DNA of 64,000 nt from Planctomycetia bacterium (GTDB taxonomy: Bacteria; Planctomycetota; Planctomycetia; Pirellulales; JALHLM01): NCBI GenBank assembly GCA_034440135.1, contig JAWXBP010000009.1:1-64000 (forward strand). The letters run 5' to 3'. Numbering within the stretch: position 1 is the first letter of the stretch; each line of letters starts with the position of its first letter. Both the position numbers and the translations under genes were made by a program. Positions 1 through 64,000 of this stretch are shown one piece after another. The notes beneath the pieces are model-generated. The model saw only the letters and a program-made list of their open reading frames with translations, did not search any database and was not told the DNA's origin.

Positions 1-1608
1 CTGCCGCGGTCGTTCACACAAGATTTGGGAGTCTTTCAAGCCGGACTGAGCAAATTCACGGCCGCTGGCGGTCAGTTGGCTCTGCGCAACAACTCGACCT
101 ACAACGACAACAACAACTCCGGACAGCCATTCGGCCAGGCCTTCACGAGCGCCTGGGATAACAACGTCGAAGCGGAATTCCGTCAGCCGTTATTGCAGGG
201 CGCCGGCCTGGAAGTGAATCGCATCGCTGGACCAAACGCCTCGCCGGGCTTTTTCTTCGGCAACGGCGTGGTGCTCGCGCGATTAAACACGGACATCGCC
301 GCCGATGACTTCGAAGCTCGCGTGATCGACCTGGTCAGCCAGGTCGAGGACGCCTACTGGGAGCTGGGTTTCGCTTACGCGACACTCGACGCCCGGCGCA
401 CGGCCCGCGACGGAGCGCTCGAATCATGGCGGCGCATCAAAGCGTTGATGGACGTCGGTCAACGCGGCGGCGAGTTGGAGAATGAATCCCAGGCCCGTGC
501 TCAATACTATCAATTCGAATCGCAAGTTCAGGACGCCCTAAGCGGGCGCACGAATGGCAACGGCGTGTACTCGAACGAGCGACGTCTGCGCCGGCTGATG
601 GGCATCTCGGCCAACGACGGCCGTTTGATTCGCCCGGTGCAGCGGCCCGTGCGGGCGAAGGTCGTGTTCGACTGGAACGACATTCTGCCGCAATCGATGA
701 TCTATCGCGTCGAATTGCACCGCCAGCGCGTGCAGATTCGCCGCCGCGAGATGGAAATTATCGCCGCGCGAAACTTCCTCCTGCCCCGTTTGGACGCGGT
801 CGGCACTTACCGCTTCCTGGGGCTCGGCGACGACTACATGGGCAACGGTCCCCCAGGCACGGGAGACTTTGGCAGCGCGTGGGAGAATACGCTGGCCGGC
901 GACTACCAGGAATGGCAACTCGGCGCCCAGTTGACGGTGCCGATCGGCTTCCGCCGAGCCTTGGCGAACATGCGGAACGCCCAGTTGAACCTGTCTCGCG
1001 AGCGGGCGATCCTCGCCGAGCAAGAGCAGCAGATTCAACACGAGCTGAGCAACGCCATCGGCGAATTGGATCGTGCCTTTGTGCTGACGCAAACAAATCT
1101 CGACCGCACGTTGGCCGCGCGGACGCAAGTTCAAGCCGTGACCGACGCCTTCGACGTGGGGCGCGTGACGTTCGATGTCGTGGTCCAAGCCCGGGCGTCG
1201 GAAGTCGACGCGGCGACTGCCTACTATCGCTCGGTGGTCGACTACATGCTGGCGATCAAAAACACGCATTTCCAAAAGGGCACGCTGTTGGAGTTCGACG
1301 GCGTCGCCTTGGGCGAAGGACCCTGGCCGCGCCGTGCCTACACGCAAGCACAACAATTGCGTAGCCATCCGCGGCAGATCAACTACGCCATGACGCGCCG
1401 TCGCGGCATCAACATGGGCGCCCTGCGACCGGCGGCTGTGCAAAACACCGTGCCTGCAAACAATACTTTGCCGGGCGAACGTCTGCCGACGGAAATGCTG
1501 CCCCAGGCGCGCATTCCGGCAGGCCGTCCCATGACGCCGAAGCACGATGTGCCGCCCGCATCGGCAAAGTTGCCAGGATTGCCGGTCTCATCGGGACATG
1601 CCGGGTAG
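1..1608 (+). CDS. TolC-family outer-membrane efflux protein, 5'-truncated by window edge
   Basis: The open frame runs in from base 1, so the N-terminus and signal peptide lie outside the window; a TTG at 25 is in frame but is not a credible start. The visible 535 residues carry the phrase RQPLLQGAG, typical of planctomycete TolC-like proteins, and two long helical stretches rich in Q, E, R and A (roughly 90-180 and 300-400 of the visible part), as expected for the periplasmic coiled-coil barrel. The C-terminal 110 residues are proline- and arginine-rich and look unstructured. The family forms trimeric outer-membrane exit ducts for RND or ABC exporters. Any partner pump would lie upstream, out of view. 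The next gene is convergent, with about 30 bp between the stops. The family call is firm; the substrate is unknown. Confidence 0.85.
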   Translation: MPRSFTQDLGVFQAGLSKFTAAGGQLALRNNSTYNDNNNSGQPFGQAFTSAWDNNVEAEFRQPLLQGAGLEVNRIAGPNASPGFFFGNGVVLARLNTDIAADDFEARVIDLVSQVEDAYWELGFAYATLDARRTARDGALESWRRIKALMDVGQRGGELENESQARAQYYQFESQVQDALSGRTNGNGVYSNERRLRRLMGISANDGRLIRPVQRPVRAKVVFDWNDILPQSMIYRVELHRQRVQIRRREMEIIAARNFLLPRLDAVGTYRFLGLGDDYMGNGPPGTGDFGSAWENTLAGDYQEWQLGAQLTVPIGFRRALANMRNAQLNLSRERAILAEQEQQIQHELSNAIGELDRAFVLTQTNLDRTLAARTQVQAVTDAFDVGRVTFDVVVQARASEVDAATAYYRSVVDYMLAIKNTHFQKGTLLEFDGVALGEGPWPRRAYTQAQQLRSHPRQINYAMTRRRGINMGALRPAAVQNTVPANNTLPGERLPTEMLPQARIPAGRPMTPKHDVPPASAKLPGLPVSSGHAG

Positions 1609-1638
1609 AAGAGGCTCACGCATTGTTGCTGGGAACAA

Positions 1639-3390
1639 CTAGATGAACCCATATTTGCGCAACAATTGAACCGTGGCGAGGACCGCCATCGCGAGGAAGA
1701 ATGCGCCGGCCAGGAACATGGCGATGCGCATAAACCAACCCGGGCGAATCGCCTTGGGCAGCAGAATGGTGTTCACGCCGATCGTATGCCAGCAACTGAA
1801 GCCGAGGGCATAGTTGTAGAACAGCCCCGTGATTTCAATGAGCTGCTTGGGACTGGTGAAGGACAACATGAGGAAGCCGAACGCGACATAGCAGCAGAGC
1901 ACCATGAAATAGAGACGCCCGATGTGCGCCGGATCCCAGCTTCGCAACCGCTTGCTGCCGGTCCAAAACACATCCACCCAACGCCGTAAGAACCCGTCGG
2001 CGGTGACGGGAATGGTTCCTGCGAGCACGAGAAACCCGCAGAACAACGTCAAGAACCAGAACAGCGGCCCCCAGGTGGAGCCGACTGCGTTGGCGACGCC
2101 ATCGGCCGTCATGCCAGCGGCGTTCCAATCGTTCGCAGTCGTACCGCGCGGCAAAAACTGGACGCTCAACATACTGGGAAGCGCCAGCCCGACGAAGCAA
2201 GCGGGCCCCCAGACGATGAGTTGATCGCGCAAGATGTGTTTTTGCCACCGCCGCCAACGCGGGAGCGTCTGTTCGTTGACGTCAAACACCACTCCGGTGT
2301 GCGACAGTTCCAGCCGTCGATTGCCAAAGATGGTCGGGATGGCGCCCACGTGATGGCCCATGCCCCAGCCTTGATCACGCGTGTAGACGCTGACGGTCGT
2401 ATTGGTCAAGCCTCCGGAACCCGCCACGGCGACCATGGCGCTCAGCCCGGCGATAATCGCCAAGTTGATCGTGGGGAATCCTCGTCCCTCCCACAGCGAG
2501 ACGAAAACATTCTCCAGATTGTCGCCGTCGCGCCGACCGTCTTGATCTTGGTCGTTGAATTCGCCGGCGTCGGGCCGTCCGTTGCGATTTTTGTCGTCCC
2601 AGCTTTCGACACTGTCCAGTCGGCCGTCGCTATCCCAGTCCTCGCCCGGGTCCAGCACGCCGTTTCCGTTGAAATCCTCGCTGCGCTCAATCGGCACATT
2701 GCCGAACTTCACGAAGCCGGAACAGATCTCCTTCCAAGTCGCCGCCTTGGAATACATGAACGCCAGGAACAGCAGAAAACCTACGACGGTGACGAGTTTG
2801 AAGGTCATCACCGCTTTGACGGAATTGTAAACCTTGCCGCCGAAGATCAGCGGCAACATGCCGAGTAGGAAGATCACGTAACTCAACCCGCGCATCAGCC
2901 AGAAGTCGCCGGAGATGTGATCCGGGTCAGGCACCCGGTCGAGGATCATCATCGCCACCGGAGTGGCGGCGTTCGACGCCAAGTACGGAAACACCGCGCC
3001 GAAATCGAGCACCAGATACAAGCAAAGCCAGAACATCGGCCCCGGCAACAATCGGAACTTGCCGGTGAAGATCGGCTCGCCCGAGTAGAGCGTGTAGCGG
3101 CTAATCTCCAGGTTGTAAAATACCTGGCCGACGATGCTCAGCGTGGCGAGCCACAGCAATCCGCCGCCATAGCGCGCCGTTACGACAGGACCTTGCAGCC
3201 ACTCGCCGCCGCCGATCGCCGCGGCCCCCATCACCAACCCCGGCCCGATCAGCGCCGTCCAATTGCGCCAGGTAAACGACGGCGCATCGATCAACTCCGC
3301 GGCGTCCCACCGCGGCATCTGGGGCGAGCCCGGATGCGGGGGCGTAAACGTCGAGGAATTCTCGGGCGGTGAAGACGGAGCAGCAGTCAC
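1639..3390 (-). CDS. Nramp-like divalent-metal transporter with tandem calcium-type loop insert
   Basis: A polytopic inner-membrane protein of 583 residues. The start is GTG at 3390, preceded by GGGAGG four bases upstream. About eleven hydrophobic segments are visible. The first has the Nramp-like GPGLVMGAAAIGGGEW, where classical Nramp has a DPGN metal-binding turn; here GGGE replaces it, so ion selectivity may differ. Residues 239-291 form a hydrophilic insert of four 12-residue loops of the pattern D-x-D/N-x-D/N-G-x-x-D (D239, D251, D266, D280), the EF-hand or thrombospondin-type-3 calcium pattern. The insert sits between membrane segments, so it should project on one face of the membrane. 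Known family: Nramp-related symporters. Inference: calcium binding by the insert. Metal substrate not determinable. Confidence 0.75.
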   Translation of the reverse strand: MTAAPSSPPENSSTFTPPHPGSPQMPRWDAAELIDAPSFTWRNWTALIGPGLVMGAAAIGGGEWLQGPVVTARYGGGLLWLATLSIVGQVFYNLEISRYTLYSGEPIFTGKFRLLPGPMFWLCLYLVLDFGAVFPYLASNAATPVAMMILDRVPDPDHISGDFWLMRGLSYVIFLLGMLPLIFGGKVYNSVKAVMTFKLVTVVGFLLFLAFMYSKAATWKEICSGFVKFGNVPIERSEDFNGNGVLDPGEDWDSDGRLDSVESWDDKNRNGRPDAGEFNDQDQDGRRDGDNLENVFVSLWEGRGFPTINLAIIAGLSAMVAVAGSGGLTNTTVSVYTRDQGWGMGHHVGAIPTIFGNRRLELSHTGVVFDVNEQTLPRWRRWQKHILRDQLIVWGPACFVGLALPSMLSVQFLPRGTTANDWNAAGMTADGVANAVGSTWGPLFWFLTLFCGFLVLAGTIPVTADGFLRRWVDVFWTGSKRLRSWDPAHIGRLYFMVLCCYVAFGFLMLSFTSPKQLIEITGLFYNYALGFSCWHTIGVNTILLPKAIRPGWFMRIAMFLAGAFFLAMAVLATVQLLRKYGFI

Positions 3391-3549
3391 GGAACCTCCC
3401 GAAGCGATCGGTTCGAGGGGTGGCGGGGCGCGGTCGAGACGTGGAGCCTAACAGCTTGGCAACAATCTGCCCCAGTTGCAAGCGTGTTGTTGCGACTCGA
3501 CGACTTGGGTCGGCCACTTCACTCGGGACCAATTCGCCGCCGCGCCGAT

Positions 3550-3614
3550 AAGCCCAGGGAAGGCCCTCCAAGTCGAATTTGTCATCCACGACATCGGAGG
3601 CCTTCCCTGGGCTT
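3550..3614. repeat. 65-bp palindromic element, copy 1 of 4
   Basis: The ends are AAGCCCAGGGAAGGC and its exact reverse complement, with the inner stem extended by CCTCC/GGAGG around a bulged base and a non-conserved loop. It begins 45 bp downstream of the aspS stop. Identical outer arms recur at 27035, 49243 and 53602, and each copy is also exactly 65 bp. Confidence 0.9.
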
Positions 3615-3659
3615 GGGAGCGCACCATCGCATTCGTTCCGAGCAGCGTTGCGACAGGCG

Positions 3660-5426
3660 TTACGTGTTGATCTTGATCGACAGCTCCTTGAGCTGCCGCG
3701 CATCGACCTGCCCCGGGGCTTCGGTCATCAAGTCCGCCGCCTTTTGCGTCTTCGGGAAAGCGATGCAATCGCGGATGTTCTCCAACCCGGTGAACAGCAT
3801 CACGCAACGGTCAATACCGAGCGCAATCCCGCCGTGCGGCGGAGCGCCGAATTGCAGGGCGTCAAGCAAGAAGCCGAACCGGTCGCGCGCGGTTTCGCGC
3901 GACAGCCCCAGCAGATCGAAGACCTGTTGCTGCACGCCCTGATCGTGAATTCGAATCGTACCGCCGCCCGCCTCGCAACCGTTGCACACCAGGTCGTAGG
4001 CCTGCGCGCGGCACTTACCCGGGTCGCTCTCGAGCATCTCCAGATCCTGCGGCCGGGGCGCGGTGAACGGATGATGCATCGCCGCCCAGCAATTCTCCTC
4101 CGCATCGTGAGCGAACATTGGGAACTCGACGACCCAAGAGAAGTGCATCGCGTTGGGGGCGTACAACCCGAGTTCTTTGCCAAATCGCTTGCGCAGTCCA
4201 TAGAGCGCTTTGCAGGTCGTTTCGAAGGTGTCCGCGACAAAGCAGAGGAAATCGCCCGGCGCAGCGCCCAGCTTATCGCCAATCCGCTTCAATAAGTCCG
4301 GCTGAAAGTTCTTCGCGGTCGGCGAGGCGAGCGTGCCGTCGGCCTCGACTTTGAACCAGACCAATCCGCCGGCGCCGTGATCTTGCATCACGAACGCAGT
4401 GAGCTCATCGATGCCCTTGCGCGAATACTTTTCGGCGGCGCCCTTCGCGTTCAGCCCGCGGACGCGTTTGCCGCTGGCGGCTGCTTCTTTGAACACGCGA
4501 AAATCAGCTTCCTTGGCCAATTCGGTCACGTCGACCAATTCCATGGCGAAACGCAGGTCTGGCGCGTCGTGCCCGTAGCGCTCCATCGCGTCGTCATACG
4601 TCATCCGCGCTAGAGGCAGCTTGACGTCCAATCGCAAGATATCCTTCGCCAGCTTGGCGACCAGTCCGTCGATGATGCCGATCACGTCGTCCGAGTCAAC
4701 GAACGCCATCTCGACGTCGAGTTGCGTGAACTCCGGTTGCCGGTCGGCCCGTAAATCCTCGTCGCGGAAGCACCGGGCGACCTGCACATAGCGGTCGTAG
4801 CCGGCGATCATCAGGATTTGTTTGTACAACTGTGGCGACTGCGGCAGGGCGTAGAACTTGCCCGGGTGGACCCGGCTGGGGACCAGGTAATCCCGCGCCC
4901 CTTCCGGCGTGCTGCGGCCCAGCATCGGCGTTTCGACTTCGATGAAGCGATGCTCATCGAAGTAGTCCCGCATCGCCTTGATCATCCGATGCCGCAGGAC
5001 AATCGTCCGCTGCATGTCCGGACGGCGCAGGTCGAGGTACCGGTACTTGAGCCGCAGGTCCTCGCCGGGCAGATCCATCGTCCCCGGCTGGAAGGGCGGC
5101 ACCAGGCTCTTGTTCAAAATCTCCAGTTTTCGGCAGCGCAGTTCGATTTCGCCGGTGTCCAGCTTCGGATTGGTCGTTCCCTCGGGCCGCTTGGCGACCT
5201 TTCCGGTGACGGCCAGCACGAATTCCGTGCGGAGTTGCCGCGCCTCGGCGAGCAGTTCCGCCCCGCCATCGGGGGTGAAAACCACTTGCGCCTTGCCATA
5301 CCGGTCGCGCAGGTCGACGAACAGGCTGCCGCCGTGGTCGCGGTAGCTATCGACCCACCCGCAAAGGGTCACTTCCTGACCAACATGCGCGGCCCGCAGT
5401 TCGCCGCAAGTCTGAGTACGAAGCAA
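3660..5426 (-). CDS. aspS: Aspartyl-tRNA synthetase
   Basis: Class II synthetase charging tRNA-Asp (or tRNA-Asx). An N-terminal OB-fold anticodon domain is visible (VTLCGWVDSYRDHG). Class II motif 2 contains FRDEDLRADRQPEFTQLD, the large bacterial GAD insertion follows, and motif 3 is GGIALGIDR near the C-terminus. I chose the TTG at 5426: it follows AGGGG at good spacing and gives 588 residues, close to the usual bacterial length of about 590. The frame stays open upstream to 5540, but that stretch translates half of a 27-bp inverted repeat and is not part of the enzyme. The gene stands alone, with a palindromic element behind its stop. Confidence 0.96.
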   Translation of the reverse strand: MLRTQTCGELRAAHVGQEVTLCGWVDSYRDHGGSLFVDLRDRYGKAQVVFTPDGGAELLAEARQLRTEFVLAVTGKVAKRPEGTTNPKLDTGEIELRCRKLEILNKSLVPPFQPGTMDLPGEDLRLKYRYLDLRRPDMQRTIVLRHRMIKAMRDYFDEHRFIEVETPMLGRSTPEGARDYLVPSRVHPGKFYALPQSPQLYKQILMIAGYDRYVQVARCFRDEDLRADRQPEFTQLDVEMAFVDSDDVIGIIDGLVAKLAKDILRLDVKLPLARMTYDDAMERYGHDAPDLRFAMELVDVTELAKEADFRVFKEAAASGKRVRGLNAKGAAEKYSRKGIDELTAFVMQDHGAGGLVWFKVEADGTLASPTAKNFQPDLLKRIGDKLGAAPGDFLCFVADTFETTCKALYGLRKRFGKELGLYAPNAMHFSWVVEFPMFAHDAEENCWAAMHHPFTAPRPQDLEMLESDPGKCRAQAYDLVCNGCEAGGGTIRIHDQGVQQQVFDLLGLSRETARDRFGFLLDALQFGAPPHGGIALGIDRCVMLFTGLENIRDCIAFPKTQKAADLMTEAPGQVDARQLKELSIKINT

Positions 5427-5480
5427 GTTGCAACCCCTTTGCCAAACATGAGTTCCGGCTGGCCATGCCACTCGGACCAC

Positions 5481-5587
5481 TACACTAGCCCGACGCGCCA
5501 GCGAGGGAGAGAGGACGTCGTAGCTGAGTACGGCCGGCACTCAGCTCCCACGTCAACTCCCCCTCGCTGGCGCGTCGGGCTAGTGTA
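5481..5587. repeat. Perfect 27-bp inverted repeat, 53-bp spacer
   Basis: The arms at 5481-5507 and 5561-5587 are exact reverse complements; the core reads CTAGCCCGACGCGCCAGCG. The element lies just upstream of aspS (whose start is at 5426) in the gap to the next minus-strand gene, so it may be part of a 5' leader or a dispersed hairpin element. No second copy was noticed in the window. Confidence 0.9.
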
Positions 5588-5716
5588 CCGGCTCGAATGG
5601 CTCGCAGAACACTAGATCGAACAGAACCGCCCCCAGGTTCGCCCCGGGACGGAAAGTTTGGCATTGTAAGAGCGAAACGCCGGGGGGTCGAGAAGGGGCC
5701 GTGTCTCGATTGCGAA

Positions 5717-6070
5717 CTAACGAAAGTAAAGTCCGACGAGAAAGCCCATTGTCGTCACCGAGACGACGAACCCGACAAAGAACAGAGCCATGCCCACGGA
5801 CCGGCAACAAACTCGACAATACTGGACCGTGACTTCCTGTTTCAACCGTTCCATCGCAGATCGCGGTGGGAGAATTATCCCAAACGCTAGGTAAAAAACG
5901 CGAAGCCATTTAGGAACATTCGTCAATTCGCTCACCGAAAAGCGCCCCTGACACCTTGGACAAACGGCGCTCGCCCGTTTTGTACCGCCATCATTTTGCG
6001 GTTCGAACGAGGTAAGTGTCGACTGATAAGGGTTCTCGTCCATCCAGCCATCATAAGCGACGTCCGACAT
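5717..6070 (-). CDS. Small zinc-ribbon membrane protein with NPYQS N-terminus
   Basis: A 117-residue protein of unknown function. The N-terminus carries DENPYQS, a phrase common at the start of small Pirellulales membrane proteins. C37-x2-C40 and C85-x2-C88 form a plausible zinc ribbon. Hydrophobic segments at about 55-68 and 92-115 suggest one or two membrane passes. I prefer the ATG at 6070, which follows a G-rich Shine-Dalgarno-like stretch. An in-frame ATG at 6175 would add 35 residues and make this start overlap that of the divergent acidic gene at 6174. The much longer upstream extension is the antisense of the acidic gene. Role inferred only as a membrane protein. Confidence 0.6.
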   Translation of the reverse strand: MSDVAYDGWMDENPYQSTLTSFEPQNDGGTKRASAVCPRCQGRFSVSELTNVPKWLRVFYLAFGIILPPRSAMERLKQEVTVQYCRVCCRSVGMALFFVGFVVSVTTMGFLVGLYFR

Positions 6071-6173
6071 CCAGTCCGCCCCCCGATCTCCCGATTGACA
6101 AACGGGCGTAACTCCCGTACCAATTTGATCTTGGATTGTTTTTTGTCGCCCGCCCCCACGAGTCGAATCGTCC

Positions 6174-6533
6174 ATGAAGGTTAGCCTGGAAGCTGCTCCG
6201 ACTGAGTTGAAAGCCTTTCCGCCAGCGGAGGAGCTCCCCTGCTGGAACACGCCCGCCGGGCTGGTCGTGGACCCCGTGGCGGAAGACGACGACTCTGAGG
6301 ATGATGACGAGGAAGAAGAGGATGACGACGACGCGGAGATCGAGATCGTCACGACGCCCGAAGTCGACGATGAAGAGTTCGACGAAGACGACTTCGACGA
6401 CGATTTTGATGACGACTTCGAGCAGGACCTCGACGAAAACGAGTTCATGGACTTCGACGAGGACGAACACCTGATCGACGGAAAAGACGACAATGACAAG
6501 AAAGCCGACTTCAGCGGCGACGTTGAACCGTAG
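6174..6533 (+). CDS. Extremely acidic hypothetical protein
   Basis: 119 residues. Residues 36-100 are almost entirely Asp, Glu, Phe and a few small residues, with runs such as DDDSEDDDEEEEDDDD and the repeat DDFDDDFDDDF. No signal peptide, membrane segment or known domain is seen. Low-complexity acidic tails of this kind can bind cations, basic proteins or nucleic-acid-binding partners, but nothing here identifies a partner. No strong Shine-Dalgarno precedes the ATG; GTG codons at about 6267 and 6276 are alternative starts that would leave only the acidic part. Coding on this strand is favoured because the antisense frame is poly-serine. Function unknown. Confidence 0.55.
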   Translation: MKVSLEAAPTELKAFPPAEELPCWNTPAGLVVDPVAEDDDSEDDDEEEEDDDDAEIEIVTTPEVDDEEFDEDDFDDDFDDDFEQDLDENEFMDFDEDEHLIDGKDDNDKKADFSGDVEP

Positions 6534-6541
6534 GATTTAGG

Positions 6542-6735
6542 CCCGCTAAACACGCGAAACACACGAAAGAGTTGGTGGGAGAGTAGTTCACGGAAGACGC
6601 GGAAGAACACGGAAAAGAGGTAGTAGGGAGTTGGGTAGCAAAGTGTTCCCGCTCCACCTTCCGTGTCATTCCGCGTATTCCGTGAACCAAAACTTTCGCC
6701 TCCCCTTTTCGCGTCCTTTCGCGTATTTCGCGGTT
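6542..6735. repeat. Imperfect long inverted repeat of CGCGAAA/TTTCGCG motifs
   Basis: The left half has repeated motifs (acgcgaaacac, cacggaagacgcggaag). The right half carries near-complements (ttccgcgtattccgtgaa, cgcgtcctttcgcgtattt). Together they could form a long imperfect hairpin between the acidic gene and the TPR gene. A perfect relative of the same motif is at 36075-36211. Confidence 0.6.
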
Positions 6736-6768
6736 ACCTACCAGTAGTACCCCGGAGCAGAGCCAACC

Positions 6769-7203
6769 ATGTCGGATGACAGCAAGTTTTCAGCGGACTT
6801 CGACGAGGATTCGAGCGGCACGGCTTTGCGCGATCGCGCGCCGTCGAACCAGCTTGATTTCGACATCCGCTTTTACGACGCCATCCTGGAACGCTCCCCG
6901 AATTACCTTGACGTCCTCCGTTGCCAAGGCGGCCTGTTGGCTCGCAAGGGTCTGCACGAGCGCTCCCTGGAAGTCGACCGCCGGCTGGTGCGACTCGCCC
7001 CGGACGACGAAGTCGCCCATTACAACCTGGCTTGCAACCTGGCCCTCGCCGGCCTGGCCCGCGACGGCCTGCAACAACTCCGCCGCGCCCTGGAACTCGG
7101 CTACCGCGACTTCCGTTACCTGACCATGGACGGCGACCTCGACGCCCTCCGTGACACGACGGAGTATCAGGAGTTGGCCCGGAAGTATGGGTTCGACGGT
7201 TGA
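6769..7203 (+). CDS. TPR-repeat protein
   Basis: 144 residues, no signal peptide. Residues 30-130 contain three helical-hairpin units with tetratricopeptide spacing (for example HYNLACNLALAGLARDGLQQ, followed by an ALELGYRDF unit). TPR arrays are protein-protein scaffolds; the partner cannot be told. The final unit, DLDALRDTTEYQELARKYG, matches the closing helix seen in many bacterial TPR proteins. The start ATG follows GGAGCAGAG. The gene is followed by heptamer repeats and then ileS on the same strand. Confidence 0.8.
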   Translation: MSDDSKFSADFDEDSSGTALRDRAPSNQLDFDIRFYDAILERSPNYLDVLRCQGGLLARKGLHERSLEVDRRLVRLAPDDEVAHYNLACNLALAGLARDGLQQLRRALELGYRDFRYLTMDGDLDALRDTTEYQELARKYGFDG

Positions 7204-7216
7204 TCGCAGCGGCCAA

Positions 7217-7365
7217 GTGATGAGTGCGGAGTGATGAGTGATGAGTGATGAGTTTTGGCACTGAGCCCAGAACTCGATCGCCAATTCATTCCCCTTGGCT
7301 CCCCCTAGAACAATCGTGACGAGTCCACTCATCACTCATCACTCATCACTCATCACTCATCACTC
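7217..7365. repeat. Inverted pair of heptanucleotide tandem repeats before ileS
   Basis: Five GTGATGA-type units (7217-7251, one variant) face five perfect ACTCATC units plus a partial one (7327-7365). The units are reverse complements, so the two arrays could pair over 30 bp or more around a loop of about 75 bp. The right array ends 4 bp before the ileS ATG. Confidence 0.9.
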
Positions 7366-7369
7366 CCCC

Positions 7370-10300
7370 ATGTTCCCCTCCGATTCCGGCAGCGTTAAGT
7401 TTCCGGAGCTTGAAGCCCGGGTCGCCAAATTCTGGAAGGAACAGGGGATCTATCAGAAATCGCTCGTCCAGCGGGCCGGCGCTGAGCGGTTCGTGTTCTT
7501 CGAGGGGCCGCCGACCGCCAACGGCATGCCGCATCCCGGGCATTGCCTGACGCGGGCGATCAAGGACCTCTTCCCGCGCTACCAAACGATGCGCGGCAAA
7601 CTCTGCGAGCGCAAAGCCGGTTGGGACACGCACGGGCTGCCGGTCGAAGTGGAAGTCTGCAAAGAGCTGGGCATCCACTCCAAGGAAGAGATCGAAGCGT
7701 ACGGCATCGAGCCGTTCATCCACAAGTGCCAGCAAAGCGTCTGGCGCTACATGCAGGAATGGGAACGCCTCACCAAACGCCTCGGCTTCTGGGTCAACCT
7801 CGACGAAGCCTACGTCACCTACCACCAGAGCTACATCGAAAGCGTCTGGTGGTCGCTGAAAAAACTGTTCGACGACGGGCTGCTATATCAAGGTTACAAG
7901 ATCGTCTGGTGGTGGGCCCAAGGCGGCACGGCCCTCTCGGCCGGAGAAGTGGGGCAGGGATATCGCGAAGTCGCGGACCCGAGCGTGTACGTGCGGTTTC
8001 CGTTGCTCAACGAGGACGGAACTCTGTCCGACACAGATCTGCTCGTGTGGACGACTACGCCTTGGACCTTGCCGAGCAATCAATTTGCGGCGGTGAATCC
8101 GGCACTGGAATATGCTGTCGTCGACGTGGAAGGACAGGAGCGAAAGTTTGTCGTCGCCGTTGAACGAATGGCAGACGTTGTTGCAAAAGTATCAAAGCCG
8201 GAAGGAGTGACGCCTTTCGCACCTCGCGCCTCAATTAAAGGGAGCGATCTCGTCGGCAGACGCTATATTCCACCGTTCGACTACTACCACAAGTCGCAAA
8301 GCGCAAAGCAAGGCGTTCTCAAGTCCGGAAAAAAAGAAGTACTCGCCTGGCGTGTCGTCGCCGCCGACTTCGTGACGACCGATTCCGGTACCGGCGTCGT
8401 GCATCAAGCGCCGGCGTTTGGCGAAGTAGACTTCGACGTCCTGATCGCCGAGCAAGCGCGCTTCGAGCCAGGCGATGGACCGGAGCTTATCTGCGCCGTC
8501 GCACCCGACGGCAAATTCACTGACGAAGCGCCCGATTACGCCGGCCGCTGGGTGAAGGACTGCGATAAGGACATCTCGCGCGAACTAAAGCGCCGCGGGC
8601 TGCTGTTGCACCAGGAGCAATACCTTCACGAGTACCCGTTCTGCTGGCGGGCCGAGGAAGACCCGCTCATTCAGTACCCGCGTCGCAGTTGGTTCATTCG
8701 CACGAGCCAGTTCAAAGATGCGATGCTGGCGAATAACGCCCAGATCAACTGGTTGCCGGAACATATTCGCGACGGTCGCTTCGGCAATTTCTTGGAAACG
8801 AACGTAGATTGGGCGCTCTCGCGCGAACGCTATTGGGGCACCCCGCTGCCAATTTGGCGCTGCGAAGCCACTATGCGACCGGAAGCTATTAGCAGCTATG
8901 ATGAGTTGCTTGCGAAGCCTGGCGTTCGCGGAATGGATCGATGGGAAGCAGCCAAGCGCGAGTTTCCAAATCTTCCCGAAGACCTTAAGGTTCACAAACC
9001 TTACATCGACGCGATCACGTACGAATCGCCGCATCATCCGGGAGCGCGGATGCGACGAGTTCCCGACGTCATCGATTGCTGGTACGACTCCGGCGCGATG
9101 CCGTTTGCGCAGTGGGGCTATCCGCACCAAGGCCAGCAGCAGTTCCAACAACAGTTCCCGGCCGATTTCATCAGCGAGGCCCTCGACCAAACCCGCGGCT
9201 GGTTTTACAGCCAGTTGGCGATCAGCACGCTGTTGTTCGGCGACTCAGGCGCGAAAAATGATGTGGGTGCCAATGGCGGCTCGTCCGCCAGTGTTGGAGT
9301 CGACGTCGCCCATCGCACTGGCGGACAAGCCGCCAGTGGCACACAACCTGTCAGTGGCGCGCTCACGCCGACGTTTGAGTATCCCCACCCCTACAGAAAC
9401 TGCATCGTCCTCGGCCTGATGCTCGGCGAGGACGGCAAGAAGATGTCGAAGAGTAAGCGGAATTACCGCGAGCCGAACGAGATCTTCGACAAGTACGGGG
9501 CCGACGCGTTGCGCTGGTACTTCTTCGCCAACCAGCCGCCGTGGACGCAGATTCGTTACAGCGAACAAGCGATCAAGGACAGCATCCCGGAGTTCCTGCT
9601 GCGGCTTTGGAACTGCTACAGTTTCTTTGCGATCTACGCCAACATCGACCAGTTCGATCCCGCGACGGCGCTGGCCGGAGACGTCGGTCAGCTGACGAGC
9701 GACGTCTTGGCGAAGGCGAAAGGCTACCGAAAACTTGCCGAGCGCGGCGAGCTCGATCGCTGGATCATGGGCGAATTGCATCGCACGGCAGCGCAAGTCG
9801 TCGAGCGAATGGACGCCTACGACAACTACGGCGCGTGCGGCGTGATCACCGAGTTCGTCGACGCGCTCAGCAATTGGTACGTCCGCCGCAGCCGGGATCG
9901 CTTCTGGAGCGGCGAGCACACGCCCGACAAGCTCGACGCGTATTGGACGCTGTATGAATGCCTGGTGACGACGACCAAGCTGATCGCCCCATTTACGCCG
10001 TTCCTGGCGGAAGGGTTGTGGCAGAACCTCGTCGTCTCCACGTTCGGCGACCGCGCAATCGAAAGCGTCCACCTCGCCGATTATCCGACCGGCAATGCGT
10101 CGGCGCACGACGCGGTGCTGTCGGAACGCATGAAGCTGGTCCGCGAAATCGTCTCCCTCGGCCGCAACGCGCGGATGGCGTCCAAACTCAAGGTCCGCCA
10201 ACCGCTCGGTAAAGTGGAAGTGATCCTCGCCGACCGCACCCATCAGGCTTGGTTGGAAGCACACGGCGCGCTGGTCTGTGATGAGTTGAACGTCAAGGCC

Positions 10301-10867
10301 GTCGACTACGCGCCTAATGCCGATCAATACATTTCCTACACCGTGCTGCCGGACTTGAAACGCCTCGGCCCGAAGCTCGGCAAGCGACTGCCGGCGCTGA
10401 AGTCAGCTTTGGCCGCAGCCGATCCCAACGCGCTCTTGAAGCAACTCGAAACGAACGGCGTAGCGACGATCGCACTCGCGGACGGCGAAGTCTCGCTCGA
10501 TCGCGAGGAGTTGCAAGTCCGCCTGCAAGCCAAAGAAGGTTGGGCCGCCGCACAAGGCGCGCTCGCCGTCGTCGTGTTGTCCACGGAACTGACGCCGGCG
10601 CTCTTGGCGGAAGGCCTCGCCCGGGAATTCGTCCACGCGGTTCAAGGCCAACGCAAAGACGTGAGTTGCGAATACACCGACCGCATCGAAATCGGCGTCG
10701 GCGGCGCGATCGACGAGCTGCGTGCAGCGCTCCAGGCGAGCGAGGCGTATATCCTCGGCGAAACGCTCGGAACCACGCTGAGCTTCGCTCCGATCCCGGG
10801 CGTCGATTCAATCGAAGTCAAAATCGGCGATGTCACGATTCAGCTTTACGTCAAACGACTACAATAG
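7370..10867 (+). CDS. ileS: Isoleucyl-tRNA synthetase with in-frame repeat insertion
   Basis: Class I synthetase of 1165 residues attaching isoleucine to tRNA-Ile. The HIGH motif appears as PHPGH (about residue 55), the editing domain contains [11 protein letters not shown], and the KMSKS loop is [10 protein letters not shown]. The long C-terminal part, without an obvious terminal zinc finger, suggests the longer IleRS subtype. I chose the ATG at 7370; the frame is open upstream from 7295, but those codons only translate ACTCATC repeats. No Shine-Dalgarno precedes the ATG. Residues about 631-659 are encoded by an inverted repeat (9262-9345) inserted between the catalytic-core segments [10 protein letters not shown] and YPHPYRNC, where related enzymes usually have a short connection. 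The frame stays open, so the enzyme is probably functional. Confidence 0.95.
9262..9345. repeat. Palindromic repeat inserted within ileS coding sequence
   Basis: The left arm contains GGTGCCAATGGCGGCTCGTC and the right arm, read in reverse, GTGCCACTGGCGGCTTGTC. The arms pair over about 30 bp with two or three mismatches. The encoded peptide is rich in G, A, S and T, unlike its surroundings, and sits in a loop of the catalytic domain. Confidence 0.85.
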
Positions 10868-10895
10868 GTTGCTCCGAGGATTCACTACGGAGGAG

Positions 10896-10975
10896 GAGTT
10901 TGAAGTTTTCAGTGTTCAGTTTTCAGTAAAGACTCGTGCCATCATGTTCTACTTAAAACTGAAAACTTCAAACTC
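10896..10975. repeat. Perfect 17-bp inverted repeat (TTTTCAGT family, copy 1)
   Basis: GAGTTTGAAGTTTTCAG at 10896-10912 pairs exactly with 10959-10975. Further TTCAGTTTTCAGT motifs lie inside. A related copy is at 39149-39255. It occupies the gap between ileS and the permease gene. Confidence 0.88.
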
Positions 10976-10990
10976 GTTCTATCCCACGCC

Positions 10991-13900
10991 ATGACATTTC
11001 TCTCGCTACTCCGCGCTGGCTTGTGGCAGCACTTGAAGGTGCACTTGGCCGTGGCGTTGGGCGTGGCGGCGGCGACGGCGGTGTTGACTGGCGCGCTGTT
11101 GGTTGGCGATTCCGTGCGCGGCAGCCTGCGCGATTTGGCGCTCGATGGACTGGGACGCATTGACTACGCGATGGTCTCGCCGCAGTTCTTCCGCCAGCGC
11201 GTGGCGGACGATTTGGCGTCGTTCGCGGAAGCGATCGAACACGACGTCGCGCCCGCGATCCTGCTGCAGGGCAATCTTAAGTGCCGGGAAACGGAACGGC
11301 TCGCCACGCAGGTCCAGGTGCTGGGCGTGACCGATGCCTTCTGGTCGCAGGGCTGGCCCAAGCAAGCGCTCACCTTGGCCCCAGGCGAAATCGTCTTGAA
11401 CCAGCCGGTCGCCGAAGAACTCGGCGCTGCTGTGGGGCATCAAATCATCCTCCGCTTGCCGCAAGCCGAACGCATTCCGAGCGACAGCCCGTTGGGGCGC
11501 AAAGTCGATACGCTCCGTCGTGTCGAGTTCACGGTGAAGGCCATCATTCCCGCCGAGGGCCCCGGCCGCTTCACCATGTTCCCCAGCCAACAGGCGCCGC
11601 GTAACGCCTTCGTGAATCTGCAATCGTTGCAAGGCGCCAATCGTCCGGCCGCGGCCGGCGAGATCAACGCCCTGTTCATCGCCTCGCGCGGCGATGCCGC
11701 CGAACAGGATAGCGCGACGGTTCTCAAGTCGTTGAATGATCACGTGAAAGTGAACTTCGCGGACCTGGGGCTCGTCTTCGCGCCGGTGCAATATCGCGTC
11801 GGGGACGAAGTGGTTACGCAAGCCTGGCAACTGACCAGCAAGCGCATGTTGCTCGACCCGGCGATCGAGCGCGCGGCGTTGGCGCCCTGGCACCGCGATG
11901 GCGCGATCCCCGTGTTGACGTACCTGGCGAACTCGATCGACGCGAACGGCAAGGCGATTCCGTATTCCACGATCACCGCCGTCGATTCCACGGAGCGCCT
12001 CGGTCCCGCCTGGCTCGATCGCGACGGCAAAGAAATTGGCCCGCTGGAGCGTGACGAAATCGTGCTCAACGATTGGGCCGCGAAGGATCTCGGCGTCGAC
12101 GGCACGATCGGCGCGGAAGTGAGCGTCGCGTACTTCGAGCCGGAGACCACGCACGGTGAAGCGAAAGAACGCACGGCGAAATTCCGCTTGAAGGCCATCG
12201 TCGCCCTCACGCCGCCGGCGGAAGCGGCCAGTCGCAATGAGTTAGTGAAGTTCGCCGCGCCTCCAACACCGGCCAGCGACGCCGCGTGGACGCCGGAAGT
12301 CGAAGGCATCACCGACAAGGACATGCGCGATTGGGATGCGCCGTTTCCTTACGATCAATCGCGCATCCGTCCGCAGGATGACGATTATTGGAACGAATAC
12401 CACACCACGCCCAAGGCCTTCGTTTCGTATGTGACGGGACAAAAGCTCTGGGGCAGCCGCTTCGGTCAGGCCACCGCGGTTCGCATGCCCTATCATCGCG
12501 ATCTCACTGCAGATGGTTTGGCGGCCCGCGTGAAACTCGAACCTGAAGCTCTCGGCATGGAGCTGCGCCCAATTCGTTCAACGGCGCTCCAGGCCGCCAG
12601 CGGCACGACGCAATTCGAGCAGCTTTTTCTCGGCTTCAGCATGTTCATCATCGCCGCCGCAGGATTGCTGATCGCGATTCTTGTGCGATTGGGCTTGGAA
12701 CAGCGCGCCAGCGAAATCGGCGTATTGATCGCCAGCGGCTGGCCATTGCGCCGTGTGCGCCGGCTGTTTTGGGCCGAGGGGGCCCTCGTGGCCATGGTCG
12801 GCGGATTGATCGGCGTTGTCCTTGGCATTCTGTACTGCCAATTGATGCTCGCCGCCCTGACCAGCCCGCGCTGGTGGCTCGGCGCGATCGGCGTGCCGTT
12901 CTTGCGATTGCACGTTGATGCGCGAAGCCTCGCAATCGGCGGACTAGCCGGCGTGCTGATCAGCTTGTTCGTCGTGGCGCTCGCGCTACGGCCGCTGCGA
13001 AAGACTTCTGTGCGTCAATTACTGGCGGGGCAGATGTCGGCCAGTGAAACCGCACTACGATCAAGCGGCGCATGGAGCCGCATCATCGCGATCGCCTTAG
13101 CGGTGCTCGCAATCGGCTTGATCGTCGCCGCGACGCGCTTCAGCGGGGACGCCCAGGCCGGCGCGTTCTTCGGGGGCGGTGCAATAATGCTCGCCGCGCT
13201 CCTCACTGCCGCCCGCGGCGAGATGCGTCGCGAACCAAGTTCCACGGGAGACGCTTGGACGTTGCACCGCTTAGCCTGGCGCAACGCGGCGCGCAAACCG
13301 GGCCGCAGCACCCTCACGATCGGGTTGGTGGCGGCAGCAAGTTTCTTAATCGTGGCGCTGAGCGCGTTTCGCTTAAATCCCGACGAAGCGCTCGACAAAC
13401 CCACGGGCGGCGCAGGCGGCTTCAACTGGATCGCCGAGAGCGACCAGCCGATCTTCCCTGATTTGAGCGATGCCACGGCGCAGGGGGACCTGGGCTTCAG
13501 CGCCGCGTTGCAACAACAGCTCAGCGACGCTTCCATTTTCGCGCTCCGCGTCCAGCCTGGCGACGATGCGAGCTGCCTGAACTTGTATCAAAGTTCGCAA
13601 CCCCGAGTGCTGGGGATGCCAGCGCGATTCATTCAACGCGGCGGCTTCGCCTGGGCGGGCACAGCGGCAACGACTGCGGAGGAGCATGCGAATCCTTGGA
13701 CGTTGCTCGACACGGACGTGGGGCGCACCACTTCGGGCAAACGGAAGATTCCCGTCATCATCGACCAGGCTACCGCCCTGTTCAGTCTCCACTTGTCCGG
13801 CGTCGGCGCGACCTATGAACTGAACGACGATCGCGGCGGAGAGCCGCTTTCGTTTCAGGTCGTCGGCTTACTGAAAAACAGCGTGCTTCAAGGCGCGTTG

Positions 13901-14497
13901 ATCGTCAGCGAAGCCCAGTTCACGCAGAATTTCCCGGATGCGTCCGGCTACCGGATGTTCCTGTTGAACGTCCCGAGTTCGAGAATCGCGCGACACCCGT
14001 TGCAGTCCGGTAAGAGCCCCGACGTCGCAGCAAACCTTGAACATGCGCTGGAAGACTACGGCTTCGACGTCGTCCCCACCGAAGATCGATTGGCGGCGTT
14101 GATGTCCGTGCAGAACACTTATCTCTCGACGTTTCAAAGCCTCGGCGGACTTGGCCTGCTGTTGGGCACTCTTGGCCTGGCGGCCGTGCAACTGCGCAAC
14201 ATCCTCGAGCGACGCGGAGAGCTGGCCTTGATGCGTGCGGCCGGCTTCCTACCAAGTCGATTGGCGGCTCTCGTGCTGATGGAAAACGCGGCGCTGCTGC
14301 TCGGCGGACTCATCGTCGGCGTGGCATCGGCGGTCGTCGTCGTTTTTCCACATTGGCTGGCTGGCGGCGCTGCGCCGCCGTGGCTGGGTCTCGCCGCGAC
14401 GCTCGCCGCCGTCGCCCTGGTCGGCGCTTTGGTGAGTCTGCTTGCCATCCGCGCGCTCCAGCGAGCGCCGCTCCTGCCGTCGCTCCGCGGCGAATAG
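10991..14497 (+). CDS. Large FtsX/MacB-type ABC transporter permease
   Basis: 1168 residues. An N-terminal membrane segment (about 12-34) is followed by a long periplasmic region with MacB-PCD character, then an FtsX block at about 545-680 (LFLGFSMFIIAAAGLLIAIL and ASEIGVLIASGWPLRRVRRL). A central membrane pair near 690-740 precedes a second start-like segment (ARKPGRSTLTIGLVAAASFL) and periplasmic region, and a second FtsX block closes the chain (about 1030-1160; ERRGELALMRAAGF). Such doubled permeases work with a separate LolD/MacB-type ATPase in lipoprotein or lipid export or in extracytoplasmic complexes. No ATPase gene is adjacent in this window, so the partner is elsewhere. No clear Shine-Dalgarno is seen. 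Family firm, substrate unknown. Confidence 0.88.
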   Translation: MTFLSLLRAGLWQHLKVHLAVALGVAAATAVLTGALLVGDSVRGSLRDLALDGLGRIDYAMVSPQFFRQRVADDLASFAEAIEHDVAPAILLQGNLKCRETERLATQVQVLGVTDAFWSQGWPKQALTLAPGEIVLNQPVAEELGAAVGHQIILRLPQAERIPSDSPLGRKVDTLRRVEFTVKAIIPAEGPGRFTMFPSQQAPRNAFVNLQSLQGANRPAAAGEINALFIASRGDAAEQDSATVLKSLNDHVKVNFADLGLVFAPVQYRVGDEVVTQAWQLTSKRMLLDPAIERAALAPWHRDGAIPVLTYLANSIDANGKAIPYSTITAVDSTERLGPAWLDRDGKEIGPLERDEIVLNDWAAKDLGVDGTIGAEVSVAYFEPETTHGEAKERTAKFRLKAIVALTPPAEAASRNELVKFAAPPTPASDAAWTPEVEGITDKDMRDWDAPFPYDQSRIRPQDDDYWNEYHTTPKAFVSYVTGQKLWGSRFGQATAVRMPYHRDLTADGLAARVKLEPEALGMELRPIRSTALQAASGTTQFEQLFLGFSMFIIAAAGLLIAILVRLGLEQRASEIGVLIASGWPLRRVRRLFWAEGALVAMVGGLIGVVLGILYCQLMLAALTSPRWWLGAIGVPFLRLHVDARSLAIGGLAGVLISLFVVALALRPLRKTSVRQLLAGQMSASETALRSSGAWSRIIAIALAVLAIGLIVAATRFSGDAQAGAFFGGGAIMLAALLTAARGEMRREPSSTGDAWTLHRLAWRNAARKPGRSTLTIGLVAAASFLIVALSAFRLNPDEALDKPTGGAGGFNWIAESDQPIFPDLSDATAQGDLGFSAALQQQLSDASIFALRVQPGDDASCLNLYQSSQPRVLGMPARFIQRGGFAWAGTAATTAEEHANPWTLLDTDVGRTTSGKRKIPVIIDQATALFSLHLSGVGATYELNDDRGGEPLSFQVVGLLKNSVLQGALIVSEAQFTQNFPDASGYRMFLLNVPSSRIARHPLQSGKSPDVAANLEHALEDYGFDVVPTEDRLAALMSVQNTYLSTFQSLGGLGLLLGTLGLAAVQLRNILERRGELALMRAAGFLPSRLAALVLMENAALLLGGLIVGVASAVVVVFPHWLAGGAAPPWLGLAATLAAVALVGALVSLLAIRALQRAPLLPSLRGE

Positions 14498-14687
14498 CGA
14501 TCGCGGGCCTGGAGCGTTGCGCCCGTAGCGTCGGAGCGACCGTCCTACGCGGCAAAGTCTAGCAGGCGATTCGCTCTGTTTTCCGCGAAACCGGCCGGTT
14601 TTCGCTTTGACGAGGAGCCGATTCGGTCGTAGCTTTTCCTAGCATCCGGTCACCGACCGGGCTTCGTCTCGCTTGGAATCGGACGCC

Positions 14688-15131
14688 ATGCAAAAGCCGA
14701 ATCATCAGTCGCAATCGGAAGCGGAATTTGAACTCCTCGACGCCGCTCAACGAATTCTGATTATTGAAGACGACGAGACGCTTTCCGAACCGCTGGCGTA
14801 TCGGCTGCGGAACCAAGGCTACGAAGTCAGTGCCGCGGTCACGGGGCGCGACGGTTGGCAGCTCGCCGTCAGCGAACGTCCGGACCTGATTCTGTTGGAC
14901 CTCCGCTTGCCGGATATCGATGGCTTCGCGGTCTGCGCCCAATTGGCCGACAATCAGGACACCTGTCACATTCCGGTCATCATCCTGAGCGGCATGGAAC
15001 GGCCGGACATCATCCGCCGCTGCCGCGCAGCGGGCAGCCAATACTTCGTGCGCAAGCCGTACGATCCGAACGCCCTGCTGGTGCTGATTCGGCACGCCCT
15101 CGACGAAGCCCAGCGCTGGCAACCGGCCTAG
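14688..15131 (+). CDS. Single-domain response regulator
   Basis: 147 residues. A receiver domain covers residues 20-140: the acidic pocket IIEDDE, the phospho-acceptor Asp in LILLDLRLPDIDGF, the switch Ser in IILSG, and the conserved Lys in VRKPYDP. There is no output domain, so it works either as a CheY-like diffusible partner or in a phosphorelay. I chose the ATG at 14688; a TTG 15 bases upstream is also in frame. No histidine kinase is adjacent. The gene is followed at once by a broken transposase fragment, so its original downstream neighbour may have been lost. Confidence 0.85.
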   Translation: MQKPNHQSQSEAEFELLDAAQRILIIEDDETLSEPLAYRLRNQGYEVSAAVTGRDGWQLAVSERPDLILLDLRLPDIDGFAVCAQLADNQDTCHIPVIILSGMERPDIIRRCRAAGSQYFVRKPYDPNALLVLIRHALDEAQRWQPA

Positions 15132-15137
15132 GCGGGC

Positions 15138-15405
15138 CGAGGGTGTCAGTACACCGCCGAAGCGCATCAACAGACGCTGCGCATGTTCGGCATCTCCTGT
15201 TCGATGAGTCGCATCGGCAACTGTTACGACGGCGCCCCGATGAAACGCTTCTTCTGGTCGCTCAAGCACGCGACGGTCGACACGCCAGCAGCCACGCTCT
15301 TGAGCGTGTTCAAATACATCGAAACCTTCTACAATACCGAGCGGTTCGGCCAGACCCTCGGCTGCCAGCCACCACCCCAATTCGAAGCCGATTACGGCCC
15401 GTCCC
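15138..15405 (+). mobile_element. IS3-family transposase remnant (3' end of orfB)
   Basis: The frame beginning RGCQYTAEAH, with GNCYDGAPMKRFFWSLK and ETFYNTERFGQTLG, matches the C-terminal DDE integrase region of IS3-family OrfB. The canonical ...NAPMESFF... is here GAPMKRFF, so the catalytic Glu is Lys. There is no start codon, no upstream orfA or N-terminal half, and no intact terminal repeat. It is a dead fragment. The remainder of the gap to 15540 shows nothing recognisable. Confidence 0.85.
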
Positions 15406-15540
15406 ATGCGGCGCAAGAAAAAATTGCCCTCCGCCGCTGTCCGAAAGTCTTGGGGTGTCGCAGGCCGCGCGCAAAGCGTGGTGTAGGTTTGCATGATCCA
15501 ACAGCCCTGATGTCCTGGCCACGTTCTGGTTGGTTCCATT

Positions 15541-17628
15541 ATGTCGGTCGAATCGACCTACTGTCCCGGACAGTTCTCCTATCCCTTTCCTTACGGCGCC
15601 GCGATCCGCGACGGCGGCGTGCAGTTTTCCGTATATAGCCGTTCCGCTACGGAAATGCGGCTGTTGCTGTACCGGTCCGTCGACGCGACGGAGCCGGATG
15701 ATGTAGTATCGTTCGACCGCAAGGTCGACCGCTGGGGGGACGTCTGGAGCCTGTTCGTGCCGGGAACGAGCGCGGGACAGCTTTATCATTTTCAGGCCGG
15801 CGGTCCGAACGCGCCGCGTTTAGGTCATCGCTTCGACGGCAACGCGCGGCTGATCGATCCCTACGCCGGCGCCTTGGCCGGCGAGTTCCAGGCCGCGCCC
15901 GACGGTATTACACGGCCGCCGAAATGCGTCGTCGTCGATGGCACTTTCGATTGGGAAAATGATCGCCATCCGCGGCGACCGCTCGCGGAGACCGTGATCT
16001 ATGAGATGCACGTCCGCGGCTTCACCAAGCACGACTCGAGCGGAGTGCAAAACCCCGGCACTTATTTAGGACTGATCGAGCGCATTCCGTACTTGAAATC
16101 ACTGGGCGTGACCGCCGTCGAATTGATGCCGGTCTACGAATTCCCGACGACCAACTGGCAAGGCGAAAAGACGCGGTTCTCGAACTATTGGGGTTACGAC
16201 CCGCTCTGTTTCTTTGCGCCGCATCGCGGTTACGCCGCGTCCACGGAACCCGGCGGACAAGTCCGCGAGTTCAAGGAAATGGTCAAGGCGCTGCATCAAG
16301 CCGGCATCGAAGTGATTCTCGACGTTGTGTTCAATCACACCGCCGAAGGGAACGAGCGCGGGCCCACGCTCAGCTTCAAAGGGCTGGAGAATCGCGTCTT
16401 TTACATGCTCGACGCGGACGGCAACTACCGCAACTATTCCGGTTGCGGCAACACCGTCAACGGGAATCATCCCGTCGTCCGGGAAATGATTTTCCATTGC
16501 CTGCGGCACTGGGTCCACAATTATCACGTCGACGGTTTTCGCTTCGATCTGGCCTCGATCTTGAGCCGCGATCGGCGCGGCGAGATCATGCCCAACACGC
16601 CGGTCGTCGAGTTGATCGCCGAGGACCCGCTGCTGGCCGACTCGAAAGTCATTGCCGAAGCCTGGGACGCCGCGGGCGCGTATCAGGTCGGTTCGTTCGC
16701 GAACTTGCGCTGGGCTGAATGGAACGGGCATTTCCGCGACGACGCACGGCGTTTTTGGCGCGGTGACGACTTCTTGCTGGGCCCGATCGCCACGCGGTTG
16801 GCGGGTTCCAGTGATTTGTATCAATCGGGCGGCCGCAGTCCGTATCATAGCATCAACTTTCTCACCTCTCACGACGGCTTTCCGCTCAGCGACCTGGTCA
16901 GCTATTCGGAAAAACACAACGAGGCCAACGGCGAACAGAATCGCGACGGCGACAATAACAACAACAGCCACAACCACGGCGTCGAAGGGCCGACGAAGCG
17001 CGAAGACATCGAGCAGATCCGCTCGCGGCAGATTCGCAATATGCTCGCCACGTTGCTATTGAGCCAGGGCGTGCCGATGCTGCTTTCCGGCGATGAATGT
17101 CGGCGTACGCAACAAGGCAATAACAACGCCTATTGCCAGGACAATGAAATCTCCTGGTTCGATTGGCAGCTCGTGGAGCGCCACGCGGATTTGCTGCGCT
17201 TTGTGCAGGCGATTCTGCGGTTCCGCGCCGACCAGCCGGCGCTGCGCCGCACACACTTCTTGAACGGCCGGCCCGAGCAAATCGGGATGATTTCCGACGT
17301 GAGCTGGTTCAGCCCGCAGGGAGGGCCCGTCTCCTGGTCGGCCAACGACCGCAGCCTGATTTGCCTGCTGGCCCCGGTCGCCGGCGGCGAAGACGTCTCA
17401 CGCTGCAGCTGGCCGCAACGGCACGTGATGCTGCTCCTGCACGCCGGCTTTTCGCCACGCGAGTTTCTGATCCCGCGCGTGGCCCGCGACATGCGCTGGC
17501 GCACGTTCCTGGATACTTCCGCCGCACCGCCCCGCGATGTCTATCCGCAGTACGACGGGCCAATCCTGCCGCGCGACGGCAAACTGACATTGATCGAACG
17601 CTCGCTCGTGTGCCTCGTGTCGAGTTAG
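15541..17628 (+). CDS. glgX: Glycogen debranching enzyme / isoamylase
   Basis: GH13 enzyme of 695 residues hydrolysing alpha-1,6 branches of glycogen-type glucans in the cytoplasm. An N-terminal CBM48-like domain (about 8-110) is followed by the TIM barrel. The four conserved regions are visible: DVVFNHTAEG, GFRFDLASIL (nucleophile Asp), VIAEAWDAAG (acid/base Glu) and NFLTSHDGF (transition-state Asp). The loop LSGDECRRTQQGNNNAYCQD is characteristic of GlgX/TreX. ATG at 15541; no good Shine-Dalgarno. The stop overlaps that of the convergent HEAT gene by 4 bp. glgC lies 5 kb away, suggesting a dispersed glycogen pathway. Confidence 0.93.
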   Translation: MSVESTYCPGQFSYPFPYGAAIRDGGVQFSVYSRSATEMRLLLYRSVDATEPDDVVSFDRKVDRWGDVWSLFVPGTSAGQLYHFQAGGPNAPRLGHRFDGNARLIDPYAGALAGEFQAAPDGITRPPKCVVVDGTFDWENDRHPRRPLAETVIYEMHVRGFTKHDSSGVQNPGTYLGLIERIPYLKSLGVTAVELMPVYEFPTTNWQGEKTRFSNYWGYDPLCFFAPHRGYAASTEPGGQVREFKEMVKALHQAGIEVILDVVFNHTAEGNERGPTLSFKGLENRVFYMLDADGNYRNYSGCGNTVNGNHPVVREMIFHCLRHWVHNYHVDGFRFDLASILSRDRRGEIMPNTPVVELIAEDPLLADSKVIAEAWDAAGAYQVGSFANLRWAEWNGHFRDDARRFWRGDDFLLGPIATRLAGSSDLYQSGGRSPYHSINFLTSHDGFPLSDLVSYSEKHNEANGEQNRDGDNNNNSHNHGVEGPTKREDIEQIRSRQIRNMLATLLLSQGVPMLLSGDECRRTQQGNNNAYCQDNEISWFDWQLVERHADLLRFVQAILRFRADQPALRRTHFLNGRPEQIGMISDVSWFSPQGGPVSWSANDRSLICLLAPVAGGEDVSRCSWPQRHVMLLLHAGFSPREFLIPRVARDMRWRTFLDTSAAPPRDVYPQYDGPILPRDGKLTLIERSLVCLVSS

Positions 17629-20015
17629 CGACGCAATTCGCCTTGCTTGGCGGCCCAGCTTTTCCAGCGCGTGACTTGTTCCGCCAGCGGCGGCGCGGGC
17701 AACTCGTCGGCGGCAATCGGAGTTTCGCCGGCCACCGACGGCAAGCTCGCCAAAGCCGCACGGCGTACGCCGAGGTCGTCGTCGAGCATCGCAATTAACA
17801 TGGGCACGAATTCCGCGCTCGCGATGCGGCCCATGGCCTCGGCGGCGCGGATCCGCACCGCGGGATCCAGATCGAGCGCGAGACGTTCCAACGCGGCGGC
17901 GCCGCGGTCATCCTGCCAGGCAGCCAAGGTCTCCGCGGCAGCCAGCCGACAATCCGCATCGCGATGACCGCAGAGGGCCGCGAGCGACCCCAAGTCTTGA
18001 GGCTCCCCGCAGCGACCGATCGCCAGTGCCGCTGTTGCCGCGACATACGAGGTTTCGTCCTCCAACGCGGGAGCCAGCCACGTCACGGCATCGATGCCGG
18101 GTTGTTCGATGAAAAACTCGCAGGCCCGGCGGCGGACGTCGGGCGTCGGATGGCTGAGGGCCGCAGCGGCAAAGCGTCGCGTCGATGCATCGGCCTGAGT
18201 GCGACAAGCGTCGAGCGCTGATTGCCACAACAACGGGTCGTCGGCCAGCAGCACCCGTTCGATCAATCTCCTCGCCGCCAATGGCGTCAGCGGTTTGTCA
18301 CTCGCCTGCTGTGCGACGGCGCTCACGCGCAGTCGCCGCTCCTGCGCGGAGAGCGATTCCCAATCCGCCAATTGACCGATGGCCTCGTTGCGCGACGCCA
18401 GCACTTCGCTGTACACGTTCTCAGGAATCGGTTGGCTCTCACGATCGGTCCAGTCGAGCAATTGCGATTCCAGGTGCGTGTTCGCACGTTGCATCGCGGC
18501 CAGCGCGGCCGGGTCGTTGTCTGCGGTGGCGTCGGTGAGCGCGGCGAGCAATTCGCGTAGCTGTTCCTCGGCCAACTCGTGAGTTTCCAACAAGGGTGGC
18601 GAGGCCTCGCGGACGATTTCGTTGGCGGTCGAATTGCTTCCCTGCGACGTGTGCCATTGTTCGCGCAGCGCCGCCAACGCCGCGGCGCGCGTAGCGGCGT
18701 CAGAGCTGTAACGGAATTCAGCGGCGGCCGGCCAAATTATTTTGAGCGATTCATGCGCCGCCTTCCGCGTATCGACCGCTCCGTCGTCCAGACCCTCGAA
18801 AAGGAGCGGACCGGCGTCGGCCAACGGCCACGTCCCCACGGCTTGGATCGCCGCGCGGCGCACGGACATTGAACGATCGGCGATCAGCGTCCGCGCTATG
18901 GCCGCTCCGTGCTGAGCCTTAACATGCCGCAACGCCCTGGCAGCCGCGGTCCGGACCATCGAATCATTGTCCTTGGCCGCCGCGAATACGGCAGCCTCGT
19001 CGCCTCGCACTGCCAACGCCTCGACGGCGGCGGCGCGTACCATATTCCCTTCCGAGCTCGCGGCCTCGTGCAAGAATGCATCAGACGAAGGGTCCTTAAT
19101 CTTCCCCAGCGCCGCGATCGCCGCGAGCCGCACTTCGAGTTGCGGATCCCGAAATCCCGCGCGGGCCGCCTCGGCCGCCAGCGGAGATTCCATGGCCGCG
19201 AGAGTGCTAACCGTGGCAGCGCGCACGCCGGGATCCAGATCGCTGGCCAGATCGACAAGTTGCGGCGGCGCTGCCGATGGTTTCGCTTTCGCCCAGGCTT
19301 CCACAGCGGCGACGCGCACGGCCGGCTCCGGATCCGACAGCGCCTCCGTGAACGCCATACTGGCTGCGGGCTCGAAGACGGCCGCTCCGCGCCTCACTAA
19401 TTCAACACGAACTTCGACCGGTTGCGCACGAAATGCCAACCCGCCGGTGCCCGATCCGCCGAGCAGTTCAACCCAGGCGTCGCGGGGCGTGCCGGAGTTC
19501 AACTCCGCGAGCGTCTCCACGGCCGCCGCTCGCAACGGGGCGGATAGCCGAGCGTCAGCGATTAATTCGCGAAGTTGCCGCGACGCATCTTCATCTTGAC
19601 CCGCTGCATCCGTGCTCCGCATTAGCAACAGCCGCGCATTCGCTGCCGTGAGTTTGTCCTTGGAGTCGAGATTCTCACGCAACGAATCTTCGTCGATGAG
19701 TAACGTACCGTCGGCGGATTCGAGCGCCACGTGACGCCAGTGCCGGCTCGGGGTAAGAGCATCGCCGGTGCTGACGCGGCGGGCCCAACTGTCCTGGGCC
19801 AAAGGATCATCGCCGGCTGCTGCCGACGCCTCGCGCGGAGCGTCGGTCACGGTCGCTTCGGCCAACGCCTGCGACGGATCTTGCGGTGGCAACACCTCGG
19901 TGCGAAGCCGCCAGCCTTCCGCGCAGCCCAGGATGCAACCCAGCAACGGCGCCGCAACGAGGGCGCGGCGCGCTAGCAACGAGACTGCTCGCGAAAATGA
20001 GAAACCCTGCTCCAC
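17625..20015 (-). CDS. HEAT-repeat lipoprotein
   Basis: About 796 residues if started at the GTG at 20015, which follows AAAGGA; a TTG at 20051 would add 12 residues. The N-terminus has a basic, hydrophobic segment ending LLGCILGC, a plausible lipobox, so the protein is probably anchored in an envelope membrane. The body is a long series of HEAT / PBS-lyase-like repeats of about 31 residues, for example PAVRVAAVEAWAKAKP, SMVRTAAARALRHVK and DPAVRIRAAEAMGRIAS. A central segment (about 440-560) lacks clear repeats. Such superhelical scaffolds bind proteins. It follows another exported helical-repeat protein on the same strand, 51 bp away, so the two may form an operon. Function unknown. Confidence 0.8.
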   Translation of the reverse strand: MEQGFSFSRAVSLLARRALVAAPLLGCILGCAEGWRLRTEVLPPQDPSQALAEATVTDAPREASAAAGDDPLAQDSWARRVSTGDALTPSRHWRHVALESADGTLLIDEDSLRENLDSKDKLTAANARLLLMRSTDAAGQDEDASRQLRELIADARLSAPLRAAAVETLAELNSGTPRDAWVELLGGSGTGGLAFRAQPVEVRVELVRRGAAVFEPAASMAFTEALSDPEPAVRVAAVEAWAKAKPSAAPPQLVDLASDLDPGVRAATVSTLAAMESPLAAEAARAGFRDPQLEVRLAAIAALGKIKDPSSDAFLHEAASSEGNMVRAAAVEALAVRGDEAAVFAAAKDNDSMVRTAAARALRHVKAQHGAAIARTLIADRSMSVRRAAIQAVGTWPLADAGPLLFEGLDDGAVDTRKAAHESLKIIWPAAAEFRYSSDAATRAAALAALREQWHTSQGSNSTANEIVREASPPLLETHELAEEQLRELLAALTDATADNDPAALAAMQRANTHLESQLLDWTDRESQPIPENVYSEVLASRNEAIGQLADWESLSAQERRLRVSAVAQQASDKPLTPLAARRLIERVLLADDPLLWQSALDACRTQADASTRRFAAAALSHPTPDVRRRACEFFIEQPGIDAVTWLAPALEDETSYVAATAALAIGRCGEPQDLGSLAALCGHRDADCRLAAAETLAAWQDDRGAAALERLALDLDPAVRIRAAEAMGRIASAEFVPMLIAMLDDDLGVRRAALASLPSVAGETPIAADELPAPPLAEQVTRWKSWAAKQGELRR

Positions 20016-20066
20016 GCGGGCAAATCCTTTTGCCGGAAAGTGGACAACCAACTACTCGGCCGAGGC

Positions 20067-21344
20067 TTATTCGAGACCGGAACCAAACTCGTAGAGATCT
20101 TCCTCACCTTCAGCCGGCTCGCCTGACGATTCGTCTTCGGAGAGGTTCGCCCTGGCGTCCGCGTCAAGTTCGCTGCTGTACTCGCCAGCCTTCCACTTAT
20201 TCATGATTTCCTTGATCGCGATCACCACTCGAGCTTCACTCGCAATCTTCGAGCTTTCGCATGCCTCGGCCATCTTGCTCATGGCGTTGACCATCTGGGT
20301 GGATTCGCTCTTTTGCGCCGCGTCCATCAATGTGACCAACGCGTTCGGCGCTGGATCACTAAGTCCGGCAATGCCGCGCTTCACGGAGAAAATCACGTCA
20401 CGCAACTCGCGCCGCGTGATTTCCTGGTCGACGGCCGTTTCGAGGAGAGATTGATAACCCGCGATCAATGCCGGCAGATCGACTTGCGCTCCTGCTACAT
20501 ACTTGAGCTGGCCAAGCGACACGGCGGCGCGGTTGCGGAGCCAGATGGGCCGATTTGCGTCGACGAGCCGGGCCTGGAGCGCCGCGACGATTTCCGGCGT
20601 CGGCGTCTCCGTGGCCCCCAGCGCTTCCATCGCCCGGGATTCAAACCAGAACTTCACGTTGCGCTTGCGGGTCGCTTCCGGCGACTTGTCCAACTCATCG
20701 AGATACGCCAGCACGCCGTTAGCGATCTCCGCCCGAGCCGCCGCGTTATTATCGAGCGTGGCGTGACGCGACAACCCGTTCACCGCCGCGAGCCGCGCGG
20801 AGTCGTGCGCCTTGGTGTTCGCCAGCAGTTTGAGCAATTCCGGACGCGCGGCCGCCAGCGGGACGGGGTTGGATTGTCCTTTGCGCTCGACGCTATCCAA
20901 GTCGGCCAGCAACAACGCGAGATTGTAGCGGACCGTGGGATGCAGATTCGGCTTCAAACCAACAATCAGTCGCGGCAAATGTTGCAGCAGGAAGGCGTTC
21001 GCCGCGTCGTGCGCCGCGGGCGCCGCCGCATTGCCCGAGGTCTGCAATTGCTTCTTGATATCAAGCCGCGTCTTGTGAATGTCTTTGTCCTTCGCCGGAT
21101 TCGTCATCTCGGCGAACTTCGCCACGTAAAAATTCTGCAAATCCTTGGCGTTGGGCACAGCGCCGGCGTTCAGGTCGGCGCCCACGGCCGCTTGCTTGGC
21201 GACATCAAATCCCGCCGGACGCTTGAACTGGTCGTACTTGACCTTCTGGCCCCATGCCGAGTCACCGGCCAAAAGCGCGAAGGTCGTCAAAATCCCGATC
21301 CCCAGGCTTCGCTGAGCCGATCGAAGCACGCATGCATTCGCCAT
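20067..21344 (-). CDS. Exported helical-repeat (HEAT-like) protein
   Basis: 425 residues. It has a signal peptide (basic N-terminus, then LGIGILTTFALLAGDSAWG). The mature part is predicted helical with HEAT-like units (NLHPTVRYNLALLLADLD, DSARLAAVNGLSRHA, WLRNRAAVSLGQLKY). The C-terminus is acidic (EDESSGEPAEGEEDLYEF). It precedes the HEAT-repeat lipoprotein in the same direction and probably shares its transcript, suggesting that both act in the same envelope complex. I recognise no enzyme domain. ATG at 21344; the preceding 400 bp should hold the promoter. Confidence 0.75.
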   Translation of the reverse strand: MANACVLRSAQRSLGIGILTTFALLAGDSAWGQKVKYDQFKRPAGFDVAKQAAVGADLNAGAVPNAKDLQNFYVAKFAEMTNPAKDKDIHKTRLDIKKQLQTSGNAAAPAAHDAANAFLLQHLPRLIVGLKPNLHPTVRYNLALLLADLDSVERKGQSNPVPLAAARPELLKLLANTKAHDSARLAAVNGLSRHATLDNNAAARAEIANGVLAYLDELDKSPEATRKRNVKFWFESRAMEALGATETPTPEIVAALQARLVDANRPIWLRNRAAVSLGQLKYVAGAQVDLPALIAGYQSLLETAVDQEITRRELRDVIFSVKRGIAGLSDPAPNALVTLMDAAQKSESTQMVNAMSKMAEACESSKIASEARVVIAIKEIMNKWKAGEYSSELDADARANLSEDESSGEPAEGEEDLYEFGSGLE

Positions 21345-22057
<713 letters not shown>

Positions 22058-22073
22058 CTACGCCGCCTTGCGG

Positions 22074-22384
22074 TCTATCGCGAGAAATCGCTGGCGGCGA
22101 TCCGCCGCATTATTGGTTTCTGCGGCTTTTCTGCTTGGCACCTTTTCTGCTTCGGCATCGCGGGTGATACGGATCGCAACCGTGTTGTTAACATCCGTGA
22201 CCTGAACAACGTCCGCAACTATTTCGGCACATCGGTGGCGCAAACGGTGCCGGAGCCGAGCGGCATTGTCCTCGCCGCGTTGGGATTGGCGAGTGCGCTC
22301 GCGTGCATGCCGCGCAATTCCCGATCCGGCCGAGGTCGCAGACCTCGGCTACAGAAAGCAGTTGCAGTAAGCGGCGCCGGCTAG
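22074..22384 (+). pseudogene. Frameshifted dockerin/PEP-CTERM protein remnant
   Basis: One frame (22074 onward) encodes a signal-peptide-like stretch (RWRRSAALLVSAAFLLGTFS, then ASAS). About 90 bp later a different frame, from 22163, encodes GDTDRNRVVNIRDLNN, a dockerin-type calcium loop as found at the end of planctomycete PEP-CTERM proteins. It continues to TVPEPSGIVLAALGLASALA, the PEP-CTERM sorting signal: VPEP, a membrane helix, then a basic tail. The stop at 22382-22384 overlaps the glgC stop on the other strand. The whole extracellular body is missing and the two ends are out of frame, so this is a deletion remnant. Exosortase/PEP-CTERM sorting is a known system; no exosortase gene is in the window. 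Confidence 0.8.
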
Positions 22385-23643
22385 TGCATCGCCAGTTCCG
22401 CTTCCGCGAAGTGTTCCACGCCGTCGGCTTTGGCGATGACTACCACGCCGTTGTCCGTCACCGTAAAGCCGCGGCTGCGGTCGTGGTCGTGGTCGTAGCC
22501 GATTTCGATGCCGGGCGGAATGTGGACGCCCTTGTCGATGATCGCGCGGCGGACTTTCGCGTGCCGGCCGATGTCGACGTTGTCGAACAGGATCGACTCT
22601 TCGACGTGGGCGAAGCTGTTCACCCGGGTGTTGGAACCCAGGATCGACCTTCGCACGTGTCCGCCGGAGATAATTGAGCCCAAGCAGACGATGCTATCGA
22701 GGGCCTCGCCGCGGCGGGCGTCGCTGCCGTCTTCGGCGAACACGAACTTCGGCGGCGGGATGTTCGGCAGGAACGTCCGGATCGGCCAATGGTCGTCGTA
22801 CAGGTTCAACTGCGGATCGACCTCGATCAGATCCATGTTGGCTTCGTAGTACGCGTCCAGCGTGCCCACGTCGCGCCAATACGCGTCGCGCTTCCGGTTC
22901 TCGTCCAGGAACGGGAACGCGTACACGCGGTGATCGCTGATGATCGACGGGATGATGTTCCGGCCGAAATCGTGCTGGCTGTCGTGCTTCGTGGCGTCGA
23001 GGCAAAGCTGGTCGAACAAGAACCGCGCCGTGAAGACATACACGCCCATCGACGCCAACACGTGCTGATCGTCGCCGGGAATGGTCTTCGGGTCGGACGG
23101 TTTCTCCGCGAAGCCGATCACGCGATCGTGCTCGTCAATCTGCATCACGCCGAAGTGACGAGCGTCGTCCTTCGAGACACGCAGGGCCGCGACGGTGAGG
23201 TCGGCCCGATTGCGCTTATGGGCTTCCACGAGCTTGTGGTAGTCCATCTTGTAGATATGATCGCCGGCCAGGATGACGACGTACTCGGGCCGTTCCTTCT
23301 CCAACGTGTAGATGTTCTGGTAAACCGCGTCAGCGGTGCCTTGGTACCAGTGTTCGTCGATCCGCTGTTGGGGCGGTACGACATCGACGAATTCGCCGAG
23401 TTCCCGGCAGAAATAGCGGTGCCAACCGAGGTTGATGTGCCTGTCGAGGCTCATCGCCTTGTATTGCGTGAGCACCAGCATCTTGCGCAAACCGCTGTTG
23501 AGGCAGTTCGACAACGTGAAGTCGATGATCCGGTACGCGCCGCCGAACGGCACGGTCGGCTTGGCACGATCTCGGGTGAGGGGCTCCAGTCGCGAACCTT
23601 TACCGCCGGCCAGAATTACGGCCAACACGCCGTCCATGCTCAT
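22381..23643 (-). CDS. glgC: Glucose-1-phosphate adenylyltransferase
   Basis: 420 residues. It makes ADP-glucose from ATP and glucose-1-phosphate, the committed step of bacterial glycogen synthesis. The N-terminal nucleotidyltransferase has LAVILAGGKGSRLEPLTRDR and KPTVPFGGAYRIIDF, then the ADP-glucose signature HIYKMDYHKLVEAH and the substrate-binding region FAEKP. The C-terminal left-handed beta-helix has hexapeptide-like repeats with SIILGSNTRVNSFAHVEES-type spacing. I chose the ATG at 23643, preceded by GAGAGG; a second ATG lies 30 bp upstream. glgX is 5 kb away in the opposite direction. Confidence 0.95.
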   Translation of the reverse strand: MSMDGVLAVILAGGKGSRLEPLTRDRAKPTVPFGGAYRIIDFTLSNCLNSGLRKMLVLTQYKAMSLDRHINLGWHRYFCRELGEFVDVVPPQQRIDEHWYQGTADAVYQNIYTLEKERPEYVVILAGDHIYKMDYHKLVEAHKRNRADLTVAALRVSKDDARHFGVMQIDEHDRVIGFAEKPSDPKTIPGDDQHVLASMGVYVFTARFLFDQLCLDATKHDSQHDFGRNIIPSIISDHRVYAFPFLDENRKRDAYWRDVGTLDAYYEANMDLIEVDPQLNLYDDHWPIRTFLPNIPPPKFVFAEDGSDARRGEALDSIVCLGSIISGGHVRRSILGSNTRVNSFAHVEESILFDNVDIGRHAKVRRAIIDKGVHIPPGIEIGYDHDHDRSRGFTVTDNGVVVIAKADGVEHFAEAELAMH

Positions 23644-23940
23644 CGTGTGCGCCTCTCTCAGTGAGAATTTCAACGGTGCTGGTGATGTGGTCGCACTGCC
23701 CCACGTATTCTATCGGTCGGGGGGTGGGGGCTGTATAGGGCGAGTGAAAGACTTCCGCCTTTGCAGCGTTACATCGTTCTATCGATTCTGCGGGGCGAGC
23801 AGCGTGAAAGGCGAAATCTCTCGCAGCTAGCTCAAGGTGCTAGCGCGAATTAAGGCGTATAAAGCATAAAGCTGGCATTTTCCACACTTCTCGCCGCGCG
23901 CTGCTGGCTTCTTGGCGACCAATTCTTCTACACTGCCCCC

Positions 23941-25041
23941 GTGCCACACCGCATTCTGCACATAATTCCTTCCTTGGACCGCTCGGGGGCTGAAAAACAG
24001 CTCGTGATGCTGGCGCGCGGGCTGCCTCGCGATCGGTTCGACGTGCATGTCTGCGTTCTGACGCGGTCCGGCCCCCTGAGCGAGGAGCTGGATCGGGCCG
24101 GCATCCCATGGACGCTGATCGGCAAGCGGTGGAAGGCCGATCCGTTCGCCTATCTGCGACTTAAACGGCACCTCCAGGACGTGCAGCCAGACCTGGTACA
24201 AACCTGGCTGTTCGCGGCCAATAGCTTTGGGCGCGCCGCGGCGCTGGCGGCCGGCGTCCGGCATGTCGTGGCGAGCGAACGTTCCGTCGATCCTTGGAAA
24301 ACCTGGTGGCAGTTCGCGATCGACCGGCGCCTCGCCGCGCGCACTGATGCCATCGTCGTGAACAGTTCCGGCGTGAGCGACTTCTACATTCGGCACGGTT
24401 TGCCGGTCGACAAATTTGTTGTCATCCCCAACGGCATCGAACCGCCACGGCCGAGCCGGCTCACCCGGGAGGCGCTGCTCGATTCGCTAGGGTTGCCCCA
24501 CGCCACTCGACTCATTGGCACGGTCGGACGCCTGTGGCCGCAGAAGCGGATGAAAGACCTGATCTGGGCGGCGGACTTGCTGAAGGTTATCCGCGACGAC
24601 GTGCATCTGGTAATCGTGGGCGACGGCCCGTTGCGCGACCGGCTGGAACGTTACCGCCGGCAGGTCCGCATCGAAGACCGCGTGCATTTCTTGGGACACC
24701 GCGACGACGTCCCGGATTTGTTACCGCACTTCGACGTGTACTGGCTGGCCAGCGGCTACGAAGGTTTGCCGAATGTAGTCATGGAAGCGATGGCGTCCGG
24801 CGTGCCCGTCGTGGCGACCGATATTCCCGGCACGCGCGATTTAGTTCAACAGGACGCGACCGGGTTCCTCGTGCGCGTGGGCGACCGCGCCGGTTTTGCC
24901 AGATACACGCTGAAGCTGCTCGAAGACGCGGCGCTGCGTCATCGAATCGGCGTAGCGGCGCGCGAGCGCATGAACAGCGAGTACAGCGTGGAATGCATGA
25001 TCGCGCGCTACGGCGAGCTCTACGCGCGCTTGCTGTCCTAA
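23941..25041 (+). CDS. GT4-family glycosyltransferase
   Basis: 366 residues, GTG start. It has a GT-B fold: an N-terminal acceptor domain beginning HRILHIIPSLDRSGAEKQL, and a C-terminal donor domain with VGRLWPQKRMKDLIWA and the EX7E motif in YEGLPNVVMEAMASGVP. Such enzymes transfer sugar from an NDP-sugar to a lipid- or glycan-linked acceptor at the cytoplasmic membrane face. It sits just upstream of the surface-glycan region but is separated from it by the BBP7 gene. No membrane segment. Donor and acceptor unknown. Confidence 0.9.
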   Translation: MPHRILHIIPSLDRSGAEKQLVMLARGLPRDRFDVHVCVLTRSGPLSEELDRAGIPWTLIGKRWKADPFAYLRLKRHLQDVQPDLVQTWLFAANSFGRAAALAAGVRHVVASERSVDPWKTWWQFAIDRRLAARTDAIVVNSSGVSDFYIRHGLPVDKFVVIPNGIEPPRPSRLTREALLDSLGLPHATRLIGTVGRLWPQKRMKDLIWAADLLKVIRDDVHLVIVGDGPLRDRLERYRRQVRIEDRVHFLGHRDDVPDLLPHFDVYWLASGYEGLPNVVMEAMASGVPVVATDIPGTRDLVQQDATGFLVRVGDRAGFARYTLKLLEDAALRHRIGVAARERMNSEYSVECMIARYGELYARLLS

Positions 25042-25600
25042 CGATCAATCGCTCGACCTCAAAAAAACGTGGGTGCCTGGGGCAGCGGAGTCCAGTTCGC
25101 GGCCTCCATGGTCGAGCCACTGGGGCTTTGATCAATGAATCAACAAGTCGCCATGATGCCCCAGCTCGTTCGACTTGGTTGCTCCGTACATTCGCCCCAG
25201 CCCCAGGCGCCCAACGTCATCCACTTGAGCGCTGACGCTTCCGGCTCTAACGTGCGCGGCGCATGCGCCGCGGGCTACTTCTATTCCGCGGCGTACTGCG
25301 ATGCGTTGTGCGTAGAGTCTGATCGAGTTGCCGAATGCTCTCGACGCAGCGCTTCGCGCGTCGCGACTTGAAAAAAACTCGCGCTCTCACCAGGAATGCC
25401 GCGAATTGCCGCCGCCGGCGCGTCGATCAGAGATTCCTGGACGGAGCGCCATTTAGACAGGAAACGGATTTCCAACATCGGGCACGGCCGGAGCGCCGCA
25501 GCCCGCTGGGTAGGTCTCTCGGAAGAGGCCGGGGCCGGACGGTGACGAGGGGTCGCCGCGCCAGCGCCGCATTTCTGTACCCCGAAAGGAGTCCGTAAGC
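25042..25600. other. 559-bp intergenic region with an 18-bp palindrome
   Basis: No convincing gene. It holds a perfect 18-bp palindrome CGCGGCGCATGCGCCGCG at 25255-25272 and a weak 14-bp inverted repeat (TGGGTGCCTGGGGC at 25070, complemented with one mismatch at 25200-25213). The last 20 bp carry the strong AAAGGAG ribosome-binding site of the BBP7 gene. A short frame at 25135-25371 has no family resemblance. Confidence 0.6.
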
Positions 25601-26878
25601 ATGAGATTTCGCAGCTGTGTTTTGGCCGTTGGCGGCCTGTTGACCCTGACGAGCGCGGCGATCGCGCAACAAGGTCGAGGTTATGGATCACCAGGCCTGT
25701 TGGCCGTGCCTGAATCATCGCCGAGCTACGTGAACCCGTGGCGCGGCCAGGCGTATCCCACGAGCGCCCAAATCGAGGAACCGAGCCCGGCCGATATGGT
25801 CCCGCCGATTCCCGAAGCCCCCGTCGACACCGGCAGCATGTACGACGAAGCCCTGAGCAACGACGACTACAGTGGCTGCGGCGATTGCTGCACGCCTTGC
25901 ACGCCACGGTGGTATGTCGCCGCGGGCGGACTGTACATGAATCGTGACGGCTCGAACGACTTCTGGACGACGTACGAAAACAACGTGCCGTTCAACCAGA
26001 TGATGCATTCGCCGGACACCGATTGGAACGGCGGCTTCTTCGCCACGATTGGGCATCGCTTCGGCTGCTGCTCGCAGCATGCGATCGAAGGCAGCTTCTG
26101 GATGCTCGATCCGCTCGAAGGTGAGAACCAGGTCGGTCGCACGGGCGCTAATACGTTGGCGACGCCGATTGACCTGGGCGACGTCACGATCGGCCCAAAC
26201 CCGGCGACGTTCTACTTCGACGACGCGCAAACGCACCGCATCACGCGGCACGATGAGATCTATAACGTCGAGGTGAATTATTATTACGACCTGTTGCCGG
26301 CCGCCTACAATCGCGCATTCAGCGCTCAGTTGTTGATGGGCGTGCGTTACTTCCGCTTCGACGAGAACCTGGTGTTTAGCTCGGTGATCAACGGCAGCAC
26401 CTTCGGCGCCAACGGCGGCGCCGACGAGGCTCACCTGGGCATCCGAGCTGAGAACAATCTGGTCGGCTTCCAGATCGGCACGCGGTTGAACTATTATCTG
26501 ACGCAGGACTTGAGCTTCTTCGCGACGCCTAAGTTCGGCATCTATGGGAACGACATCCAGCAGCGCGTTTCGCTCGCCAGCGGCGACGGCTTCAACGGTG
26601 TGGCGGCGCCGGTCGGCGGCCCGGTGGGCGGCTTCCCGTTCGAATCGAGCAAGCGTGACGTATCGGTGCTCGCGGAATTGGACCTGGGAGTGAATTGGCA
26701 GTTGACGCAGCGTTGGAGCGTGTTCGGCGGCTACCGCCTGGTGGCGGTCAGCGGCCTGGCCCTCTCCGACGAACAGATCCCGGCCTTCCTGGTGGATTAC
26801 CCGGCGATCAACGACATCGACAGCAACGGACACCTGTTGTTGCACGGCGGATTCGCCGGTGTGCAATACGCCTATTAA
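25601..26878 (+). CDS. BBP7-family outer-membrane beta-barrel protein
   Basis: 425 residues. A signal peptide (CVLAVGGLLTLTSAAIAQ) is followed by a linker with YSGCGDCCTPCTPRWYVAAG and a series of amphipathic beta strands rich in aromatic residues and Asn (GGLYMNRD, IGHRFGCCSQHAIEGSFW, VEVNYYYDLLP, LLMGVRYFRFDE, VGFQIGTRLNYYLTQDLSFF, WSVFGGYRLVAVSGLAL). The chain ends GGFAGVQYAY, with an aromatic final residue as usual for BAM-assembled barrels. BBP7-like proteins are abundant outer-membrane proteins in Planctomycetes. Strong AAAGGAG ribosome-binding site. A clear terminator follows. A role as porin or adhesin is inferred. Confidence 0.88.
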   Translation: MRFRSCVLAVGGLLTLTSAAIAQQGRGYGSPGLLAVPESSPSYVNPWRGQAYPTSAQIEEPSPADMVPPIPEAPVDTGSMYDEALSNDDYSGCGDCCTPCTPRWYVAAGGLYMNRDGSNDFWTTYENNVPFNQMMHSPDTDWNGGFFATIGHRFGCCSQHAIEGSFWMLDPLEGENQVGRTGANTLATPIDLGDVTIGPNPATFYFDDAQTHRITRHDEIYNVEVNYYYDLLPAAYNRAFSAQLLMGVRYFRFDENLVFSSVINGSTFGANGGADEAHLGIRAENNLVGFQIGTRLNYYLTQDLSFFATPKFGIYGNDIQQRVSLASGDGFNGVAAPVGGPVGGFPFESSKRDVSVLAELDLGVNWQLTQRWSVFGGYRLVAVSGLALSDEQIPAFLVDYPAINDIDSNGHLLLHGGFAGVQYAY

Positions 26879-26933
26879 GACGAGCATCCTGGAGAGATTT
26901 TTCAGCCCACAGAAATCGGCTCGGTCCCCTTCG

Positions 26934-26975
26934 TCGCCCCTGGTCGCAAAATTCGCGGCCAGGGGCGATTTTTCG
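26934..26975 (+). terminator. Rho-independent terminator after BBP7 gene
   Basis: TCGCCCCTGG at 26934 pairs perfectly with CCAGGGGCGA ending at 26968, and is followed by TTTTT. Confidence 0.9.
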
Positions 26976-27034
26976 TTGTCGGGGACGGAATCTTCGGGCC
27001 GCGAAGGCGTGGTGCGCCGCCGCTGATTGCGAAC

Positions 27035-27099
27035 AAGCCCAGGGAAGGCCTCCCAAATCGTGGGCGATAGCAATGACTTCGAGGGCCTTCCCTGGGCTT
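27035..27099. repeat. 65-bp palindromic element, copy 2 of 4
   Basis: The outer arms AAGCCCAGGGAAGGC and complement are identical to the other copies; the inner loop is unrelated. It lies downstream of the BBP7 terminator and upstream of the HAD gene. Confidence 0.9.
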
Positions 27100-27254
27100 A
27101 GCGTCGCTGCGGATGGATGCAGCGCAACCTGCCCCGTTGCTTAGCCTTGCCGACGCACCGAGATTGGCGTTCCGCCGCCGCTCGAATGCCGCTAGATTGG
27201 GCCGCGCCGACGGATGTTCGGCGAGTGCTACCGATGCCAGGGAGGGCAGAAACC

Positions 27255-27992
27255 ATGCCGGAATCACCAGCGGTGGCGGCCGCCGCGCCGCCCGTTGCGT
27301 CCCCCACGTTCGACGGCTTACTGTTCGACATGGGCGACGTACTCTACGACGCCACGCTCTGGCGACGTTGGCTGTGGCGGCTGTTGACCAAGATGGGTGT
27401 CACGCACAGTTACGACGCCTTGTTCACCATCTGGGACGATCAATACCTCGACCTCGTGCATCGCGGAATCGGCGACTATGCCACCGCGTTTGTCGACTTC
27501 CTGACGTCATTGTCCGTGGCCTCGCCGCTGATCGACGAGATCGTGGCCGCCAGCCGCATCCGCAAACGCGAACTGGAGAGCGAAGCCCGGCCCCTCGCAG
27601 GCGTGCGCCCCACGATCGAACGGCTCGCCATGCTGGGCGTGCCGCTAGCGATCGTCAGCGATTCGGAAACACCGGCCGCAGGGCTGGAAACGTACCTTCA
27701 TCGTCTCGGCCTGGGCGGTCGCTTCGCGGCGATTGTCTCCTCGCGCGACTTGGGATGCACTAAGCCCGACCCGCGCTGCTATGTCACCGCGTTGGAGCAA
27801 CTCGGGCTCTCCCCGCAATCGACTGCGTTCGTCGGGCACGATCCCGTGGAACTCGCCGGCGCGCGGGCGGTCGGCGTCGCGTCGATCGCGTTCAATCACG
27901 CGCCCGGTTGCCAGGCGGAGATCCAGCTGCGCCATTTCCGAGAACTTCTGGCTTATGTGCGCCCGGCCAAGTCGCTGTCGTGCGCCAGTTAA
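27255..27992 (+). CDS. HAD-superfamily hydrolase
   Basis: 245 residues. HAD motif I is LLFDMGDVLYD (nucleophile Asp), motif II Ser is in AIVSDSE, motif III is GCTKPDPR with its Lys, and motif IV is FVGHDPVELAGAR. Cap helices lie at about 25-95, so this is a subclass I phosphatase or dehalogenase-like enzyme. I chose the ATG at 27255 after GGAGGG; the frame continues 46 codons upstream without coding character. It is the first gene of a same-strand run with a transferase, a flippase and a CDP-alcohol phosphotransferase, with 15 bp to the next gene. That context suggests it dephosphorylates a sugar or polyol precursor of the glycan. Substrate unproven. Confidence 0.85.
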   Translation: MPESPAVAAAAPPVASPTFDGLLFDMGDVLYDATLWRRWLWRLLTKMGVTHSYDALFTIWDDQYLDLVHRGIGDYATAFVDFLTSLSVASPLIDEIVAASRIRKRELESEARPLAGVRPTIERLAMLGVPLAIVSDSETPAAGLETYLHRLGLGGRFAAIVSSRDLGCTKPDPRCYVTALEQLGLSPQSTAFVGHDPVELAGARAVGVASIAFNHAPGCQAEIQLRHFRELLAYVRPAKSLSCAS

Positions 27993-28007
27993 CTGCGGGG
28001 ACGGGCC

Positions 28008-29771
28008 ATGCAGGTCTTCGCGCGCCAGGAAAACGTACCGCACAATTGGAACGACGATAACGCTGCGCTGTTGCTGGAGGGAAGCTGGTCAGGCCGATCG
28101 CGCCGCGCGCGTCACGACTCGCTCGATGAAACCATCGACGCGCGCCATGCCTGGATCGACGGCGAAGCGGTGCGCATCGCAGGCCTGCTCGCGGAAGGGC
28201 CCGACAGCGCCGGTTTTCGCCACGTCTGCTTGCCGACCGGCTTGTTAGCGCATCTCGGCGGACTCCGACTCCGCTATTTTCTCGTTAAGCTCCTCCGCTG
28301 GATCGCCTATTGCCGCGAAGTGCGCCGGCCCATCGCTTCCGAGTGTTGGGAACTGCACGCCAGCCAAGGCGATGACGATTTCGTAGAACTGTTCGTTGAG
28401 TTGTGCAAGCGGCACCGCGTCCAAGGACGCGTGCTTCAATCAGGACCCGAAGCCGTTTGCGCAACGCCAGCATCTTCGTCCATTCATTGGCGCAGGCGCC
28501 TAGCGAACTGGCTGGCCGGGTCCGCCGAGCGCGCGACGAGCGATCCATCACCCAGCAAACGCCGCCGCCTACTCCTTTGCGGCGATTTGGACCTCCTCGC
28601 ACCGGTAGCAGACGCTTGGCAACGAAGTGGTGGCGAGGCTGCCGGCCTCTGTGATGAGCCGATCATCAAGCTTCGACTTCGCCAGCCGCAACTGCGCCAG
28701 TTGATGTGCGAAGGTTTTCGCGGTTGCGAAAACCGCTTCGACACCGCGCGTCCGCTCGACATGTTCACGGTCGACGACATTAACCTCGGCCGCCAGTTGA
28801 CCCGTTGGCTGAACGCCGCGCATGCCGCCTGCGGACCGCGCTGGTCGCGTTGGCTCTGGGCGATGGATCGGCATTTCACGACCTGGCGTCCGGACGCCTT
28901 GGTGCTGAGCGAAGACGCCACGCCGTTCACTCGGGCCGCGGTCTGGACCGCGCATCGCCATGGCGTGCCGAGCATTGTTGCGCAACATGGCGCACCTTGC
29001 CTGCAGTTCGGCTTCGCGCCGCTTGCCGCCGACTGGATGGCGGCCTGGGATGAAGCTTCCCGCGCCCAATTCCTCGACTGGGGAATGCCCGAGGAAAAAG
29101 TGGTAATCACCGGTTCGTTACCGCTCAATCGCTCGCGCATGCGACTTTCCGGCACATCACGACCGTCACACAAGACCGCTCGCACGGTGCTAATCCTAGC
29201 CAATCTGCCAGCCCGCGACGATCGCCCGGACGGCGTTGCATTTCATCTCACGCGCGACACGCACCAAGCCATGCTCCGCGCCGCGCTCACCGCCTGCGCG
29301 ACGGCGCCGGGCTTACGCGTGATCGTCAAGCTACACCCTCGGCAGCAAGGCACGGAGCCCTGGCCGGAGTTGTTGCGGGAATTCCCCGACCTGCCGTTGC
29401 AACTCGTGCGTCGCGGCCGCTGGACCGATTACCTGAGCCAATCCCACGCGGTAGTAAGCTGCGCCTCAAGCGCCGGCGTGGAGGCTGCGAGATTAGGCTG
29501 GCCGGTCGTGCAACTCTTGCCCCAAGGCTGTGCCGACATCCTGCCGGCCAGGCGTTGGGGCCTGGTTGGATCTGCTGTTACCGCCGACGAACTGCGCCCG
29601 TTGCTCCGCATTGCGCTGAAGACGCAGATCAAATCGCGTCAGAACGCCTTTCCCTCCGAATGTTCCGCGGTCGCGCTGCTCGCCAATTTCGTGGAGCGCG
29701 CAATCGACGTCGCCCATCACACGCCGCTAGCGGATATTCCATCCGAGGAGTCGCTATGCCTCCGCACGTAA
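28008..29771 (+). CDS. Large GT-B-like glycan transferase
   Basis: 587 residues, no membrane segment. The C-terminal half resembles GT-B-type capsule/CDP-glycerol transferases or UDP-sugar epimerase-like folds: VPSIVAQHGAPCLQFGF, EKVVITGSLPLN, LRVIVKLHPRQ (the KLHP signature) and AVVSCASSAGVEAARLGWPV near the donor site. The N-terminal 180 residues are poorly conserved. The ATG follows GGGGACGGGCC. It sits 15 bp after the HAD gene and overlaps the flippase start by 16 bp, so translation is probably coupled. Inferred role: a cytoplasmic transferase adding a sugar or polyol phosphate to the exported glycan. Could also be a dehydrogenase-independent epimerase; less likely. Confidence 0.65.
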   Translation: MQVFARQENVPHNWNDDNAALLLEGSWSGRSRRARHDSLDETIDARHAWIDGEAVRIAGLLAEGPDSAGFRHVCLPTGLLAHLGGLRLRYFLVKLLRWIAYCREVRRPIASECWELHASQGDDDFVELFVELCKRHRVQGRVLQSGPEAVCATPASSSIHWRRRLANWLAGSAERATSDPSPSKRRRLLLCGDLDLLAPVADAWQRSGGEAAGLCDEPIIKLRLRQPQLRQLMCEGFRGCENRFDTARPLDMFTVDDINLGRQLTRWLNAAHAACGPRWSRWLWAMDRHFTTWRPDALVLSEDATPFTRAAVWTAHRHGVPSIVAQHGAPCLQFGFAPLAADWMAAWDEASRAQFLDWGMPEEKVVITGSLPLNRSRMRLSGTSRPSHKTARTVLILANLPARDDRPDGVAFHLTRDTHQAMLRAALTACATAPGLRVIVKLHPRQQGTEPWPELLREFPDLPLQLVRRGRWTDYLSQSHAVVSCASSAGVEAARLGWPVVQLLPQGCADILPARRWGLVGSAVTADELRPLLRIALKTQIKSRQNAFPSECSAVALLANFVERAIDVAHHTPLADIPSEESLCLRT

Positions 29772-31417
29772 GACGCAAAGTCGCGCGCCCCGCGCGGCGG
29801 ATTGTCGAAGACTCGGGTCGTGGCTCGCCCCGACGACTCGGCGCTTCGCGCTTCGTTCGTTTCGATCGCCAACACGCGCTTGCGCGGAAAGAAGCCGCCG
29901 CCGCGCGCGATATCGCCCCGTTGGCCGGTTGGAGCCAACTGGTCGCAGACTCCATGCTGGTCAGCGGCTCGACGCTGTTTTGCCAGGCGATCGGCGTCGT
30001 AACAAGCTTGCTGTTCCGCTCGTTGATTTCGCCACTCCAGATGGGCGTCTGGCAGGGGCTCAAATTGTTCTTGAGCTACGGCAACTATTTGAATCTCGGC
30101 GTCAGCAAAGGCGCTGCGCGGGAGCTGGCCGTGGCGCGCGGACGCGGAGATGAATCGCAGGCGGAAGCCGGATTGCACGCCGCCTTCACCGCGAACACGC
30201 TGGCCAGCCTGGCGCTCGCCGCGGGGTTGATCGTCGCCAGCGTGTGGCAATATCAGTTTCACGGCGGCTGGTCGAATCCCTGGGCCGGCGGCCTGGTCGC
30301 GATGGCGCTGTTGGTGATGTTGCAGCGTTACGAAACTTTTCTGGTCACGATTCAACGCGCGCGACAGCAATTCGCGATCACTTCGCAATTGGCCGTGATC
30401 GAGGCCCTGCTCACGCTGGCCGTGGGCGGCTTGGCTACCTGGCGCTGGGGCTTGCCGGGACTGTATGTCAGCGCCGGTTGCGTATTGATCGCGGCGATCG
30501 GCTATTTGCAATGGAATGCGCCGACGTCTCTTCGCTGGCACTGGGACTACGACGACGTCCGTCGGCTCACGGCGATCGGTTTGCCGATGCTCCTCACCGG
30601 CGTGCTCTCCTCGCTATTTCGTTCGCTCGACAAATTGATGATCCTGGCCTGCATGTCGGACGGCACGTATCAACTGGGCTGTTACTCGGTCGCACTGCTG
30701 GTCGGCACCCAGCTTTACGGCATCGCGAATCAACTCGCCATGGTCGGCGCGCCGCGCTATGCCGAGCTCTGGGGCGGCACCAACGATCGCCGCGCCGTCG
30801 CTCAACTCGTCGCCCAGAACAGTCAATTCATCGCCTGGGCATTGGCCGGCGCCGGCTTGCTGGCCGTCGTCGTGGCCACGCCGGCGCTGAGCTGGTTGCT
30901 GCCGAGTTACGCCGAAGGCCTGCCAGCACTGTCGTGGCTCGCACCCGGCGTGGCGGCCGCCGGTTTGGCTGTCCCGCTGACCAATTATCTGGCCACCATC
31001 GACCGCCAAGGCCGCTCGCTTACGATCCTTGGCGCCGCGGCGGCTTGCACGGCCGTCTTGCTGAGAATTGCCATCGGCCAAGGCAGCGGACTCGTCGGCG
31101 TCGCCGCGGTCACCTCGCTCGCATCGCTCGGCTATCTCGTGGCGCTGGCGGGCACTTCCATTTGGCCGGAATTGAACGGCGACGAGCGGCGCCGCTACGT
31201 GCTGCATTTATCGGGCGCGCTGTTGTTGCTCGCCTTGCCGGCACTTGCCCGCTGGAGCTTCGGCGGCGAGTGGAACGATGATTCCGGCGAACGCTTTTTG
31301 ACTTGCCTCGGGCTGCTCGGCGGCTGGGGATTCGCCGCGATGTGCGGCTGGACTTGGGCCTCGCAACGACGCCGCGATCGCCGGCGCTCGCGCGTCGCGC
31401 GGGAGCTGGCCGCCTGA
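29756..31417 (+). CDS. Polysaccharide flippase (Wzx/MATE-like)
   Basis: 553 residues with about twelve to fourteen hydrophobic segments beginning near residue 70 (LVADSMLVSGSTLFCQAIGV). The MOP/MVF superfamily pattern is visible, including the first-helix start VSGSTLF and the basic cytoplasmic N-terminus of about 55 residues. Family members flip lipid-linked oligosaccharides across the inner membrane. I chose the ATG at 29756 after GAGGAG; it lies inside the end of the previous gene. The stop shares bases with the next start (TGATG). Inferred job: exporting the glycan made by the flanking enzymes. Confidence 0.85.
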   Translation: MPPHVRRKVARPARRIVEDSGRGSPRRLGASRFVRFDRQHALARKEAAAARDIAPLAGWSQLVADSMLVSGSTLFCQAIGVVTSLLFRSLISPLQMGVWQGLKLFLSYGNYLNLGVSKGAARELAVARGRGDESQAEAGLHAAFTANTLASLALAAGLIVASVWQYQFHGGWSNPWAGGLVAMALLVMLQRYETFLVTIQRARQQFAITSQLAVIEALLTLAVGGLATWRWGLPGLYVSAGCVLIAAIGYLQWNAPTSLRWHWDYDDVRRLTAIGLPMLLTGVLSSLFRSLDKLMILACMSDGTYQLGCYSVALLVGTQLYGIANQLAMVGAPRYAELWGGTNDRRAVAQLVAQNSQFIAWALAGAGLLAVVVATPALSWLLPSYAEGLPALSWLAPGVAAAGLAVPLTNYLATIDRQGRSLTILGAAAACTAVLLRIAIGQGSGLVGVAAVTSLASLGYLVALAGTSIWPELNGDERRRYVLHLSGALLLLALPALARWSFGGEWNDDSGERFLTCLGLLGGWGFAAMCGWTWASQRRRDRRRSRVARELAA

Positions 31418-32301
31418 TGCGCCCGACGCTCGCTGAACTCGAACGCCGCTGTCAAAAGCCGGATCATCGGTTGATTGGCAGTTGGATGGCGCGACGCGTC
31501 GCGAGACCGAGCGCGCTGCGCATCACCTGGCTGATCGCGCCCTACGGAGTCTCGGCCCATGCGGTTACGCTGCTGGCCTGGGGAGTGGGCCTCGCCGCCG
31601 CGGCGCAGTTCGGCATCGGGTCGCCGGTCGCGTGGCTCTGCGGCGCCATCACGTTGCAACTGTGGTATCTGCTCGATCACGTCGACGGCCAGCTTGCTCG
31701 TTGGCATGGCGTGGCCTCGCTGGATGGCGTGCAACTCGATTACTTGATGCACCACACGCTCAACCTACTTGTACCGCTCGGGCTCGGCTATGGTGCATCA
31801 CGTGTCACTAACCATGAACTTTGGCTCGCCGCCGGCTTGCTCTGGGGCGTCGCCGCCCTCTTGAACGGCCTCCTGCACGACGCCCGATATAAAGCCTTCA
31901 TTCAACGGCTCAAGCGCGTGCGCGGCGAACTGGTCGTCCGTGGCGGCAGTGGCTCGCGCCCCACGATGCAGCCGCTAATGCCGCGAAGTCCGTTGCGTCT
32001 CGCCGCCTGGGTCGTGCAAAAAGCCGCGGAGCCGCCAGTGACCTTGAACCTGATCACCTGCGTCGCGGCAACAATCTGGTTGCTTCCCGCCACGAGCCAT
32101 TTCATTTCCTGCGCCTTCATCGGCGCCATGTGCGTCGCGAATAGTGCGACGATGCTCGCCCGGCTCTGGAAATCGCAGCGGGCAGGCGCTGCGGAAACAG
32201 AATTCGCCGCCTGGTTCGCGCCGCCAGCCGACTCGTCCCTAGAGTTCCGCGATGGCTGGTGGCACGTGACGCGGCAAACGAGTCGGGCGAAGTCGCCGTA
32301 A
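31417..32301 (+). CDS. CDP-alcohol phosphotransferase-like membrane enzyme, last motif residue His
   Basis: 294 residues with about six membrane helices. The CDP-alcohol phosphotransferase motif is present as D87-x2-D90-G-x2-A-R95-x8-G104-x3-D108-x3-H112. In the canonical family the final position is Asp, the proposed catalytic base; here it is His (sequence DGVQLDYLMHH). Three of the four acidic residues that bind the metal-CDP group remain. The start is in the TGATG overlap with the flippase stop, so the genes are translationally coupled. Known family reaction: transfer of a phosphoalcohol from a CDP-linked donor to an acceptor alcohol. Inferred: adding a polyol phosphate to the exported glycan, unless the His substitution changes the chemistry. 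A hairpin follows the stop. Confidence 0.8.
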   Translation: MRPTLAELERRCQKPDHRLIGSWMARRVARPSALRITWLIAPYGVSAHAVTLLAWGVGLAAAAQFGIGSPVAWLCGAITLQLWYLLDHVDGQLARWHGVASLDGVQLDYLMHHTLNLLVPLGLGYGASRVTNHELWLAAGLLWGVAALLNGLLHDARYKAFIQRLKRVRGELVVRGGSGSRPTMQPLMPRSPLRLAAWVVQKAAEPPVTLNLITCVAATIWLLPATSHFISCAFIGAMCVANSATMLARLWKSQRAGAAETEFAAWFAPPADSSLEFRDGWWHVTRQTSRAKSP

Positions 32302-32310
32302 TGGTCACTT

Positions 32311-32346
32311 CTCGCTCCGCGAAAGGAGACGCCTTTCGCGGAACGA
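32311..32346. repeat. Hairpin of the TCGCTCCGCGAAAGGAGAC family, copy 1
   Basis: A 16-bp stem (one mismatch) with a 5-base loop, between convergent genes. It shares a 19-base core with the hairpin at 50585-50617. Possible transcription stop for both flanking operons, but there is no T-run. Confidence 0.8.
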
Positions 32347-32382
32347 GAGACCATCGGCGTGAACGCCAAGGCGTTCTGACAG

Positions 32383-33102
32383 TTACTCGCCGAGCGCGAA
32401 GTCCGCGATCTTACGCAAGTAATTCGGTTCGTGCTCATGCCGCATCGGGGAGCCAGCGTGCGTGCCGGCGCCGACCAGTTCGCCTTTGCGCAACGTGCGT
32501 TGCGCCGCCAGGGACCGAATCGCCTCGGCCGCCGGATTCGCCGGACGGACGCGCAGGTCGAGCGCTTTCCAGGCGATTCCACGCCGCACCAGGTGCGTCT
32601 CGAACGTCTGTTGCGACGGGGAGAGCATCCACTGGCCGAATACGGCGCGTTTCGCCATGATCATGCCGTCGTGTTCCGGCGCGATGGCGTCTTGTCGCGA
32701 CGGCATGCGGGGAATCCAGCCCAGCGGCGTGCCGGCGGCGCGGCGTCCGAGCAGGCAATCGAACTCGCCGGTCTGCCGCCACATTTTGGCGATGCCCTGT
32801 AAATCCAGTACGCAGTCCGCGTCGCGATACAGCACCCATTCGCCGGTGGAGTGCCGGAGGCCGGTTTCCATGGCGATCCGCGTGCCGAGCCTGGCCGGGT
32901 GGGCCAACAAGCGGACTTGCGGATAGTTCGCGACCAGGTCGCTGGCGATTTCCATCGTGGCGTCGAGCGACCCGTCGTCGATCAACTGCACTTCAAACCG
33001 GTTGGTCAGTTCCGGCAACAAATCCAGCAGCTCCGCCAGCATGGCCGGGAGCGATTCCTGAGCGTTATAGACCGGCAGGATGAGGGACAGCGATCGAGGC
33101 AA
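32383..33102 (-). CDS. GT2-family glycosyltransferase
   Basis: 239 residues, GT-A fold. The N-terminus is SLSLILPVYNAQESLP, followed by the nucleotide-binding LIDDGSLDAT and the DxD in YRDADCVLD. The C-terminal half is variable. I chose the TTG at 33102 after AAAGGAA because the protein then begins directly at the first beta strand; an in-frame start at 33186 would add 28 residues of poor character. Convergent with the flippase/phosphotransferase genes. Resembles dolichol-phosphate-mannose-type or polysaccharide transferases, without membrane segments. Probably linked functionally to the neighbouring glycan genes. Confidence 0.85.
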   Translation of the reverse strand: MPRSLSLILPVYNAQESLPAMLAELLDLLPELTNRFEVQLIDDGSLDATMEIASDLVANYPQVRLLAHPARLGTRIAMETGLRHSTGEWVLYRDADCVLDLQGIAKMWRQTGEFDCLLGRRAAGTPLGWIPRMPSRQDAIAPEHDGMIMAKRAVFGQWMLSPSQQTFETHLVRRGIAWKALDLRVRPANPAAEAIRSLAAQRTLRKGELVGAGTHAGSPMRHEHEPNYLRKIADFALGE

Positions 33103-33446
33103 GTGAGGTTCCTTTCGCGTTCCGGAAGAGAGGGGGCCCGCACGGACCGAGCGGGGGAGCGCCGCCCTCGGCGCGCGCTCCGACACCTTCGCCAGTAAAA
33201 TCGACTAACGCCGGAACAAACTGAAATGTCGCCGCGAATTACCACGGCGGATCGAAAGTAACGAATGGGCCCGAATCACCTAGTTTGCCGCGGCTCTGGC
33301 CAATGCCCGATAGTCGGGTTATTCTGGGCAGTTTGGTCGCCGTGGCATCGATTTCGGCTTGCGCAAGTGCTTGCTGATGCCCGGCCGGCCTCGTCGCGGT
33401 TCAAGCCCGCGGCAGGTGATTTTCCCGGCAAATCCAAGGAGTAGCG
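33103..33446. other. 344-bp divergent intergenic region
   Basis: Promoters for the GT2 gene (minus) and hisI (plus) must lie here. A small hairpin CCCGATAGTCGGG lies near 33305. There is no gene I can support. The end carries the strong AAGGAG site of hisI. Confidence 0.4.
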
Positions 33447-33845
33447 GTGTCGCACCCGGCCCCCCGCACGATCCCCGATTTTGAGAAGGGCCAAGGCATG
33501 TTGCCGGCCATCGCCCAGGACGCCGCCACGGGCGAGGTGCTGATGATGGCCTACATGAACCCCGAGAGCTACGCCGAGACGCTGGCGACCGGCCGCGCCG
33601 TCTACTTCAGCCGCAGCCGCAACAAGCTCTGGCGCAAGGGGGAGGAAAGCGGCCACGTGCAACTGGTGCGCGGCGTATTCGTCGATTGCGACGCGGACAC
33701 GATACTCTTGAAAGTCGAACAGCTCGGCGGCGCGGCCTGCCACGAAGGCTACCAAAGCTGTTTCTTCCGGCAGGTCACGCCGGAAGGTCTGCAAGTCGTC
33801 GGCGAGCGCGTGTTCGACCCCGCCCAGGTTTATGGAAAGAAGTAA
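33447..33845 (+). CDS. hisI: Phosphoribosyl-AMP cyclohydrolase
   Basis: 132 residues, GTG start after AAGGAG. It opens the ring of phosphoribosyl-AMP, step three of histidine synthesis, in the cytoplasm. The metal-binding signature [20 protein letters not shown], followed by HEGYQSCF, is complete, and [18 protein letters not shown] matches the family core. There is no fused HisE domain, so the pyrophosphohydrolase is encoded elsewhere. hisG follows almost immediately: 4 bp to its preferred start, or overlapping if the upstream ATG is used. This is a two-gene his operon. Confidence 0.95.
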
Positions 33846-33849
33846 CGCG

Positions 33850-34725
33850 ATGGCAAACTGTTTGAAACTGGGCATTCCCGCCGGCAGCCTGCAAGAGGCG
33901 ACGGCGGAGTTGTTTCGGCGCGCGGGCTACAAAATCACGTTCAGTTCGCGCAGCTACTATCCGTCGATCGACGACGACGAAATCGAATGCACGCTGATCC
34001 GCGCGCAGGAAATGGCGCGTTACGTTCAAGACGGCGCGCTCGACGCCGGTCTGACAGGTCACGATTGGATCGTGGAGAACAATGCTGATGTACAAGAAGT
34101 GGCGGAACTTGTGTTCTCGAAGGTCAGCCGCCGTCCCGTGCGTTGGGTACTCTGCGTGCCGGAGGATTCCCCGGTGCAGTCGGTTGCCCAACTGCAAGGC
34201 AAGCGCATCGCCACCGAAGCAGTCGGCCTGACGACGCGGTTTCTCGCCAAGCATGGCGTGCAGGCGAAAGTGGAATTCAGCTGGGGCGCCACGGAGGTCA
34301 AGCCGCCGCGCTTGGCCGACGCCATCGTGGAAGTCACCGAAACCGGCAGCTCGTTGCGGGCCAATAATCTGCGGATCGTGGCCGAAGTACTCGTGAGCAC
34401 GCCGCGTTTGATCGCCAATCGCGAGGCATACCTCGATCCGTTCAAACGGCAGAAGATCGACGATATCGCGCTGATGTTGCGCGGCGCGATGGCGGCGGAA
34501 GGCAAAGTCGGAATGATGGCGAACGTCCCGCGCGCAAGCTTGCAGGAAGTCCTGGCGATCCTGCCGGCGTTGCAAAAACCGACGATCAGCAGTCTCTCGG
34601 ACGACGATTGGGTCGACGTGATGACGGTGATCGACGAAGCAGTGGTGCGTAACATCATCCCGCGCTTGAAAGCGGCGGGGGCTCGCGGGATTGTCGAGTA
34701 TCCGCTCAATAAGGTGATTGAGTAG
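33850..34725 (+). CDS. hisG: ATP phosphoribosyltransferase, long form
   Basis: 291 residues, first step of histidine synthesis. The N-terminal catalytic domain ([18 protein letters not shown], then [13 protein letters not shown]) and the phosphoribosyl-binding region [15 protein letters not shown] are present. The final 75 residues form the C-terminal ACT-like regulatory domain of the long, histidine-inhibited form, so HisZ is not needed. I prefer the ATG at 33850; the ATG at 33832 overlaps hisI and would add six residues. Translation is probably coupled to hisI. Confidence 0.95.
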
Positions 34726-34776
34726 CTGTCGCGAGGCTCGCACGAATCGGCGTAAAGCATTATCCGGGGATATGAA

Positions 34777-35394
34777 ATGCGGTTGCACGTCGGATCGTTG
34801 CCCGAGGGCGATTTCGCGCCGGACGAGACCTGGCATGCCCTGCGCGAGCCTGGCCCGGCGATGATGCAAGTCTACGCTGCGCCGATTGCCATCGTGCTGG
34901 GCCTGCTTGTCGGTTTGGCGTGGCAATCGCTGGGTTTGTCCATGTCCGTCACACTCAGTGGCAATCACGCCATTGTTGCGATCGTGTTCATCGTGCTGTC
35001 GTTTCCGGCGATGATTGCCTTCCATGAGCTATTGCACTATGGGGCCTTTCCGGCCGGCGGACATCCGGACGATAAAATGATGGGCGTCTGGCCCAGTCGA
35101 ATGATGTTTTACGCGCACTATTTGGGAGAGATCACCCGCACGCGCTTTCTGGTCGTGCTCTTGCTGCCATTTCTGGTGATCTCAATTCTGCCACTGGTCT
35201 TGGCCGCTTTGATTCCCCTGCCGCCGTGGCTGTTGATCGCTTTCGCCTGGTGTTCCGTTTGGAATGCGCTGTTTGCCTGCGGAGACATGTTTGCCGTGGG
35301 CTTGATTCTCGCCCAGGTGCCCGCGATGGCACGCTTGCGCAATCGCGGCTACCATACTTTCTGGACGACCGCGTCGCCACCGCCCACTTCCTGA
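34777..35394 (+). CDS. DUF3267-type membrane protein with HExxH motif
   Basis: 205 residues with four membrane segments (about 28-52, 62-80, 125-145, 148-170). HELLHYGAF follows the second segment and gives a HExxH zincin motif, as in the DUF3267 putative peptidase family. The later stretch NALFACGDMF could supply the third metal ligand from its Asp. If active, it would cleave within or near the membrane; the substrate is unknown. The ATG at 34777 follows the hisG gene by 51 bp. Confidence 0.7.
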   Translation: MRLHVGSLPEGDFAPDETWHALREPGPAMMQVYAAPIAIVLGLLVGLAWQSLGLSMSVTLSGNHAIVAIVFIVLSFPAMIAFHELLHYGAFPAGGHPDDKMMGVWPSRMMFYAHYLGEITRTRFLVVLLLPFLVISILPLVLAALIPLPPWLLIAFAWCSVWNALFACGDMFAVGLILAQVPAMARLRNRGYHTFWTTASPPPTS

Positions 35395-35410
35395 TTGTGA
35401 GTCGAACAAC

Positions 35411-36070
35411 ATGCGCGCTTTCATGCTTTGCGGACTGGTCTTCGGAATGTCGGTCAATGCGACCGTCGCGGCCGAGTTGCCTGAAGTGTCGCACGAGGAC
35501 TTCGAGCAAGGCGCCGAACGCTGGCAGGCCACCGATGCCCAGGCCTGGGAAGTGCTGCCCGGCAAGGACGGGCAGGGGTACGGCAACACCAAGCAGAGCG
35601 ACTACAAGCCGCCGCATCGCAGTCCGCTCAACATCGCGCTGTTGAAAGACGTGATCGTCGGCGATTTCGTGTTGGAAGCCGATGTCCGCAGCACGGTCAA
35701 GGACTACGGGCACCGCAGCATGTGTATGTTCTTCGGTTACCAGGATTCGGCGAACTTCTATTACGTCCATTTCGGCAAGCAGATGGACGATCACGCCAAT
35801 CAGATTTTCATCGTCGACGACGCGCCGCGCACGAAGATTTCCACCAAGACCACCGACGGCACTCCCTGGGACGACGCCTGGCACCACGTGAAGATCGTAC
35901 GGACCGTGAGCGACGGCGCGATCGCGATTTATTTTGACGACATGGAAACGCCGGTCATGACTGCCGAGAACAAAACCTTCACTTGGGGCCAAATCGGCCT
36001 CGGCACCTTCGACGACATGGGCATCTGGGACAACATCCAACTGCGCGGGACTGCGGTTGAGAAGAAGTAG
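35411..36070 (+). CDS. Exported lectin-like (DUF1080/LamG-type) protein
   Basis: 219 residues with a short signal peptide (MRAFMLCGLVFGMSVNATVA). The mature chain has the beta-sandwich pattern of the DUF1080/concanavalin-like family: FVLEADVRSTVKDYGHRSMC, then ANFYYVHFGKQ, AWHHVKIVRT, and a closing GQIGLGTFDDMGIWDNIQ. Members bind or hydrolyse glycans, with many copies in planctomycetes. No catalytic residues can be assigned. It lies 16 bp after the zincin-like gene. A glycan-binding role is inferred. Confidence 0.72.
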   Translation: MRAFMLCGLVFGMSVNATVAAELPEVSHEDFEQGAERWQATDAQAWEVLPGKDGQGYGNTKQSDYKPPHRSPLNIALLKDVIVGDFVLEADVRSTVKDYGHRSMCMFFGYQDSANFYYVHFGKQMDDHANQIFIVDDAPRTKISTKTTDGTPWDDAWHHVKIVRTVSDGAIAIYFDDMETPVMTAENKTFTWGQIGLGTFDDMGIWDNIQLRGTAVEKK

Positions 36071-36074
36071 CGAG

Positions 36075-36211
36075 GCAACCGCGAAAGACGCGAAAAGGCA
36101 CGAAAAGGACATGCCGACGAACTGCCATCCAATTCATAACTATCTGCCCCGCGATTGAACCATGCTCCGGCGCTCAGCTTTTTCGCGTTGCTTCGCGTCT
36201 TTCGCGGTTGC
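36075..36211. repeat. Perfect 20-bp inverted repeat entering the next gene's signal-peptide codons
   Basis: GCAACCGCGAAAGACGCGAA at 36075-36094 is exactly complementary to 36192-36211. The right arm lies inside the following coding sequence and encodes FASFAVA. Confidence 0.9.
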
Positions 36212-37538
36212 TAGTCTGGCCGTTTCGCTCCTTCATGGACCGTGCTTTACTTGCGGGCTTTTCGCGGAGGAACACGAGCCGCGGATGCGCGTGATGATCG
36301 AGACGGACGCGGGGGGCGATCCGGATGATGAGCAGTCGCTCGTGCGGTTTCTCTTGTATGCGAGCGAGTGGGATATCGCGGGGATCATCGCCAATCGGCC
36401 GCTGGCACGCGACGGAGAAAATCTGAACACGGTGCGGACCGGCCTCGGCATCGTGCGCCGGCAGATTGACGCGTATGGCGAGTGCTATCCGAACCTGGTT
36501 CAGCACGATGCCCGATTTCCCACCGAGGCGTTCCTCCAAGCGCATACTGTTCCCGGTCACAACGATGTGGACGATGGCGTGCAGTTGCTGATCGACGCGG
36601 TCGATCGCGATGATCCGCGGCCGCTCTGGTTTTGCAATTGGGGCACCGATGACGGCGCCGCGCTGAGTTGCCTACGGCGCGCGTTGGATCGCGTGTTCGC
36701 GGAGCGCGGCCCCGACGGTTATGCGCGCTTCAAAAGTCGGATCCGGCTTAGTTCGTCCGATGAATTCGGCGCGCACACGTACGACATCGCGCCGGCGTTT
36801 CCGTTTTGGGTCGATACCTTTCGTCCCGAGATTGATCGCCGGCGGTGGTATCATCGCTTCTCCGCCATCACGGCCACCGCTGGCGGTTTCGACATCGAGC
36901 GGGACGTCCGCACGGGGCATGGCCCGCTCGGCGCGCTCTATCCGACGAACACGACCCATCCACAGAAGGAAGGGGATTCGATGTCGTTCATGTACCTCGT
37001 CCCCACCGGCATGAACGACCCCAACCACCCGGACTGGGGCAGTTGGGCCGGCCGCTACGGGCTTCAAGACGAAGCCCAGGGACGTCAATATTTTTGGGCG
37101 AATCAGAGCGACGCGTGGCGCGGCACGACGCATCGGGAGAATTCGCTTGCGCGCTGGGCGGAGCATTTGCAGAATGATTTTCGGGCACGCCTCGATTGGT
37201 GCGTGAATCCGCGCGATCAGGCGAATCATCCGCCGAAGGTCAGCATCGACGGCGAACTGCACCGCACCGCGAAGGCCGGGGAAGAAATCATCCTCGATGG
37301 CTCGCCTTCAACAGATCTCGACGGCGATCAGCTTCACTTCGCGTGGATGCACTATGCCGAAGCGAGTTCCGGCCACGTCGCCATCGACCTCCGCGATGCA
37401 GACAAATCACGCGCGACGTTTACCGTCCCAGACGCGCCGGCTGGCGCAGCCATCCAATGCGTCCTGACGGTCACTGACGATGGCGAACCCGCGTTAACGC
37501 GCTACGCCCGCGTGATTGTCACCGTCGCCGACGAATAA
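36162..37538 (+). CDS. Sde0182-type exported nucleoside-hydrolase-like protein (DUF1593)
   Basis: 458 residues. The signal peptide contains FASFAVASLAVSLL, part of it encoded by an inverted-repeat arm. The main domain (about 43-340) begins RVMIETDAGGDPDDEQSLVR, the acidic calcium/ribose site of nucleoside-hydrolase-like DUF1593 proteins, and contains LWFCNWGTDDGAALS. The last 90 residues form an Ig-like C-terminal domain (EIILDGSPSTDLDGDQLHF and ALTRYARVIVTVAD). Members act extracytoplasmically on carbohydrates. ATG at 36162. The substrate is unknown; polysaccharide-related use is inferred from family context. Confidence 0.85.
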   Translation: MLRRSAFSRCFASFAVASLAVSLLHGPCFTCGLFAEEHEPRMRVMIETDAGGDPDDEQSLVRFLLYASEWDIAGIIANRPLARDGENLNTVRTGLGIVRRQIDAYGECYPNLVQHDARFPTEAFLQAHTVPGHNDVDDGVQLLIDAVDRDDPRPLWFCNWGTDDGAALSCLRRALDRVFAERGPDGYARFKSRIRLSSSDEFGAHTYDIAPAFPFWVDTFRPEIDRRRWYHRFSAITATAGGFDIERDVRTGHGPLGALYPTNTTHPQKEGDSMSFMYLVPTGMNDPNHPDWGSWAGRYGLQDEAQGRQYFWANQSDAWRGTTHRENSLARWAEHLQNDFRARLDWCVNPRDQANHPPKVSIDGELHRTAKAGEEIILDGSPSTDLDGDQLHFAWMHYAEASSGHVAIDLRDADKSRATFTVPDAPAGAAIQCVLTVTDDGEPALTRYARVIVTVADE

Positions 37539-37602
37539 GGCGAACGCGGCTCAATAAGCCCTCGGCGTCTCAGCGCCTCCGCGGTTCAAAATGGCAGACC
37601 CG

Positions 37603-39144
37603 CTATTCCAGCCACACCGCGATGTGCTTTGAGCCCTCGTCCATCTGAAACACCGGGCCAGGCGTGTAGCCGCGGCGGCGGATGTCGCGGACGATTTGTT
37701 CCAGTTCGATGTGGCGTTCGCGAATCTTCACCATCAATTCGGGATCGAGCAACTGTTCCAGGTCGTCGATGCCTGTGGCGTTGGCGGTCAGTTCGACTTT
37801 CGTATGACCTGATTCACTGACGCGAATCTTCAGCCACTGCGCGAGACTGCGGAAGTCGCGATACGACTGGGTCGGCATCGGCATGGCCAGCGACGCCATT
37901 TCACCGGAGAGACCGTGCATGCACGGCCACAGCATGCGCCGCCAATTCACCGGAGCGCCCAAACCGCGCAGGTAGTAAAGCAGTCCGTGAAATGCCCGCA
38001 TCAGGAAAATCATCTCGGCCGGACCGGCGATGCGGAAATTCCAACGGTCATCACCGAGGACGTCCCGCATGCGCTCATCAAGCCGCCAGTGCGCGAGGTC
38101 AAAGTTATGATCGGCCACGAACGGTTCGAGCAGCACCTGGCAAAGCGCCGGCAGTTTGTCCGCCAGCGGCGCCAAGTATTCAGGGCGAAAGCCCAGCTTC
38201 ACGAACAACGGCAACGGCGGTTCGCAATGTTGTTCCGTGGCGCGGATCAGTCGCAACAGCGCCAGCACCGTCTCGCGCGACGGTTCGTAGACGCAGCCGA
38301 AATCGTACAGGACGAGTTTCGGACCGGAGTCCGTCATCCGGAAACGCAGATTCCCAGGATGCAAGTCTGCGTGAACCTGTCGGCGCATGAACAGTCCGTG
38401 CAGGAATGTGCGGACCATCTGCTGGGCGAGGTCGCGGCGCTGCTCGGCGCTCCACTCCGCCACGACCACGTCCCAGTGATCGCCATCTTCCCATTCGGTG
38501 ACGAGCACTTGCTCGTGGGAAAAGTCCGTCAGCACGCGGGGCACGACCAGAAACGGTTCGCGCGCGGCCCAATCGCGGAAGCGGCGCTGGTGCTCGGCCT
38601 CGGCGGCGTAGTCCAATTCTCGGTCGAGATCCTGCGTGATCACGTCGCGATAGCGCCGCATGTCGAAGCCGCGGCGCAGATTGCCCAGCGGCATACTGAG
38701 CCAGCCGAGCATGCGGAGGTCGGTTTCCACGGCGTCGCGCACGCCCGGGTACTGCACTTTGACGGCCACCTCCACGCCATTGCGCGTGACGCCGCGATGC
38801 ACCTGGCCGAGCGAGGCCGCCTGGCCGCATGGATCGATCGAGGACATCACTTCCGCGACGGGCCGTCCCCACGCGCGGACAAGTAGCGGCTCAATCACTT
38901 CCCAGGGCAGAGCCTCGGCCGTTTCTTGGAGCGCCGCATATTGATCGGCGACGTGCTCGTCGCGATCCGAGAAACTCAACATCTGGCCGAGCTTTTGCGG
39001 CAGCCCTCGCAGCTTTCCCATCCGCTCCGCGAGGTGCCGGCGCACGCGCCGTTGGACCACCTCGTCGTCGCCTGCTCTCAGCCGGCACGCGCTCGCAGCC
39101 AAGTCCAGGTAACCGGCGGCGCGTCGCAAAGTGGCAAGGGGCAT
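37603..39144 (-). CDS. ABC1/AarF/UbiB-family atypical kinase
   Basis: 513 residues. The KxGQ-type motif appears as GLPQKLGQMLS, the Ala-rich loop as AASLGQVHR, the catalytic-domain lysine as VAVKVQYPGV, and the catalytic loop as VHADLHPGNL followed by YDFGCV. These mark the ABC1 family, which supports ubiquinone or other lipid biosynthesis in bacteria. No C-terminal membrane helices are obvious, unlike UbiB. The last 90 residues, after the kinase fold, are a separate small domain with many charged residues. Upstream lies a repeat, then the chemotaxis cluster on the same strand; a functional link is not apparent. Confidence 0.88.
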   Translation of the reverse strand: MPLATLRRAAGYLDLAASACRLRAGDDEVVQRRVRRHLAERMGKLRGLPQKLGQMLSFSDRDEHVADQYAALQETAEALPWEVIEPLLVRAWGRPVAEVMSSIDPCGQAASLGQVHRGVTRNGVEVAVKVQYPGVRDAVETDLRMLGWLSMPLGNLRRGFDMRRYRDVITQDLDRELDYAAEAEHQRRFRDWAAREPFLVVPRVLTDFSHEQVLVTEWEDGDHWDVVVAEWSAEQRRDLAQQMVRTFLHGLFMRRQVHADLHPGNLRFRMTDSGPKLVLYDFGCVYEPSRETVLALLRLIRATEQHCEPPLPLFVKLGFRPEYLAPLADKLPALCQVLLEPFVADHNFDLAHWRLDERMRDVLGDDRWNFRIAGPAEMIFLMRAFHGLLYYLRGLGAPVNWRRMLWPCMHGLSGEMASLAMPMPTQSYRDFRSLAQWLKIRVSESGHTKVELTANATGIDDLEQLLDPELMVKIRERHIELEQIVRDIRRRGYTPGPVFQMDEGSKHIAVWLE

Positions 39145-39148
39145 AGGG

Positions 39149-39255
39149 AGTGTGAAGTTTTCAGTTTTTAGTGTTCAGTATGTGACTACAGCGCTGGATC
39201 GTAAGCACAGTTTTTCATCTCCTCACTGAAAACTGAACACTGAACACTTCAAACT
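39149..39255. repeat. Inverted repeat, TTTTCAGT family, copy 2
   Basis: GTGAAGTTTTCAG-type motifs at the left face AAAACTGAACACTGAACAC and ACTTCAAACTC at the right, imperfectly complementary over 30 bp. Related to 10896-10975. It fills the gap between two same-strand genes and abuts the receiver-gene stop codon. Confidence 0.8.
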
Positions 39256-39627
39256 CTAGACGGACGTCGCCGCCACGTTCTCAATCGTGGCGACCAGCAG
39301 CTTTTTATCGAAGGGCTTCGTAATAAAGTCCGACGCGCCCTTGCGGAAGGCTTCTTTCAAGATCGTAGTTTGTTCCAGCGCGCTGACGACGATCACGCGC
39401 GCACCTGAGTCAATCGCCAGAATGCCTTCCAGCGCGTACAGTCCGTTAAACTGCGGCATCACGAGATCAAGCGTGACGACATCCGGCCGCAGTTCGCCGT
39501 AGCGTTCCACGGCGTCGCGGCCGTTCGCGGCTTCGCCGACGACTTCGAAGCCTGCCTCGGTGGCGGCCTCTTTAATCAGCTCACGGATGATCATTGCGTC
39601 GTCGACAACAAGCAATCGGACTGGCAT
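39256..39627 (-). CDS. CheY-like response regulator (chemotaxis cluster)
   Basis: 123 residues. A complete receiver: RLLVVDDAMII, phospho-Asp in VVTLDLVMPQFNG, switch Ser in VIVVSALEQT, Lys in FITKPFDKK. AAGGA lies about 10 bases before the ATG. No output domain. It is the last gene of the minus-strand chemotaxis cluster, after cheD, so it is probably the motor-output CheY or a phosphate sink. A second CheY-like gene is at 47584 on the other strand. Confidence 0.88.
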   Translation of the reverse strand: MPVRLLVVDDAMIIRELIKEAATEAGFEVVGEAANGRDAVERYGELRPDVVTLDLVMPQFNGLYALEGILAIDSGARVIVVSALEQTTILKEAFRKGASDFITKPFDKKLLVATIENVAATSV

Positions 39628-39686
39628 GACGGAAAGTTCCTTAACTCGCGCGAACGGGGTCGCGTCATTCTGGTTCGTGGTTCTCG

Positions 39687-40178
39687 TTACAAAACAACCG
39701 CTGGTTGGCCTTGAACTTCAATGCTTAATGCGCCGGTGGCCGGATCGAACTCGACGCGGCGCCCCTGGCTGCCGCCCAAGTGCTCGGACACAACGCGAAC
39801 ATGCGCTTTGGCGAGCGCCGCCTTGACGGCCGCCGCATTGGCAATGCCGATCTGGAGCGGTCCGCTGGCCGCGAACATGCTGGCGCCGCCTGCCAGCTTG
39901 GCTTGGTAACCAGCCTTCAGTCCGGTGAGTTTTTCCAGTGCCGCCAACAGCGCCGGCACGGCCGTATCAGCGAACTTGCCGGGTCCGCCTTGGTGCCCGG
40001 TCGATTCCGGCAGAACAACGTGGGCCATGCCCGCGACGCGCAGCCGTGGATGATACAGGCAGACGGCAACGCACGAGCCTAGCACCGAGGCGAGCCGGAC
40101 CGGCGGTTGCGCCGTCAACAGCTGACCCATGCCGACAAACGGCGTGGCGCTGGTCTTGGTTGCTTCCGCGACGGTCAT
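39687..40178 (-). CDS. cheD: Chemoreceptor glutamine deamidase CheD
   Basis: 163 residues, deamidating receptor glutamines. The catalytic Cys is in VLGSCVAVCLYHP and the His in GMAHVVLPES; a conserved Thr lies in KFADTAVPAL. LAGGASMF, IGIANAAAV and LGGSQGRRVEFDPATG match the family order. I chose the ATG at 40178 (AGGGA adjacent); the frame is open far upstream across cheC without meaning. Next to a CheC-like gene, its known interaction partner, in the same operon. Confidence 0.93.
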   Translation of the reverse strand: MTVAEATKTSATPFVGMGQLLTAQPPVRLASVLGSCVAVCLYHPRLRVAGMAHVVLPESTGHQGGPGKFADTAVPALLAALEKLTGLKAGYQAKLAGGASMFAASGPLQIGIANAAAVKAALAKAHVRVVSEHLGGSQGRRVEFDPATGALSIEVQGQPAVVL

Positions 40179-40219
40179 TCCCTGATGCTCCGGCGTTGGT
40201 GCTCTAGTGTGATGGTGGA

Positions 40220-40837
40220 CTACGTGGCGGAGTGCAGCGCGTTTTCCATGCGCTTTCTCAACGCCAGCGTGGGCAGGAAGAAGACATTCCAATTCAGCTC
40301 TTCGTCGGCCCGATGAAATGCCGTGCGGCAGATCACGGCTTGATCGCAGGTCATGGCCTGTCCGACCAACGCTTGTTCCAGCACGCTCGCGCCGTAGTCC
40401 TGCACGAAATACGGCGGCGAGGGGACCAGTTCCACGTCGACGAGCCGCGTCAACGCATTCATGTAAGCACAGCCGAGGATGTTGCCCGTCTCGGTCAAGG
40501 CAGATTTTTCCAGCGCCGTCCATTCCCCGTCGACGCTTGGCTCCCGGCCTAGCAACGCGGCGGCCAGGCGGCGACCGTTCTGATCGTCGAACGTGAGGAT
40601 CATCTCGCCGCCGATTTCGCCGGCCAGGCTCAGCACGACCATCGTCACGAGCTCGTGCGCCCAATCGAGTTCCTGGCACACGTTCTCGAGCGGAATCTCG
40701 CGGACCTCGTCGAGGCTGAGCGTAATCAAGCCGTTCGTCCAGCGGCACATCGCGGCCGAAGCCTCGTGCGTCGCCGCGCCGAACAACTCGTGGAGAATCA
40801 CCAATTCGGGAAGCATGGAATCTGGTTTCCTGGTCAT
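40220..40837 (-). CDS. cheC: CheC-like phosphatase
   Basis: 205 residues. The phosphatase-site phrase ALTETGNILGCAYMNAL (E-x2-N) is present in the middle, with a related but degenerate first site (ALDEVRE-type region near residue 40). CheC dephosphorylates CheY-P and regulates CheD. The start ATG overlaps the cheA stop (ATGA), so translation is coupled. cheD follows 41 bp later. The C-terminus LPTLALRKRMENALHSAT is poorly conserved. Call based on the one clear site and the cheA-cheC-cheD context. Confidence 0.78.
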   Translation of the reverse strand: MTRKPDSMLPELVILHELFGAATHEASAAMCRWTNGLITLSLDEVREIPLENVCQELDWAHELVTMVVLSLAGEIGGEMILTFDDQNGRRLAAALLGREPSVDGEWTALEKSALTETGNILGCAYMNALTRLVDVELVPSPPYFVQDYGASVLEQALVGQAMTCDQAVICRTAFHRADEELNWNVFFLPTLALRKRMENALHSAT

Positions 40838-43644
40838 GCTGATATTTCCTCGGACACGCCACGACGCTGAGCCGCTTCGACCAGTGCCGCGATGTCTAAA
40901 ATCAATGCCACGCGACCGTCGCCGAGGATGCTGGCCCCGGCGATACCCATGACGTGCCGATAATTCTCTGCGAGCGATTTGATGACGATGTCTTCCTCGC
41001 CCAGCAGATGATCGACCGTCAAGCCTAGCTCGCGACCTTCGCTGCCTAGGATCACCATCGTGATATCCGCTTGCGGATCGGCCGGCGCTAAGTCGTCTGA
41101 GCCATTCCACTCGAACAATTCATCGAGCCTGACGATGGAAACCACGCGCCCGCGGACCGTCGATGTGGGCACGCCGTGTACGGTATTCACTTTATCCGCG
41201 CTGATGCGCACGATCTCTACCACTGATTCGATCGGCAGCGCGAAGATCCCGCCATCGACTTCGGCCATCAAGCTCGGCAAAATGGCCATCGTCAGCGGGA
41301 GCTTGATGGTCAGCGTCACGCCCTGCCCGGGCACACTGTCGACGTCTACGGCGCCGTTCAGCTCTTCGATCTTGCTCTTGACGATATCCATGCCCATGCC
41401 GCGGCCGGAAATCTCCGTGACTTGTTCCGCGGTGCTGAAGCCGGGCTCCCAGATCAGGTTGTAGATCTGTTGCGGCGTCATCCGCTCGGCGTCGGCTGGC
41501 GTAATCAAGCCTCGATCCAGGGCTTTTTGTCGGATCCGTTCCGGGTCGAGCCCCTTACCGTCGTCGGTGACCTGAATCACGATGCGGTTGCCGCGATGAA
41601 ACGCGTTCAGCGTAATCACGCCTTGCGCGGGCTTGCCGGCCGCGACGCGCGCCTCGGGTTGCTCGATGCCGTGGTCGGCGGAGTTCCGCACCATGTGAAT
41701 CAGCGGGTCGCCCAACTCGTCGATCATCCGCTTATCGAGTTCAGTCTTCTCCCCCAGGATTTCCAAACGAACATCTTTTCCATTGGCCCGCGTGATGTCG
41801 CGGATTACCCGCCGGAAGCGCGTGAATAGCGGTCCGATCGGCACCATGCGCGTGTCCATCACCGTGCGCTGAATGCCTTCGGCGACGCGATCTAATTGAT
41901 GCACTGCCTCGAACAGGTCGTTGATGGAGGATCGCGCCGAGGCCAGCCGCTCCAACTCGTCGCGCAAGACGCCGAGGTCGCGTTGGATCGAACGCACCTG
42001 CGTCTGCAACACCGGCAGATTGACGGGCGCCGACCGATCGTCGTCTCGGTCCATAGCTCCCTCGAGCCGCTGCAATTGGCCGAACACTTCGTCCAACCGA
42101 TTGCGCAATCGTTTATTGCCGGTCGTTTGTTTGAGGCCTTCTCCGATCCGGGCGAAGCGTGCTTTATTGATGACGAGTTGACCGGCCAGATTCATCAATT
42201 GATCAAGTCGTTCGATATCGACGCGCAGAGTCTCGACCGGACGGTTCTCTTGTGTTTTCGCTTCGTCGGCCGTGGCGGCTCGCTCGCGCGGCGTTTCGAC
42301 TTGCGCTGCCGGCGCTGCCTGCAGCTGCGCGGCCGTTAACGGTTCCGCCTCGACCTCGGCCACGCCGACGATCTTCAGCCGAGCAGCGACGTTCGCCGCA
42401 TCCTGCGCGGTGGCCACGCCGAATTTCAGGTACTCGATCTGCTCCAGCGAATCCAATGCTTCGGAGCTGGGCTCGCTGTAGAAGATCTCGCCCAGTTGTA
42501 CGAGTCGTTCATAAACCAGCCGCGCTTTCAATCCGACCAGCGGGAAGTCCGCTTGGAAACGCACGCGCCCGATCACGCCGTCGCCGGCGCCTAGTCCAGC
42601 GCGACGAAGTTCGGCACGTTCGTCTTCCGACATCCGGACGGTCTTGACGGGCGAAGGAGCGGCCACGCTGATTGTCGGGGCTGGAGTTTCGAGTTGCAGG
42701 GCCAAGAGCGACTGGTAGGCCTCGCTAAAGCGGGCCGTGTCCGGAGCGCCGATCTTCAGACCGTCGATGTATCGACGCAACGCGTCGCCGCAGCGCAGCA
42801 AGACGTCGGACATTTGCGACGTCAAATCGGCGTTTCGTTCCAGTCGCTCCTGCAACAGATCTTCCATGCAATGCGAGAGTTTCGCGGCGCGGTTCAACCC
42901 GATGCTGGCGGCCGATCCCTTGATCCGGTGGCTGATGATCATCAGCGATTCAGTGCCGGAACGGTCGGTCCGGCCGTCGTCCCGGATCAACAGCTCGACG
43001 AACGTGTCGAGGGACATCTCCGTTTCGTCGATGAAGATGCCCAGGTACTTCGCCGGCACATCGGTTTCGTCGCGGATATCGGCGAACAAGTCGCCGCGCG
43101 GCGCCACGACTCGCGGCGCTTTCTCGGGTGCCGGCGGGGCCGGTAGCTCGGCGGCGAAGTGTTTCTCGACGTCGGCCTGGTCGCCGGCCGCGAGCGAACG
43201 TCCGCAGCGTTCCAGGACGTCTTGGATTTCGGCCGCGACGGCGCTGTAGTCCGGCGGCGTTGGCGTCGGATCTTTCAAGTATTCCACCATCGCGGATAGC
43301 CGGTCTACGGATTGGAACACGAGCTCGACCGTGTGCGGCTCGAAGCGCAGCTCGTCGCGACGAGCCGCGTCGAAGACGTTTTCGATTTTGTGGGTGAGTG
43401 CGTTAATGTCGGCGAGGCCGAGCATCGCCGACAAGCCCTTCAAGCTGTGCGCCGCCCGAAATAGCTCGTTCATCAACTGTTCATCGCACGACGCCGGCGC
43501 CCCGTCGGCGAGCGCATGCACCCAATCGTCCAATCGCAGCAGATTTTCGTTTAAGCGCAATAGGAGCTGCGAAGACTCGTCGAGAAAGTCGGCGAGCATG
43601 CTGTCCAGCAGGCTGTCGGCATCCGCAGCGGTGGATTCGCTCAT
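40834..43644 (-). CDS. cheA: Chemotaxis sensor kinase CheA with two HPt domains
   Basis: 936 residues. HPt 1 (about 10-115) has its phospho-His in RAAHSLKGLSAML; HPt 2 (about 190-310) has the second His in ISHRIKGSAASIGL. A P2-like region (about 345-440) follows, then the dimerisation helix pair beginning DIERLDQLMNLAGQLVINK. The ATPase domain shows the N-box HMVRNSADHGIE and the G-box VTDDGKGLDPE, and the C-terminal CheW-like domain VDSVPGQGVTLTIKLPL... leads to LILDIAALVEAAQ. I chose the ATG at 43644 after AAGGA. The start overlaps the cheR stop, and the stop overlaps the cheC start. Couples receptor signals to CheY. Confidence 0.95.
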   Translation of the reverse strand: MSESTAADADSLLDSMLADFLDESSQLLLRLNENLLRLDDWVHALADGAPASCDEQLMNELFRAAHSLKGLSAMLGLADINALTHKIENVFDAARRDELRFEPHTVELVFQSVDRLSAMVEYLKDPTPTPPDYSAVAAEIQDVLERCGRSLAAGDQADVEKHFAAELPAPPAPEKAPRVVAPRGDLFADIRDETDVPAKYLGIFIDETEMSLDTFVELLIRDDGRTDRSGTESLMIISHRIKGSAASIGLNRAAKLSHCMEDLLQERLERNADLTSQMSDVLLRCGDALRRYIDGLKIGAPDTARFSEAYQSLLALQLETPAPTISVAAPSPVKTVRMSEDERAELRRAGLGAGDGVIGRVRFQADFPLVGLKARLVYERLVQLGEIFYSEPSSEALDSLEQIEYLKFGVATAQDAANVAARLKIVGVAEVEAEPLTAAQLQAAPAAQVETPRERAATADEAKTQENRPVETLRVDIERLDQLMNLAGQLVINKARFARIGEGLKQTTGNKRLRNRLDEVFGQLQRLEGAMDRDDDRSAPVNLPVLQTQVRSIQRDLGVLRDELERLASARSSINDLFEAVHQLDRVAEGIQRTVMDTRMVPIGPLFTRFRRVIRDITRANGKDVRLEILGEKTELDKRMIDELGDPLIHMVRNSADHGIEQPEARVAAGKPAQGVITLNAFHRGNRIVIQVTDDGKGLDPERIRQKALDRGLITPADAERMTPQQIYNLIWEPGFSTAEQVTEISGRGMGMDIVKSKIEELNGAVDVDSVPGQGVTLTIKLPLTMAILPSLMAEVDGGIFALPIESVVEIVRISADKVNTVHGVPTSTVRGRVVSIVRLDELFEWNGSDDLAPADPQADITMVILGSEGRELGLTVDHLLGEEDIVIKSLAENYRHVMGIAGASILGDGRVALILDIAALVEAAQRRGVSEEISA

Positions 43645-44498
43645 CGAGCGCTTTTTCCTTCCGAGCTCTGATACAACCACGGTTGCAATCGCTGCAATTC
43701 ACGCAGCAAGTCCGACACGCCTTCGGCGGCGCCGGCGACCAGCAATCCGCCGGGCCGAATCAGCTTACGAACGTGGCCGACTGCGGTCTTTTTTGAGACG
43801 TCGTCGAAGTAAATCAGCACGTTCTTCAAGAACACCAGGTCGAACGGCGCTTCATTGAGCGGTTCAAGCAGGTTATGTTGCCGGAAGTTGATCATGCCGG
43901 TGAGGATGGGGTTCGCCTGCCACGAGGTTCCGTCCGGCTGGCGCGTGAAGTACTTCTTCTTGCAATTCTCCGGCACCAGGTGCATCGCCCGTTCGTTGAA
44001 AACGGCCTTTTTGGCCTGCTCCAGCGCGCCGACGCCAATATCCGTGCCGACGATTTGCACGCGCCATTCGGACAAGTTCGGCAACGTCGAAGCGATGCAG
44101 GTCGCGACCGTCATGGCCTCATCGCCCGTCGAGCACGCCGCCGACCAGATGCGCAGCGTTTTCGGCGCCTTGGTATCGCGCTCGCGCGCCGCGACGCCGG
44201 GCAGGAACTCCCTTTGGAGCCAGTCCCATTGCGCTTGATCGCGGAAGAGAAACGTTTCGTGCGTGGTGACCTCTTCCAGAAAGCGATCCCACTCCAAATC
44301 GCTGGGCGGCAACCGCTTGAGTTTGAGGTAGTACGCTTCGAACGTCTCGACGCCCGTCTGCTTGAGGCGGCGTCGGATCCGATTCGATAGCAGCGTTTTC
44401 TTCTGCGTCGAAATACGAATGCCCGTGACCTTGTAGATCAGGTCGACAAAGCGCGTCATCTCGGCGTCCGAGATCTGTTCCGCAGCGACTGGCGGCAT
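43641..44498 (-). CDS. cheR: Chemoreceptor methyltransferase CheR
   Basis: 285 residues. An N-terminal helical domain (about 15-85) with RFVDLIYKVTGIRIS is followed by the SAM-binding domain: TTHETFLFRD, RIWSAACSTGDEAMTVA, GTDIGVGALEQAKKAVF, FDLVFLKNVLIYFD. It methylates receptor glutamates for adaptation. I chose the ATG at 44498, directly after GAGGAG; a GTG eight codons upstream is less likely. No cheB methylesterase gene is seen in this cluster; CheC/CheD may carry part of adaptation. Confidence 0.95.
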   Translation of the reverse strand: MPPVAAEQISDAEMTRFVDLIYKVTGIRISTQKKTLLSNRIRRRLKQTGVETFEAYYLKLKRLPPSDLEWDRFLEEVTTHETFLFRDQAQWDWLQREFLPGVAARERDTKAPKTLRIWSAACSTGDEAMTVATCIASTLPNLSEWRVQIVGTDIGVGALEQAKKAVFNERAMHLVPENCKKKYFTRQPDGTSWQANPILTGMINFRQHNLLEPLNEAPFDLVFLKNVLIYFDDVSKKTAVGHVRKLIRPGGLLVAGAAEGVSDLLRELQRLQPWLYQSSEGKSAR

Positions 44499-44631
44499 GC
44501 GTTGCTCCTCAACTTGCGCCACGTCCCGCGGCGCTCGCGTTCCAATTCGAAGCGAGCGCCGCGGACGAGTGAATGCGCCGAGCCGCCGGGCGGTTCAGCT
44601 AGATCTTTCCCAAACCGTCCGACGAACTGCC

Positions 44632-46572
44632 TTAGTTGTCGAACTTGACCTGCGACACCAGTTCCCGCAGGCTCGTGGCCTGGGCGCCAAGCTCTTCGCT
44701 GCTCGATGCCAGCTCTTCGCTGCCGGCCGCAACTTGCTCGGTCACTTGGCCGATCTGCTGGATCGCCGCCGCGACTTCCTTGGCGTTGGTCGCTTGCTCG
44801 ACGGTCGCGGTTGCGATCTCGGAGATCTTCTTCGCGGTCTTGTCGACCCCTTGGATGATCTTCGTCAAAGCAACGCCCGTTTGAGCGCTCAACGAGGCCC
44901 CTTCCTCGACGCGCTTGGTCGATTCCTTGATCAGCGAAGAGATCTCCTTGGCCGCTTCGCTCGACCGCTCGGCCAGCTTGCGGACTTCGTCGGCGACGAC
45001 CGCGAAGCCCAGGCCGTGCTCGCCGGCGCGGGCGGCTTCGATCGCCGCGTTCAAGGCCAGCAAGTTGGTCTGGCTGGCGATTTCCGAGATCACTTGAATG
45101 ATCTCGCTGATCTGTTCGCTGCTGGTCTTGATCAGCTCCATCGCCTGGACCGACTTCTGCACCGCGGCGCCGCCGTCTTCAGCCAATTGGCTCGTTTCGG
45201 TGGCAACCTTGTCGGCTTCGCCCGAGTTGTCCTTCACGGCGTTGATGCTGCGGGCGAGCTGTTCGACCGCGGCGCTCATTTCCTCGACGGACGAGCTTTG
45301 CGTCTGCGCGCCTTGGGCGAGGGTCTGCGAGCTCTCGGCGATCAAGCGCGAGCCTTCCGTGAATTGGCCGGCGCTCTCGATGACCTGTTCGACCAGGCGG
45401 CGCAGGTCCTTCTGCATCGTGACCTGTTGCGTCACGTCCGTCGCGTATTTGACGACCTTGAAGGGCCTGCCGTTGAGGTCCATGATCGGGTTGTACGAGG
45501 CCTGAATCCAGACTTCCTTGCCTCCCTTGCCGATCCGCTTGTATTGTCCTTCATCGAACTCGCCGCGATTCAACTTCGCCCAGAATCCGCGGTACTCCGT
45601 GCTGCGGGCGAATTCGGCCTCGGCGAACATGCTGTGGTGCTGACCCTTGATCTCGTCCAGGCGGTATCCGAGGGTCTTCAGGAAGTTCTCGTTCGCATTA
45701 ACGATGGTGCCGTCCATCTTGAATTCGATCACCGCCATCACCTTGTTGATGGCTTCCAATTGCCCGGCGGTGTCGGCATTCTTCAGGCGTTCGGCCGTGA
45801 TGTCCGTGGCGTATTTCACCACTTTCACCGGCTTGCCGTTCTGGTCGAGGATGGGGTTGTACGAGGCCTGAATCCAGATCTCGCGGCCTCCCTTGGCTAG
45901 CCGCTTATACTGTCCGTCGTCGAATTCGCCGCGGTTCAGCTTCGCCCAGAACGCCTTGTACTCCGAGCTGCGAGCATGTTCGGCCTCGGCGAACATGCTG
46001 TGGTGCTGCCCCTTGATTTCGTCAAGGGAATAGCCCATCGCCGCCAGAAAATTCTCGTTCGCGGTGATGATCGTGCCGTCCATCTTGAACTCGATCATGG
46101 CCATCGACTTGCTCACGGCGTTCGAAACGCCGGCGTAGTCGCGGTTACTAGCTTCCAACTTCAGTTTCTCGGTAATCACCTCCCAGGTGACCATCGGACC
46201 GAGGTACTCGCCCTTCTCGTCGTAGATCGCGCTCACCAGCAGGTCGAGCTTTTCCTCGCCCAACTCGATCGTCGCGCGGTGCGGCAGGTTCTTGTCGTTC
46301 GCCAGCAGTTTGCGCTGGTACGAGGGGTTCTTGTGGAAGATGTCGATGCTCTGTCCGACGACCGCATTGGCCCGCACCGGCAACAGGTGCTCGATCGTTT
46401 TCAGCGTCCGCTCACTGGCCTCGTTCATGTACACGATCTTCAGGTCGCGATCCGCCAGAATCGTGTTGATCGGCGAATTGTCGGTCATTGCCGACTTCAC
46501 CGACAGCGCCGAGCGCAAGCTGTTGACATCGTCGTAATTCACGGTCTGCGTCGAATTCTGTGTCGCGGTCAT
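44632..46572 (-). CDS. Soluble chemoreceptor with three PAS domains
   Basis: 646 residues, no membrane segment or signal peptide, so a cytoplasmic receptor. A divergent PAS domain lies at about 30-140. Two very similar PAS domains follow, with repeat phrases [12 protein letters not shown] and [12 protein letters not shown] exactly 122 residues apart ([14 protein letters not shown] in both). The signalling half has the chemoreceptor tip [19 protein letters not shown], then [14 protein letters not shown], flanked by long coiled coils. ATG after AGAGAA. Placed between cheW and cheR. PAS ligands could be heme, flavin or small molecules; none can be told. The tandem PAS pair looks like an internal duplication. 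Confidence 0.93.
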
Positions 46573-46668
46573 TTCTCTTCGTGCTCCCTGGCTGGTGAAC
46601 GACGCCCATGGGGCGGCGTGGTGATCGAAATAAATGAATGGAGTGCGGCGCGGGGGCGGCGGCTCGCG

Positions 46669-47181
46669 TTAGTTGGCCGGCGCGACGTTGTCCTCCGGCG
46701 CTTGTTCTTGCGACAGCAGCTTCTCGATATCGAGCAAAATCAGCAGCCGATTTTCCAGCTTGACCAGACCGGTCAGGTATTCGCGGCCGAGCCCGGAGAC
46801 CGTGGGGGGCGGCGGCGAAACTTGTTCCTGCGAAATCCGCAGCACTTCGCTGACGCCGTCGACGATGATGCCCACCGTCTTGCCGCCGACGTTCACGACC
46901 ATGATCCGCGTTTCGTCCGTGAACGGCTCTTGCGGCAAGGCGAACCGCAGACGCAAGTCGACGATCGGAATGACCGTGCTGCGTAGGTTGATCAAGCCTT
47001 TGATGTAGGCTGGCGTTTGCGGCACGCGCGTGATCTCGCCCATCAGGATGATCTCCTGCACGCGCGTGATCTCGATGCCGTATTCCTCTTGCGCCAACCG
47101 GAAGCTGACCAGTTGCATACTGCCGGTCGGCTCGGTCCGCCGTGAGGTGGACGTGGGCGTTTCTCGAATTGCGGTAGTCAC
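46669..47181 (-). CDS. cheW: Coupling protein CheW
   Basis: 170 residues if the GTG at 47181 is used (after GGGAGAA). One CheW domain: MQLVSFRLAQEEYGIEITRV, then GLINLRSTVIPIVDLRLRFA and GIIVDGVSEVLRISQEQV, ending LLILLDIEKLLSQ. It docks receptors to CheA. The first 22 residues before MQLVSF are a low-complexity T/S/R tail. First gene of the minus-strand chemotaxis cluster; the 400-bp gap to the divergent cheY should hold both promoters. Confidence 0.92.
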   Translation of the reverse strand: MTTAIRETPTSTSRRTEPTGSMQLVSFRLAQEEYGIEITRVQEIILMGEITRVPQTPAYIKGLINLRSTVIPIVDLRLRFALPQEPFTDETRIMVVNVGGKTVGIIVDGVSEVLRISQEQVSPPPPTVSGLGREYLTGLVKLENRLLILLDIEKLLSQEQAPEDNVAPAN

Positions 47182-47583
47182 GACGATTAATTCTCCCTGG
47201 CCGTGGCGATGGGGCGGCGATCCGGCTGGCGTTCGGCCCAACAGGTCTGCTGGGAGCGGGTCAGCCCCGCCGCGCGTCCAGGCCGTGATTTCGCAAACGC
47301 GAACTTCGGTGACGCGCATCGAACGTACCGCAACATTTAGGTCTGGAATTACGACCGGTCAAACCGGGACCAGGCGATTCGCAGATGTAACGGGGCGCAC
47401 AGATCGTCTACTTCCGAGGCCGGTGTTTAGAGAACTCCGCTCAGGCGACCAGAAACGTCTCGCCGTCGCCGTTTGACATCTGGATGGCGGAACCTAGAGT
47501 TGCCCCAGTCCGACAAACCTTTCCGGGCGAGACGACCGAAGCTCGCCGTGTCCGATTCTGACACCGTTTCATAGGAAGCACCG
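47182..47583. other. Divergent regulatory region between cheW and cheY
   Basis: 402 bp without a supportable gene. It must contain promoters for the chemotaxis cluster and the divergent cheY. The sequence TGGCGGAACCTAGAGTTGCC near 47485 looks loosely like a sigma-54 site but the spacing is wrong (see rejected items). Confidence 0.4.
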
Positions 47584-47940
47584 ATGCGAGTACTGGTTGC
47601 CGACGACTCCAGCACCATGCGCAAGATCATCATTCGATCGCTGCTCGCCGTGGGCTGCCCGGGCGCTACGGAAGCAGCTGACGGCAATGAGGCGGTCGCC
47701 ATGTTTAAGCCGGGCGAATTCGATCTCGTGCTGACCGACTGGAATATGCCGGGCAAGAGCGGCCTGGAGGTCGTCCAGGCGATCCGCGCCATGGACGCCA
47801 AGGTGCCGATCATCATGGTCACGACCGAAGCGGAAAAAGCCCGCGTCATGCAAGCCATCGAAGCCGGCGTGTCCGATTACCTGGTCAAGCCGTTTACGGC
47901 CGATACTTTGCGCGAAAAGCTCGAGAAGCACGGCTGCTAG
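47584..47940 (+). CDS. cheY: CheY chemotaxis response regulator
   Basis: 118 residues, a minimal CheY. MRVLVADDSSTMRKIIIRSL, then DLVLTDWNMPGKSGL (phospho-Asp), IIMVTTEAEK (switch Thr) and YLVKPFTADTL. AGGAAG lies before the ATG. It is transcribed away from cheW. The close match to canonical CheY suggests it is the motor-binding output. A hairpin with a T-run follows its stop. Confidence 0.92.
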   Translation: MRVLVADDSSTMRKIIIRSLLAVGCPGATEAADGNEAVAMFKPGEFDLVLTDWNMPGKSGLEVVQAIRAMDAKVPIIMVTTEAEKARVMQAIEAGVSDYLVKPFTADTLREKLEKHGC

Positions 47941-47981
47941 TAAATCCCCCGCGCTTTGCGCCCCCGACGAACTCCCACAGA

Positions 47982-48019
47982 CGGCGTCCTCCTTGCCAGG
48001 AAGACGCCGGCTGTTTTTG
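47982..48019 (+). terminator. Rho-independent terminator after cheY
   Basis: CGGCGTC at 47982 pairs with GACGCCG ending at 48009; inner TCCT/AGGA extends the stem, and TTTTT follows. The rest of the 333-bp gap to the next gene shows nothing recognisable. Confidence 0.8.
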
Positions 48020-48273
48020 TTGATCGCGGATCGTTCTGGCCATGGGCGATGCGTCGACGCCCATAGGTGAAAACCCCCAAGGCGAAATCCCTCATCAGCG
48101 ACTGGGTTGATTTTCCTGGGCTGAGTGCGATCTAAACATTCTCCGCTGGCAAACCGACTCGCGGATTCGCCATCTATTGTCACGCGAAAAACGCTTAGCT
48201 AAACTGCAGGCGTCGAAGTAAATAGCGCTCACTTTTCTGTCGCGTTCGTCGACTTGCTGAGGAGCCTCTGACT

Positions 48274-49203
48274 ATGGCGACTTCGCGCCAACATGCCGAG
48301 ATGGATAGTGCCGAATGGGCCGTCGTGATCGGCGGGTTTTCCCTATTCGCGATAGGTTTGCTGTCGGTCTTAGTCGTCGTGGCCGTCAATCGTCGGCCTG
48401 CCGCGCCGGTCATAGCAGCGGCGCCAATTCCACCTGCCGCCGCGCAGCCCGTCGCGGCATCGCCCTCGCCTTACGCGCCGGCTGCACCGGTCTCCACATC
48501 ACCGCCGGTGCAAGGCAACTCAACTGAAGCGCCGGCCAGCGATTTGCCGGATGAGCCATTGGATGAATCGTCGGACAATAAAGAACAGCCTTCGACGATC
48601 ACTCTGCAAGCGCCTTGGCCTGACGAACCAGAAGACCGGCCGCGAGACACCGGCGTTGTCAGCGGTGAAAGCATCGGCGCACGCTTGGCAAGGGAGGCCC
48701 AAGAGCGCAGGCAGGCGGACCGCGAGGCGCGCGACGAGCGACGTCGGAAAGAAGATGAGGAACGTCGCCGGCGAATGGAGGGGGCACAGGGAGGCGGGCA
48801 AGCGCATACTCCGCCCCCTTCGCACATTCCTGGTCAGCCAAGGTTTCCAGCGAGGCCACCGCAACTGGGTTCACACCGAATCACCGGGCCCGAAGCAACT
48901 TCGCCAGTTGATCAGGAAGTAGAGTACGTTGCTACCCAATACACTCCGCCGCAGGAAAACCGCCGACCGTTTCGCCGCAGCCGTTTCGCCGCAGCTGTCG
49001 GGCTGCTCGTCACGGGTTTGCACCTCCTCTACGCGTCGATGCTCAATCCGCACGGCTTGAAAGATGGACGCGTCACCCGCCATCTGGTCGACGCAATCGG
49101 TACTCCAGGCGCGCGCATTCTCTGTCTACTCGGAGGCGTGGTAGCCGTGGCTTTCGGCGCGCTGGTCTTGTTCTTGAACCTGCAGATGCTGGGAGTCGTG
49201 TAG
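48274..49203 (+). CDS. Proline-rich membrane protein of unknown function
   Basis: 309 residues. An N-terminal helix (about 16-38, VVIGGFSLFAIGLLSVLVVV) is followed by a Pro/Ala-rich stretch (40-90), then an acidic segment. A strongly charged R/E/D-rich block at about 135-170 (RQADREARDERRRKEDEERR) is probably a helix or coiled coil. A second Pro-rich stretch precedes two C-terminal helices (about 235-255 and 280-305). I recognise no family. The layout suggests an anchor at each end with a long flexible region between. ATG at 48274. Followed by a 65-bp palindromic element. Confidence 0.65.
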   Translation: MATSRQHAEMDSAEWAVVIGGFSLFAIGLLSVLVVVAVNRRPAAPVIAAAPIPPAAAQPVAASPSPYAPAAPVSTSPPVQGNSTEAPASDLPDEPLDESSDNKEQPSTITLQAPWPDEPEDRPRDTGVVSGESIGARLAREAQERRQADREARDERRRKEDEERRRRMEGAQGGGQAHTPPPSHIPGQPRFPARPPQLGSHRITGPEATSPVDQEVEYVATQYTPPQENRRPFRRSRFAAAVGLLVTGLHLLYASMLNPHGLKDGRVTRHLVDAIGTPGARILCLLGGVVAVAFGALVLFLNLQMLGVV

Positions 49204-49242
49204 CGCTACACGACGAGAAAGTCCAAGAGCGCTCGCAAGCAC

Positions 49243-49307
49243 AAGCCCAGGGAAGGCCCTCGGAGATTCAGCTATCCCCGATAACTTCGGTGGCCTTCCC
49301 TGGGCTT
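49243..49307. repeat. 65-bp palindromic element, copy 3 of 4
   Basis: The outer arms AAGCCCAGGGAAGGC and complement are identical; the interior is unrelated. It starts 39 bp after one stop and ends 35 bp before the stop of the convergent gene. Confidence 0.9.
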
Positions 49308-49342
49308 AGCGAGATCGACAATTCCTCACGCGGAGGCCGCCA

Positions 49343-50539
49343 CTACCGCCGCGCTCGCGGATGTTTCAGCGGCAACCAAGCCCCGCCTTGCTTGCTGCTC
49401 TCGACGCATTGCTGGATGAAGTACATCCCTTCGACGCCGTCGTTCACGTTGGGATAGAGCGTGTTCGTCTTCTCGAACGGCTTGCCGCTGGCGCGCTCGA
49501 CCATCGCGTCGTAAGCCGCGCGGTAAACGTTGCCGAAGGCTTCGAGATAGCCCTCGGGATGCCCGCTCGGGATGCGGCAGGACGCTTTGGTGATGTCGGC
49601 AATGAACGGCGCGTTGGGGTCGCGGGTGTAAATCGCATGTGGCTGGCCGTTGCGGCGGAAGAACATTTGGTTCGGATTTTCCTGCGCCCAGAAGAGCGAA
49701 CCCTTGGTGCCGTCGATCTCGATGGTGACGTCGTTTTCGCGACCATGCGTGATCTGCGAGGCGGTCACCGTGCCGAGTGCGCCGTTTTCCATGCGAATCA
49801 CCGCGTGGCCGTAGTCGTCGAGCTTGCGTCCTTGCTCGAAGGTTTTCAAATGGCAGCTCACGTCGCCTGGCAGCAGGCCGGTCATGAATCGCGCCAGGTT
49901 GTAGGCGTGCGTGGCGATATCGCCGAAGCAGCCGGCCGCGCCACTCTTCGAGGGATCGGTCCGCCAGGCCGCCTGCTTCTGGTCGGACGCTTCCAACCGC
50001 GTGCGCAGCCAGCCTTGGATGTAGTTGGAACGAAAGGCATTGATCTCCCCCAACTCGCCGTTGAGGATCATGTCGCGGGCCTGCCGCACCAGCGGATTGC
50101 CGGTGTAGTTGTGCGTCACGGCGAACACCACGCCGGAACCGTCGACGATCTTGGCCAACTCCTCGGCCTGCGCGAGGTCGAACGTCATCGGCTTGTCGCA
50201 CATCACGTTGAAGCCGGCCTGCACGGCGGCCTTGGCGATCTCGAAGTGCGTGTGATTCGGCGTGGCGACCGAGACGAAATCAATCCGCTTGTCGGCCGGC
50301 AGCGCCTTTTCCTTTTCCAGCAGTTCCTGATACGAGCCATACGCCCGGTCAGGCGCGATGTCGTAATCGGCCGCCGAGGCCTTGGCCTTCTCGGGATTAC
50401 TGGACAAGGCGCCGGCGACGAGCGCCGCGCGATTATCCAACACCGCCGCGGTGCAATGCACCCGACCAATAAAAGCGCCTTGGCCGCCACCGACCAAAGC
50501 CATGCGAAGTTTTCTGTTGAGCGCGCCGTTGGTGGACAT
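49343..50539 (-). CDS. Gfo/Idh/MocA-family oxidoreductase
   Basis: 398 residues. The N-terminal Rossmann fold begins MALVGGGQGAFIGRVH. DFVSVATPNHTHFEIAKAA and NVMCDKPMTFDL carry the family's catalytic-lysine region (EKP, here DKP). The C-terminal alpha/beta domain has GDIATHAYNLARFMTG, with the conserved H-x-x-x region. Members oxidise or epimerise sugars and inositols with NAD(P). I chose the ATG at 50539; no clear Shine-Dalgarno. Separated from the upstream aminotransferase by a hairpin, so they need not be one operon. Substrate unknown. Confidence 0.88.
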   Translation of the reverse strand: MSTNGALNRKLRMALVGGGQGAFIGRVHCTAAVLDNRAALVAGALSSNPEKAKASAADYDIAPDRAYGSYQELLEKEKALPADKRIDFVSVATPNHTHFEIAKAAVQAGFNVMCDKPMTFDLAQAEELAKIVDGSGVVFAVTHNYTGNPLVRQARDMILNGELGEINAFRSNYIQGWLRTRLEASDQKQAAWRTDPSKSGAAGCFGDIATHAYNLARFMTGLLPGDVSCHLKTFEQGRKLDDYGHAVIRMENGALGTVTASQITHGRENDVTIEIDGTKGSLFWAQENPNQMFFRRNGQPHAIYTRDPNAPFIADITKASCRIPSGHPEGYLEAFGNVYRAAYDAMVERASGKPFEKTNTLYPNVNDGVEGMYFIQQCVESSKQGGAWLPLKHPRARR

Positions 50540-50584
50540 GAGGGAGGAGTTGGGAGGAGTAAAGGAGAGTGGGAGTAAAGTAGG

Positions 50585-50617
50585 ACAGTCTCCTTTCGCT
50601 CCGCGAAAGGAGACTGT
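50585..50617. repeat. Hairpin of the TCGCTCCGCGAAAGGAGAC family, copy 2
   Basis: A perfect 14-bp stem (ACAGTCTCCTTTCG with complement) around CTCCG. It lies 7 bp beyond the aminotransferase stop codon on that gene's strand and shares a 19-base core with 32311-32346. Confidence 0.85.
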
Positions 50618-50624
50618 GGTTTCG

Positions 50625-51740
50625 CTAGGTACTTCGTTTGGCGAGTTTCCTGAGCACTTCCATCCCGCGTTCAATCGTAGCGTCGCTGGCCGCGTACGAC
50701 AGCCGGAAGTGCGTGTCGTGTTGGCTGAAAATCTTGCCGGGGATCACCAGCAGTTGGTTGGCGATCGCTTCCTCGACGAACGACGACCCGCTGCCGCGCG
50801 GGGCTTTGGGGTAAGCATAAAACGCCCCGCCGGGCGTGGCCAGTTCGTAGTCGCGGGAAAGTTGCTCGACGACGTAGTCGCGCTTTTTGCGATAGGCGTC
50901 GATGTACGGCTGCATCTCGAAGTCCAGGGCCTCGACTCCGGCCCATTGAAACGGCTGCGGCGCGCAGACGAACGTGTATTGCTGGAGCTTGGTCATGCCA
51001 TCCACAAGCGCGCTCGGGCCATGCACATAGCCGACCCGCCAGCCGGTCATGCCGTAGGTCTTGCTGAACCCGTCGATCACCAACGTTGCGGGGTTGTACT
51101 TGGCAGGCGAGACGAACTCGCCGTCAAAGGCGAAGCGGCTGTAAATCTCGTCGCTCACCAGGAGCACATTTTTTTCGGCGGCCAATGCGGCGAGGTCGCT
51201 CGTGACTTGTTCCGTGGCCACGACGCCCGTCGGATTCGCGGGGCTGTTGAACAGAATCAACTTGGTCCGTGGCGTGATCGCCTCGCGAACCTTGTTCACG
51301 TCGATCTGGAAATTGGGATGCGAATCGACGATCACGCAGCGCCCGCCCACTAGTTTCACCAGCGGCTCGTAGCTGACGAAGTACGGGTCGAACAGAATCA
51401 CCTCGTCGCCGGGATTGACCGCGGCGTACATCAGCAACGTTAGCGCTCCGCTGGTGCCGCTGGTGACCAGCAGCTTCCGGTCGGCGTGGCCGTACTTGGC
51501 GTCGACCTGCCCTTGGAGCTTTTCCCGCAGCGGGGCCATCCCCTGCGTGGGGGCGTACCCATTCTTGCCGGCGTCGATCGACCGCTTGGCGGCCGATTTG
51601 ATCGGCTCAGGAACGTCGAAATCGGGCTGCCCGATCGAGAGGTTGATCGGGTCGGTCATCTTGGCCGCCAGGTCGAAAACCTTGCGGATGCCCGAACTAT
51701 CGAACAATTGCGTGCGATCGGCGATCCAATGTTGGCTCAT
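50625..51740 (-). CDS. Class I/II pyridoxal-phosphate aminotransferase
   Basis: 371 residues. The PLP lysine is in GFSKTYGMTGWRVGY; NSPANPTG and DEIYSRFAF mark the cofactor pocket, with FRLSYAAS near the C-terminus holding the carboxylate-binding Arg. It resembles aspartate/aromatic or LL-diaminopimelate-type enzymes; the exact substrate is not readable. I chose the ATG at 51740 after AGGA. The open frame upstream to 52211 is antisense to other sequence. A hairpin follows the stop. Confidence 0.92.
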   Translation of the reverse strand: MSQHWIADRTQLFDSSGIRKVFDLAAKMTDPINLSIGQPDFDVPEPIKSAAKRSIDAGKNGYAPTQGMAPLREKLQGQVDAKYGHADRKLLVTSGTSGALTLLMYAAVNPGDEVILFDPYFVSYEPLVKLVGGRCVIVDSHPNFQIDVNKVREAITPRTKLILFNSPANPTGVVATEQVTSDLAALAAEKNVLLVSDEIYSRFAFDGEFVSPAKYNPATLVIDGFSKTYGMTGWRVGYVHGPSALVDGMTKLQQYTFVCAPQPFQWAGVEALDFEMQPYIDAYRKKRDYVVEQLSRDYELATPGGAFYAYPKAPRGSGSSFVEEAIANQLLVIPGKIFSQHDTHFRLSYAASDATIERGMEVLRKLAKRST

Positions 51741-52017
51741 GGGGGAACATCCTAGCAGGCGGAAAGGGAAATGCCACCGACCGGCCCACGGACTGCGGGG
51801 CGTGGCGTAAGTGCCGCTCTGGACAGTCGTTAGCAGACGCTGGTTCACGATCCGCAGGGCGAAATCGCATTGCCGCCGGCGGGCAGTTTCACTACGCTCC
51901 CTGGCGCCGCCGGCCGGACAGGGTCCGCAGGCGTTTTTTCTTGAAATGGAAGTTGCCGGCCTTAGAATAAGGTTCTTAGGCCGCGTGCTTCCGCAACTCG
52001 TAAGTTCCAGGTGACTT

Positions 52018-52362
52018 ATGCGTGTGGTTGTCGTGGCGACCATGGTCGTGTTGGGGTGGTTGGCGGGTTCATGCTTGGGGGTTCCGGCCGTCGGAGGCGT
52101 TCCGACTGCCGCAACGTCGCCGGTTACGGCGTCAGCTTCCCCTGGGTTGGTGACCATTGCTTCGCCACCGCAGGACGGCCTGCAGATGTTCACGGTCGTC
52201 GATCCCGCCACGCGGGCGATGGCCGTATATCACACGGATCTCAAAAGTGGGCTAGTCACGCTGATGAGCGTGCGGAACCTGCAGTGGGATCTGCAATTAG
52301 AGGACTACAACAGCGTTGCGCCGAAAGCGCGCGAGGTGCGGATTCAAGTCCAAGGGCGTTAG
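52018..52362 (+). CDS. Small exported hypothetical protein
   Basis: 114 residues. A signal peptide (MRVVVVATMVVLGWLAGSC, with a possible lipobox cysteine) precedes a Thr/Ser/Pro linker. The conserved-looking part is LQMFTVVDPATRAMAVYHTD followed by SGLVTLMSVRNLQWDLQLEDYN. I have seen this pattern in planctomycete proteins of unknown function; no activity known. AGGTG lies before the ATG. 66 bp upstream of the HTH/membrane gene on the same strand, so probably co-transcribed. Confidence 0.7.
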   Translation: MRVVVVATMVVLGWLAGSCLGVPAVGGVPTAATSPVTASASPGLVTIASPPQDGLQMFTVVDPATRAMAVYHTDLKSGLVTLMSVRNLQWDLQLEDYNSVAPKAREVRIQVQGR

Positions 52363-52428
52363 ACCGGGGGCAGGCATCGTCGCCAGCCACGTCTCGCTCT
52401 CGGGCATCGCACCACGAGAGGAACGAGC

Positions 52429-53562
52429 ATGGCCGGTAAGTTCTTGTCGATGGACGAAGCTGCTTCCCAACTCGGGATCAGCGCCGAGCACCTCCGTCAA
52501 CTGACGCAGAAGTATGAGGTGAACGGTCTCCGCGACGGCGCCTCGTTCAAATACAAGCCGGAAGAGATCGAGCGCGCCAAGGCGAAGCTCTTTCCCGCCA
52601 AAGGGAACACAGAGGACTCGGGCGACCTGACCGACCTGCCGATCGACCTGGCCGCGGACGACGACGGCGACGACATCGTCCTGCTGAGCGAGGTGGAACT
52701 CGGCGAATCCGGGCCGGGCACCTCGGCCACGGTGATCGGTCCCGCGGGCGGTCGCGCCGCGCAAGAAGGGAGCGACATCTCGATCTTCGCGCAGGACAGT
52801 GACCTCCAACTCACCAAGCCCATGCCCGCGAAACCAGGCAGCGATTTGCTGTTAGGCGGCGCTTCGGACCTGGGACTCGACCTGGGAAGCGCCCTGAATC
52901 TCTCGCCGCCTGCGAAGGGAGGCGCGGACTCGGGTATCAATCTTTCCGCCATGGACGACGACGAAGACGATCTCGTTCTGCATGGCCCCGGCGCGAGTGA
53001 CATCACGCTCAGCCCGGGCGATAGCGGCATCTCTCTGGCCAGCCCTGCCGATAGCGGGCTGTCGTTGGACGGCCCGCTGGATTTGAAGACCGGTTCCTCG
53101 GGCAAGGACTTCGATCTCGCTGGCGACGACCTGACCCTCGACGAAGGTTCCAGCGCGAAGCTCGTCGCGGACGACGAGTTCTTGCTTACTCCCTCGGCGG
53201 ACGGCGGCGACGACGACGACGCCAGCGGCTCGCAGGTGATCGTCATCGATTCCGATTCCGCCGACTTCACCGACGGCGGCATGCTCGAAGAAGATACCTC
53301 GGGCGGCTTGACCCCAGTCGGCGCCATGCCGACCGAGTCATTCGGCATGGCCTCCGCTGGCTCGGCGCAAGCCGCGGCCCCTGTGATGCGCGAAGCGGGT
53401 TACTCCGGGCTGCAGATCGTCAGCCTGTCGTTCTGCGTGTTGTTCCTCTGCTTGTGCGGCATGATGATGATCGACATCACCCGCAACATGTGGGCCTGGA
53501 ACAGCGAGATGGGCGTGAACAGCGCCATGGCCGACGCCATCCTCGGCATCTTCGGCGGCTAA
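52429..53562 (+). CDS. Membrane-anchored helix-turn-helix protein with acidic repeats
   Basis: 377 residues. Residues 1-55 form a MerR/excisionase-like HTH (KFLSMDEAASQLGISAEHLR, then LRDGASFKYKPEEIERAKAK). A long Asp/Ser/Gly/Leu-rich region (56-315) contains loose repeats such as SDLGLDLGSAL, SDITLSPGDSGISLASPADS and GLSLDGPLDL. One membrane helix at about 335-357 (LQIVSLSFCVLFLCLCGMMM) is followed by a short tail. AGAGGAA precedes the ATG. The HTH should be cytoplasmic. The arrangement suggests a membrane-tethered DNA- or protein-binding factor; the regulated target is unknown. The next element downstream is a 65-bp palindrome ending in a T-run. Confidence 0.72.
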   Translation: MAGKFLSMDEAASQLGISAEHLRQLTQKYEVNGLRDGASFKYKPEEIERAKAKLFPAKGNTEDSGDLTDLPIDLAADDDGDDIVLLSEVELGESGPGTSATVIGPAGGRAAQEGSDISIFAQDSDLQLTKPMPAKPGSDLLLGGASDLGLDLGSALNLSPPAKGGADSGINLSAMDDDEDDLVLHGPGASDITLSPGDSGISLASPADSGLSLDGPLDLKTGSSGKDFDLAGDDLTLDEGSSAKLVADDEFLLTPSADGGDDDDASGSQVIVIDSDSADFTDGGMLEEDTSGGLTPVGAMPTESFGMASAGSAQAAAPVMREAGYSGLQIVSLSFCVLFLCLCGMMMIDITRNMWAWNSEMGVNSAMADAILGIFGG

Positions 53563-53601
53563 AGCGCGCGGAGCCATCTCGCAACGTCGTATCTCGCCGC
53601 T

Positions 53602-53666
53602 AAGCCCAGGGAAGGCTGCACAAGTCTGTCCGTCGGCAGACGACTATTGCAGCCTTCCCTGGGCTT
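53602..53666. repeat. 65-bp palindromic element, copy 4 of 4, terminator-like
   Basis: The outer arms are identical to the other copies; here the inner stem is GCTGCA/TGCAGC, a compensatory change against copies 1-3 (GCCTC/GCCCT). The 3' arm runs into TTTTTT, so this copy could act as a transcription terminator 39 bp after the HTH gene. Confidence 0.9.
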
Positions 53667-53818
53667 TTTTCGTTCGTTGCGCCGCACGCTCCAGATGCTC
53701 TGCCCCGTTCCGCCGATTGACACCGATACCGGGTGGACAATAATGCGGAGTCGTCTCTTTCGCTCGTCCCAGTTGGCCGGGCGCGGCCGGTGTTTTCTCT
53801 CCCGAGGAGCTTGCGCAA

Positions 53819-55267
53819 GTGTCTGGCACTCAATCGATTACGGTGGCGCGTGGCGATGGCATTGGCCCGGAGATTATGGACGCGACGCTGACCATCCTGC
53901 GTGAGGCGGACGCCCGGCTGGCGATCGAGGAAATCGAGATTGGCGAGAAGGTTTATCACCGCGGCATCAGCTCCGGAATTGCCCCGGAAAGCTGGGAATC
54001 GCTCCGGCGCACGAAGGTATTCCTCAAGGCGCCGATCACGACGCCTCAGGGCGGCGGCTTCAAGAGTCTCAATGTCACGGTGCGCAAGTCGCTCGGTTTG
54101 TACGCAAATGTCCGGCCGTGCGTGTCATACTTTCCGTTCGTTGAGACCAAGCACCCGGTGATGGACGTCGTGATCGTTCGCGAGAACGAGGAAGACACCT
54201 ACGGCGGCATCGAGCATCGCCAGACCGCTCAGGTGATGCAAAGCTTGAAGCTGATTTCGCACCCCGGCTGTGAGCGCATCTGTCGCTACGCGTTCGAATA
54301 CGCCCGGGTGAACAACCGCAAGAAGGTTACCTGCTTCAGCAAAGATAACATCATGAAACTGTCCGACGGACTGTTTCATAAAGTGTTCGAAGAAGTCGCG
54401 AAGGAATATCCGAGCATTCAGAATGAACACTGGATCGTCGATATCGGCGCCGCGAAATTGGCCGACACGCCCGAGGTCTTCGACGTGGTGGTGATGCCGA
54501 ATCTCTATGGCGACATCCTCTCCGACGTGGCCGCGCAAATCGCCGGCTCAGTCGGTTTGGCTGGCTCGTCCAACATCGGCGAGCACGTCGCCATGTTCGA
54601 GGCCATTCATGGCAGCGCCCCGCGCCGCGCCGGGCAGAATCTCGCGAACCCATCCGGCCTGTTGCTGGGCGCGGTGATGATGTTGGTGCATATCGGCCAA
54701 ACCGACATCGCCGAGCGCGTTCACAACGCCTGGCTCCGCACGCTGGAAGACGGCATGCACACTTACGACGTGTTCACCGAGGCATACAGCAAGCAAAAGG
54801 TCGGCACCAAGGAATTCGCCGCGGAAGTCGTGAAGCGGCTCGGTCAGCAGCCGCAGCAACTTCGCCCTGTGCAGTACGTGGCCGGCGCACCGATTCAGGT
54901 CGCCACGCCGAAGTTCGATCCCAGCACTGGTCCGAAGAAGGACCTGATGGGCGTCGACCTCTTCATCGATTGGCCGAACGCCGATCGTACCGAACTGCCT
55001 GCGAAGATGAAGTCGCTCAGCGGCGAAGGCCTGGAACTGACGATGGTTTCCAATCGGGGCGTGAAGATCTGGCCAGAAGGCTTTTCCGAAACCTTTTGCA
55101 CCGACCACTGGTGCTGCCGTTACCTGGCGCCGGACCGCGGCGTCGTCGCCCACGCCCAGATCGTGTTGCTGCTCGATCGCGCCGCGAATGCCGGCGTCGA
55201 CTTCTGCAAGACCGAACACCTCTGCAACTTCGACGGCGAACCGGGATATTCGTTTGCGCAGGGATAA
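53819..55267 (+). CDS. icd: Isocitrate dehydrogenase, with C-terminal extension
   Basis: 482 residues. It oxidises isocitrate to 2-oxoglutarate in the TCA cycle. Characteristic segments are ARGDGIGPEIMDATL, KSLNVTVRKSLGLYANVRPC, VRENEEDTYGGIEHR, FSKDNIMKLSDGLFH and NLYGDILSDVAAQIAG. After the fold (about residue 340) comes an extra domain of about 130 residues, as in the Thermus-type enzyme, with GVDLFIDWPNADRTEL and a Cys-containing end (CTDHWCCRYL). GTG start after GAGGAG. Coenzyme preference not decided by eye. Confidence 0.92.
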   Translation: MSGTQSITVARGDGIGPEIMDATLTILREADARLAIEEIEIGEKVYHRGISSGIAPESWESLRRTKVFLKAPITTPQGGGFKSLNVTVRKSLGLYANVRPCVSYFPFVETKHPVMDVVIVRENEEDTYGGIEHRQTAQVMQSLKLISHPGCERICRYAFEYARVNNRKKVTCFSKDNIMKLSDGLFHKVFEEVAKEYPSIQNEHWIVDIGAAKLADTPEVFDVVVMPNLYGDILSDVAAQIAGSVGLAGSSNIGEHVAMFEAIHGSAPRRAGQNLANPSGLLLGAVMMLVHIGQTDIAERVHNAWLRTLEDGMHTYDVFTEAYSKQKVGTKEFAAEVVKRLGQQPQQLRPVQYVAGAPIQVATPKFDPSTGPKKDLMGVDLFIDWPNADRTELPAKMKSLSGEGLELTMVSNRGVKIWPEGFSETFCTDHWCCRYLAPDRGVVAHAQIVLLLDRAANAGVDFCKTEHLCNFDGEPGYSFAQG

Positions 55268-55341
55268 GGACCTCTTTCACCTTTCACACCCTGCCACGGA
55301 GTCCACGGATCTAGTCACCGCACCCCCTTCTTGTACTACCC

Positions 55342-56418
55342 TTGGACGCCCGTGATTTTCATGAGTTGGTCAGTGGGCGGCGCGCTGGAGTAGGCGCGGC
55401 GGTGACGCGCGCGGGCTTGCGGCTGGCCGAGACGCCTTACTCTTTGGCAACGCGATTGCGAAATGCCGCCTTCGATCGCGGTTGGAAGCCGACACTACAC
55501 GTGCCGGTTCCCGTGGTGAGCGTCGGCAATATCACCACCGGCGGCACCGGCAAGACGCCAATGGTGGCCTGGCTCGCTCGCTGGTTTCGCGAGCGGGCGA
55601 TCCGCGTAGCGATCGTCAGCCGCGGCTATGGCGCGCAGCATGGTCATTTGAACGATGAAGGCATTGAACTCGAGCAAATGCTGCCCGACGTGCCCCACGT
55701 GCAGCAGCCGGATCGCGTCGCCGGCGCGTTGATGGCAATCGAGGAATTCACGAGCCAACTCATTCTGCTCGACGACGGCTTTCAACATCGGCGATTGGCC
55801 CGCGACTTCGATCTCGTCCTGATCGACGCCCTAGAACCGTTCGGCTACGGCCACGTGTTGCCGCGCGGGTTGTTGCGCGAATCGCTCACCGGACTTGCCC
55901 GCGCTCAGGCTATCGCACTGTCGCGGGCCGATCTAGTGGATGCCGCGACGCGCGACCAAATCCGCGCGACGGTGCAGCGTCATGCTCCGCAACCCATTTG
56001 GCTCGAAGCGAAGCATCGTCCGGCCGCGTTGCTCAATTCACTCGGCGAGTCCGCTCCCCTCATGGCGCTCACAACCGGGCGATGGGGCGCTTTCTGCGGA
56101 ATCGGCAACCCGGAAGGATTTCGCCGCACGCTAGAAGACTGCGATTGCCAGCTCGCCGCCTGGCGAACTTTTCCGGACCATCACGCCTATGCCCGCGACG
56201 ACGTCGAGAGTCTGGCGCAATGGGTGCGACAGGAGCAACTCACCGGGTTGGTTTGCACGCGCAAAGACCTGGTCAAGTTGGCGACCGATCGCCTGGGAGA
56301 CGCGCCGCTCTGGGCGGTGCAAATCGGGTTAGAATTGACGCAGGGCGGCGAATTGCTGGAAGCGTGCTTGTCGCCAATCGCGAACGCAGCGTTGCAGTTT
56401 CACACGGACGACGATTGA
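55342..56418 (+). CDS. lpxK: Tetraacyldisaccharide 4'-kinase
   Basis: 358 residues. It phosphorylates the lipid A precursor at the inner membrane. Walker A is GGTGKTP near residue 75 in VVSVGNITTGGTGKTPMV, followed by IRVAIVSRGYGA, LILLDDGFQHRRL and the DLVLIDALEPFGYGHVLPRG segment. The TTG at 55342 gives the usual N-terminus DFHELVSGRR. No strong ribosome site. Its presence indicates a lipid A-type outer membrane. The VOC gene follows 30 bp later on the same strand. Confidence 0.93.
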   Translation: MDARDFHELVSGRRAGVGAAVTRAGLRLAETPYSLATRLRNAAFDRGWKPTLHVPVPVVSVGNITTGGTGKTPMVAWLARWFRERAIRVAIVSRGYGAQHGHLNDEGIELEQMLPDVPHVQQPDRVAGALMAIEEFTSQLILLDDGFQHRRLARDFDLVLIDALEPFGYGHVLPRGLLRESLTGLARAQAIALSRADLVDAATRDQIRATVQRHAPQPIWLEAKHRPAALLNSLGESAPLMALTTGRWGAFCGIGNPEGFRRTLEDCDCQLAAWRTFPDHHAYARDDVESLAQWVRQEQLTGLVCTRKDLVKLATDRLGDAPLWAVQIGLELTQGGELLEACLSPIANAALQFHTDDD

Positions 56419-56448
56419 ATTCTTAGATCAAGCCAGGAGCATCGCGCG

Positions 56449-56793
56449 ATGAAATCGGAACTTTACGCCGTCGAGCTGCGAACCGTCCGTTGGGAGGAGA
56501 TGCTTGCCTGGTATCGCAAGAGGCTCGGCATGCGGGCGCTGATTCGCATTCCGGAAGAACAATACGCCCTGCTGGAAGCCGGCAACGCGCGCCTGGCGTT
56601 GATTGGCCGCGACGCGCCGGATGAAACTTCGGCCCGCTGGAGCCTGGCGCTCGAGTGCGATGATCTCGACGAAGCCCTGCGAGTCGTCGCCCCGGCCGGC
56701 GCCCGCATTCTCCGCAATTCGGAGGGCTACCAAGAACTGTTGGTACACGACCCGGACGGGAATCGAGTGCGCCTTTTCTCTTGGCCTGGCTAG
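56449..56793 (+). CDS. VOC-fold (glyoxalase-like) protein
   Basis: 114 residues. The two beta-alpha-beta-beta-beta halves of the vicinal-oxygen-chelate fold are visible (LYAVELRTVRWEEMLAWYRK with FALL-type strands; SLALECDDLDEALRVV, ending LLVHDPDGNRVRLFS). Metal ligands could be His and Glu but cannot be placed with certainty. CAGGAG precedes the ATG. The substrate is unknown. It is the last plus-strand gene before a convergent micro-ORF. Confidence 0.8.
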   Translation: MKSELYAVELRTVRWEEMLAWYRKRLGMRALIRIPEEQYALLEAGNARLALIGRDAPDETSARWSLALECDDLDEALRVVAPAGARILRNSEGYQELLVHDPDGNRVRLFSWPG

Positions 56794-56910
56794 TCAGTCG
56801 CGCTTCCGCTTGTTCGTTGAAATCGCCGCGAAAAGTACGACCAAGGCCACGATCGGCGTGAGCACAAGGCCGCCGATGATGAGCAATTCGATGGGCGAGA
56901 TTCCGAACAT
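56794..56910 (-). CDS. 38-residue membrane micro-protein
   Basis: The short frame MFGISPIELLIIGGLVLTPI, then VALVVLFAAISTNKRKRD, is one hydrophobic helix with a basic C-terminal tail. AAGGAG lies about 11 bases before the ATG. It directly abuts the convergent VOC gene stop. Function unknown; the 'MFGIS-P-IELLIIGG' start resembles TatA-like or small planctomycete membrane proteins. It is short, so composition alone could mislead. Confidence 0.6.
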   Translation of the reverse strand: MFGISPIELLIIGGLVLTPIVALVVLFAAISTNKRKRD

Positions 56911-56932
56911 ACGATGGGCACTCCTTGGAAAT

Positions 56933-57040
56933 CTAGTCCCGCGGCTTTTTGGAACCGGCCGCGACGATGATCATCGCGGCGACGCCACCCAAGAGGAGTG
57001 CTCCCGCGAGTACGGCGATCAACAGCATCCCGAACGACAT
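56933..57040 (-). CDS. 35-residue membrane micro-protein
   Basis: The frame MSFGMLLIAVLAGALLLGGV, then AAMIIVAAGSKKPRD, is a single hydrophobic helix with a basic end, built like its downstream neighbour. The ATG at 57040 follows GGGAG; an in-frame ATG at 57052 adds four residues. The two micro-genes are on the same strand, 22 bp apart, suggesting one transcript. No homologue recognised. Confidence 0.55.
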   Translation of the reverse strand: MSFGMLLIAVLAGALLLGGVAAMIIVAAGSKKPRD

Positions 57041-57212
57041 CGTGGCTCCCATCGTCGATCCGCCAGTCCATTCTGAGCCGTAAACGCACAGCGACGCACC
57101 CACTCAGGAATTCGCTGGGCCGCGGTCGATATTGTACCTGGGATCGGAACAGCTAACATAAGTACGAGCGCATTTCACGCCCCGACTACCGCCGGTCGAA
57201 TGAGGATTTCTC

Positions 57213-58118
57213 ATGTCGCAGACGAAACAAGCCGACGCCGCGCCTTTGGCCAATTTGGATGAATGGGAAGACGACCTCAAGCGGCGTTACCCAGAGCCGG
57301 CTGAAGACGCCCCGACACGGCATTTCGTGGCCACCGATCCGGACAAAAAGGAAACACAATTCCGTGATTACAAGTCGGAAGCCCGGGCGAGCGTCAAGGA
57401 ATTCTACCGGCTGAACCACACCCAGCAGACCGTCGATTTCGGCCGCGCCAAACGCGGCGAATACTTACCGCTCCGCAAGCGGCAGATGGGCATCTGGGAA
57501 GCGATTGACTTCCTCAATACGCTGATCGACGACAGCGACCCCGATACCGACGTGCCGCAAATTGAGCACCTGCTGCAGACCGCCGAGGCCATCCGCCGCG
57601 ACGGCCATCCGCGCTGGTTCATTCTGACTGGGCTGATTCACGACCTGGGCAAAATCCTCTGCCTCTACGGCGAGCCCCAATGGGCGGTCGTTGGAGACAC
57701 GTTCCCGGTCGGCTGCGCCTGGTCGGACAAAATCGTCTTCCCCGAGTTCTTTGCCGATAGCCCCGACGCGAAGCGGCCCGAATACCAGACCCGCGCCGGC
57801 ATCTACGAAGAAGGCTGCGGGCTGGACAACGTGATGCTCTCCTGGGGGCACGACGAGTACCTGTACCAGGTCGTAAAGGACTACCTGCCCGAGCAGGCCC
57901 TCTACATGATCCGGTACCACTCGTTCTACCCGGCCCATCGCGAGCACGAATACGACCACCTGATGAACGACCACGACCGCGAAATGTTCCACTGGGTCCG
58001 CGCGTTCAACCCGTACGACCTCTACACCAAGAGCGCCGAACGCCCGGACGTGCCGAAATTGATGCCGTTCTACGAGGAACTGGCGGCCGAATTCTTCCCG
58101 AAAGTGATGAACTGGTAG
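57213..58118 (+). CDS. Myo-inositol oxygenase-like enzyme
   Basis: 301 residues. It matches the MIOX family along its length: [60 protein letters not shown] (first His-Asp pair), [49 protein letters not shown]. The HD-domain ligands of the di-iron centre (H, HD, H, H, D) are all present. MIOX cleaves myo-inositol to D-glucuronate with oxygen; it is best known in eukaryotes and known in some bacteria. ATG at 57213. No inositol pathway neighbours in view; an oxidoreductase of the Gfo/Idh type lies 7 kb away. Confidence 0.9.
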
Positions 58119-58235
58119 GCCGGACCTGTGTCCCTTTAGGCAGGTGGCAGGGGCAGTTTTCGGCTTGCGGGGAAGGGCGGATCGCTTAGAATTTAGTCGT
58201 TGCGCGGTTACCTTGCCGGTCGCCGCGTCGAATTG

Positions 58236-58322
58236 GGAGAGGTGGCAGAGTGGTCTAATGCGCGGGTTTGCTAAATCCGTGACCGGGTAACTGGTCCACA
58301 GGTTCGAATCCTGTCCTCTCCG
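58236..58322 (+). tRNA. tRNA-Ser (anticodon GCT), integration target
   Basis: Acceptor GGAGAGG/CCTCTCC, D-arm present, anticodon loop TTGCTAA (GCT, reading AGC/AGU), the long variable arm typical of serine tRNAs, T-arm ACAGG-TTCGAAT-CCTGT, discriminator G. CCA not encoded. Its 3' end is the boundary with the element: the integrase gene begins immediately past it and its frame ends inside the tRNA. Confidence 0.95.
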
Positions 58323-59623
58323 TTAAGTCGTTTTGCAGCAAGAAGTTCCGACTCGCGGGAAGTCGCAAAAGTGGCGCACTCGACAGGAGTTGCGCTCGGT
58401 ACGTGCGGTTCCCTGCCATCCCCTGCGTGCGCCTGCTGCGCCGCATTCTGCGCGCTCCGTGCGCCGCTTTCTGCGCCGCCTCGCTCCAACGCCACTCCGG
58501 CACGATCAAAGTCCGCGTCGGTCACTTGCAAGTAATGCTTCAACGCGATGCGAGGCGTGTTGCCCAGCCAAGTGGTTACAACGTGGATCGGATATTCCTT
58601 CGCCAGTTCCGTTTCTCGGCTCGCCCGCATGGCGTGGAACGGTCGGGGCCACGGCGTCAGGCCGGCGCGCTTCACCACCCGCTCGAATTGCGTGCGCAAG
58701 TTGCAGTTCCGCCAGCCGCTCGGTGTGTTCGCCGCTTCCCGGTGGTTACCGTCCACCACGTATACCGCACCCTCGGGAGCTAAGTCGAAGGCTTCCTCCA
58801 GGATCGGGCGCAATTCGCCGAACAGCGGAATCATGCGGCTGGCCTTGCCTACGTGGTGTTCCGTCTTGGGCGATTGCACGACGATCCGGCCGGCTTCCCA
58901 ATCCACGTCTTGCCAGCGAAGTGAAAGCGTTTCGCTCGGGGTCCTCAAACCGCCGTACCGCGACAGCGCCACAATCACGCGCCAAGTCGGATTGCAGACC
59001 GCCATCAGCCGTTCGTATTCCTCGCGTGTGATGAACCGTTGCCGGTCCTGCCGCATTACGGCCTTGGCCGATACTTCGGCAAAGGGGTTGTCGGTAATCA
59101 GTTTTCGTTTCTTCGCTGATTTGAAGAACATGCGGGCGAATTGCAGCCGCTTGGAAACCGTAGTCGGGGCCAGCTTTTGTCCCACCAAGTACATTTTGAA
59201 GTCCTCGGCATCGCCTTCCGTCAGCTGGGCAATGTCACGGACGGCCCCAAAGTGTTCCACGAGGTTCCGCATCACTTGCGACCACACTTCTTTCGTCGCC
59301 GGTTTCACGTCGATGCGCCGGCCGGCGAAGTCCTCTAGGAACTTCCCCAGCACCGTTGCTTGTTTCGCGTCACGCTGGGCAATCAGCCCCACGCGTGCCA
59401 ACTTGTCCGCCAGCTTCGCATCCAATTCGGCCACCCAACGCGCCGTATCGGTGGCGACGGCGTTTCCAGTCAGCTTAGCGGCCAGCAATTGTTCCACGCG
59501 GAACTTCACCGCCTCGGCGTCGCGCCGCGACACCTTGCCCAGCCGAATCGTCATCCTTTTGCTATCCGGCCCCACGAACAGAATTCGCCGCTGTCCACCC
59601 GGATCGCGTGAAATGCTTGCCAT
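58271..59623 (-). CDS. int: Tyrosine-family integrase
   Basis: 450 residues as an open frame. An N-terminal SAM-like core-binding domain (about 110-200) precedes the catalytic domain: Arg in RYGGLRTPSETLSLRWQD, HxxR in HAMRASRETELA, and the Tyr in TWLGNTPRIALKHYLQVTD. The last 17 residues, GEDRIRTCGPVTRSRI, are the antisense of tRNA-Ser, so the native stop probably comes from the host tRNA site after integration. GGGGAAG precedes the ATG. It lies 3 bp from the XRE gene, as in a co-transcribed control unit. Confidence 0.93.
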   Translation of the reverse strand: MASISRDPGGQRRILFVGPDSKRMTIRLGKVSRRDAEAVKFRVEQLLAAKLTGNAVATDTARWVAELDAKLADKLARVGLIAQRDAKQATVLGKFLEDFAGRRIDVKPATKEVWSQVMRNLVEHFGAVRDIAQLTEGDAEDFKMYLVGQKLAPTTVSKRLQFARMFFKSAKKRKLITDNPFAEVSAKAVMRQDRQRFITREEYERLMAVCNPTWRVIVALSRYGGLRTPSETLSLRWQDVDWEAGRIVVQSPKTEHHVGKASRMIPLFGELRPILEEAFDLAPEGAVYVVDGNHREAANTPSGWRNCNLRTQFERVVKRAGLTPWPRPFHAMRASRETELAKEYPIHVVTTWLGNTPRIALKHYLQVTDADFDRAGVALERGGAESGARSAQNAAQQAHAGDGREPHVPSATPVECATFATSRESELLAAKRLNGEDRIRTCGPVTRSRI

Positions 59624-59626
59624 TGT

Positions 59627-59869
59627 TCACTTCCCCTGCTTTGAACGCTTGTTGGCGACTTGTTTCTCGGTCTCTCGGATCGCGACCAATCGCAGCCCCA
59701 GGTATTTGCACAGCAAATCGATGGAGCTGGTGTTCAAGCCGGTCCCATGTCGCATGAACCGCGAGAGGTTGCCTTGATCGAGTCCGGTCGCTTGGCAAAT
59801 CTCGTATCGGCTCTGGCCGCTGTCTTCAATGAAGCGGCGAAGTTGTTCGGTAAAGGTGCGCTGTGCCAT
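59627..59869 (-). CDS. XRE-type HTH regulator
   Basis: 80 residues. The Cro/C1-type HTH spans residues 5-60 (TEQLRRFIEDSGQSRYEICQ with QGNLSRFMRHGTGLN as recognition region). The basic tail ends KRSKQGK. Positioned 3 bp before int, so it likely controls or modulates excision. Start ATG at 59869, weak ribosome site. Confidence 0.8.
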   Translation of the reverse strand: MAQRTFTEQLRRFIEDSGQSRYEICQATGLDQGNLSRFMRHGTGLNTSSIDLLCKYLGLRLVAIRETEKQVANKRSKQGK

Positions 59870-59939
59870 GCGGTCATTCTAACAATTGCTTGTGTTGTTA
59901 CAAGCCACGACTTAAGTTGCAATCGGATTGCGACGAAGA

Positions 59940-60344
59940 CTATGGCGATGACGTCTCACCCAAGGCGCTCGAAATCAGCATTTGGATGGTGGCGAGTCTG
60001 CCCCGCGCGCGATTCACGCTAACCAATCCTGCCCGCTCCAATTGCGACAGGGCGCGGTTCGCGCTGTCCGGCGAGACATGGAATCTCGCCAGCAAGTCCC
60101 GCGTCATCCGGATCGGTTGCCCTTTGCGTCTCTTGTGTTCGAACCATAACGCCAGCCACAGGTGAAGTGACTTGCCGGGCAGGGACGCCGCACGGGCCAC
60201 GTAGGCTCCTGGGATCGGTCCCCAGATAAACCAGCCACTATGCCGCTTGGGCTTCAGCTGGGCTCGCGTGGAGCGTTTGGCGGCCTCTAGGTCGGCTTGC
60301 GCATCCGGCCTCAGTCGGTATGTTTCCAGGTCCAGTTCCAGCAT
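59940..60344 (-). CDS. Winged-helix DNA-binding protein (possible replication/regulatory factor)
   Basis: About 134 residues from the ATG at 60344; three further residues if the ATG at 60353 is used. A winged-helix region lies at about 60-125 (LHLWLALWFEHKRRKGQPIR, then SPDSANRALSQLERAGLVSV, RARGRLATI). The N-terminal part contains WFIWGPIPGAYVARAAS. The HTH layout resembles replication-initiator or MarR/helix-repressor folds, but no initiator signature is clear. It sits between int and the polymerase. Inferred role: DNA binding for element replication or control. Confidence 0.65.
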   Translation of the reverse strand: MLELDLETYRLRPDAQADLEAAKRSTRAQLKPKRHSGWFIWGPIPGAYVARAASLPGKSLHLWLALWFEHKRRKGQPIRMTRDLLARFHVSPDSANRALSQLERAGLVSVNRARGRLATIQMLISSALGETSSP

Positions 60345-60414
60345 TGCATGCACCAGTGGTAGGTATATTTATTAGAGAAAGAGTAAGAGAAAGAATATGA
60401 GAAAGAGGGGACGG

Positions 60415-60477
60415 GTCCGCGTCAGTGCGGAGGTGGTCCGCGTCAGTGCGGAGGTGGTCCGCATACACGCGGATGTT
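60415..60477. repeat. Three tandem 21-bp iteron-like repeats with internal palindrome
   Basis: GTCCGCGTCAGTGCGGAGGTG occurs twice exactly (60415-60435, 60436-60456). A third, diverged copy at 60457-60477 keeps CCGC...GCGG with changed centre. Each unit is a near-palindrome. The array overlaps the 3' end of the polymerase gene and is next to a purine-rich tract (60373-60410). Confidence 0.9.
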
Positions 60478-62668
60478 TAAGCTGGGCAAGTAGCTCCCCC
60501 ACGGTCTGCCACATACGTTCGCCGCGAGCGTCGCAGTAGCGTTCCGGGTAGCGGATGATCTTCGCATCGGATCGCAGCTCGAATCCGCCGAGCACCGCCG
60601 CCGACGCCTCCCGCATGGCCTGCTGTGTCGCGACGACGACGTGGTCGATGTCCTTGAAGGTCGCCTCAACCAGGATCGCATCATGCACCGGTGCGCAGAC
60701 CGCAATGCCGCGCTCGGTCGCTAGGCAGCATGCGAGCCGCATCATTTCGGCCCCGTTGGCCTGCATTGGGAAGTTGGCCAATGATCGGGGGTTGCACGTC
60801 GCGCCGACCTGCACGCGCCAGCCGAACACGGTCCAGAGCGATCCCCGGAGCATGGCGTGGTCCACGCAGGCTTGGGACCATTTCCAGAATCGCGGATAGG
60901 CCGCGCGATGCAGGTCGAGTAATTCACGGGCATAGGCTTCCGGTTGCCCCAGCGACTGCGCCAAACTTGCCGCTCCCATGCCGTATTGCACCGCCAGAAT
61001 GCAGACCTTGCACCGGTCCCGTTCCGCTGGGTGCGATTGCTTCGTTGCGTCACGGGGGATCAGCCCGGCTTGCTTGGCGAATTCGAGGTACGGGTCGCCG
61101 CTCGCATAGGCGTCACGCATGGCCGCATCGTCGGAGAGTACCGCCGCGATGCCGAATTCCTGTTGTGACCAGTCGATGTACGCGACCGCTCGCCCGGTCG
61201 ATGGCTTGATGAGTCCACGCAGCCAGACCGAAGGGCCGAAGATAAACTTCGCATTGCTCGGCTGATTGCGCCCGGTGATGGAACGGAACGGGGACAGCAA
61301 GCAGCGGTTGCGGCCGTCCGCCCCCACCGCCAAGTCGGAGAACAGCCGCATTTCGCCCAGCGAATGCCGCAGTTCGCGGAGCGGTGCAATCTGCCCATAG
61401 GTACGGGCCATCTGGCGGAACGTGTCATCGTCGAGGGCCAGCGCACCGCTGGCCAGTCGAGGCCACGGAATGTCTTCCGCGATCAGATACCGGGCGAATC
61501 GTTCCGCGCTGAATGTCATCGCCTGTGCCGGGTCCGGTTCGCCGGGATTGTTCCGCAGTAGGTCGACAGCGCGCGCCAATAGCTCGGGGTCGTGTTTAAC
61601 CGGCTTCGGTCGCGCCGGCTCGCGGAGAGTCTCCCATAGGAATGCCGCATAGTCGCGGCCGTCGTCGCCGTCGTAACCAGGGCCGATGCCTAATTCCGGG
61701 TAGCGTCCGGCAATCTCGCGGGCGGTCACGTCGAGCCCGGGGTAGTCGCTATGGTCACCGCCGTGACCATGCCGGCCGCCACGTCGTTCCCAGTCCTCAA
61801 TTTTCCGCGTCGTTAATCCGGTGTCACGCCGCGCCGAAGCTTTCGCCCGCTCCCAATCCAGCCGGCTATCGAGTTCTCGTTTCCACACGTAGTCGAGGGC
61901 GTCCGCCAGTTGGTGCGGGTCGATTTCGTTTTCGTGGGCCTCGGCGAAGATCGCCGCGCCGGCCGGAGTGTTCGGGTCAACCCGCTTTTGACCACGCGGA
62001 ACGTACACGCCGAATTCGGCGTCGATCCGCTCGATAAGCTTCCCTTGAATCGATCGCCAGGACTCGCGGAGTTCCTCCAGCGTTTCCACGTCGATCGGCA
62101 CGCCAACCGATTCCATGCGTGCCACCGCCGCCATATAGCGGCCACGCAAGGTTGCGCGCGGGAGATCAATCTCCGGCAACATCTTGGGCAACAATTTCGC
62201 CAGCGCGTCGACGTCGGTCTGACAGTAGTCAAGCAATGCCAGTCTTTCCGCCTCCGTATACTCACCACCGCGCATCGCCAATTCGCGCATCTCTTGCTTC
62301 TCCGCCGCCTCGATGCCGCCGAGTCCATAATGGACCAGCGCACCGAGCAAGCCGTTCCCGCACGTGGTCGGTAGGCCATTCGTGATGTTCCGAAATTCGA
62401 CGAACAAGTCGAGGATACGCTCGGGCATCGGCCAGCCCAGCGAAAGCAAACAACCGAGTTCCGCACTGGCGTAGTAGGCGACGAACAGCGTCCTCTTTCC
62501 AGTATTGAACGGCGGCATGCGCCGCATGTGCAACTCGTCACGCCACAAGCGCAGTCGCCGCCCGGAGCGGAATTCCCGCGCCACCAGGCAGAGCGGTTGC
62601 GGTCGCTCGCCCGGCGACGCGGAGAATTCAAAGTCCGCCAACCAGATTTCCCGAAACGTGTCGATCAT
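60443..62668 (-). CDS. Family-A DNA polymerase with 3'-5' exonuclease domain, phage type
   Basis: 741 residues. The exonuclease domain has motif I LADFEFS (D12-x-E14) and the Y-x3-D region in LDYCQTDVDALAKLL. The polymerase motif A is AVAYIDWSQQEFGIA; motif B has RDRCKVCILAVQYGMGAASL; motif C is CAPVHDAILVEA, where Pol I has HDE. There is no 5' nuclease domain. The ATG overlaps the previous gene stop (ATGA), so translation is coupled. Phage- or element-encoded replication polymerase; the C-terminal ten residues are encoded by the iteron repeats. Whether it is processive alone is unknown. Confidence 0.9.
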   Translation of the reverse strand: MIDTFREIWLADFEFSASPGERPQPLCLVAREFRSGRRLRLWRDELHMRRMPPFNTGKRTLFVAYYASAELGCLLSLGWPMPERILDLFVEFRNITNGLPTTCGNGLLGALVHYGLGGIEAAEKQEMRELAMRGGEYTEAERLALLDYCQTDVDALAKLLPKMLPEIDLPRATLRGRYMAAVARMESVGVPIDVETLEELRESWRSIQGKLIERIDAEFGVYVPRGQKRVDPNTPAGAAIFAEAHENEIDPHQLADALDYVWKRELDSRLDWERAKASARRDTGLTTRKIEDWERRGGRHGHGGDHSDYPGLDVTAREIAGRYPELGIGPGYDGDDGRDYAAFLWETLREPARPKPVKHDPELLARAVDLLRNNPGEPDPAQAMTFSAERFARYLIAEDIPWPRLASGALALDDDTFRQMARTYGQIAPLRELRHSLGEMRLFSDLAVGADGRNRCLLSPFRSITGRNQPSNAKFIFGPSVWLRGLIKPSTGRAVAYIDWSQQEFGIAAVLSDDAAMRDAYASGDPYLEFAKQAGLIPRDATKQSHPAERDRCKVCILAVQYGMGAASLAQSLGQPEAYARELLDLHRAAYPRFWKWSQACVDHAMLRGSLWTVFGWRVQVGATCNPRSLANFPMQANGAEMMRLACCLATERGIAVCAPVHDAILVEATFKDIDHVVVATQQAMREASAAVLGGFELRSDAKIIRYPERYCDARGERMWQTVGELLAQLKHPRVCGPPPH

Positions 62669-63282
62669 GCTTCGCCACGCAGTTGCTTGAGAACCGGGTG
62701 ATCCAACACGGCGATAAACCGCGACTGAAAGCAAAGCTTGATACACTGCTGGAACGACAACTCCGGCCAATCCGGTTCCGCCAGGTCGCCGCTTGCGGTG
62801 TACACGTCATAGAGTCCGCCCGGCATATTCGACGCCACGCGCACCCACTTCGTCTCCGCAGCCTGCGCCGCCGCAAGCATGGAGTCGTTCCACGCGTTCG
62901 GCCGTCCATCCGCCGACGGCAGCTTTGCGCGCCAGATAAACGGGTTGCCTTGCTTGGTGGTGGCCAGCAACAACACGACGGGTTGCAAGAATTCCGCCAC
63001 GTCGGCATGCAACTTGGGGTCGACGATGTAGTCCTCCCGATTGATGCGATCTTCCAGGATCGCCGTTTGCAATCGCCATTCGTCTCCCGGGCGTACGCGG
63101 ACAAACTCTTGCTTGTCAGGCTTACGGCAGCGGAGCGTGGTGAGAATCTTCTTCACGCCGAGCGATTCGCCGAAGTTCTGCGACAGCCGGAGTCGATCCA
63201 GGTCAAACGGGTCGGGCGCGGCCTCCGCCGGCACCGCTTTTCCGTTGGTCAAATGAACGTCAGTCGTCGTTGCGTCAAACAT
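62665..63282 (-). CDS. Hypothetical element protein, coupled to the polymerase
   Basis: 205 residues, no membrane segment. No family recognised. The C-terminal part SFQQCIKLCFQSRFIAVLDH and the stretch KLHADVAEFLQPVVLLLATT look like a globular alpha/beta fold. GAGGTG precedes the ATG at 63282. The stop overlaps the polymerase start, and the gene begins 33 bp inside the zinc-ribbon gene, so the three form one transcript. Proteins in this position in phages often serve replication (ssDNA-binding or nuclease); that is inference. Confidence 0.7.
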   Translation of the reverse strand: MFDATTTDVHLTNGKAVPAEAAPDPFDLDRLRLSQNFGESLGVKKILTTLRCRKPDKQEFVRVRPGDEWRLQTAILEDRINREDYIVDPKLHADVAEFLQPVVLLLATTKQGNPFIWRAKLPSADGRPNAWNDSMLAAAQAAETKWVRVASNMPGGLYDVYTASGDLAEPDWPELSFQQCIKLCFQSRFIAVLDHPVLKQLRGEA

Positions 63283-63446
63283 TTCGGCACCTCGATCGGT
63301 TTGGATTTGGGAAAAGACTTCTTTCGCGCCGGGTAAACGCCGTGCATGCCCCGACATCGTTCGCATAGTGGGAACACCCCGCCGCCGCGAATCGGCACGC
63401 GTAACGAGATCGCCTCGCGGACTTGGCAGATATGGCAGTCGATCAT
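63249..63446 (-). CDS. Small zinc-ribbon protein
   Basis: 65 residues. C-x2-C at residues 4-7 (CHIC) and C-x2-C at about 28-31 (CERC) form a plausible zinc ribbon; the C-terminal half is basic. It overlaps the start of the next gene by 34 bp. Possibly a DNA-binding accessory of the element; no specific family. Confidence 0.65.
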   Translation of the reverse strand: MIDCHICQVREAISLRVPIRGGGVFPLCERCRGMHGVYPARKKSFPKSKPIEVPKCLTQRRLTFI

Positions 63447-63545
63447 GCGTCGGCCCTCACTACGTCGAGCCGTGGCAGATCAAGTTGCGGAACAGAATCC
63501 GCGCGAGTAAGATTCATTCGCACAGTACAACTCCCGTTTGAGCCA

Positions 63546-63570
63546 CCGCCCCGGTTCGTACCCGGGGCGG
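63546..63570. other. Hairpin, no T-run
   Basis: CCGCCCCGG at 63546 pairs with CCGGGGCGG at 63562-63570. Located in the gap between two element genes. Structure is clear; a transcription-stop role is not shown. Confidence 0.7.
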
Positions 63571-63586
63571 CGGCGTTTGTAGCGGG

Positions 63587-63916
63587 TCACACGCCGACCG
63601 CTTCGGCCAACTCTTCGATATCGCGCTCGACCCACTGCAAGGCGTCGAGCAACGCCTCCTGCATCACCCCGGCTTCGGCCACATCGAGTCGCATTGTCGC
63701 TACCGCTTCCGCCAACGCGTCGTGGTCGAGCTTGCTGGGGACAACTTTGCCTCGGTCATTCGTCGCGGAATCGATGGCTTTCCGGGCCTGCTGAAGTGCG
63801 GCGCGCAACGTCCGTTCGCCGGTCGTCAGGTCCACCAGGACCCAGCTCAGTTCGTCAAATCCACCCAGGCCCTCGACGACATCCGTCAAGGGCCGAGCCT
63901 TCACTTTCACATTCAT
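63587..63916 (-). CDS. Hypothetical element protein, largely helical
   Basis: 109 residues from the ATG at 63916 (GGAG upstream; a further ATG lies 12 bp before). Sequence KARPLTDVVEGLGGFDELSW, then long amphipathic helices (ALQQARKAIDSATND, ALAEAVATMRLDVAEA, LDALQWVERDIEELAEAV). No family recognised. A helical bundle or small coiled-coil protein is likely. The element continues beyond the window. Confidence 0.6.
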   Translation of the reverse strand: MNVKVKARPLTDVVEGLGGFDELSWVLVDLTTGERTLRAALQQARKAIDSATNDRGKVVPSKLDHDALAEAVATMRLDVAEAGVMQEALLDALQWVERDIEELAEAVGV

Positions 63917-64000
63917 TGGCATCTCCAAAATGCGGCTGGGGAGAAAGACCCGCGCATGCTGACGCCGCCGATCAGCAGGCGGGTTGCACGGCAGCTATGG

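Follow-up and report, generated by a model that had tools for sequence, protein, structure and literature searches.

Dispersed 64- to 67-bp palindromes in a planctomycete genome, probably REP-like elements mobilised by a dedicated HUH-type transposase

Results

Palindromes of the window and of the genome

The window—that is, the whole stretch of 64,000 nucleotides analysed here, from contig C9 of the 7.29-Mb draft genome G000—contains four palindromes of 65 bp, together with a separate hairpin ahead of the second one. The flanking bases are those immediately to the left and to the right of each element.

3550..3614: element copy 1, 65 bp, consisting of the arm AAGCCCAGGGAAGGC, a 35-bp interior and the arm GCCTTCCCTGGGCTT; flanks T and G
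26933..26969 (+): terminator-like canonical hairpin carrying a T-run, located past the gene that ends at 26878 and ahead of copy 2
27035..27099: element copy 2, 65 bp; flanks C and A
49243..49307: element copy 3, 65 bp, located where two genes converge; flanks C and A
53602..53666: element copy 4, 65 bp, with the variant inner stem CTGCA..TGCAG; flanks T and T

All four copies have the exact 15-bp arms, and 100 shuffles yielded no such match. Over the 7.29 Mb of G000 we counted 86 copies with exact ends, the reversed-pattern control giving none, plus at least 22 imperfect copies, for a total of at least 108. The DNA of G000 was fetched in stretches and the copies were searched by similarity to one arm; in the resulting sample of 888 kb around copies we found 99 paired elements, of 64 (10), 65 (62), 66 (26) and 67 bp (1), with perfect arms in 77, and, allowing up to one mismatch, just one arm without a partner. 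An earlier reading, made from the window's sequence only, had taken the length to be exactly 65 bp, which figure is right for the four copies of the window and has to be widened to 64–67 bp, mostly 65, for the genome. That same reading had proposed a genome-wide search, which search returned many copies with a narrow length range and a biased position, rather than the few copies of variable length without positional bias that it had named as evidence against itself.

The stem comprises 16 bp and is followed by a conserved mismatch, position 17 being paired in a fraction of 0.19 of the copies versus 0.45 after shuffling; farther inside, the inner stem pairs at 0.625 versus 0.569 in shuffles (sd 0.013), and beyond it lies a variable loop. 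The compensatory change noticed in copy 4 was verified, and such covariation reaches the outer arms as well: seven imperfect pairs carry one change per arm, mostly matching and keeping the stem, as exemplified by GGGCAGGC with GCCTGCCC. At the base of the stem, the −1 and +1 bases were Watson–Crick complementary in only 3 of 120 instances (p = 2e-11), the prevailing types being C/A or T/G (66), T/T or A/A (31), and C/T or A/G (15); in G016, a genome of another family, the flanks of the 65- to 67-bp elements were complementary in 2 of 23, a count made by eye that is suggestive only (p = 0.09). Among the 99 copies no target duplication of 3 bp or more was present, chance alone giving 1.7 at 3 bp. 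The orientation of the interior did not predict the flank type, and an Rfam search of the window returned tRNAs only.

Some elements exhibit partial tandem duplications (L068:2832-2990 in G000; L141:2049-2157, L237:999-1113 and L240:998-1113 in G016), in which one arm is repeated along with some of the interior and, in certain cases, the flank (CCGGTC in L240, for example); these are possibly footprints of processing or slippage. In addition, a second family of palindromic repeats, CTAGCCCGACGCGCAAGCGAGGG...CCCTCGCTTGCGCGTCGGGCTAG, is represented by four pairs in the 888 kb of G000:

L060:3755-3873: second-family pair
L064:17802-17858: second-family pair
L090:9120-9194: second-family pair
L100:10009-10082: second-family pair

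In the genome G015, a 106-bp element with terminal inverted repeats of about 28 bp that contain GCGCAAGCCGAGGGAA (L048:1501-1606 and L054:1501-1606) apparently resembles both palindrome families.

Position relative to genes

According to our own simple gene caller—which is a limitation for all the gene positions given here—the stop codons nearest to copies 1 to 4 of the window are 45, 156, 39 and 39 bp away, with a further stop 35 bp off on the opposite side of copy 3. The 99 copies of the sample are distributed among tandem (42), divergent (32) and convergent (22) gene pairs, a weak ORF (1) and contig edges (2), so that effectively all are intergenic, with only 1 of the 99 inside a low-scoring predicted ORF. 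Their density per 10 kb is 15.8 in convergent gaps, 5.7 in tandem and 8.0 in divergent ones, convergent gaps being favoured about two- to threefold; stop-adjacent copies have a median distance of 28 bp, and within tandem pairs 35 of the 42 copies are nearer to the stop than to the start (p = 1.5e-5). The statement that the elements sit close behind a stop codon, at 35–157 bp, agrees with the window and stands genome-wide as a bias; as a rule it fails, since 32 of 96 copies are located between divergent genes with no stop adjacent.

Occurrence in other genomes

Of the 397 genomes of the order, only three have the identical exact ends: G000, its congener G001 (29 copies) and G016 (24 copies). 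The covariance model that the sequence-only reading had recommended, for its part, turned up related elements, their arms differing, in six more genomes, including 28-bp forms AAGCCCAGGGA...TCCCTGGGCTT and forms of 71 to 106 bp; the E-values of that model are rough, and most of the genomes compared are drafts. Short-spacer palindromes of the type AAGCCCA-N-TGGGCTT, most often 28 bp long overall, occur commonly within the order, with 204 occurrences versus 34 of the reversed pattern, summed over 58 genomes.

The G000 and G001 genomes are about 86–88% identical. Ten orthologous element pairs were taken from the exact copies of G001, a biased sample whose selection itself ensures identical or near-identical arms; in those ten, interior identity in whichever orientation fits better ranges from 71 to 94%, and the flanks differ widely. 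Two of these pairs match far better with the interior inverted (0.83 versus 0.64 and 0.86 versus 0.69 in the two orientations, the baseline for unrelated interiors being 0.65, sd 0.06), which inversion could come about through re-insertion, through in-place processing by the enzyme, or, as the hairpin is replicated, through template switching. A less biased comparison, starting from the G000 copies, found the element present at 5 and absent at 7 of 12 testable orthologous G001 sites, and in the shared copies the G001 arms were often changed. Of the window's copies, copy 4 is absent from the orthologous site (L221), where a repeat of the second palindromic family is found instead, and the locus orthologous to that of copy 2 (L215) has no arm motif, which case we counted as the seventh absence. 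The empty G001 sites miss more than the element, and none is clean, so that the presence–absence pattern could stem partly from deletion.

A candidate transposase gene flanked by the elements

The sequence-only reading had also called for a search for a REP-type transposase in the genome, and a gene of the HUH type, flanked by the element in G000 and in related genomes, was indeed found outside the window, among the genes situated between adjacent copies:

L082:6661-7209 (contig C181 of G000): ORF of 182 aa, with element copies 27 and 20 bp away on its two sides

The protein contains the motifs QHVHLL (the HxH pair) and YILAH (Y-x3-H). Its sequence link to known transposases is weak: Pfam gave no match, the REP_Tyr_transpos model NF047646 scored 15.6 bits (E = 0.011), below its cut-off of 80, and a profile search produced a weak match to the TnpA of ISDra2. 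The AlphaFold2 prediction for one homologue (mean pLDDT 87.5, pTM 0.81) had as its best PDB matches in Foldseek the TnpA proteins of IS200, ISDra2 and IS608 and the REP-bound TnpA_REP 4er8, with probability 1.00; all 26 PDB matches at E ≤ 0.001 were TnpA, likewise with probability 1.00, and the TM-scores were only about 0.4–0.6. Across the homologues the HxH is invariant, and the tyrosine and the Y-x3-H motif (Y[IV]xxH) are nearly so. The predicted fold is that of HUH enzymes of the IS200/TnpA_REP type, with a putative catalytic tyrosine.

The association of this gene with palindromes recurs across genomes. G016 has a single homologue (60% identity), which is placed exactly between two element copies of that genome, as is likewise the split gene of G021, and the homologues in G016, G021 and G030 adjoin local AAGCCCAGGG palindromes; next to those in G050, G014, G011, G018 and G029 the palindromes, whole or partial, have different arms. 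Scanning 84,980 species yielded 60 related loci, nearly all in planctomycete metagenome-assembled genomes (MAGs). Among 21 good homologues from other planctomycetes, 17 have a hairpin upstream, 13 downstream and 11 on both sides; of 780 control positions, only 2.7% have hairpins on both sides (p = 2e-11). The gene-adjacent unit with other arms is also dispersed, with 16 matches in G050 and with 37 and 33 in two Gemmataceae; the reversed controls and the remaining genomes searched had none. Across 58 genomes, the transposase and the R1-detectable elements co-occur (p = 0.001). In G001 (83% complete) no transposase was found, though dozens of element copies are present.

More distant homologues adjoin the palindromes CCAAGCCGGCGGC and CCAAGCCGACGGC (L154:2034-2095 in G029; L148:1425-1478 and 2130-2181 in G018), hinting that the pairing of palindrome and gene is wider than the close transposase family. 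The annotated Pfam Y1_Tnp genes, which we considered as partners too (5 in G000, 3 in G001 and 9 in G016), were not accompanied by the exact arm in the loci retrieved, so that they do not stand out as partners. Distinct from the candidate is also a Pfam Y1_Tnp gene of about 130–150 aa that has strong matches in all three genomes, with none of the palindromes nearby:

G000:C231:5487-5828: separate Y1_Tnp gene
G001:C204:3781-4122: separate Y1_Tnp gene
G016:C23:18171-18512: separate Y1_Tnp gene

Discussion

Relation to known systems

The arrangement recalls the REP/BIME/REPIN sequences with their TnpA_REP (RAYT), such as the E. coli REPtron (PMC8266576, PMC3116915): dispersed intergenic palindromes, a single-copy flanked gene of the HUH type, a hairpin with a conserved mismatch, a bias towards gene ends, and C/A and C/T flanks resembling the published CA and CT cleavage sites of REPs. 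The definition of REPs as intergenic, high-copy repeats of about 20–50 nt is matched in copy number and location, the single hairpin of 64–67 bp being somewhat longer here and measuring 28 bp in relatives or other families; and an HUH/Y1 gene adjacent to copies of a dispersed repeat, which defines a REPtron, is present. In contrast to REPs, however, the elements have no GTAG (GTGG/CGTC) foot, their outer bases being AAGCCC/GGGCTT, a complementary pair at both ends, with no GTAG in the adjacent flanking bases either; and the enzyme contains Y-x3-H instead of the Y-x3-NP of TnpA_REP (class 2), with NF047646 below cut-off. The published TnpA_Y1 classes carry Y-x3-Q, Y-x3-NP or Y-x4-Q (PMC6006769). 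A foot at both ends is shared with the double-foot REPs of TnpA_Y1 subclass 2.4 (PMC6006769); class 3, which is alike in being enriched in Planctomycetes and in having atypical flanking structures in high copy, possesses a CnGA foot and the motif YV[VI][AENY]EQ (PMC6006769) in place of AAGCCC and Y[IV]xxH.

A tyrosine-transposase gene flanked by inverted repeats capable of forming dispersed families is likewise found in the TIRYT/TIRtrons, including those of Rhodopirellula baltica (PMC3733652), many of whose repeats contain GGGGWSAS and most of whose enzymes have a C-terminal helix-turn-helix (PMC6006769). By eye, the AAGCCCAGGGAAGGC arms and their relatives lack GGGGWSAS, and no such helix-turn-helix was seen; the elements may nevertheless be linked to the R. 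baltica repeats. With IS200/IS605 elements (IS608, ISDra2) the system shares the predicted fold, the HxH, the terminal hairpins and the lack of target duplication, while differing in having one gene per genome with many hairpin-only copies and in Y-x3-H versus Y-x3-Q. The histidine of Y-x3-H presumably stands in for the metal-binding glutamine of IS608. Since the GTAG foot and the class motifs are missing, we assign the family to no published class; it would work like a REP/TnpA_REP system, and some published repeat may match an arm. Literature searches for planctomycete tyrosine transposases with palindromes retrieved only PMC3733652 and PMC6006769, and searches of open-access papers for the arm sequence gave unrelated papers only, among the matches listed.

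A model of mobilisation, and the other readings

We propose, with a probability of about 0.8, that the 64- to 67-bp palindromes are elements of the REP kind, non-autonomous and dependent for their movement on a dedicated HUH/Y1-type transposase; and the suggestion that an element maintained by its structure is mobilised as REPs are gains from the copy number, the intergenic location, the covariation, the presence–absence differences and the flanked gene. In this model the elements would move, or would have moved, as folded single strands, and the single-copy enzyme of contig C181 would recognise and cut them, for which it would have to see the 15-bp AAGCCC... arms as a perfect stem, with an unpaired flank at the base and the conserved mismatch past the arm. 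Selection for recognition would keep the arms constant, with the interior left to drift, and insertion would occur without target duplication, leaving the element within a CA/TG, TT/AA or CT/AG dinucleotide. Single-stranded hairpins are the substrates of TnpA_REP and of the IS200-family enzymes, the enzyme of E. coli requires a mismatch in the REP stem, and the bases of the hairpin foot serve as a guide for cleavage at CT or CA (PMC8266576, PMC6006769); the mismatch at the stem base, the inner mismatch, the absence of duplications and the C/A and C/T flanks fit that scheme. The dinucleotide would then be the cleavage site, though the flanking bases could instead reflect a target preference.

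That the elements are intrinsic terminators, or hairpins stabilising 3′ untranslated regions, held by selection at gene ends, would account for the preference for convergent gaps and for the short distance past stops, as well as for the several positions conserved between species and for the enrichment of downstream T-runs at least 4 long (21 of 80 ends behind a stop versus 12 of 118 other ends). As the main role, which the sequence-only reading had offered in the form of 3′ RNA processing or termination, this explanation is nevertheless unlikely. One third of the copies are between divergent genes, some of these at orthologous divergent positions in G001, and that third speaks against a role as terminators only; moreover, most ends lack the T-run, copy 2 is already preceded by its own canonical terminator-like hairpin, a stem would suffice where an identical arm is kept in more than 70 copies and in another family, and the cognate HUH gene is left unexplained. 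Some copies behind genes may secondarily be terminators.

The palindromes could otherwise be sites for an architectural or regulatory protein with palindromic recognition, the HUH-like neighbour being incidental, in favour of which are the exact arms around a drifting interior at orthologous places. We regard this as quite improbable: the arms almost never occur singly, both being needed at an overall 64–67 bp, the occurrence is sporadic (3 of the 397 genomes), and in several genomes the gene is flanked by the local palindrome whatever its arm sequence. As for miniature elements (MITEs) of a cut-and-paste (DDE) insertion sequence sharing 15-bp terminal inverted repeats, the short, dispersed copies with a variable interior do resemble these, and yet the lack of target-site duplications of 3 bp or more, the HUH-like nature of the flanked gene and the finding that each copy beside that gene is a complete 65-bp palindrome, and not a single arm, largely refute such an origin, which we hold to be extremely unlikely. 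A long transposon ending in single arms was sought as well, and the one unpaired arm of the 888 kb means that no long element with these ends exists in the sample.

Within the preferred reading of enzyme-mobilised elements, a further step is conceivable, though doubtful: that the proteins constitute a separate HUH class, confined to the Planctomycetota as searched, with a histidine for the metal-binding glutamine of IS200 enzymes, that flips interiors in place on double-ended AAGCCC hairpins. By such in-place re-processing the enzyme would enforce the arm sequence, the interior being free to change.

Significance

The partnership between REPs and transposases was already known; a variant without the GTAG foot or the published TnpA_Y1 motifs appears to be new. 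How REPs and TnpA_REP spread and how enzyme and repeat recognise each other are open questions (PMC8266576), for which the present family, where one group of enzymes is associated with similar outer bases (AAGCCC) and with the rest of the arm wholly changed between genomes, supplies naturally matched pairs of enzyme and hairpin as material for specificity experiments. The finding also provides a likely function for a gene family with no Pfam match—a transposase previously unnamed—and accounts for a class of abundant intergenic palindromes in planctomycetes.
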